Positions 1 through 26,057 of a DNA stretch of 26,057 nucleotides are shown here, piece after piece; within the stretch, counting starts at the first letter, position 1; each line of letters opens with the position of its first letter. The notes below the pieces were generated by a model, which saw only the letters and a list, made by a program, of their open reading frames with translations, was not told the DNA's origin and did no database searches. The translations under genes and the position numbers were made by a program. The stretch comes from a virus: positions 1-26,057 of the IMG/VR virus record IMGVR_UViG_3300009620_001863; one strand, written 5' to 3'.

Positions 1-102
1 GAGCGGGCGGCGGAGCTTTACTTTGAGGAGGAGATAGCAGGCGCCTGGGGTGGTCCGCAAACTCCGGTGTACTTGGAGACCAATTTGGAGAAAAGCGGTT
101 GA
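1..102 (+). CDS. 3' end of a convergent plus-strand gene, product unknown (partial)
   Basis: Frame 1 on the plus strand is open from the first base of the window for 33 codons and ends with TGA at 100-102. The peptide begins ERAAELYFEEEIAGAW and ends TNLEKSG. It looks like an ordinary soluble C-terminus rich in Glu and Ala, whereas the other two plus frames stop early. It would be the only plus-strand gene here and runs tail-to-tail into the 901-aa gene, whose stop is at 123-125. No family can be assigned from 33 residues, and I see no terminator hairpin in the 20 bp between the two stops. It could also be a chance open frame at the window edge. Confidence 0.5.
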   Translation, partial: ERAAELYFEEEIAGAWGGPQTPVYLETNLEKSG

Positions 103-122
103 CTAAGTAGGGTGGGTGGGGC

Positions 123-2828
123 TTATGGAGCCGCTACGCCAAACGATTCAATCAGATCCACGGGACCAACCTTGAAGACACCACCCGTCTGGCGCTCATA
201 ACTAATGGGCGCCGAACTTGTGGCAAAGGCGTAGAAAGCCGCTGCTGAACTTGCGGTGGCATCTGAATTCTGGAGCCCAAAAGCCTTCCCGTTGTCGCGG
301 CATCCCCTCAGGAAACTCAGGAGGGTATCTAGTTCCGAGTCGAGGATAAGCCAGGTGACCTTCATATGGAGGCGAGGTTTGTTTGATGAACCAACATACT
401 GTGAGTACGCGGGCATTCTCTTCTCCGTTCCAGAGTCGGACAGGAATAGATACTTCGCGTAGTCCAACGCCACGGTCTCCATTTGTGCCGGCGCATAGGG
501 AGCGTCCCCGATATCCTCGGTTCCACCACTACGCCGAATAGTAGTCTGTGGCGGCTCTACGAATCCGAGTCCCTCTGAAGGTGGGGACCACCAAGTCCCT
601 CCGGTATTAATCTTCGCGTGGTTTATATCGAACCAGTTGAGCAGGAGGCTACAAGCAATGGCTGAAGAACCGTAGTTTACATAAGTGCCGCTGGTGGGCG
701 CTGAAAGCCGTGGCCCCATATATGAAATCAGCCCGGTAAGACGATTGCCCGCGCCTGAGATGTCAGTATGTCCTGTAAATGCGGCAGAGTCCGTTACCGT
801 GCCAAGTGTAGTCCACCCTGAGGTGGCTCCGTATCTGGGATCAACCATCATCTTCAACTCTAGTACCGGATCACCAGTTCCCTGGACGCCGAGGGCTAGT
901 CGGTAAGAGTCACTTCCCTCGATCTCTTGGCGCGGGAAAAGATTACCGTTACCGGCGGCGATGAAGTATTCGACACCATCAACCCATCTTCCGATTATCC
1001 AGTCAGGGCGGCTCACGAACTCATTACCGGCGCCCTTCTGGATCGTAACGCTAGGGGGGTTATCCCCAGCGAACACATATCCGAAGTAAGCTGTGTACTT
1101 GGCCGTTTCTGGGTCCTCCATGATGGAGTATTTTCCCCCAGTATCGACAGCTCTCCCCACTCGCGCCATCACACCAACTCCGGTCTGATCCTGGATTGCC
1201 GGGTTGCCATTGTCATGGCCGCGCATATTTTTATATGCGAAGGTAAACCCAACCGAAACCTCCATGTCGTCATCGATCGCTGTCTCCACATTCGATGTAG
1301 CTGTTTCAGCGTCTCCCAACAGTTTCTTGATGTTTGTGGTGTCAATAAGAAAAATATCCCGCCACTTTAGTGTGGGGTTAACTGAGCCGCCACTCGTGTC
1401 CCAGCGCACAGTCCTGGCCGTTATGGGGAGGTTGGCTTCCATATCCTCATCGAGTGCTGGCACCTGTAGGCGTTTGCCGTATGATTGGTATGGACCGACG
1501 ACTGGGTCGGTTACACTCGTGTTCTGAATTACCGCCAGTGAGTCCGTAGAGGCTGTCTGGGCGCCAGCACTGTCCGTCCACGAACTGTCTATAGTCGTCC
1601 CTCTTCCCCCCTCTGGGAACTCATCAGAACCCTGATAACTATTGTGCGGGCCACAAGGCTCGCCTACGGCCCAGAAGGAACTCTTTAAAGCCGCTCCGTT
1701 GACAATTGTTGAGGAAGTTGGGCGCCTCGTAATGAAGCGATGACCATCCCTGGCGAAGTTGTCCCTCCAGATTGTGACATCAGCCCCGTAGGTCGGAGCA
1801 GTTGTGCTTTCGTTGTCCTGATCAGCCGCCAGCACCCGAATCTCGTCCAGTTGGTAACCCTTGTAGGATGCGTCATCCCACGGATTCTCCTCGTTGCGAC
1901 CCCCAAATCCCCATGTTCCACTCCCGTAAAGGGTCGACTGTTCTCCAGCAGTCGTGTAATCAATGGTGGCGGGGAAGATGTCATCAACCGTTGTATTGTC
2001 ATCGATGTCGGCCCAAGCATTCGTCCCCAACTTGAAAGTAGACGCAGACTGGACATGGCGCCAAGTCGTCGCCGTCGTTCCCTCAACAACATAAGCCAGA
2101 GTTAACTGAAAGTAATAGGTGGTACCTGGGGTGGGGGCGGTGATCGTTTGGGAAGCAATGCTATTGTAATTCGTGCCACCACCAGTTCCCCCATCCCAAG
2201 CAAAACGAGTGATCTTCCCGCTTGACCTAACCTCAATAATGTTTCCCATGCCCCCAGCGTAATATGGGCCACTTTCGTAATAGGCCGATGTCGATGGCCC
2301 TATAAGTGTGGTTTTTGTGCCCGAACCGGGTGCGTAGTTGTAGGCAATAGCCAAGATGCCCTTGTCCAATGTGGTTCCTGTAGTGAACTTGAACTTACCT
2401 TGAATCTTGACTTTCCTGAAGCCAGCATTTCCGTAACCTCCCCCCAAAGCGGAAGACGGCCACGGGAAGAGATATTCAGAGCGGGTGCTGCTCACCATAA
2501 CCAAACCAGCAGTCGGGGTGCTGATAGTCGAACTCGCCGTAGTGTCGAATGCCCCAACCGTACACCCGTCACCGATGTCACCTGCACCAGTACCCGTATT
2601 GGGCATCAATAAGGAAGACCCAGGTCCTGGCGAACTTGCTGCCGACCACTCGTATGGGGTAGAAAACACATAGTCGCTGTTAGGGAGGTGCGGTCCCGCA
2701 GAATCGAAAGGGTAGTCGCCGAGATTATTCCCAATCCTTTGGCGATGCGTGAACTCGTAAATTCTTCCTGCCGTTCCCGTCGTGCCGGCAGAATCGTAGG
2801 TAATGACGATGTCTTCGGTGTCGGCCAT
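123..2828 (-). CDS. Large tail-tip/fibre-like protein following the tape measure; possible gpM-like C-terminal domain
   Basis: This 901-aa protein is rich in Gly, Thr, Ser and Tyr, as are extended beta-structured phage tail proteins. I do not recognise a full-length family. A region around residues 130-340 has the look of a concanavalin-like/LamG domain, ending near YQLDEIRVLAADQ, and residues about 540-740 may hold a second beta-sandwich. Near residues 810-860 there is a pattern of aromatic/hydrophobic strand, then LLSFLRGCRDNGKAFGL. This resembles the layout of lambda gpM-type minor tail proteins, which also follow the tape measure gene; that link is inference. The start ATG (2826-2828) overlaps the tape measure stop as TAATG, implying translational coupling. 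The likely role is distal tail or host surface (glycan) binding. Confidence 0.85.
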   Translation of the reverse strand: MADTEDIVITYDSAGTTGTAGRIYEFTHRQRIGNNLGDYPFDSAGPHLPNSDYVFSTPYEWSAASSPGPGSSLLMPNTGTGAGDIGDGCTVGAFDTTASSTISTPTAGLVMVSSTRSEYLFPWPSSALGGGYGNAGFRKVKIQGKFKFTTGTTLDKGILAIAYNYAPGSGTKTTLIGPSTSAYYESGPYYAGGMGNIIEVRSSGKITRFAWDGGTGGGTNYNSIASQTITAPTPGTTYYFQLTLAYVVEGTTATTWRHVQSASTFKLGTNAWADIDDNTTVDDIFPATIDYTTAGEQSTLYGSGTWGFGGRNEENPWDDASYKGYQLDEIRVLAADQDNESTTAPTYGADVTIWRDNFARDGHRFITRRPTSSTIVNGAALKSSFWAVGEPCGPHNSYQGSDEFPEGGRGTTIDSSWTDSAGAQTASTDSLAVIQNTSVTDPVVGPYQSYGKRLQVPALDEDMEANLPITARTVRWDTSGGSVNPTLKWRDIFLIDTTNIKKLLGDAETATSNVETAIDDDMEVSVGFTFAYKNMRGHDNGNPAIQDQTGVGVMARVGRAVDTGGKYSIMEDPETAKYTAYFGYVFAGDNPPSVTIQKGAGNEFVSRPDWIIGRWVDGVEYFIAAGNGNLFPRQEIEGSDSYRLALGVQGTGDPVLELKMMVDPRYGATSGWTTLGTVTDSAAFTGHTDISGAGNRLTGLISYMGPRLSAPTSGTYVNYGSSAIACSLLLNWFDINHAKINTGGTWWSPPSEGLGFVEPPQTTIRRSGGTEDIGDAPYAPAQMETVALDYAKYLFLSDSGTEKRMPAYSQYVGSSNKPRLHMKVTWLILDSELDTLLSFLRGCRDNGKAFGLQNSDATASSAAAFYAFATSSAPISYERQTGGVFKVGPVDLIESFGVAAP

Positions 2829-5800
2829 TACATCTGGAAGCGTCGTCTAGTGGAGAGGCTCTGGTCAACAGCCTGCGTGATAAGGCTGACAATGAGGTCT
2901 TGGCGCTCGTCCAGGAGTCTGTCGAAACCCTTTGTGTCATTGGCTTCGATTTTCACATTCACATTCCCCACGGACGGCCCCCGGCCACCACTTTGGCCTA
3001 GGTCAACTGGTATTGACCTCCCGTCTGGAAGAGGAACAAACGCTTCCGCGCCCACGCCGTCGCCAAAGAGTGCCAACTGAGGGCTGTTGGCCACTCCCCC
3101 AGCCGCATACTTTTTCGTCATCTCCCCAGGCATAACTCCGCCCTTGGAGAACCCAAACAGCCAACCCAAAACGCCACCGATGCCACCGGCCATCTGCATA
3201 CTGGCTGCCGCGATCAGCATTGTTGCGGCCACGATGAGGAGGGCGCTTGCACCCGTTAGGACCAAGGCCGCACCCCCTTGTGCGGCGGCGGCAAGAATGA
3301 GAGCCAAGGAGGCTGCGCCTACGGCGGCGAAGGCATATGCGGCAACTGAGACAAGTGCCACCATTGCAGCGATCCCTGCCGCCGCCATGACAGCGATGCC
3401 TTTGGCAACCAAGAAGGCAACGCTAATCACGAGAATCCCGATTCCAACGACTAGGGCTGCAGTTATGGCAATGACCGCCGCTGTGACGATAGCCGCAATT
3501 CCAGCAGCCGCAGCGACAACAACGGCGGTCATCGCAATGATGGCCGCAACGCCAGAGGCCAATAAAACCATTGTAGCCACGACAATGGAGGTCACGATGG
3601 CCAGAATGCCGCCAACCAGTGTGACGAAGGTCCCCACGAGGGTTCCAAGGATTCCAATCATGGTACCAGCCATAGTAATGATGGCCGTCCCTATAGCGGC
3701 TACTGCGCCGGCTATGGCGGTGAGCCCAGTCGTGATCGTAGTTAAAGCCCCAGTCATCATGGTCCCGATGTTTCCCATCATTTTGCCGAAGCCCCCGGCG
3801 GCTTCGGCTGTATCGCCAGCAGCCTCCGTAGTCGCAGCCGCCATTTCTGTTCCTGCGGCTCCTGCCATAATGTTCGCGGCAATAAGCATTTCAGCAGCGG
3901 CGGCGGCGTTGATGTTAGCGGCAGCCAGCTGGGTGGGTAGCGTGAGGGTCAAGTTAGATGCGATGGCAGTAATTAATTTCTGAACCATCACGGTTACGAG
4001 CATCTCAATCACCTGATTCGCGAAAATCATCCCCAACTTCAGACCTAGTTCACGGGCGTCAAACGGTTCCAACTTGATAACCAACCTGCCTTCTTCGTCC
4101 CTCTCTAATGTGCCCACCAGGCTAGAAGAGATCGCGCTCTCCAGTTCAGAGGCTAATCCGTCAAACATCGTCGTTATCAGATCGTGGGTCATCTGCGCCG
4201 TTGACTCCATGCCCTGCATCATAGTGCGGAATGCCATCTCTGCGCCGAGCCCCATGTCATCCTGCATCATTGCCCACTTCTTGTAGGTGGTCTCTCTGAG
4301 GGCCGTTTCTTCTAGGAGTTGCTCCCGGGCAAGGTCGACTGCCTTTCTTTCGTAGTCACTGAGGGCATCAATTCTATTTTGCAATCCTGCCCTCTGAATG
4401 GCGAAGGCGTCCTTCTCCGCCTGCGTAAGGGTGGCGTTGTCCCGTGCCCCCGCCTCTAGATCTTTAAGCTGGGTCGTCAGGTCGGCAACGAGATACTCCA
4501 TCCTTTGGTTGTAATCCACCCGTGCGCTCTCCAGATTCGCATACTTGACGCCAACAAGACGGATTTCCTCCAGACCTGTGGCGGCAATGACCTGGCCTTG
4601 CTGTTGATAGGTCCCGGCGAATGCTTCGGCATACTTGTGGAGGGCGTCGACCTTCAAGGTGACCAATTTTTCCTCGTAGGCTTCTTTCGCTCTCCCTTCA
4701 CGGCGCTCGGCGTCCCGCACCGCTCTAGCGGCTGCATTATGAGCTTTGGTTGCGCTTCTCAGGGCAGCATGGTGTCTCTTAACACTGGCTAAGTCTTTGC
4801 CATCCCATTCGGCATTGATAGCGGCCACATTGGCTCTATGTTTTTCCCATTCCCCTACCAATTGGTTATTGAGTTCTTCTTCAACGGCGGATTTGTCTTC
4901 AGCGGCATTGTGTGCAGCGAGAATAGATTTCTCCGCGTTCATTAGCTCGACATTCGCCACAGCGAGGGCTCTCTCGCGGCTATCGGCAACCCCCTTCTCT
5001 TGTAGAACCGCGGTCTCTTCCTGAAGCCTCACACGGGCCGCAATGGCGTCATCGATTATGTCTTGGTCATACTTCTTATGAATATTGGCTTCCCTCTCCC
5101 GGGCAAGTTTGGCCACTTGGGGTCCAATTTTATATCCTGCCCATATTTTCTGGAAAATTGTCCCGCGGTCCTCAGCCAACTCTACAAGTTTCGCCCGAAC
5201 GCCTTTCACCTCATCAGCAGCTTGCTCAAGGGCAATCGTCCTGGCGTCATTACTGCTCTTGATGAGTATCTTCTTGGTTCCCTCAGCGAACTCTGTAACC
5301 GCTTCAAGCCTACCGCTCTGCTTGCCCCAACTTTCCTTAAATGCCTCTGAGACATTGAAGACTTCCTTCTTTTGCCAGAAGAAGAAATCAATCATGGCCC
5401 TCTTCATGCCATCAAGCGACGGCTGGATATCCAGCCCCACTTTAAAATCCAGCGCCCGTTTGGCAGTGAAGCCCAGCTCTAGGAGCGAATTGGCGAAATC
5501 AAGCGACGCCTTGGCGCCCTTCCTCATGTTCGCTGGGAGAAGGCTGAGTGTGGCGTTAAGTCCAGAAAGGTTCTTTTTTAACAGGGCTGCCTTTCCCGCA
5601 TCTTGGAATCTTTTGAACGCCCCCCTTGTATCTTCAAGCCACTGCTCCATGTCGGCCAATGGGCCTGCCCCGATCGAGGACAGCGTTTCACCCCAACTTG
5701 CGGCAGATTCCTGTGCTGTATCGTAATCTTCTTTGAGTGCTTTAATCGTCGCTTGGTGTTCGAGATACTCTTTCTCGAGTTTCTTGTCACCTCCATATGT

Positions 5801-7930
5801 CTGGACATAAATAGGAGGGCCGAAGGCAACAGCGGGAAGTTTTACCTTCTTGGAAGCTAACTCATTCTCACGATAGAAGTCGTCAAATTCTTTCCGCGCC
5901 GCATCGAGTCTCACTTTAATAGCGGATGCTTCAGGGGTCGCTGCGATTTCTATGCCAAGCAAAGACCCAGATACACCGGATCCTATAGCGGCCAGAGCAT
6001 CCATAAAATTCCCTATCGCTCCGAGCGCAGACTGCAACGCTTTTACAACTAGGGACGAAATCTCTATGATGGCGTTGAAAAAGCGGAGCTGATGCTCTGG
6101 ATCCCTCGCCATATTCGTGAGTGTTTTCGCCATCCCCATTAGCGCCTCGGTCGTCGCCTTAAGGACGCCGATTACCGCAGGGTTGCCTGCCAAATATTCC
6201 CCAACACTAATTTTGAGGTTGTCCCAAGCAGAAGCGACTTGGTCGAGGTGGAACTTGAATGTTCCCATGACCTTGTTGGCAGCCTCTACGGCGGCTCCTT
6301 CTGCTTCTGCGAACTCCCTCAAGAAGTCAGGCAGGTCTTCCAACTGGCGGCTCATTGCCGCAATACCAGTAACAGCGCGAATGTTGGGAATCAGGTCAGA
6401 TAGAGCCTGCAAATCCTTCGAGGTGAATTCCGTTACCTCAGAAATTTCTTCCAGGATAGATAAGAGACCGCCCCTCTTCGTTAGCGTCTCTTCCGAGAAG
6501 AGTTCGAGCCCCAACCTATGAACCGCTTTAATAGCCCCCTCGGTGGGGTTAACGATCTTGTTAATAACCTGCCTGAGTGCAGTCATAGCCTCGTCAGTCT
6601 TCAGACCTGCACGAGTTAGGGCAACGACCGCCGCAGAAAGATCCTCTAGTGGTACTGATGCCGCAGCCGCCATAGAAGCGACGCGACCAAAACTCAGGGC
6701 AAGTTCGGGACCCGTCGTCTTGCCTAATTTGATTGTCTTGAACAGGACATCTGACACATACGCGGCATCGCTCGCCTCCAGCGTATAAGCGTTCAGCACC
6801 GTCGTCATGAGGTCAACAGACTTGCTCGCCGTAGTCATGGTCGCCTTAGCAAACATCAAAGATTTCGACATTACCTCGGTGCCAGCGGCGGCATCGAGCG
6901 ACTGCCCAAATCCAGCCGAAATTGTCTGGTACAGCGCTCTTGCCGCATCCGTGGCCGGAACCGCGTGGCTGACGGCAAAATCCCTTACGCTTTTAGAAAG
7001 ACCCTCCATGCCTTTTTTGGATTGATCTGTAAGAGTCCACACCTCAGACATTGCATAGTTGAATTCAGCAAAGGTCTTGATCGAACTTTTGGCGAAGGCG
7101 GAGATGGCACTAAAAGCCTTTCTCAAGAGATTGAAGGCTCCCTTGAGAGCCAGCACACCGAGGGTAACCACAGCCAAGGCTTTTGCCCACTTCTTCCAGG
7201 AGCCGGTCGTTTTTTCTGTCGCGCCACCCGTATATTCGACGGCACCCCGAACCTCATCGAGCGCCTTCCTCTCTTCCCCTAGTTTTTTCCCGAGCGCGGC
7301 AGCGGCGATATAGGCTTCCTTCTGTTCCTTGGTAAAGGTCTGCCCAGAGGCGTTGAGACGAACCATGGCCTCCGTAACCCGCCTCATGACAATCGCCTTT
7401 TTATTCTCGTAATTGGCGTGGATTGCGGCGTCTTTCGCTAACTCTTTTTCCTGCTGGCTAAGTTTGGCGCCCCCTTTAATTACACGGGCATAAATCTTTT
7501 CCAGATCGACTTCCTTATGGACCAGATTGCTTACTGCTAAACTCTCTTTCTCGACTGCTTTATTTCCTGCAGATCTCTTTTTCGCCGCCTCGTGGATGGC
7601 CTTAGCCTGCTTCCGTAGGGCGGTAATATCCGCAAACACCGCATCTGTGGCATTCTTGACGGACTTTGCCCAGTCGCTTGTTTTTTGATTGGAACTGGCT
7701 GTCGCTGCGGCTGCTCCCGTTAGGGCTTTCTGAAAGTTATTCGCGCCCGTGGTGACGAGGGCCAATGCTTTTGTGCCCTGCCCCTGCGCCCTCACTAAGC
7801 CCGCTTGCTCCGAACTGGTCCTTGCTAGTCCTGTGTTGAGAGTAGCGAGAGCCCTGTTGACCTTGACCAACTCCCTAGACATAAGGTCTTCAAACCTTAG
7901 CTGAATGGAGAGTTTGGTTTTTTTGGCCAT
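2828..7930 (-). CDS. Tail tape measure protein (TP901-type core, very long hydrophobic region)
   Basis: At 1700 aa this is the tape measure, which sets tail length and is thought to pass into the host envelope during DNA entry. Residues 1-240 are Lys/Glu/Ala-rich and helical, with a hydrophobic segment near 248-266. Roughly residues 285-620 match the TP901 tape-measure core: ATDAARALYQTISAGFGQ, then TGPELALSFGRVAS and LTRAGLKTDEAMTALRQV. A long coiled-coil part follows. From about 1330 to 1585 there is an almost unbroken hydrophobic Ala/Val/Ile/Gly-rich stretch. The C-terminus has the usual GAEAFVPLPDGRSIPV signature. The gene starts 6 bp after the T-domain stop, without an obvious Shine-Dalgarno. 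At about 0.15 nm per residue (the rule from lambda) the tail would be near 250 nm, which is inference. Confidence 0.95.
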   Translation of the reverse strand: MAKKTKLSIQLRFEDLMSRELVKVNRALATLNTGLARTSSEQAGLVRAQGQGTKALALVTTGANNFQKALTGAAAATASSNQKTSDWAKSVKNATDAVFADITALRKQAKAIHEAAKKRSAGNKAVEKESLAVSNLVHKEVDLEKIYARVIKGGAKLSQQEKELAKDAAIHANYENKKAIVMRRVTEAMVRLNASGQTFTKEQKEAYIAAAALGKKLGEERKALDEVRGAVEYTGGATEKTTGSWKKWAKALAVVTLGVLALKGAFNLLRKAFSAISAFAKSSIKTFAEFNYAMSEVWTLTDQSKKGMEGLSKSVRDFAVSHAVPATDAARALYQTISAGFGQSLDAAAGTEVMSKSLMFAKATMTTASKSVDLMTTVLNAYTLEASDAAYVSDVLFKTIKLGKTTGPELALSFGRVASMAAAASVPLEDLSAAVVALTRAGLKTDEAMTALRQVINKIVNPTEGAIKAVHRLGLELFSEETLTKRGGLLSILEEISEVTEFTSKDLQALSDLIPNIRAVTGIAAMSRQLEDLPDFLREFAEAEGAAVEAANKVMGTFKFHLDQVASAWDNLKISVGEYLAGNPAVIGVLKATTEALMGMAKTLTNMARDPEHQLRFFNAIIEISSLVVKALQSALGAIGNFMDALAAIGSGVSGSLLGIEIAATPEASAIKVRLDAARKEFDDFYRENELASKKVKLPAVAFGPPIYVQTYGGDKKLEKEYLEHQATIKALKEDYDTAQESAASWGETLSSIGAGPLADMEQWLEDTRGAFKRFQDAGKAALLKKNLSGLNATLSLLPANMRKGAKASLDFANSLLELGFTAKRALDFKVGLDIQPSLDGMKRAMIDFFFWQKKEVFNVSEAFKESWGKQSGRLEAVTEFAEGTKKILIKSSNDARTIALEQAADEVKGVRAKLVELAEDRGTIFQKIWAGYKIGPQVAKLAREREANIHKKYDQDIIDDAIAARVRLQEETAVLQEKGVADSRERALAVANVELMNAEKSILAAHNAAEDKSAVEEELNNQLVGEWEKHRANVAAINAEWDGKDLASVKRHHAALRSATKAHNAAARAVRDAERREGRAKEAYEEKLVTLKVDALHKYAEAFAGTYQQQGQVIAATGLEEIRLVGVKYANLESARVDYNQRMEYLVADLTTQLKDLEAGARDNATLTQAEKDAFAIQRAGLQNRIDALSDYERKAVDLAREQLLEETALRETTYKKWAMMQDDMGLGAEMAFRTMMQGMESTAQMTHDLITTMFDGLASELESAISSSLVGTLERDEEGRLVIKLEPFDARELGLKLGMIFANQVIEMLVTVMVQKLITAIASNLTLTLPTQLAAANINAAAAAEMLIAANIMAGAAGTEMAAATTEAAGDTAEAAGGFGKMMGNIGTMMTGALTTITTGLTAIAGAVAAIGTAIITMAGTMIGILGTLVGTFVTLVGGILAIVTSIVVATMVLLASGVAAIIAMTAVVVAAAAGIAAIVTAAVIAITAALVVGIGILVISVAFLVAKGIAVMAAAGIAAMVALVSVAAYAFAAVGAASLALILAAAAQGGAALVLTGASALLIVAATMLIAAASMQMAGGIGGVLGWLFGFSKGGVMPGEMTKKYAAGGVANSPQLALFGDGVGAEAFVPLPDGRSIPVDLGQSGGRGPSVGNVNVKIEANDTKGFDRLLDERQDLIVSLITQAVDQSLSTRRRFQM

Positions 7931-7936
7931 GTTTGT

Positions 7937-8446
7937 TTATCGTCTAGGCATACGCGGCATCTGAGGGCTCTTGATTCCGGGCATGGAGGAGGAATGCTTC
8001 TTGGTCGCTGATTCTGACTCTTTTTTCTGCTTTTCCATAGAGTGTTCTTGTGCTTTTCCTCTGGCGTGGCAAAATATCCGGAACGCTTTGACGAAAAAGG
8101 AGGTCTGATCCAGCATTCCTCCTGAAGCAGGCAGTATGCCTGCGTCCTCGGCATCCCTGAGATACGGAATCATGGCGCCAACGCTCTGGATGGCTCCCTT
8201 GTCCTTGAACGGGCAGTCAAATACAGGAGCCTCCCCTGTCCCTCCGCACACCGCGCAGTCTGAGCCGCTACGGTGGCACGATGGGCATGATATTGAGAAA
8301 ACCGCCTGGGTGGCCGGAGTGTCGCAACCCCACGCGGTGCGCCTTAGAAGGGCTGTTGGGTGGTAGTCTCCATCAGCCGTCTTCATGCGGCACAAGTCGC
8401 AAGAAATGTCTAGGCTTCCGCTGAGGCCCCAGACTGCGACTCTGAG
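7937..8446 (-). CDS. Tail assembly chaperone T domain, made as G-T fusion by -1 frameshifting
   Basis: This is the downstream part of a lambda G/G-T-like pair. It has no good start of its own: the first candidate codon (8393-8395) is TTG. Its frame is open upstream through the slippery site of the G gene. Slippage at 8446-8452 joins G residues 1-133 to the 169 residues coded from CTC at 8446-8444 down to 7937, giving a product of about 302 aa. The -1 segment adds SCDLC, and the domain continues with WGCD, then CPSCHRSGSDCAVCGGTGE and FDCP. This cysteine-rich layout looks like a zinc-binding or DnaJ-type CxxCxGxG region. The tail is basic, ending PRMPRR. Position directly before the tape measure supports a role in holding the tape measure for tube assembly. 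Confidence 0.85.
   Translation of the reverse strand, partial: LRVAVWGLSGSLDISCDLCRMKTADGDYHPTALLRRTAWGCDTPATQAVFSISCPSCHRSGSDCAVCGGTGEAPVFDCPFKDKGAIQSVGAMIPYLRDAEDAGILPASGGMLDQTSFFVKAFRIFCHARGKAQEHSMEKQKKESESATKKHSSSMPGIKSPQMPRMPRR
8408..8434 (-). other. Candidate frameshift-stimulating RNA hairpin
   Basis: On the minus strand GTCTGGG (8434-8428) can pair with CCTAGAC (8414-8408) across a 13-nt loop. The stem begins 11 nt after the slippery heptamer and includes the zero-frame stop codon TAG in its 3' arm. The spacer is a little longer than the usual 5-9 nt, so the exact structure is uncertain; other foldings exist. Confidence 0.4.
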
Positions 8447-8844
8447 TTTTTTTCCACCTCCTCCACCATTCCCAAGCCTTCCGTAATCGCGTTTGCAATT
8501 TCCATACGAACATCGCCTGGAATGCGAGAGAGCGTTTTATCCGCAATACGCCTTTTACTGCCAGCTCCTTTTGCGGAAAAGTGGAGATCGGGCCCCCCCG
8601 GAGGGAAGTTTTCCCAGCGGATCAGCCCCACATTCAGGATAGCCATCACCCTCTCACCTGTTTTGGCTGTAGCAGAGGCTTCTCCGCCCCCTAAGTCGAT
8701 GTTTAGAAAGGAGTCCGTCACATACGCCTCCTCTCTCGCCGTCAGTGGGCGGATGATGAACTTGGATTGCTTGTCTTCTTCCAGTTCGCGATCACACTCA
8801 GCGAGGTAAGTGTATTCCTTCGTCGGGTCAATGGGGAGTACCAT
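8410..8844 (-). CDS. Tail assembly chaperone G (zero-frame product)
   Basis: This 144-aa acidic protein begins MVLPIDPTKEYTYLAE and carries a typical chaperone segment, FIIRPLTAREEAYVTDSF, close to phage tail-assembly chaperone families in which the N-terminal region contains a conserved RPLT-type motif. It lies two reading frames before the tape measure, exactly where lambda gpG sits. Near its end the message holds the -1 slippery heptamer, so a minority of ribosomes should make a G-T fusion. Normal termination adds SESQSGASAEA after Asn133. The start ATG (8842-8844) has an AAGG about 9 nt upstream, better than most starts in this window, and follows the largest gap near the tail genes (51 bp). 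Confidence 0.85.
   Translation of the reverse strand: MVLPIDPTKEYTYLAECDRELEEDKQSKFIIRPLTAREEAYVTDSFLNIDLGGGEASATAKTGERVMAILNVGLIRWENFPPGGPDLHFSAKGAGSKRRIADKTLSRIPGDVRMEIANAITEGLGMVEEVEKNSESQSGASAEA
8446..8452 (-). promoter_or_regulatory. Programmed -1 ribosomal frameshift slippery site, A AAA AAC
   Basis: On the minus strand the G reading frame reads GAA AAA AAC, so the heptamer A AAA AAC lies exactly in the X XXY YYZ phase used for simultaneous -1 slippage. Eleven codons later the zero frame stops at TAG (8410-8412). The -1 frame continues into the T domain up to 7937. Eleven nucleotides after the heptamer, a 7-bp stem (GTCTGGG with CCTAGAC, one G-U pair, 8408-8434) could act as the stimulatory structure. 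Both site and position match the conserved G/G-T frameshift of siphophages. Confidence 0.88.
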
Positions 8845-8858
8845 AAGCAGAACCTTAC

Positions 8859-8875
8859 CGATGCTCTGGGCATCG
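8859..8875 (-). promoter_or_regulatory. Perfect inverted repeat just upstream of the chaperone G start
   Basis: CGATGC and GCATCG form a perfect 6-bp stem around a 5-nt loop, placed 15 bp before the ATG of gene G and just before its ribosome binding site. No U-run follows, so it is not an intrinsic terminator. It may be an operator half-site pair or an RNA hairpin that affects translation. A TTGACT box at 8876-8881 precedes it, but I see no matching -10 box. Function is unproven. Confidence 0.3.
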
Positions 8876-8884
8876 AGTCAATAT

Positions 8885-8910
8885 AAAAAGGTGGGCTAGT
8901 CGTCCCCCAC
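8885..8910 (-). terminator. Candidate intrinsic terminator at the end of the SprT-like gene
   Basis: On the minus strand GTGGG (8910-8906) can pair with CCCAC (8895-8891) around a 10-nt loop, followed by C and then TTTTT (8889-8885). The hairpin overlaps the stop codon of the SprT-like gene. The stem is short (5 bp) and the loop large, so termination would be weak or partial. It would separate the DNA-metabolism island from the chaperone/tape measure genes. Confidence 0.4.
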
Positions 8911-9255
8911 TGCGGCTTGGTACACTCGGCTAAAGGCAACTCCCCATTCTGGCCCATGGGATTCACCAGCCGGACAACTAGACCAGCACAGGGCATGGGC
9001 ATATTCGTGGAGTAGCGTGTCCTTGGCCATGAGGAAGTCCATCCCCTGGGAGATGACAATAAGGAAGTGCCTTTTGCCCTTTTGTGGGCGCTTTAGGTCG
9101 CAGTATCCATACTCCGTCTTCAACTGCACGAGGCGAATCCGAACGGGGTTCTCACAGGGGAGTTCCTCCTGCAAGTAGTCCAGGACGGCAACTAAGCATT
9201 TCCTGTACTCAGGCGTTCCGGGGCGTGGAGCGGGCTTAAATTTCGGCGCAGGCAT
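8896..9255 (-). CDS. SprT-like zinc metalloprotease
   Basis: This 119-aa protein contains HEYAH at residues 83-87, the HExxH zinc and catalytic motif, followed by SHGPEWG at 99-105. In SprT/SPRTN-like proteins the His of that second segment is the third zinc ligand and Trp packs next to it. The length suits a minimal SprT-like (minigluzincin) domain with no accessory DNA-binding part. Cellular relatives cut DNA-protein crosslinks; in phages the substrate is usually unknown. The gene start overlaps the end of the metallophosphoesterase gene by 20 bp and has a purine-rich GAGAGAG just upstream. A DNA repair or virion-processing role is inference. Confidence 0.85.
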   Translation of the reverse strand: MPAPKFKPAPRPGTPEYRKCLVAVLDYLQEELPCENPVRIRLVQLKTEYGYCDLKRPQKGKRHFLIVISQGMDFLMAKDTLLHEYAHALCWSSCPAGESHGPEWGVAFSRVYQAAVGDD

Positions 9256-10525
9256 CTCTCTCGCGGTATGTCACGCCGCCAAACTCCGCAATACCTCTCT
9301 TGATGACTACTGGTGTCTGTAATGCGACGCCTTCCTTGGGGAATATCGAGACTACCCCGAATCCGGTAGTCCAAGTGCTTGGGCCCGTCTTGAAGATCTC
9401 CCCGTGGCCAGCGCCGTCTCTAAGGTCATTCTTGGCCATCATCCCGCAGGTCATCCAGTCAGCCCATGGATTGACTACTGTGGGGGTAGATTGGTACTGG
9501 GGGCGGTGGACATGGCCCGACATCCCCGATAGACCGTATTTGTTGAGTTCCTTGTCTGCTGGGAACCTCCCGGCGCTCGTCCCGTGGGTTACCACGAAAC
9601 AGCCCCCGTAAATTTTCCATGTTTGCTTGCTCATCTCTTGGCGGTCGCGCTCGTTCGGCGCGAGGATAGCGTCGTTGGAAACAAGGGAGATTTGCAACTC
9701 TTTCAGGGAAAATAATTCGGCGAAATCGAGACAGGACAATGAGGCGAGCGCAGGGGACACATTGCAGAGATAGCGGATCAATCTGTATTCGTGGTTCCCC
9801 ACTAAAAAATCGATATTCGCGTCGGGGGCCGCCTCTCGGATTGGGCGCAGAATGTTCTCCACCGTCCATGTGATCTCTCCTTGCAGATCGAGCAATTTGT
9901 TGGGATTCTTGGACCAAAATCCCACAGAATTGAAATCTACAACGTCCCCATTGAGGCAAACGACATCCGGTTGCGTCCGACGGCAAACATCAATAAACAC
10001 TTCGAGGGCAAATCTGTCCACCTCAAGTCCGTGGAAATCGGATCCACAGACGAGAAGAATTTCATCCCCCTTATTCTTCCTCTCAAACGCTCCACACCAG
10101 GGGCGCACACTTTCAGCGTAGTATTCCTGGACCGTCTCCTCGCTTTTGAGACGCGCTCGGCGATCTCGATAAGATTTTGTAGTTCTCGTATCTCGAAGGC
10201 CGGATGCTCGCTGGAATTCTTCGTGATTTCCGAAATGGTCGTAAACGATGGTTTCGGGGAAATGCCCGTATTTCTTATATTTTGCTCGACTGCAAGTCCC
10301 CGGGTAAGCAAGTAGTTCATCGTCGGCAACCCGAAGGATGTCACGGATTAGTTCCCCTTCCTTGGCCGCGCTGCCATCCTCCATAAACTTGCGGCGAGCT
10401 TCTGCCGCCTCCTCTGTAGCGGCGGCCAACGCCTCCTTTTTCTCAGCCCTGACGGAAGGAGGACAGTCCTCAAGCCAAGCCCTGAGGCTAGAGTCTTGCG
10501 CCTCAGGTTCTTTTCGCTCTTTCAT
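9236..10525 (-). CDS. Calcineurin-like metallophosphoesterase with N-terminal DNA-binding-like region
   Basis: The 429-aa protein carries the full metallophosphoesterase motif set: SDFHG at 162-166 (D-x-H), NGDVVD at 192-197 (GDxxD), GNHEYR at 243-248, THG at 313-315 and GHVHRP at 337-342. These bind two metal ions and act on phosphodiesters or phosphomonoesters; relatives include Mre11/SbcD nucleases and phage protein phosphatases. Residues 70-130 (PGTCSRAKYKKYG, then HFGNHEEFQRASGL) resemble the small helical repeat often attached to phage nucleases and HNH enzymes, which suggests a nucleic acid substrate. The first 60 residues are charged and helical. GGGAG lies just upstream of the ATG, one of the clearest Shine-Dalgarno sites here. 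The exact substrate cannot be told from sequence. Confidence 0.9.
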   Translation of the reverse strand: MKERKEPEAQDSSLRAWLEDCPPSVRAEKKEALAAATEEAAEARRKFMEDGSAAKEGELIRDILRVADDELLAYPGTCSRAKYKKYGHFPETIVYDHFGNHEEFQRASGLRDTRTTKSYRDRRARLKSEETVQEYYAESVRPWCGAFERKNKGDEILLVCGSDFHGLEVDRFALEVFIDVCRRTQPDVVCLNGDVVDFNSVGFWSKNPNKLLDLQGEITWTVENILRPIREAAPDANIDFLVGNHEYRLIRYLCNVSPALASLSCLDFAELFSLKELQISLVSNDAILAPNERDRQEMSKQTWKIYGGCFVVTHGTSAGRFPADKELNKYGLSGMSGHVHRPQYQSTPTVVNPWADWMTCGMMAKNDLRDGAGHGEIFKTGPSTWTTGFGVVSIFPKEGVALQTPVVIKRGIAEFGGVTYRERDACAEI

Positions 10526-10775
10526 ACAACTCTCCCAGGCATGACCTGGCGTGGCCCCTAAACATATAAAGGCTTAGTGGAAAGCCGTTTGCGGCCAGCC
10601 ACTTATGCAGATCCGTCGGACTGTGTCCAGTGTGCCCTTCGGCGATCGCCTGAAGCCCAGACTCAATCAGGGTTGTCCACGGCTCCCCCACTAGGCACAC
10701 TCTGCACCCAGAGCCCGTCGCTTTCAGCCAATCGTCTAGCGCCTGCCTGTTCGGGAGTTTGGAGTCCTTTGACAT
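10503..10775 (-). CDS. Small Cys-containing helical protein, possible HTH/zinc DNA-binding
   Basis: This 90-aa protein has CRVC near residues 24-27, then a helical region containing TDLHKWLAANGFPLSLYMF followed by HARSC. The order CxxC, a WLxxxGxxLS helix-turn-helix-like segment and a terminal H-x3-C resembles small phage regulatory proteins seen in many genomes, possibly with a zinc site formed by Cys and His. That assignment is by general pattern only. It overlaps the end of the upstream 145-aa gene by 113 bp and the start of the metallophosphoesterase gene by 23 bp. The start could be further downstream than the ATG at 10773-10775, which would shorten the overlap. Confidence 0.65.
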   Translation of the reverse strand: MSKDSKLPNRQALDDWLKATGSGCRVCLVGEPWTTLIESGLQAIAEGHTGHSPTDLHKWLAANGFPLSLYMFRGHARSCLGELYERAKRT

Positions 10776-11100
10776 GAATTAGAGAACGGCGCAACACCGC
10801 CAAAGCTTTCAGAACTTCTGGCGGATCAAGACCTTGCGGCGCTTCGGTATCGAAGATACCCAGTCTGTCCAAGCATTGCATAAGCCATCTTGCAGATTCT
10901 GTTGCATAAATAAGGCGTTCTCGTTCCCAATACAGTCGCCCGATCACAGTTATGCGAATGGCAATTTTCCCGGGCCCCATTTTAATTGGGCCCAAAGACA
11001 GGAGTTCGGGAAGAGATATTGGGCGCCACCACCCAGAAGGCATTTCGTCTATCCGCCTCCCCAGGAACCCCTCATGGGACGCATCTACTTTTATAGCCAC
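10663..11100 (-). CDS. Hypothetical protein in the DNA-metabolism island
   Basis: I do not recognise this 145-aa protein. Its N-terminal half looks like a beta-rich fold with IAIRITVIGRLYWE, followed by a helical segment (SARWLMQCLDRLGIF, then PEVLKALAVLRRSLIHV). The last 38 residues lie within the 113-bp overlap with the next gene and look less structured. It starts with GTG at 11098-11100, overlapping the last codons of the resolvase gene by 10 bp, which suggests coupling to it. No catalytic motif is visible. A DNA-associated function is suggested only by its neighbours. Confidence 0.65.
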   Translation of the reverse strand: MAIKVDASHEGFLGRRIDEMPSGWWRPISLPELLSLGPIKMGPGKIAIRITVIGRLYWERERLIYATESARWLMQCLDRLGIFDTEAPQGLDPPEVLKALAVLRRSLIHVKGLQTPEQAGARRLAESDGLWVQSVPSGGAVDNPD

Positions 11101-11579
11101 TGCCTTCTCCCGTATTCCGCAAGCAACGCCGCGTCCGCGATTCCTTGGTTCACCTTTTTCTTAAGGGGTAAGCCAAGTTCCGGCCAAAGTTCAACGGCGT
11201 GTCGAACAGCCTCCTCTTTAGTTTCCCCCTTGGGGCAGTCGGGAAGCATTTCCTTTTGCCACGCACGGGGTAGCACATTGAGAACGGGAAAACCTCTCAC
11301 CTCAATAATGGCAAGAAGACCCCCATAACCTTTGCCAAAAGTAAACATTGAGGTGACGCCCTGTTTGGGCATCGCGTGTACCCGCTCTATGCAAACACAG
11401 GGATCCATTGATTGGCCTAAATAGTGGTCAATCCGCAGAAAGTCAATGTTTTTGGCCTCGACAAGGGGCATACGAGCCCACCCAACAAGACTCCCTTTGC
11501 GGTCAACCGCCGCCATAGCCCCCTTTATACCAGGGTCTATTCCGAAGAAATATGCCTTCTCCCACCCATCATGGGACAC
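11091..11579 (-). CDS. RuvC-like Holliday junction resolvase (RNase H fold)
   Basis: The 162-aa protein begins with a RuvC signature, FFGIDPGIKGAMAAVD (catalytic Asp15), followed by a strand ending CIERVHAM with Glu65, then KQGVTSMFTFGKGYGGL and VLPRAWQKEML, and closes with NQGIADAALLAEYGRR with Asp149. This order and length match phage RuvC-type resolvases that cut branched DNA during replication, recombination or packaging. The position of the fourth acidic residue of E. coli RuvC (three before Asp149) appears to be Gly here, a difference seen when aligning by eye. It starts at GTG (11577-11579) inside the last codons of the zinc ribbon gene. Its likely role is debranching concatemers before packaging. 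Confidence 0.9.
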   Translation of the reverse strand: MSHDGWEKAYFFGIDPGIKGAMAAVDRKGSLVGWARMPLVEAKNIDFLRIDHYLGQSMDPCVCIERVHAMPKQGVTSMFTFGKGYGGLLAIIEVRGFPVLNVLPRAWQKEMLPDCPKGETKEEAVRHAVELWPELGLPLKKKVNQGIADAALLAEYGRRQWL

Positions 11580-11778
11580 TGGGCTTCCTCCGCTGTTCTA
11601 CGAAAGGGCCCGTGAGCGTGAAGTGGCTTCCTCCGCACTTTTGGCACACCAAGAGGCCGCGCTCTATTCCTCCCCACTCAGTTTCCACATGGTCGCAACG
11701 GACGCAGGAGAGGCCCTTACGGAGCCGCTGTGGTGGACCGTTGGCTGGAGGCTTCGGGGGTGGTTCCTTCTTGCCCAT
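11569..11778 (-). CDS. Small zinc ribbon protein
   Basis: This 69-aa protein has two CxxC knuckles, CVRC at 25-28 and CQKC at 45-48, separated by 16 residues, the spacing of a zinc ribbon. The N-terminus is Pro/Lys-rich and probably unfolded, and the C-terminus ends RRKPSVP. Zinc ribbons of this kind bind nucleic acids or RNA polymerase, or serve as protein adaptors. The gene lies directly before the RuvC-like resolvase and overlaps it by 11 bp, so a shared function in DNA processing is plausible. The ATG is preceded by a pyrimidine-rich stretch without a Shine-Dalgarno. Confidence 0.75.
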   Translation of the reverse strand: MGKKEPPPKPPANGPPQRLRKGLSCVRCDHVETEWGGIERGLLVCQKCGGSHFTLTGPFVEQRRKPSVP

Positions 11779-11796
11779 GGAGAATAAATAGCAAAA

Positions 11797-12117
11797 CTAG
11801 GCCCCTTTTTCTAGTGCTTCTTCCAGAGCGGCACCAGACGCGATCTCATCTAACCTGTTTGCTGTGTCTTCACTTCCGTCCACACCGTTAAACCAGGCGG
11901 TCAAGTGAATGAGCGTTTCGGCCAGGAGCGCATATGAGGGGAAGGGGGTATCACCGGGATCCCTTAACATTCCGCCAAGCTGTTCATGTGCATACTTGGC
12001 AATGGCAACGGCTGCCGCTTCCCCATGCTCGTTCTGGGCCAATTCATGGGCGCGAACCGCTGCCGAAGCCCTGGATATCCAGTATCCGGCCTCAGCCGTC
12101 TTGTCCTGATGGTCCAT
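11797..12117 (-). CDS. Hypothetical helical protein
   Basis: I do not recognise this product, about 106 aa from the ATG at 12115-12117. It looks fully alpha-helical, with ISRASAAVRAHELAQNEHG and SYALLAETLIHLTAWFNGV, and ends in an acidic helix. The frame is open to an earlier ATG at 12156, which would add 13 residues of unstructured look and a 65-bp overlap with the upstream gene; I prefer the later start because it leaves only 26 bp of overlap and the added residues resemble out-of-frame translation. Neither start has a clear ribosome binding site. No function is proposed. Confidence 0.7.
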   Translation of the reverse strand: MDHQDKTAEAGYWISRASAAVRAHELAQNEHGEAAAVAIAKYAHEQLGGMLRDPGDTPFPSYALLAETLIHLTAWFNGVDGSEDTANRLDEIASGAALEEALEKGA

Positions 12118-12439
12118 CGCCGGCGAGGGCGTATTGGATTGCCTGCCGAGAGGCATTATCCATGTTGTCTAAAAGTCCCATATCAGAACCGGATTCCTCG
12201 AACTCCGCGAGGGATTCGAGTACTTGTTCCAAAACGCTCTCTTGGGCGTTTGGCTTCTTCCTCATGCGAACCCACTCCTCCACGGCAGTAGCCATCGAGC
12301 CAGAGGGCTTAGGGGCTTTCTTTTTCGCCTTCTTCTTGGCTTTAGGCTTCGGCGCAGATGGTGCGTCCTCGGCTGGCGCCTCGACAGGTTCTTCTTCAGA
12401 TACCACTTCGGCAACTAGGTCTTTTTTCTCGTCAGTCAT
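12092..12439 (-). CDS. Hypothetical protein with acidic N-terminus and Lys/Ala/Pro-rich linker
   Basis: The 115-aa protein has three visible parts: an acidic N-terminus (EVVSEEEPVEAPAED), a strongly basic Lys/Ala/Pro block around residues 30-47 resembling histone H1-like tails, and a helical acidic C-terminal half (QESVLEQVLESLAEFEES). Such basic blocks bind DNA or negatively charged surfaces, but no family is recognised. The ATG overlaps the stop of the upstream lipobox gene as ATGA, and AAAAGGGG lies about 10 nt upstream inside that gene as a likely ribosome binding site. A similar Lys-rich tail occurs on the protein at the other end of the window (25834-26057). Confidence 0.75.
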   Translation of the reverse strand: MTDEKKDLVAEVVSEEEPVEAPAEDAPSAPKPKAKKKAKKKAPKPSGSMATAVEEWVRMRKKPNAQESVLEQVLESLAEFEESGSDMGLLDNMDNASRQAIQYALAGDGPSGQDG

Positions 12440-12780
12440 TTTTTACCCCTTTTCTTGGGTTTGGAGCGGTTGTCGTACCACTGGCGGATAGCCAAGAAGG
12501 GGATTGCTAAGGCCCCGAAGATGGATGTCCAAAGATTTACCAGTGGAGTTCGGATTGTAGGGAAAAAGAGGACCAAAAGCACACTCAACCAAGCGAATCT
12601 GCTTATTTGGCTCAGGAAACTGCTTGTGGCGGCCACAGCGCCTTCTTCTATTACTCCTGCGTCTACTTGAGCAGGGGAACCTCCCAGAAATGAGGGGATA
12701 GGGAAGATGCTACAGGCTGCGAGCCCAAGAAGCGCGAATAGTCCCAGTGTGACCAAGAGTCGTGTGGGCGTCCAATTCAT
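12436..12780 (-). CDS. Lipobox-containing membrane protein, possible lysis function
   Basis: This 114-aa protein begins with a hydrophobic signal (residues 7-22) ending in LAAC at 20-23, a good lipobox with Cys23 as the lipidation site. Two further hydrophobic segments follow, near 62-76 and 83-98, and the C-terminus is basic (KPKKRGKK). The mix of lipobox and transmembrane segments suggests an inner-membrane protein. Together with the upstream 59-aa single-TM protein it could form a holin or spanin-like lysis pair, but no endolysin is recognised beside it, so this remains a guess. The ATG overlaps the upstream stop as ATGA. The signal could instead be a plain N-terminal TM helix with a chance Cys. 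Confidence 0.75.
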   Translation of the reverse strand: MNWTPTRLLVTLGLFALLGLAACSIFPIPSFLGGSPAQVDAGVIEEGAVAATSSFLSQISRFAWLSVLLVLFFPTIRTPLVNLWTSIFGALAIPFLAIRQWYDNRSKPKKRGKK

Positions 12781-12956
12781 TGCTCTAATACCGTTATTCT
12801 GACCTCATGGTTATCAACTCGCTGATCGAGTACTTTAATCATGTCGAGAGCGTCTCGGGCGATCCATAGGGCCAAGGCGATCATTGCAGCGGTCGCCCAA
12901 TTTAGGATACGCGCCGTGAGATTGTGGCTTAGCGTCGGGCTATTTGAATTTGCCAT
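12777..12956 (-). CDS. Small single-TM protein with C-terminal coiled-coil segment
   Basis: A 59-aa frame starts with ATG at 12954-12956 and stops with TGA at 12777-12779, overlapping the next gene as ATGA. The product begins MANSNSPTLSHNLTARIL. It has one hydrophobic helix around residues 18-33 (WATAAMIALALWIA), then a heptad-like segment with hydrophobic residues at regular spacing (MIKVLDQRVDNHEVRITVLE). This layout recalls small phage holin or XhlA-like accessory proteins, though in XhlA the TM lies after the coiled coil. The start lies within the last 28 bp of the fibre gene. Without this gene, 12781-12928 would be an unexplained gap in an otherwise gapless operon. Confidence 0.75.
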   Translation of the reverse strand: MANSNSPTLSHNLTARILNWATAAMIALALWIARDALDMIKVLDQRVDNHEVRITVLEQ

Positions 12957-13549
12957 GTCCAGGTGTAGTGTTGGAGGGAAGTGGGACTTCCAGTGCTTTG
13001 AATTGTGCCGACGATGACATCTCCAGAAGCGAGGTCCGTATTGGCTGAAGTCAAGCTAAATGTTTGAGGAATGAGGGCCGTGAACTCGGTGGAGTTGCTG
13101 TCAAGGTCAGCACTACTAATATCCACTCCTTCCGTCGTATTGCGAATGCTACTAACCCATTTCTTTGAGACGCCAGACCCGCTTGTGGTCTGGGTCGAGA
13201 CTAATTTTGCCTCAATTAGAGTTGCGTTGTAGGGCATGATTGCTAAGGGCGCAATCACCTCAGTTGAGTAACTGGCTGACGCAAGGGTGAATTGGTAGGA
13301 GGCGATATAGGGAATATGGATTCCAGTATCTAGGTCACCGAGGATGATCCAGCCGTCATCGTCAGCATTCCTGATCTCAAGGCGTTCTGCTGCGCCTGTG
13401 GTATCAACATAGAACTGGCCAACTACGGGAGAGGTTGGGGCAGAGGTTCCAGAAAAGTTGTCCCGAAGAGTATCGAGAGAATCGTTCCATGTGCCACGCC
13501 CTGTCGAAAGGGAGTCGCTTGCGTTTACGGTTGAGTATGATTGTGTCAT
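12929..13549 (-). CDS. Tail fibre-like protein
   Basis: The 206-aa protein carries, near residues 25-72, the pattern LDTLRDNFSGTSAPTSPVVG, then QFYVDTT and a W-containing strand (DDGWIILGDL). This is a short motif found in many phage tail fibre and virion proteins, where a repeat of the form SAP-P--GQ-W-DT precedes the distal domain. The rest (residues 80-206) is Ser/Thr-rich and beta-like, with WTWQIQIARR at the end. It directly follows the J-like gene, 4 bp after its stop, a normal place for a side fibre or fibre-tip protein. Receptor binding is inference. No Shine-Dalgarno is visible at the ATG. Confidence 0.75.
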   Translation of the reverse strand: MTQSYSTVNASDSLSTGRGTWNDSLDTLRDNFSGTSAPTSPVVGQFYVDTTGAAERLEIRNADDDGWIILGDLDTGIHIPYIASYQFTLASASYSTEVIAPLAIMPYNATLIEAKLVSTQTTSGSGVSKKWVSSIRNTTEGVDISSADLDSNSTEFTALIPQTFSLTSANTDLASGDVIVGTIQSTGSPTSLQHYTWTWQIQIARR

Positions 13550-13553
13550 TGGG

Positions 13554-16500
13554 TTAGGCGGAACTTAGGATTCTCGTGGCAACCTCTTCAATCCGCACGG
13601 TTGCATCTGGTGTGAAGCGCTTAATTACGCACTTGATTTTGTAGTACCTTTTGTTTGACTGAAAAGATCCGTAGAAACGAACATCGTCGGTGTAGGTCAC
13701 ATCGTCACTAGAGGTGGAGTAGTATGTCTGCACTTCGGCGTAGCGCTCGTAACAACTACCTTCCCACATTCTGTTGAGCGCTGCTGGCTCGCTAAACTTC
13801 GTTGTGTTTCCATCGAAAATGGTGCCCTCGTCGAGAACATCAACGGAAGGTATGCACAGAATCAATCTTGACTCATCAACACCGACAACGCCGGCATCCA
13901 AAACTGTAGTTACATAGTCCTCGGCGGCGGCGATGGTGCTACTAACTTGGAGGTAGGTTTCCCCTGCTGGGACAACTAGGGCATTTTTCACTCCTGGCCA
14001 ACTGGCGTCCCTCTGGGAGTTAAGCATAATGGAACTTATCCAATTAGGATTCCCCCCAACCTCGTAACCAGGCCATACTAGGATGCAGGGCTGCGAGGAG
14101 GTCTGTCCCGACTTGAAGACTGGTTTGAAAAAGACCTGCGCCTCATCCGGCCCGAGTTGGGAGATGATGGTTGACTCGTCCCTCGTGCGACTAACCTTGA
14201 GGGCGAGACCCCATGAGGTTCCTGTGATGCCCTGAAGGCGCACATCGTAGTAATCTGGAATGGCTCCCTCTTCGCGAACCACAGAGCTGCTATACAGAGT
14301 GGGAGGAACCTCCTCGCCGTCTGGGACGCCGTATGTAGAGCCCTGGAATTCAGGAGGGAATCTCAGGGAGGCGTAGGTGCCGTCGAAGGATAAAGAATCC
14401 TCAGAAGTGGGGCATGGGTATTTGGGTGGAACTGTTTGTGTAAGAAAGTGGCGTTTGGCATCATAGAGCGTGAATGTTACGGCTACCTGTGGTGCTTGGT
14501 CCGGTTGGTAAACTGCTCCCGAAACGGAAATGGGAGAAATTGCGAATGTGTATAGATGGTTTGGTTCGGCTTCCCAAAATGTGAACTCTTCTTCCTCCAC
14601 GCGGCCAAGCGAAGTCCACCGTGAAGAAATATCGTCTTCTGCAAACCCCTCAAACAGGTCTGAGGCATCGTTTTTTATCCAAGCCTCGCTGGGGCCACCC
14701 CCCTCATCAACTGATTGCACCATGTTCCAAACTAGGTATCCATTCAGCCTTGCGTCTGCCGATCTTGACCCTGAGGTTAACCATGGCGTTACCGAGTTGG
14801 GGCCACCCGCCATTCCCACCGCCAACGAGTCGGGAAGGGTAAGCGGATCGACTGATGGGGGATTCCAGGTGAGAGAGATTCCCCACCTAATAGTCCCATC
14901 TGGCATCTGCTTCATAACTCGGGTTCCGCTTAGACCAGAAGGTGCCATCCCCTGGAATGAGGTTGGGTGGAAGACGCCCCGACTGACGCTAAAGTCAACT
15001 TGTGGCACTTGGGAAAGAGCTGCGCTAAGGGTTATATCGTTGGTGTCGACTGAAGCAACGGTGACGGTTTGGTTGGTGCCCCTGTAGTTTAGAATGCTTA
15101 ATATGGTGTAAGCGTCGATGTCGTAGGTGCCTGATAGTGGCGGCTCAACCAAGAAGACGCGGTTTTCACTTCCTAAATCGTTTTCAAAACTCTTAACTTT
15201 CAGGAGTTGCTTCTTCCTGAATACCCCAGACTCTGGGGTGTATGCGTCATCCGAGTCATAAATCTGCACGGCAGAGCCGGCGACGAGTCGGTCTACGAAC
15301 CAAGCTGGCGCAGTAATCTTGTCGTTAGTGTAATAACTGGAACTATTCCCGATTGCGGAAGGGTTGGCTTCAACAAAACTATCAAGGATTAGGGTTTCCC
15401 CAGCGGGAAGAGTTCCAACGGCGGTGGTGAATGCCCCCGGAACAGTAATAACGGGGGCTGCCGGGGTGCCGACATCAAGGGCGGTCGCCATTGTCTTCTC
15501 TTCAAAGCCGCTCCCCGTAGCACCCTGAGGTAATGTTATAGAGTTTGCCTGCGCGGTCACATCCCATCCAGCCGCAGCCGCACCGCCCAGGGGGGGGCCA
15601 CCTGGGCTCCCAAGCGAAGACAGTTGGGCTGTTGCTGCGCCATCGTCATAGATTCTCTCGTCGTATTGGCTTGCGCTTATCTTCCTGAAGCCGTCTTTTG
15701 TGGTCTCGATTGATTCTACTATCCAGTCCGATTCGCTCCACGCTGGAGTTGCCAAGAAGGCGGGATTCCCGGTGTAGTCATCTGAAACAACTTCGGTAAT
15801 TGGGAAGGGCTGCCCAGCGGGGCTTGTCCAACCCTGTCCGACATTTGGTGTGTATTCTTCGTGGTCGCCAACTCCCGTTACAACCACAAGAATCTGCAAG
15901 TCATCACTGAAGGCGATATCGCGATCTGGAACAACTGCTGTCTGGTCTTCATAATCCGCGTTGTCGAGAGGCTCGTATGCCCCCCACCCGGCGATATTGA
16001 AGGGGACGCTTTCTATGAGATCCCTGTGCTGGATTTGAATCCTGTCTCCCACTTGGGCGGCAAGACCTTCCAGAGAAACCTCCATCTGTAGCGTTTTTCG
16101 CCTGTATTGGAGTTTCAGCAATTGGTAGTAGGCGTAGCTTTCAGCAGCCGCCCGGCCTGTTATCCCCACTACGAAATCGTTAGAAATTTTCCTCTCGTTA
16201 GAGAAGGTGGCTGACTCGAAACCAGGAAGCGTCATTCGCACGGTTTCCCTGTCATAGTTGTACTTCTTCTCCAAATATTGAATCTCTATCTCGGTGGGTA
16301 CATCCACAGTGGAGACTTCGTTGACAGACATAGACCCCTGCCTGATCGCGCTTTCAGTAAACACTTGGGAAACGCTGCGCGTCATATCGGTGACCGCCCT
16401 AAACCGAGTTCCCTCTCTGACGAGAGTGGCTCTCCCAACACTAAGAACTTTGTCAATTGCTTCAAAAAGGCTACTGTCCTCGTCGAAAGCCCCGTTGAAC

Positions 16501-19388
16501 TCGCAGCGCGGCCCAATAATGACAACATTGAAGGCCATTGTCTGCAGAAGGGGAATGCCTGGATAAGTGCCTACATCGCTCAAGTCTTCCTCAGTAACGA
16601 GGACACCACCCCCCGAATCAACCTGCATGCTCTGGACGGTTACGGTAATGGGAACACCCTCTGCCCCGCTTAACGCATCCGGGTCAAGGTGGACTTTGTC
16701 GCCTGGGTTCAGCGCAATCCAAAATCCCGCGTCTCCAAAAGTCGGGTCGGTATTACTGATTCTTAGCGCAGAGTTCGGGGCATATGTCGTTAAATCAATC
16801 TGATAGCATACCCCGTAGGGGCTCCCATGGATGTATGTTTCACTCTGCTTATCTGGGTCCATGGCGCCTGCCGCACTGTCCACCCCACAGAACTCGGCCC
16901 AGTCCAAGAAACTCTGCCAATCTACATCTGTGTCATCGTTCACATAGTTTCCTCCCCCATAAACCTCGCTCAGGAGCAGATTGAGGGTAATCCAAGCGGG
17001 ATTCCTAAAGTCGGCGCTGTCGGCGTGGATAGTTGACGCTGTTCCTGTATTGCTGTACTGCTTCACATCGTTGCCGTCCACTACGACTGTCAGTTCTGGG
17101 ACTTGCGAATTCGCCGTGTAATTTACGATATCGCTCAACTCCACCCAAGCCGTCCCTGGCATAACCCCTAGTCCGCCGCCTGCATATGTCCTGTCCTCGA
17201 AGGTTACGGAGCTTAAGTGGCACGAACTTGTGCAGGCACCAGGGGCCCCGGAGTCAGGATTGGTGGTGTATTCGGTAGGGTAGTTGTCTGGTCTTCCAAC
17301 GGCGCACACCCTAAAGTCCGCTGAACCTATCGCGCTGGAGAACACCGTGGAGGCGGCGAACATTCTGTTGGAATAGTCGGCTCCCGACACGCTAGATCCG
17401 GGGATATTCCCATTTGAATCCCAGAAAGCAGAACTTTGCATTTCCATGGTTATGTTGCCGCTCCCACTAGTGTCATAATTGTCCATATAGTAGAAGGATC
17501 CATTATAGGTTCCCGTAGTCGGGTGGATTGTGATCGTTTGCCACATAGCCCCCGTATATTTGCCCCTGATCATGAAATATCCCAGGGTTTGCCAACCGTC
17601 GGTATTGTCGTGTCGGCTGTACTGGATCTCGAAGGTCTGAGAGTGAGCTACAGTGGCGCCGCTGGTGTCGAGCCTGTAAAGGCCGCCCGAGAACTCCAAG
17701 TTGAAAATGACTTTGTCTAATATAGCCCCTTGTGGTGCGGACCAAGTCGCCCACACGGATTTATAGATAAACATCGCCGGAACGCCGCCGGTAATGTTGC
17801 TTCGGTCGGCGCCTGCGGTTTCGATGGTTCCCGGGTCCCCCCAGACACCAGAAATGGTCGCGGTGTTGGACGCCCCGCCAGTGGCTATCCAGCCAGGGGC
17901 GTTAATTAGGGTCTTGTGCGAACCGTCATAAGTCCCACCCTTCCAGCCTCCCGTTGTTGAGCCTACTGACCCGTAATATGACCAGTATTTTTGAGTGGCA
18001 TCTGGGTCCGCACCCGGGTATGGAACGACAAACATGAAATTGGCGCCTTGTAATTCTTTTACCTTGAACTTAGTCCAGCCTAACATTGGACTAGTGGAAG
18101 CTACTCTGTTGGTCGGCGTTCCCACCCCAGACGCCTCTTCTAGTTCAAACTCGTAAGGCCCATATTTTTTTCGGGAATGGTTGCCGGCGCTGTTGAAGTT
18201 GTAAAAGTCCACGGTCTGCGTAAAACACTCACTCGTCCGAACTTCCGTGGACCAATGTTGCCGATTACTAACTCCAAATTCATGGTTTTTCCCTTGGAAC
18301 TGGCCTGTGATCGAAACGAGGTCATCGACTGCGAAGCTGCCAGGGGTAACTACTTTCCAGCGGGTTGCGTTTTGGTAGCCTGAGGTTGTGGCGAAGTTGC
18401 CCGTATGGGTCCCCACGGTATCTACTAGCCTGGCCGGTCTGCTGGCTCCCACATCGGACTTGTCGTCGAGAATCCAGTAAATATACTTATTGTCCCGTTC
18501 CTCCCCAGGGAAGTAGTTGAAGCCCCCGCTAAACTCCCTTGCGCTGGCAAAATTGTCAAAGGGGAATTGGTTTTGGCTACTTCCCCAATCCAACCCAGAG
18601 CCATCGGGGTAGGGGGGGAAGTTGCCCTGATCCGAGCCGAAATTAACATCCCAAAACCTAAGCCCAGGAACTATCGTAAACTTCATGTCCATGATCATCC
18701 CCACATCCACCGTTGTCGAAAAAGTGGTTCCGAAGTTGGCCGTGTAGAACGGATCAGTTGTCCCCGGGTGGACAGGCACATCCGCGCCCATCGAAACCCT
18801 CGCTGTTGCTGCGTATGACGCTAGTGGCAGGTCGTCGAGCAAAAGCGTGTCAACATCAGTGCCCTCCGTGTTGTCCGTGATCTGCCCAACCTTCCTAAAG
18901 GGACCTTCTCCTAGCAGATTAAGGTAGTACAGGGCGACGGAGTTCGTGCCAAATGCAAGCACCTTGCCTCCCCCCACAATCCCCCCGATTCGAGTGGTGC
19001 CGTAGATGAGTGGCATTCCGAACCCCTGACCCCGCCTTGTTGAAATCCCTGACCAACCGTAATGGTCACTCTGTTTGTTTCCAAAGTTGCTCGTCTGTTC
19101 TTGCCCATATTTATCAGCGTAGTGTTTTATGGTTACCCCGATGCCAATAAGCGCCCCGATGCCCACGGCAACCCAGCCAGAAGGCAACCCAATAACATTG
19201 ATGTGATCGCCGTCGCAGATGGAGGCTGACGGGCTAAGTGGCTCGCCGCCCCTAATCACCAGGGCTTTCTCATAACCTGAGGGGATGAGATCGGCTGCCG
19301 TCAAACTCTGTTCCCAAGGCAACTCCTGCGAAACGGCGTCCCGCGTCAGCTGCTTGAACCCGTTTCTCTGTATTACGGTTACTGACAT
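13554..19388 (-). CDS. Host specificity/central tail tip protein, lambda gpJ-like
   Basis: This 1944-aa protein is much longer than lambda gpJ (about 1130 aa). Residues 35-70 look like the beta-grasp start of J homologues (KALVIRGGEPLS, then DGDHINVIGLPSG), followed by a hydrophobic segment at 71-87. Next come GMPLIYGTTRIGG (124-136) and the conserved YYLNLLGEGPF (154-164). Near residues 1030-1150 is the hub-like region (EIEIQYLEKKYNYDRETV, then TLQMEVSLEGLAAQVGDRIQ). The rest is Gly/Ser/Thr-rich, probably beta-sandwich and fibronectin-like. About 850 residues between the N-terminal part and the hub look like inserted receptor-binding or structural domains. It overlaps the NlpC gene by 10 bp and has GAGG 7 nt before its ATG. 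Confidence 0.9.
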   Translation of the reverse strand: MSVTVIQRNGFKQLTRDAVSQELPWEQSLTAADLIPSGYEKALVIRGGEPLSPSASICDGDHINVIGLPSGWVAVGIGALIGIGVTIKHYADKYGQEQTSNFGNKQSDHYGWSGISTRRGQGFGMPLIYGTTRIGGIVGGGKVLAFGTNSVALYYLNLLGEGPFRKVGQITDNTEGTDVDTLLLDDLPLASYAATARVSMGADVPVHPGTTDPFYTANFGTTFSTTVDVGMIMDMKFTIVPGLRFWDVNFGSDQGNFPPYPDGSGLDWGSSQNQFPFDNFASAREFSGGFNYFPGEERDNKYIYWILDDKSDVGASRPARLVDTVGTHTGNFATTSGYQNATRWKVVTPGSFAVDDLVSITGQFQGKNHEFGVSNRQHWSTEVRTSECFTQTVDFYNFNSAGNHSRKKYGPYEFELEEASGVGTPTNRVASTSPMLGWTKFKVKELQGANFMFVVPYPGADPDATQKYWSYYGSVGSTTGGWKGGTYDGSHKTLINAPGWIATGGASNTATISGVWGDPGTIETAGADRSNITGGVPAMFIYKSVWATWSAPQGAILDKVIFNLEFSGGLYRLDTSGATVAHSQTFEIQYSRHDNTDGWQTLGYFMIRGKYTGAMWQTITIHPTTGTYNGSFYYMDNYDTSGSGNITMEMQSSAFWDSNGNIPGSSVSGADYSNRMFAASTVFSSAIGSADFRVCAVGRPDNYPTEYTTNPDSGAPGACTSSCHLSSVTFEDRTYAGGGLGVMPGTAWVELSDIVNYTANSQVPELTVVVDGNDVKQYSNTGTASTIHADSADFRNPAWITLNLLLSEVYGGGNYVNDDTDVDWQSFLDWAEFCGVDSAAGAMDPDKQSETYIHGSPYGVCYQIDLTTYAPNSALRISNTDPTFGDAGFWIALNPGDKVHLDPDALSGAEGVPITVTVQSMQVDSGGGVLVTEEDLSDVGTYPGIPLLQTMAFNVVIIGPRCEFNGAFDEDSSLFEAIDKVLSVGRATLVREGTRFRAVTDMTRSVSQVFTESAIRQGSMSVNEVSTVDVPTEIEIQYLEKKYNYDRETVRMTLPGFESATFSNERKISNDFVVGITGRAAAESYAYYQLLKLQYRRKTLQMEVSLEGLAAQVGDRIQIQHRDLIESVPFNIAGWGAYEPLDNADYEDQTAVVPDRDIAFSDDLQILVVVTGVGDHEEYTPNVGQGWTSPAGQPFPITEVVSDDYTGNPAFLATPAWSESDWIVESIETTKDGFRKISASQYDERIYDDGAATAQLSSLGSPGGPPLGGAAAAGWDVTAQANSITLPQGATGSGFEEKTMATALDVGTPAAPVITVPGAFTTAVGTLPAGETLILDSFVEANPSAIGNSSSYYTNDKITAPAWFVDRLVAGSAVQIYDSDDAYTPESGVFRKKQLLKVKSFENDLGSENRVFLVEPPLSGTYDIDAYTILSILNYRGTNQTVTVASVDTNDITLSAALSQVPQVDFSVSRGVFHPTSFQGMAPSGLSGTRVMKQMPDGTIRWGISLTWNPPSVDPLTLPDSLAVGMAGGPNSVTPWLTSGSRSADARLNGYLVWNMVQSVDEGGGPSEAWIKNDASDLFEGFAEDDISSRWTSLGRVEEEEFTFWEAEPNHLYTFAISPISVSGAVYQPDQAPQVAVTFTLYDAKRHFLTQTVPPKYPCPTSEDSLSFDGTYASLRFPPEFQGSTYGVPDGEEVPPTLYSSSVVREEGAIPDYYDVRLQGITGTSWGLALKVSRTRDESTIISQLGPDEAQVFFKPVFKSGQTSSQPCILVWPGYEVGGNPNWISSIMLNSQRDASWPGVKNALVVPAGETYLQVSSTIAAAEDYVTTVLDAGVVGVDESRLILCIPSVDVLDEGTIFDGNTTKFSEPAALNRMWEGSCYERYAEVQTYYSTSSDDVTYTDDVRFYGSFQSNKRYYKIKCVIKRFTPDATVRIEEVATRILSSA

Positions 19389-19870
19389 ACCATCCTCACT
19401 GCCGATGTTGGCTTAAGAGCCATTCTCCTCCGCGCCAACCTGATTACCCCAGAACGACAAGCCTGAACTAGATATTTGATGTCCTTGCACACCACCACAG
19501 CGTGGTAGTGGGCGCATGGGTTTATTCCTCCGCCCTCGTAGATATGCAAGTCTCCAGCCTCGGGGGTCTCGGGATCTACCTCCCGAATAACATTGCCGAG
19601 GGCTTGAACAGCCCACGATGCGGGATCTCCCTCCGTATTTACCATCACATCAGAGAAGTGTCGCGTCATCGGGTTGAACTCATCCCTGACAAGGGTACCC
19701 CTCTCTAATGCTGGAATCGCCTTTTCGACAAGTTCTATGTGGTCAGCCGCCGCTCTTATCCAAAGACCAAAGCAGTCAACCCCCTCCTTAGGAGAGAACC
19801 CGCCGAGCTTGAAGGGTGTCCCCACCAAGCCTTCTGCACTTTCGGCGATGCTTTCTCCAAGGCTGCTCAT
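19379..19870 (-). CDS. Tail tip NlpC/P60 peptidase (lambda gpK-like)
   Basis: This 163-aa protein has GVDCFGLW at 30-37, the NlpC/P60 nucleophile motif with catalytic Cys33, and HYHAVVV at 121-127 providing the general-base His (probably His123). Other family marks are the N-terminal GTPFKLGG and the AGDLHIY segment at 105-111. The family cuts peptide stems of peptidoglycan; in lambda-like tails the domain sits at the tip and helps penetration or is needed in tail assembly. Lambda gpK also has a JAB domain at its N-terminus, which is absent here. The ATG overlaps the stop of the L-like gene as ATGA, and the J-like gene follows, giving the order L-K-J. Confidence 0.9.
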   Translation of the reverse strand: MSSLGESIAESAEGLVGTPFKLGGFSPKEGVDCFGLWIRAAADHIELVEKAIPALERGTLVRDEFNPMTRHFSDVMVNTEGDPASWAVQALGNVIREVDPETPEAGDLHIYEGGGINPCAHYHAVVVCKDIKYLVQACRSGVIRLARRRMALKPTSAVRMVCQ

Positions 19871-20544
19871 CGATCATTCCCAAAGGGGATGTGAACAAAC
19901 CCCCCGTAATTGTTTATATTGTCTTTGCCGGAACAGCCGTTTGCCCCATCGAATGTGTAGTCGCAGGTTAGCACTGTCCCCGAATAAGCGCATCGGGCCC
20001 CGCGAAAGATGTGGCCACAGCGGGATCGGAAGCACCGCCGACCAGGGAAGGTGTGGAAGAGGAAGTTCCGTGGCCCCAAAGTCCACTGGACAGCCGTATC
20101 CACCATGCTCACCTCCTTCATCAGGAATGGTTGCTCTAGGATTTTATCGCCATTATCTGAGCCACTGCCAACTGAGGGGGCTGGGGCTGACCCATCTGCA
20201 ATCCTTACTAGGTACATTGTGGCTGAACGCCCCGCCAGGCTCTCGTTCTGGCGTATCCAAGACTTCACCAGACCTGTGGGATCTGGCATCGTCACCTTCC
20301 ACTCTTCGTAGTTAGAGGCGTCGCTGGTCTCCTTCAGCGGGTCAATCGTAAATGGGGTGGGGCTATAGGTTTCGGGATCCTCGCCATACACCTCAGTGAA
20401 CGCCACGGACACCGGGTTGGAGGCTACTCGAAGGTATTTAGTGTCCCCAGTATTTATATCCGAGTAAGCCACCGAAATTAGCCAGCAGTAGGCATCCGTG
20501 GAAGCCAATTGTAGCACTGCTGACGAAGGAAGCGTTCTGGTCAT
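19867..20544 (-). CDS. Minor tail protein L-like, with C-terminal Cys cluster (Fe-S or metal site)
   Basis: The 225-aa protein ends with a cluster of Cys at 171, 176, 185, 194 and 204. The sequence around it (RCAYSGTVLTCDYTF, then NGC and NNYGGFVHIP) follows the C-terminal signature of lambda gpL-type proteins: C-x-YTG, C-x-x-TL, C, N, FGGF-x-x-IP. Lambda gpL is known to bind an iron-sulfur cluster through C-terminal cysteines. The N-terminal 160 residues are beta-rich and match the DUF1833/minor-tail style. Its place before the NlpC/P60 and J-like genes is the classic L-K-J order. The ATG lies 13 nt after the U-run of an intrinsic terminator and has no visible Shine-Dalgarno, so expression probably relies on read-through. 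Confidence 0.88.
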   Translation of the reverse strand: MTRTLPSSAVLQLASTDAYCWLISVAYSDINTGDTKYLRVASNPVSVAFTEVYGEDPETYSPTPFTIDPLKETSDASNYEEWKVTMPDPTGLVKSWIRQNESLAGRSATMYLVRIADGSAPAPSVGSGSDNGDKILEQPFLMKEVSMVDTAVQWTLGPRNFLFHTFPGRRCFRSRCGHIFRGARCAYSGTVLTCDYTFDGANGCSGKDNINNYGGFVHIPFGNDR

Positions 20545-20557
20545 GGGCGAATATTAC

Positions 20558-20591
20558 AAAAAAAAAGGGGCGTGTCCAAAGACAAACCCCT
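20558..20591 (-). terminator. Intrinsic terminator between tail tube and tail tip genes
   Basis: On the minus strand a stem forms from AGGGGT-TGTC and GACACGCCCCT with a 4-nt TTTG loop, one G-U pair and one internal mismatch (20591-20566), directly followed by nine T (20566-20558, sharing its last base with the stem). This is a textbook Rho-independent terminator. It lies after the major tail protein genes and the 36-aa peptide, and 13 nt before the ATG of the L-like gene. Partial termination here would keep tube protein messages abundant and tip protein messages scarce. Confidence 0.85.
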
Positions 20592-20617
20592 CAAAGGTTA
20601 CATCCCCTGTTCCCTTA

Positions 20618-20728
20618 TTACACAGTTCCCAGGCTGCTGAGGAACCAGATGGCGCCAACGAGGGCAGCGCCAAGGAGGAAGCCGACATGGGAGCGGCACC
20701 AGTTTTTTACTAATTCTTTTAGATTCAT
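20618..20728 (-). CDS. Candidate 36-aa single-TM peptide
   Basis: A short frame starts with ATG at 20726-20728, 13 bp after the second tail tube gene, and ends with TAA at 20618-20620. The peptide begins MNLKELVKNWC and contains a Gly/Ala/Leu-rich membrane helix (FLLGAALVGAIWFL). The positive-then-hydrophobic layout is that of small phage membrane peptides. No Shine-Dalgarno is seen. The frame is open further upstream to 20860, overlapping the tube gene, but that part looks like shadow. It is the last gene before the terminator at 20558-20591. Real coding is plausible but not certain. Confidence 0.5.
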   Translation of the reverse strand: MNLKELVKNWCRSHVGFLLGAALVGAIWFLSSLGTV

Positions 20729-20741
20729 GATTTTAAGGAGA

Positions 20742-21968
20742 CTAAGGACTATTGTCCGTTGGATCGTCAATGGTTCCATCGGAAAGGAAGGCGGATTCAA
20801 CCTCAGCACCGTAGGCAAGCCAGAGGCTGCGTGAAGCGGGGGCTGTAAGGATTGCACCATCGTCAGATAGATCCGCCCCGTTAGCGGTTATCTTGCAGGT
20901 AGCGTTTTCAACCACATACCCAGTTTCTTCCCCAATGTCCAGCGAGTTGATTTCTGTGACAGGAACACCGAACAGGAATTGTTGAACCTTGGTTCCAGAT
21001 GTCCCAGCAATACCAGCCACGGTTTGGAAGGTTCCCGTTGTGACCTCGATCATCTTGTTGGCAAGCAACTCGGCGTTGGCCGCATCGTAGGCCAATGTGG
21101 TGATTGCCAGCGTTGGCTTCGACTCGTAGATGCAAGCGTAGCTTCCAGCCTTGAGGACATTTACATCTTTGTAGATGTCATAAGTGTTGTTCATGTTTAA
21201 TTCCCATGAACTGGTCGGTGGGGTTTTGTCCTCGTTGACAGCCCAACAGAGCTTGTCAGCCCTCGACAAGGGGGTCGGCGTAACGGAATCAAAGGGTCCT
21301 GCTGGATCGTTCTGGCTTCCTTCCACGAGATCCAGAACTCCAAGGAACTCAAAATTGGCATACAGGAGGTCTCCAGCGGTTCCGCTAAAAGTAACATTCC
21401 CCATAGCCCCAGCAATGGTGTATTGCCGCCCGTCCTTCCAGAAGACAATAGTTAAAGTGCATTGCTTATCTTTTCCGTCACCCATTTCGGAAGCCCCATC
21501 AGTTGGCTCAGGCGGAGTGTTGCTAGGAATCCACACATTCCACTTTTCGGCGGTTCCAAACCGCGAGGAAGCTCCAGTTAAGTCTTCCCAAGTGGCGTAG
21601 TAGTTAAAGAAGCCGCAACCGCGCAATGCCAGCATCCACTGTGGCGTCCCTTGCTTCCAAACCAAGCCTCCAGTAGGGGAGGTAGAGACATCATCGGGAT
21701 CATCGTTAGAACCCATGACATCACACTTAAAGGTAACCCTGGCAAACTGGGTTCCAACAGAATCCGTCTGCTCTGAAGCAAGGCTTGCGGAAAGAATGTC
21801 TCTCTCAATCAAGCCGACTTCAGGCGTAAACGACATCTCGTAGCATGGAATCCATCCGAATGTTGTATCCGGGGGGCCTGCGAGTGTTGCCGGAGTCCCA
21901 GGCGTCGCTTCGGCGCAAACGCCGACGACGGATTTCCGTTCTAGAAGTCTGGTGTCTGTAATGGCCAT
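20742..21968 (-). CDS. Major tail (tube) protein, second copy
   Basis: This 408-aa protein is a clear paralogue of the preceding 380-aa protein. Shared blocks run through the whole length: MAITxTRLLERK at the start, PCYExSxTPExGxIERD, VGTQFARVTFKCDxMGS, KDGRQY with GNVxxSGTAGDLxYANFEFLG, DPAGxFD with PTPLS, SSWELNMNNxYDIYKDxNVxKAG, and GEExGYxxENAT. Compared with the first copy it has extra residues near 30-40, 90-105 and at the C-terminus (ending DDPTDNSP). The position after the tail terminator candidate and size suggest the major tail tube subunit, with the family assignment by context. AAGGA sits about 8 nt before the ATG, a clear ribosome binding site, unlike the first copy. Confidence 0.82.
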   Translation of the reverse strand: MAITDTRLLERKSVVGVCAEATPGTPATLAGPPDTTFGWIPCYEMSFTPEVGLIERDILSASLASEQTDSVGTQFARVTFKCDVMGSNDDPDDVSTSPTGGLVWKQGTPQWMLALRGCGFFNYYATWEDLTGASSRFGTAEKWNVWIPSNTPPEPTDGASEMGDGKDKQCTLTIVFWKDGRQYTIAGAMGNVTFSGTAGDLLYANFEFLGVLDLVEGSQNDPAGPFDSVTPTPLSRADKLCWAVNEDKTPPTSSWELNMNNTYDIYKDVNVLKAGSYACIYESKPTLAITTLAYDAANAELLANKMIEVTTGTFQTVAGIAGTSGTKVQQFLFGVPVTEINSLDIGEETGYVVENATCKITANGADLSDDGAILTAPASRSLWLAYGAEVESAFLSDGTIDDPTDNSP

Positions 21969-21996
21969 GTGTTATTCCTTATGCTACAAAAACAAA

Positions 21997-23139
21997 TCAG
22001 AGTGCGATCGTTGGGAAGGTGGCGCTGAAGCTGCTTGACCTGTCGCAGTCCCCTCCGACGGCAAGGTAAACCTCTTTCTCGTCTAATGCCGTTCCCGTGG
22101 CAATGCACTTGCTGGTGGCATTTTCGGTCAAGTAGCCGTTCTCCTCTCCGCTATCCAGAGAGGTTATCTGAGTCTTTCTTGCGCCCAGCCATAGGCTGTT
22201 GACCTTGCCGGAACCAGTCGATCCCATTACTTGCTGGAAGTTCCCCGTGGTTGGGGGATCGGTAATCATTTTAGAGAGCAAAAGGTCCGCATCGGCTCCG
22301 TCAAACGCCAAGGTCGTGGTCGTCAGGGTTGGCTTGCGCTCGGTGATGGTGCAATATTTGCCAGCCTTGGTGACATTGGTGTCCTTATAGATGTCATAGG
22401 CATTGTTCATGTTCAATTCCCATGAAGACATCTTGACGGTCTCTGTGACGGTTGCTTCCCAAAGCTCCCAGTAAGTTTCCCCGTCCTGAGAGAGCGGCGT
22501 TGGCACCGTTGCGTCAAAGGCGCCGGCTGGGTCGGAACCCACAGTGCTTACCGTCAGGATGCCTAAGAACTCGAAGTTGGCGTATGCCAAATCACCAGCG
22601 GTTCCAGACAGGGAGACGTTCCCCATACAGCCCGTCATTAGGTATTGGCGACCATCGCTAAACCATTTAATTGAAATGGTCCCCATTAGGTCAGTTCCTG
22701 CCGCAGGGACAGTATGACTCGTAACAATCTGGACAGGATTGTTCGATGGAACGAGGATGTTCCAGTTTTCGAACCCTTCGGCTCCAGCGGAACCCGTATC
22801 TGCCCAAGCAGCGGCTCCCCAGTAAAAGCCACAGCCAAGCATTGCCTCAGTCCATTGAGGAGCCCCAACTGTGGTGCCGCCGCCTGTGACTTCATCTGAA
22901 CCCATAGCGTCGCACTTGAATGTAACGCGAGCAAACTGGGTGCCTACAGCGTCAACAGTCTCTGGAGCAAGGCTCGAGGTATACAAGTCCCGCTCAATAA
23001 AGCCGATCTCAGGGGTGCAAGAGATCTCGTAGCACGGAAAGGATTTGAAGGCTGCGGCTGTGGTGCCTGGGTTTACTGCTTCAAGTCCTACGCTAATGCT
23101 TTGCTTGCGTTCAAGGAGTCGGGTACTGGTAATGGCCAT
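21997..23139 (-). CDS. Major tail (tube) protein, first copy
   Basis: The 380-aa protein is paralogous to the next gene over its full length (conserved IERD, VGTQFARVTFKCD, SGTAGDLxYANFEFLG and SSWELNMNN blocks). Tail tube proteins are the most abundant tail parts and stack as hexamer rings around the tape measure. This gene begins 5 bp after the stop of the terminator-like gene and has an A-run rather than a Shine-Dalgarno before its ATG. Placement between tail completion genes and tip genes fits lambda gpV. One copy may instead be a specialised ring, such as the first or last tube ring, or a decoration protein; sequence alone does not say which copy builds the main tube. Confidence 0.82.
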   Translation of the reverse strand: MAITSTRLLERKQSISVGLEAVNPGTTAAAFKSFPCYEISCTPEIGFIERDLYTSSLAPETVDAVGTQFARVTFKCDAMGSDEVTGGGTTVGAPQWTEAMLGCGFYWGAAAWADTGSAGAEGFENWNILVPSNNPVQIVTSHTVPAAGTDLMGTISIKWFSDGRQYLMTGCMGNVSLSGTAGDLAYANFEFLGILTVSTVGSDPAGAFDATVPTPLSQDGETYWELWEATVTETVKMSSWELNMNNAYDIYKDTNVTKAGKYCTITERKPTLTTTTLAFDGADADLLLSKMITDPPTTGNFQQVMGSTGSGKVNSLWLGARKTQITSLDSGEENGYLTENATSKCIATGTALDEKEVYLAVGGDCDRSSSFSATFPTIAL

Positions 23140-23144
23140 TTTTT

Positions 23145-23609
23145 CTAGGTCGGGTTGGTGTCGGGATTATCGAATGCTGTGCGGTATGAGATCTCGACTT
23201 CTACGAGAACACCTACCGCTGGAAGAGCCTCCTCAGAGGAGTAGGTTTCATTGGAGACCAGAGTAGTGTCAATTGCGTTGGAACCAAGACTAGTATCCCC
23301 ATTTATTGCTCTTTCCACATCGGAAAGCCAAAGGGATACCTTCTGCGCCGTATTGTCTCCAGGAGCGACCTCAATCCAACACTCTAATCCACAAAATAAT
23401 TGGCGCGGCAGAACGCCCGAGTAGTAGGGTTCTGGGTATTCCTCGCGCAGGGGGTGGATTATGATGAGGGGGCGTTCGATTATGTGGACGGCGCTCGCCA
23501 CATCCGTGGTCACCTTCTGGACGGTGTTGTTATACGATCCGGTCCCATCTATGACCTCCAGTCTCGTTTTGAGGCCAGCAATGCAGTTATAGCGGACACT
23601 ATTTGCCAT
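23145..23609 (-). CDS. Putative tail terminator/completion protein (lambda gpU-like position)
   Basis: This 154-aa protein begins MANSVRYNCIAGLKTRLEVI, a start typical of small phage tail-completion proteins whose first helix carries the xxLxxxL pattern. Central strands (VHIIERPLIIIHPL, FCGLECWIEV) and a W-containing helix (KVSLWLSDVERAI) followed by a strand near the end (VGVLVEVEISYRT) fit the alpha/beta fold of tail terminators such as gpU. It lies directly before the tube proteins, where U-like genes sit, and would stop tube growth and form the head-joining interface. The assignment rests mainly on size, position and secondary structure. The ATG overlaps the upstream stop as TAATG. Confidence 0.65.
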   Translation of the reverse strand: MANSVRYNCIAGLKTRLEVIDGTGSYNNTVQKVTTDVASAVHIIERPLIIIHPLREEYPEPYYSGVLPRQLFCGLECWIEVAPGDNTAQKVSLWLSDVERAINGDTSLGSNAIDTTLVSNETYSSEEALPAVGVLVEVEISYRTAFDNPDTNPT

Positions 23610-24532
23610 TATTGTCTGTTCCTGACTTTGCTCCCCAAGTGGGTGGCTAGATTCTCTTGTAGTTGGACCTTGATTGTATAGGCTGCATTGGAGTTCTTTG
23701 TAATGTCCAGCGAATTAAAGCGGTAGAGGCTCCCCACCTGGGTGAGGGTTGCCGATTCCAGCACGGTTGTCTTGGCTCCTGTGTATGTCGCTATCGGGGA
23801 CCACATCCTGAACATTCCAGGAATGACAAATCCTGAGCCGGGGTTAGCGTTCCCGTATTCTGGAACCACGAAATACATGGATTTGTCGCCTGCCGTTATG
23901 TCCAAACTGATTAGGCCGTCCACATTCGCGGAGCCAGCGCCCTGCGCTTGGGTCTGGGTAAAGGTTCCCGTGTAGGGCATACTGCTGACCCATGTCCCAG
24001 ACATCTGCATCTTGAGGCTTCCTGTGCCAACAACGGTGTATTCGAGCTTGTAGATAAGGTTTGGCCAGAGTTTTGCGGCAACCTCGACGCCAGCATACCT
24101 CACAACGCTGGTGTTGCCTGTGTTGCTAAAGTTGATGCCGGCAGAAGTGTAGGTGACGGTTCCCCCGGAGCCACCTTCGAGTCCTTCCCAGTTCCTCACC
24201 GCTGCCTCTCTATCTCCCCAAAGGGCAAAAAACTGACCTCGGGTAGCGCCAATCGCTGAGGGGGTTCGGCTCGTTCCAGATGGAGGTGGTATTAGCCCAA
24301 AGAACTCAATTCCCCCGTGGGTGTCGTTAAAAAGTGTCACTATTGTGTCGCGGAAACTGGAACTGACCATTGAAAAATCGAGATTCATGAGGTCGGCAGC
24401 GATCCCTTCCCGACTTCCCACCGTTAACATCCCCGTGGATAGGTAATCAGAGGCTTCGTAGTCAGCTCGCTCCACCGTTTTTACTCCGGAGGGGCCGGTT
24501 TCTGGCACGAGGAACTTGGGGGGGTATGCCAT
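23609..24532 (-). CDS. Hypothetical virion-associated protein
   Basis: The 307-aa protein is not recognised. Residues 1-110 contain helical and strand elements (MNLDFSMVSSSFRDTIVTLF, GGIEFFGL), and residues 125-300 look like a beta-sandwich or jelly roll with VVRYAGVEVAAKLW, YKLEYTVVGTGSL and SMYFVVPEYG. Such jelly-roll regions are common in phage virion decoration and glycan-binding parts. It sits between the neck protein and the terminator candidate, a place with no matching gene in lambda. The start ATG is 1 bp after the previous stop (TGAGATG) with no Shine-Dalgarno, suggesting coupling. It could be a neck whisker, head decoration or tail fibre; I cannot choose among these. Confidence 0.75.
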   Translation of the reverse strand: MAYPPKFLVPETGPSGVKTVERADYEASDYLSTGMLTVGSREGIAADLMNLDFSMVSSSFRDTIVTLFNDTHGGIEFFGLIPPPSGTSRTPSAIGATRGQFFALWGDREAAVRNWEGLEGGSGGTVTYTSAGINFSNTGNTSVVRYAGVEVAAKLWPNLIYKLEYTVVGTGSLKMQMSGTWVSSMPYTGTFTQTQAQGAGSANVDGLISLDITAGDKSMYFVVPEYGNANPGSGFVIPGMFRMWSPIATYTGAKTTVLESATLTQVGSLYRFNSLDITKNSNAAYTIKVQLQENLATHLGSKVRNRQ

Positions 24533-24533
24533 C

Positions 24534-25202
24534 TCAAAAACCCAGCTTCTCCATCAAGGTGTCTTCGACGATTCCCATTCCTTTGTTTTTCCAGAACTTG
24601 TTGGTGTTTCGCTCGAAGTTGAGAAGTCTTGGCACCCTAGTCTGTTTGGCAACATGGAAGTGTTTTTTAAGGCGCCCTTTCCCCTCCTTCATGTAAATGC
24701 CACCCTTCAGCCTGCGGCCGGCGTGTTTGCCGCCAGGGGCCACAAAGAGGGCATTCTTCCCAAATTTCTGGAAAAACATTCTCGCCGGGGAATTCCCTTG
24801 GTAATCCCTTTGCAGTTTGTACTTCTCGAGGGGCCAAGCAAGCCACTCTCCCTTTTTGGGGGTAATCGTTGCCCCGGTCTCAAGAGGCCATGCGGAGGGG
24901 TCGTCCGTTCCAAAGACAATCCAAACGGCCCCGCCCGAAGAGGCAATCTTCAAGGACCCTGGTTTCATAAAACTCTTCCCTAGGTCCCCGGTCCTTTTCT
25001 TGAGCCTGCCCGAGTAGAGCGTTGACACGAAACTCCTCTGCATCTCCTTCCCAGCCTTGAGCATCGCTGCCCGCATAGCCACTTTCAGCTTCGCTTTGCC
25101 AGCAGGCTTCCCTCTGATCATATCCATCAGCCAGTCCTCAGAGAAGCTTATCTCCACGCCGCTTCCCGATATCGTCGAGGACATCCCCAGTGGTGGAGTC
25201 AT
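24534..25202 (-). CDS. HK97 gp10-like neck/head closure protein
   Basis: The 222-aa protein is basic (many Lys/Arg) and has the usual features of gp10-like proteins: helices at 30-60 (KLKVAMRAAMLKAGKEMQRSF), a segment TGDLGKSFM near residue 72, a strand with GGAVWIVFGTDDPSAWPLE, and a Pro-containing loop near SPARMFF. The family joins the connector to the tail or acts in tail completion. It follows the connector gene with a 4-bp ATGA overlap and precedes the tail terminator region, in the order expected for HK97-like phages. Residues 150-222 are very basic (GRRLKGG, GRLKKHFHV) and are longer than the usual family tail, possibly binding DNA or the capsid. Confidence 0.65.
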   Translation of the reverse strand: MTPPLGMSSTISGSGVEISFSEDWLMDMIRGKPAGKAKLKVAMRAAMLKAGKEMQRSFVSTLYSGRLKKRTGDLGKSFMKPGSLKIASSGGAVWIVFGTDDPSAWPLETGATITPKKGEWLAWPLEKYKLQRDYQGNSPARMFFQKFGKNALFVAPGGKHAGRRLKGGIYMKEGKGRLKKHFHVAKQTRVPRLLNFERNTNKFWKNKGMGIVEDTLMEKLGF

Positions 25203-25834
25203 CGGAAAGTGTAGGCTCGGCGTCGGTGGCGCCTGATTGCTTCTTTTAGGGTTTCGAGGAAGCCACCAGGGCCAACATCATCAGGAGAGTTGTCATATAC
25301 GGTGATGCTCCCGTCAGGGCCAGTATTAGAGACCTGGCCGAGTCTGTTGCGGCTTTCATAGTCGAAGGCAACTTGCATATTTACGGCTTCCAGAATGTCT
25401 GGAAACTGGCTCTGGAAGGCTGCTTGGTTGGCAGCCATGCCACCTGTGTAGGAAACCTTAATAACCTTGAACCCTCGGTCCAGGTATGCCTCATCGACCA
25501 CCAAGAGACCCGTGTTGTCGTCTACATGGTAATCGGTAGCGTCAACTAAGGTGGATGCAGCGAAAAGACGATCTCTATCGCTCCACACTTCAAAGGTGGC
25601 TCCCGAGTTTACGGGTGTACCAAGGAGACGAAAGACTTGGTCGTCATTCTTGGTGATCGTGAAATGCTCGGTCTGGGCAGAGGAGAGCATCGGGCGCCTA
25701 AGAGCCTGTTCTACACGGGCGCTTATTGACTTGATTGCCAAGCCAATCCAAGTGTCACGAGTAGCGTCAGAGGTCCACCCCTTCCAGGCATTAACCTGGG
25801 CGGTCGATGTTACCTCCAGTCCTGACCAATTCAT
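25199..25834 (-). CDS. Head-tail connector/adaptor protein, gp6-like
   Basis: The 211-aa protein shows the layout of gp6-like head-tail connectors: an N-terminal helical bundle with WIGLAIKSISARVEQALRRPM, a beta-rich middle (EHFTITKNDDQVFRLLGTPV, then WSDRDRLFAASTLV), and a return to helices (FPDILEAVNMQVAFDYE) ending in an Arg-rich tail (LKEAIRRHRRRAY). The middle strands and the VIKVSYTGGM segment are usual for this family, which forms a ring below the portal. The ATG overlaps the upstream stop as ATGA. Position at the start of the neck cluster fits. It is somewhat longer than small gp6 proteins (about 110 aa) and closer to the larger DUF-type connectors. Confidence 0.75.
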   Translation of the reverse strand: MNWSGLEVTSTAQVNAWKGWTSDATRDTWIGLAIKSISARVEQALRRPMLSSAQTEHFTITKNDDQVFRLLGTPVNSGATFEVWSDRDRLFAASTLVDATDYHVDDNTGLLVVDEAYLDRGFKVIKVSYTGGMAANQAAFQSQFPDILEAVNMQVAFDYESRNRLGQVSNTGPDGSITVYDNSPDDVGPGGFLETLKEAIRRHRRRAYTFR

Positions 25835-26057
25835 CAGTCAGCCTTTTTCTTAGATGCCTTCTTTTTGGAGGACTTTTTCTTGGCCTTCTTTGGGGCTGGC
25901 GCATCGACGAAGGCTGCTGCTGTTCTGGGGTTAGCCATTACAGCCTCGGCCATGTCGTCGGGCATTTGAACGGCCTTCGGGGCATCGCCATTGTTACGGC
26001 AGACGCCGCCACCAGGCATTTGCCAGACGGAGTTGGGAGCAAGGTAGAGAGTAGCCA
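25834..26057 (-). CDS. Small protein with Lys-rich C-terminal tail (start just outside the window)
   Basis: The frame is open to the window edge. The first in-window bases read xTG followed by GCT ACT CTC TAC, so the true start is probably an ATG whose first base is position 26058, giving MATLYLAPNSVWQMPGGG and a total of about 74 aa; the ATG at 26017-26019 is then internal. The product has an Ala/Pro-rich middle (MANPRTAAAFVDAPAP) and a C-terminal block of about 18 residues that is mostly Lys, with Ser and Ala, resembling a histone H1-like tail. No family is recognised. Its stop overlaps the connector start as ATGA. A head-completion or DNA-contact role is possible but unproven. Confidence 0.7.
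   Translation of the reverse strand, partial: ATLYLAPNSVWQMPGGGVCRNNGDAPKAVQMPDDMAEAVMANPRTAAAFVDAPAPKKAKKKSSKKKASKKKAD

Follow-up and report, generated by a model that had tools for sequence, protein, structure and literature searches.

A tail assembly chaperone with a distinct Cys-rich T part, very probably expressed by −1 ribosomal frameshifting, in a tailed phage fragment

The frameshift mechanism producing the tail assembly chaperone proteins G and G-T was established in phage lambda and is described as widely conserved (Xu, Hendrix and Duda 2004, as cited in PMC5009743). We analysed a stretch of 26,057 bases from an IMG/VR virus record, a fragment of an uncultured tailed phage, which is referred to below in its entirety as the window. 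Two of its frames, designated G and T, very probably encode a phage tail assembly chaperone in two parts, with −1 programmed ribosomal frameshifting as the means of expression; coordinates of these and other features are collected in Table 1. The preliminary description had likened the pair to lambda G/G-T in position and logic, while judging the sequences to be unrelated to those of lambda. The latter judgement was borne out: hhalign related neither G nor T of the window to its lambda counterpart (Prob 0.2 and 0.1, respectively).

Table 1. Coordinates of features in the window and, in the last four rows, T parts of named phages with the heptamer at the junction
Feature	Coordinates	Strand	Heptamer	Remarks
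Tape measure protein, 1700 aa	2828..7930	−		PHROG 1533 tape measure, E 2e-44; Pfam PhageMin_Tail, E 1.9e-29
T, −1 frame part, 169 codons	7937..8446	−		Cys-rich domain and GILPASGGMLDQ motif; read only as the C-terminal part of G-T
Candidate 3′ stimulatory RNA fold, two-tier stem (8 bp outer, 7 bp inner)	8394..8442	−		Predicted fold
G, short tail assembly chaperone form, 144 aa	8844-8410	−		Open reading frame with ATG start
Slippery heptamer	8452-8446	−	A AAA AAC	In phase with G, direct reading; recurs in L002-L004 and L036
Shine-Dalgarno-like GAGGAGGTGG	8454..8463	−		Immediately precedes the heptamer; not followed by a start codon
SprT-like gene, small	8896-9255	−		Pfam E 3.2e-08; immediately before G
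Metallophosphoesterase	9236-10525
Resolvase	11091-11579
J-like tip gene	13554-19388	−
Minor tail gene	19379-19870	
gpL-like gene	19867-20544	
Tail tube-like genes	20742-23139	−		About 12 kb upstream of G-T, not adjacent
Alteromonas phage P24 (L176) T	3007-3312		AAAAAAC	No annotated CDS
Agrobacterium phage JP1 (L177) T			AAAAAAC	Annotated as a truncated hypothetical gene
Rhizobium phage L338C (L178) T			GGGAAAC	Annotated as a truncated hypothetical gene
Rhodobacter phage RcTiptonus T			AAAAAAG

The heptamer occupies the phase X_XXY_YYZ of the G frame, with 0-frame codons GAA (8454), AAA (8451) and AAC (8448-8446); the G stop codon, TAG (8412-8410), is situated 11 codons past it. Starting at 8446, the −1 frame meets no stop before the TAA at 7939-7937, 6 nt ahead of the tape measure ATG (7930). 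There is no ATG, GTG or TTG in the first 17 codons of the −1 frame; the earliest T-frame start after the heptamer is TTG 8395 (T residue 18), the next being ATG 8383. Three claims of the preliminary description were thereby confirmed: a heptamer in the phase of −1 slippage near the end of G, a −1 frame open for 169 codons right up to the tape measure gene, and a downstream frame with no credible start of its own, as a start at the first TTG would lose the invariant Cys16. The predicted G-T fusion has 302 aa, with the junction ...E-K132-N133-L-R. Among 20 forward genes this is the only in-phase heptamer of the X_XXA_AAZ or X_XXT_TTZ type that is close to where its gene ends (11 codons) and is also followed by a long open −1 frame (169 codons). 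Since it is the sole such heptamer, and since it is kept in relatives found without use of the heptamer, the junction is more than a chance arrangement.

Three contigs (L002-L004), the nearest relatives, were found by the G protein alone, the heptamer being absent from the query. Their similarity to the window's G covers residues 1-133, ending exactly at the heptamer, and the similarity of T to its relatives starts right there; identity to the window is 45% for G and 34% for T. All three contigs read GCA AAA AAC TAA, with heptamer and phase kept and the G stop following immediately; the −1 frame contains a relative of T, then the tape measure gene. The comparison of related phages proposed in the preliminary description thus showed conservation of the heptamer in the same phase. 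The same arrangement, heptamer and phase were observed in L036; however, this locus counts for less as it was ascertained on the heptamer (by a search with a W.NFP-plus-heptamer pattern).

A search at the DNA level for the T peptide pattern G[LIM]LPxxGG..[DA]Q, containing no heptamer, produced at least 120 viral stretches; with near-copies and non-relatives removed there were at least 62 T-family loci, among them the window, L036 and L007, which lies on the contig of L002. A locus was counted when its G frame reached 70 codons and AAAAAAN or GGGAAAN stood in phase. Among the matches listed, an in-phase A/G-AAA heptamer joined T to an upstream G frame in 51 of 62 non-redundant T-family loci: 24 with AAAAAAC, 19 with AAAAAAA, 3 with AAAAAAG and 5 with GGGAAAN (the 51 include L036, found with the heptamer in the search pattern). 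The G stop codon directly followed the heptamer in 21 of these 51 listed loci. Divided by phase, 54 of the heptamer-bearing loci among the matches listed were in the T phase versus 22 and 20 in the other two, with A runs longer than six entering more than one phase. Of the 11 uncounted members, five are described further below; L064 ends at a contig edge, L109 and L119 have the heptamer in phase but lack a sufficiently distant upstream ATG, the in-phase heptamers of L079 and L107 are of other types (GGGGGGC and TTTTTTC), and L081 has none. On this comparative sequence evidence, with heptamer and phase kept, the reading of the pair as a frameshift fusion is supported.

Both parts of the window's predicted fusion belong to the family. 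A profile built from 28 other G proteins of the family gave G 77.6 bits, where none of 1000 shuffles exceeded 4.4; for T, a profile that excluded the window, L007 and L036 gave 52.1 bits, and the highest of 1000 shuffles scored 10.2. Of 30 family G members, 4 matched PHROG 313 (Tail assembly chaperone; best E 7.4e-05); the window's own G did not reach E 0.01 against PHROG 313, and its relation to known chaperones appears only via these links of its family. Neither G nor T of the window had a useful match in Pfam, NCBIfam or PHROG; nothing useful came from tblastn of the window proteins in cultured phages, from the tape measure query in viral contigs or from the G profile in bacterial genomes.

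We infer the following course of events. Most ribosomes would read G and terminate 11 codons past A AAA AAC; a minority would move back by a single base while on the heptamer and read on in the −1 frame, making the 302-aa G-T, likely at a low level. By analogy with lambda, G would coat the tape measure protein, the product of the next gene, and the T part of the fusion would recruit tail tube subunits. A_AAA_AAC is reported in PMC5009743 to be much less shift-prone in E. coli than A_AAA_AAG, which counts against the frameshift reading.

Slippage would probably be aided by an RNA fold beginning 3 nt downstream of the heptamer. In the predicted structure an outer 8-bp stem pairs 8442-8435 with 8401-8394, and an inner 7-bp hairpin pairs 8434-8428 with 8414-8408. 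The hairpin that the preliminary description had placed 11 nt after the heptamer does exist; however, it is only the top of this longer fold. Across the family the RNA after the heptamer is more stably folded than its dinucleotide shuffles, at a mean z of −1.64 ± 0.24 versus −0.24 in upstream and further-downstream controls; when the T protein was preserved and only synonymous codons were drawn, the mean z was −1.04 ± 0.20, compared with −0.16 to −0.44 for other parts of T. Taken singly, the fold of the window is marginal, its z being about −1.5 to −2.1 and its p, under preservation of the protein, about 0.07.

The GAGGAGGTGG stretch ahead of the heptamer is the strongest anti-Shine-Dalgarno match of the entire minus strand (−16.2 kcal/mol), and the family shows an average dip in anti-Shine-Dalgarno energy at this place. 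We rejected it as an internal Shine-Dalgarno stimulator: resampling of synonymous codons gave p = 0.07 for the window and a mean z of −0.2 for the family. The strength of the match may only reflect the choice of the Val-Glu-Glu-Val codons.

Transcriptional slippage would present another way to G-T: RNA polymerase would add one A on the A7 run, and some of the mRNAs would encode the whole of G-T in one frame. The run has 7 A in the window and 8-9 A in 10 of the 51 family members among the matches listed, close to the length of 9 A at which polymerase slippage is known according to PMC5009743; yet L002-L004 and L036 have only 6 A, and the run is down to 3 A in four members with G GGA AAN, the phase being unchanged. 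Because the phase is the same at 3 and at 6 A, polymerase slippage is rejected as a general cause; moreover, the tandem-slip heptamer accounts for all of the A-run variants, and the enrichment of 3′ RNA structure also speaks for the ribosome. We consider slippage of the polymerase very improbable.

Even less probable, in our estimate, is that T is a separate gene with a non-canonical or coupled start and that the heptamer is incidental. The two in-frame start codons named above, together with the strong Shine-Dalgarno-like stretch, could be taken in its favour, and the window's nearest relative has an ATG at T codon 12, in principle a possible separate T start. Either of the window's starts, however, would drop a cysteine present in all aligned T domains, there is no start codon at a usable distance past the Shine-Dalgarno-like stretch, the similarity among T relatives begins upstream of both starts, right at the slip site, and 34 of the 51 members among the matches listed have no ATG, GTG or TTG between the heptamer and the first Cys of T.

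A separate T does exist in five distant relatives (L061, L077, L104, L157 and L159), which have no slippery site and carry a separate G along with a T gene with its own start. In the preliminary description, relatives whose T part kept a start of its own while the heptamer was disrupted were named as evidence that would refute the fusion; such relatives were found, yet their T genes bear a weakly G-like upstream domain. The separate G proteins match the family G alignment (profile E 2.7e-20), and the N-terminal part of the T gene resembles G weakly (hhalign Prob 80.7, E 1.3e-5). With this domain of its own in the T gene, a protein that unites the two parts seems to be produced here as well. 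These five relatives suggest that gene duplication can replace frameshifting, the duplication step being indicated by a weak profile match. In this family frameshifting and gene duplication can be compared in a natural setting as means of supplying chains with both chaperone parts.

Least probable of all, to the point of being negligible, is an error of sequencing or assembly in the homopolymer that splits one continuous G-T gene: a junction on a run of 7 A would fit it, but as a general explanation it is already refuted, given that dozens of diverged phages, on independent contigs from different samples, share the frame relation with A runs of 3-9 and that the G stop is usually no more than 12 codons from the slip site.

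In the frameshift reading, which we prefer, T is added to G as a C-terminal extension, and this extension is a Cys-rich, probably zinc-binding domain. We aligned 44 T parts picked by eye from the 51; among these listed matches Cys16 was present in 44 of 44, Cys19 in 43, Cys41 in 41 and Cys78 in 44. A second quartet (Cys54, 57, 64 and 67), which the window has, was observed in about 17-18 of the 44 listed T parts. The invariance of GxLPxxGG...Q across the 44 is partly due to the use of this motif in selection. The Cys part of the window's T taken without the GxLPxxGG motif scored 12.6 bits versus 10.4 for composition shuffles; being barely above shuffles by itself, it leaves the homology of T to rest on the full domain. 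The AlphaFold models were of high confidence, with a mean pLDDT of 89.5 for T and 87.9 for G; sequence and fold searches of PDB with G and T found no solved structure that matches, and a viral structure library returned small, mostly unnamed proteins with weak E-values but high probability.

We lean, if only slightly, to the view that the family is a widespread unnamed class of tail assembly chaperones. The T part of this class would be a zinc-binding domain with four Cys and GxLPxxGG...Q (and the second quartet in about 17 of 44); it would normally be expressed by −1 frameshifting and, in at least five phages, as a separate G′-T whose first part would derive from a duplicated G. The family is large, lacks matches in Pfam and NCBIfam and has hardly any in PHROG; T is unannotated or truncated even in the cultured phages P24 and JP1.

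Genes for head-tail adaptor, tail terminator, tail tube-like, tip (J-like) and tape measure proteins are all on the minus strand of the window. The order is tube-like, gpL-like, minor tail and J-like tip genes, then resolvase, metallophosphoesterase and SprT-like genes, then G-T and tape measure. The G-T pair is therefore directly before the tape measure gene and not directly after a tail tube gene; the tip gene and non-tail genes intervene. In L003 and L004 the order is canonical: tube, G-T, tape measure, one more gene, gpL-like and NlpC-like (names are given where matched). As G-T and the tape measure gene follow the tip gene and non-tail genes in the window, the claim of the same position as in lambda turned out to be only half right: the logic and the place ahead of the tape measure gene agree, and the place after the tail tube gene and the full gene order do not.

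Two further observations concern the tail module. The module as a whole (2828-23139) is rearranged, with G-T and the tape measure gene downstream of the J-like tip gene. The adjacent genes 20742-21968 and 21997-23139 have similar N-termini (MAITDTRLLERK and MAITSTRLLERK) and are probably a duplicated tail tube-like gene.

The closest described system is lambda G/G-T, with which the window shares a short G, a −1 shift (here predicted) near the end of G, a T that exists only as an extension and a tape measure gene as the next one. Unlike in lambda, the tail tube-like genes of the window are distant from the pair; furthermore, the lambda T-frame ORF has no cysteine, whereas the window's T has four near-invariant ones. 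The −1 cassettes of dnaX and IS elements (Shine-Dalgarno sequence, heptamer and stem) are similar in the A-rich heptamer and downstream stem, and differ in that the Shine-Dalgarno-like stretch of the window is just a few nt from the heptamer and is unselected beyond codon choice. Searches with family T queries led to four named phages, P24, JP1, L338C and RcTiptonus, in each of which an in-phase heptamer links a relative of T to the preceding gene and a tape measure gene is annotated downstream; all four have the same T-type domain as the window and none is recorded as having a joined gene. The mechanism is a textbook one, so the window itself is no surprise; it is the joined-on Cys-rich half that gene annotation usually misses. 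Judged by sequence, there is good support for identifying the window's locus as a frameshift tail assembly chaperone of a familiar kind whose T part is distinct and Cys-rich.
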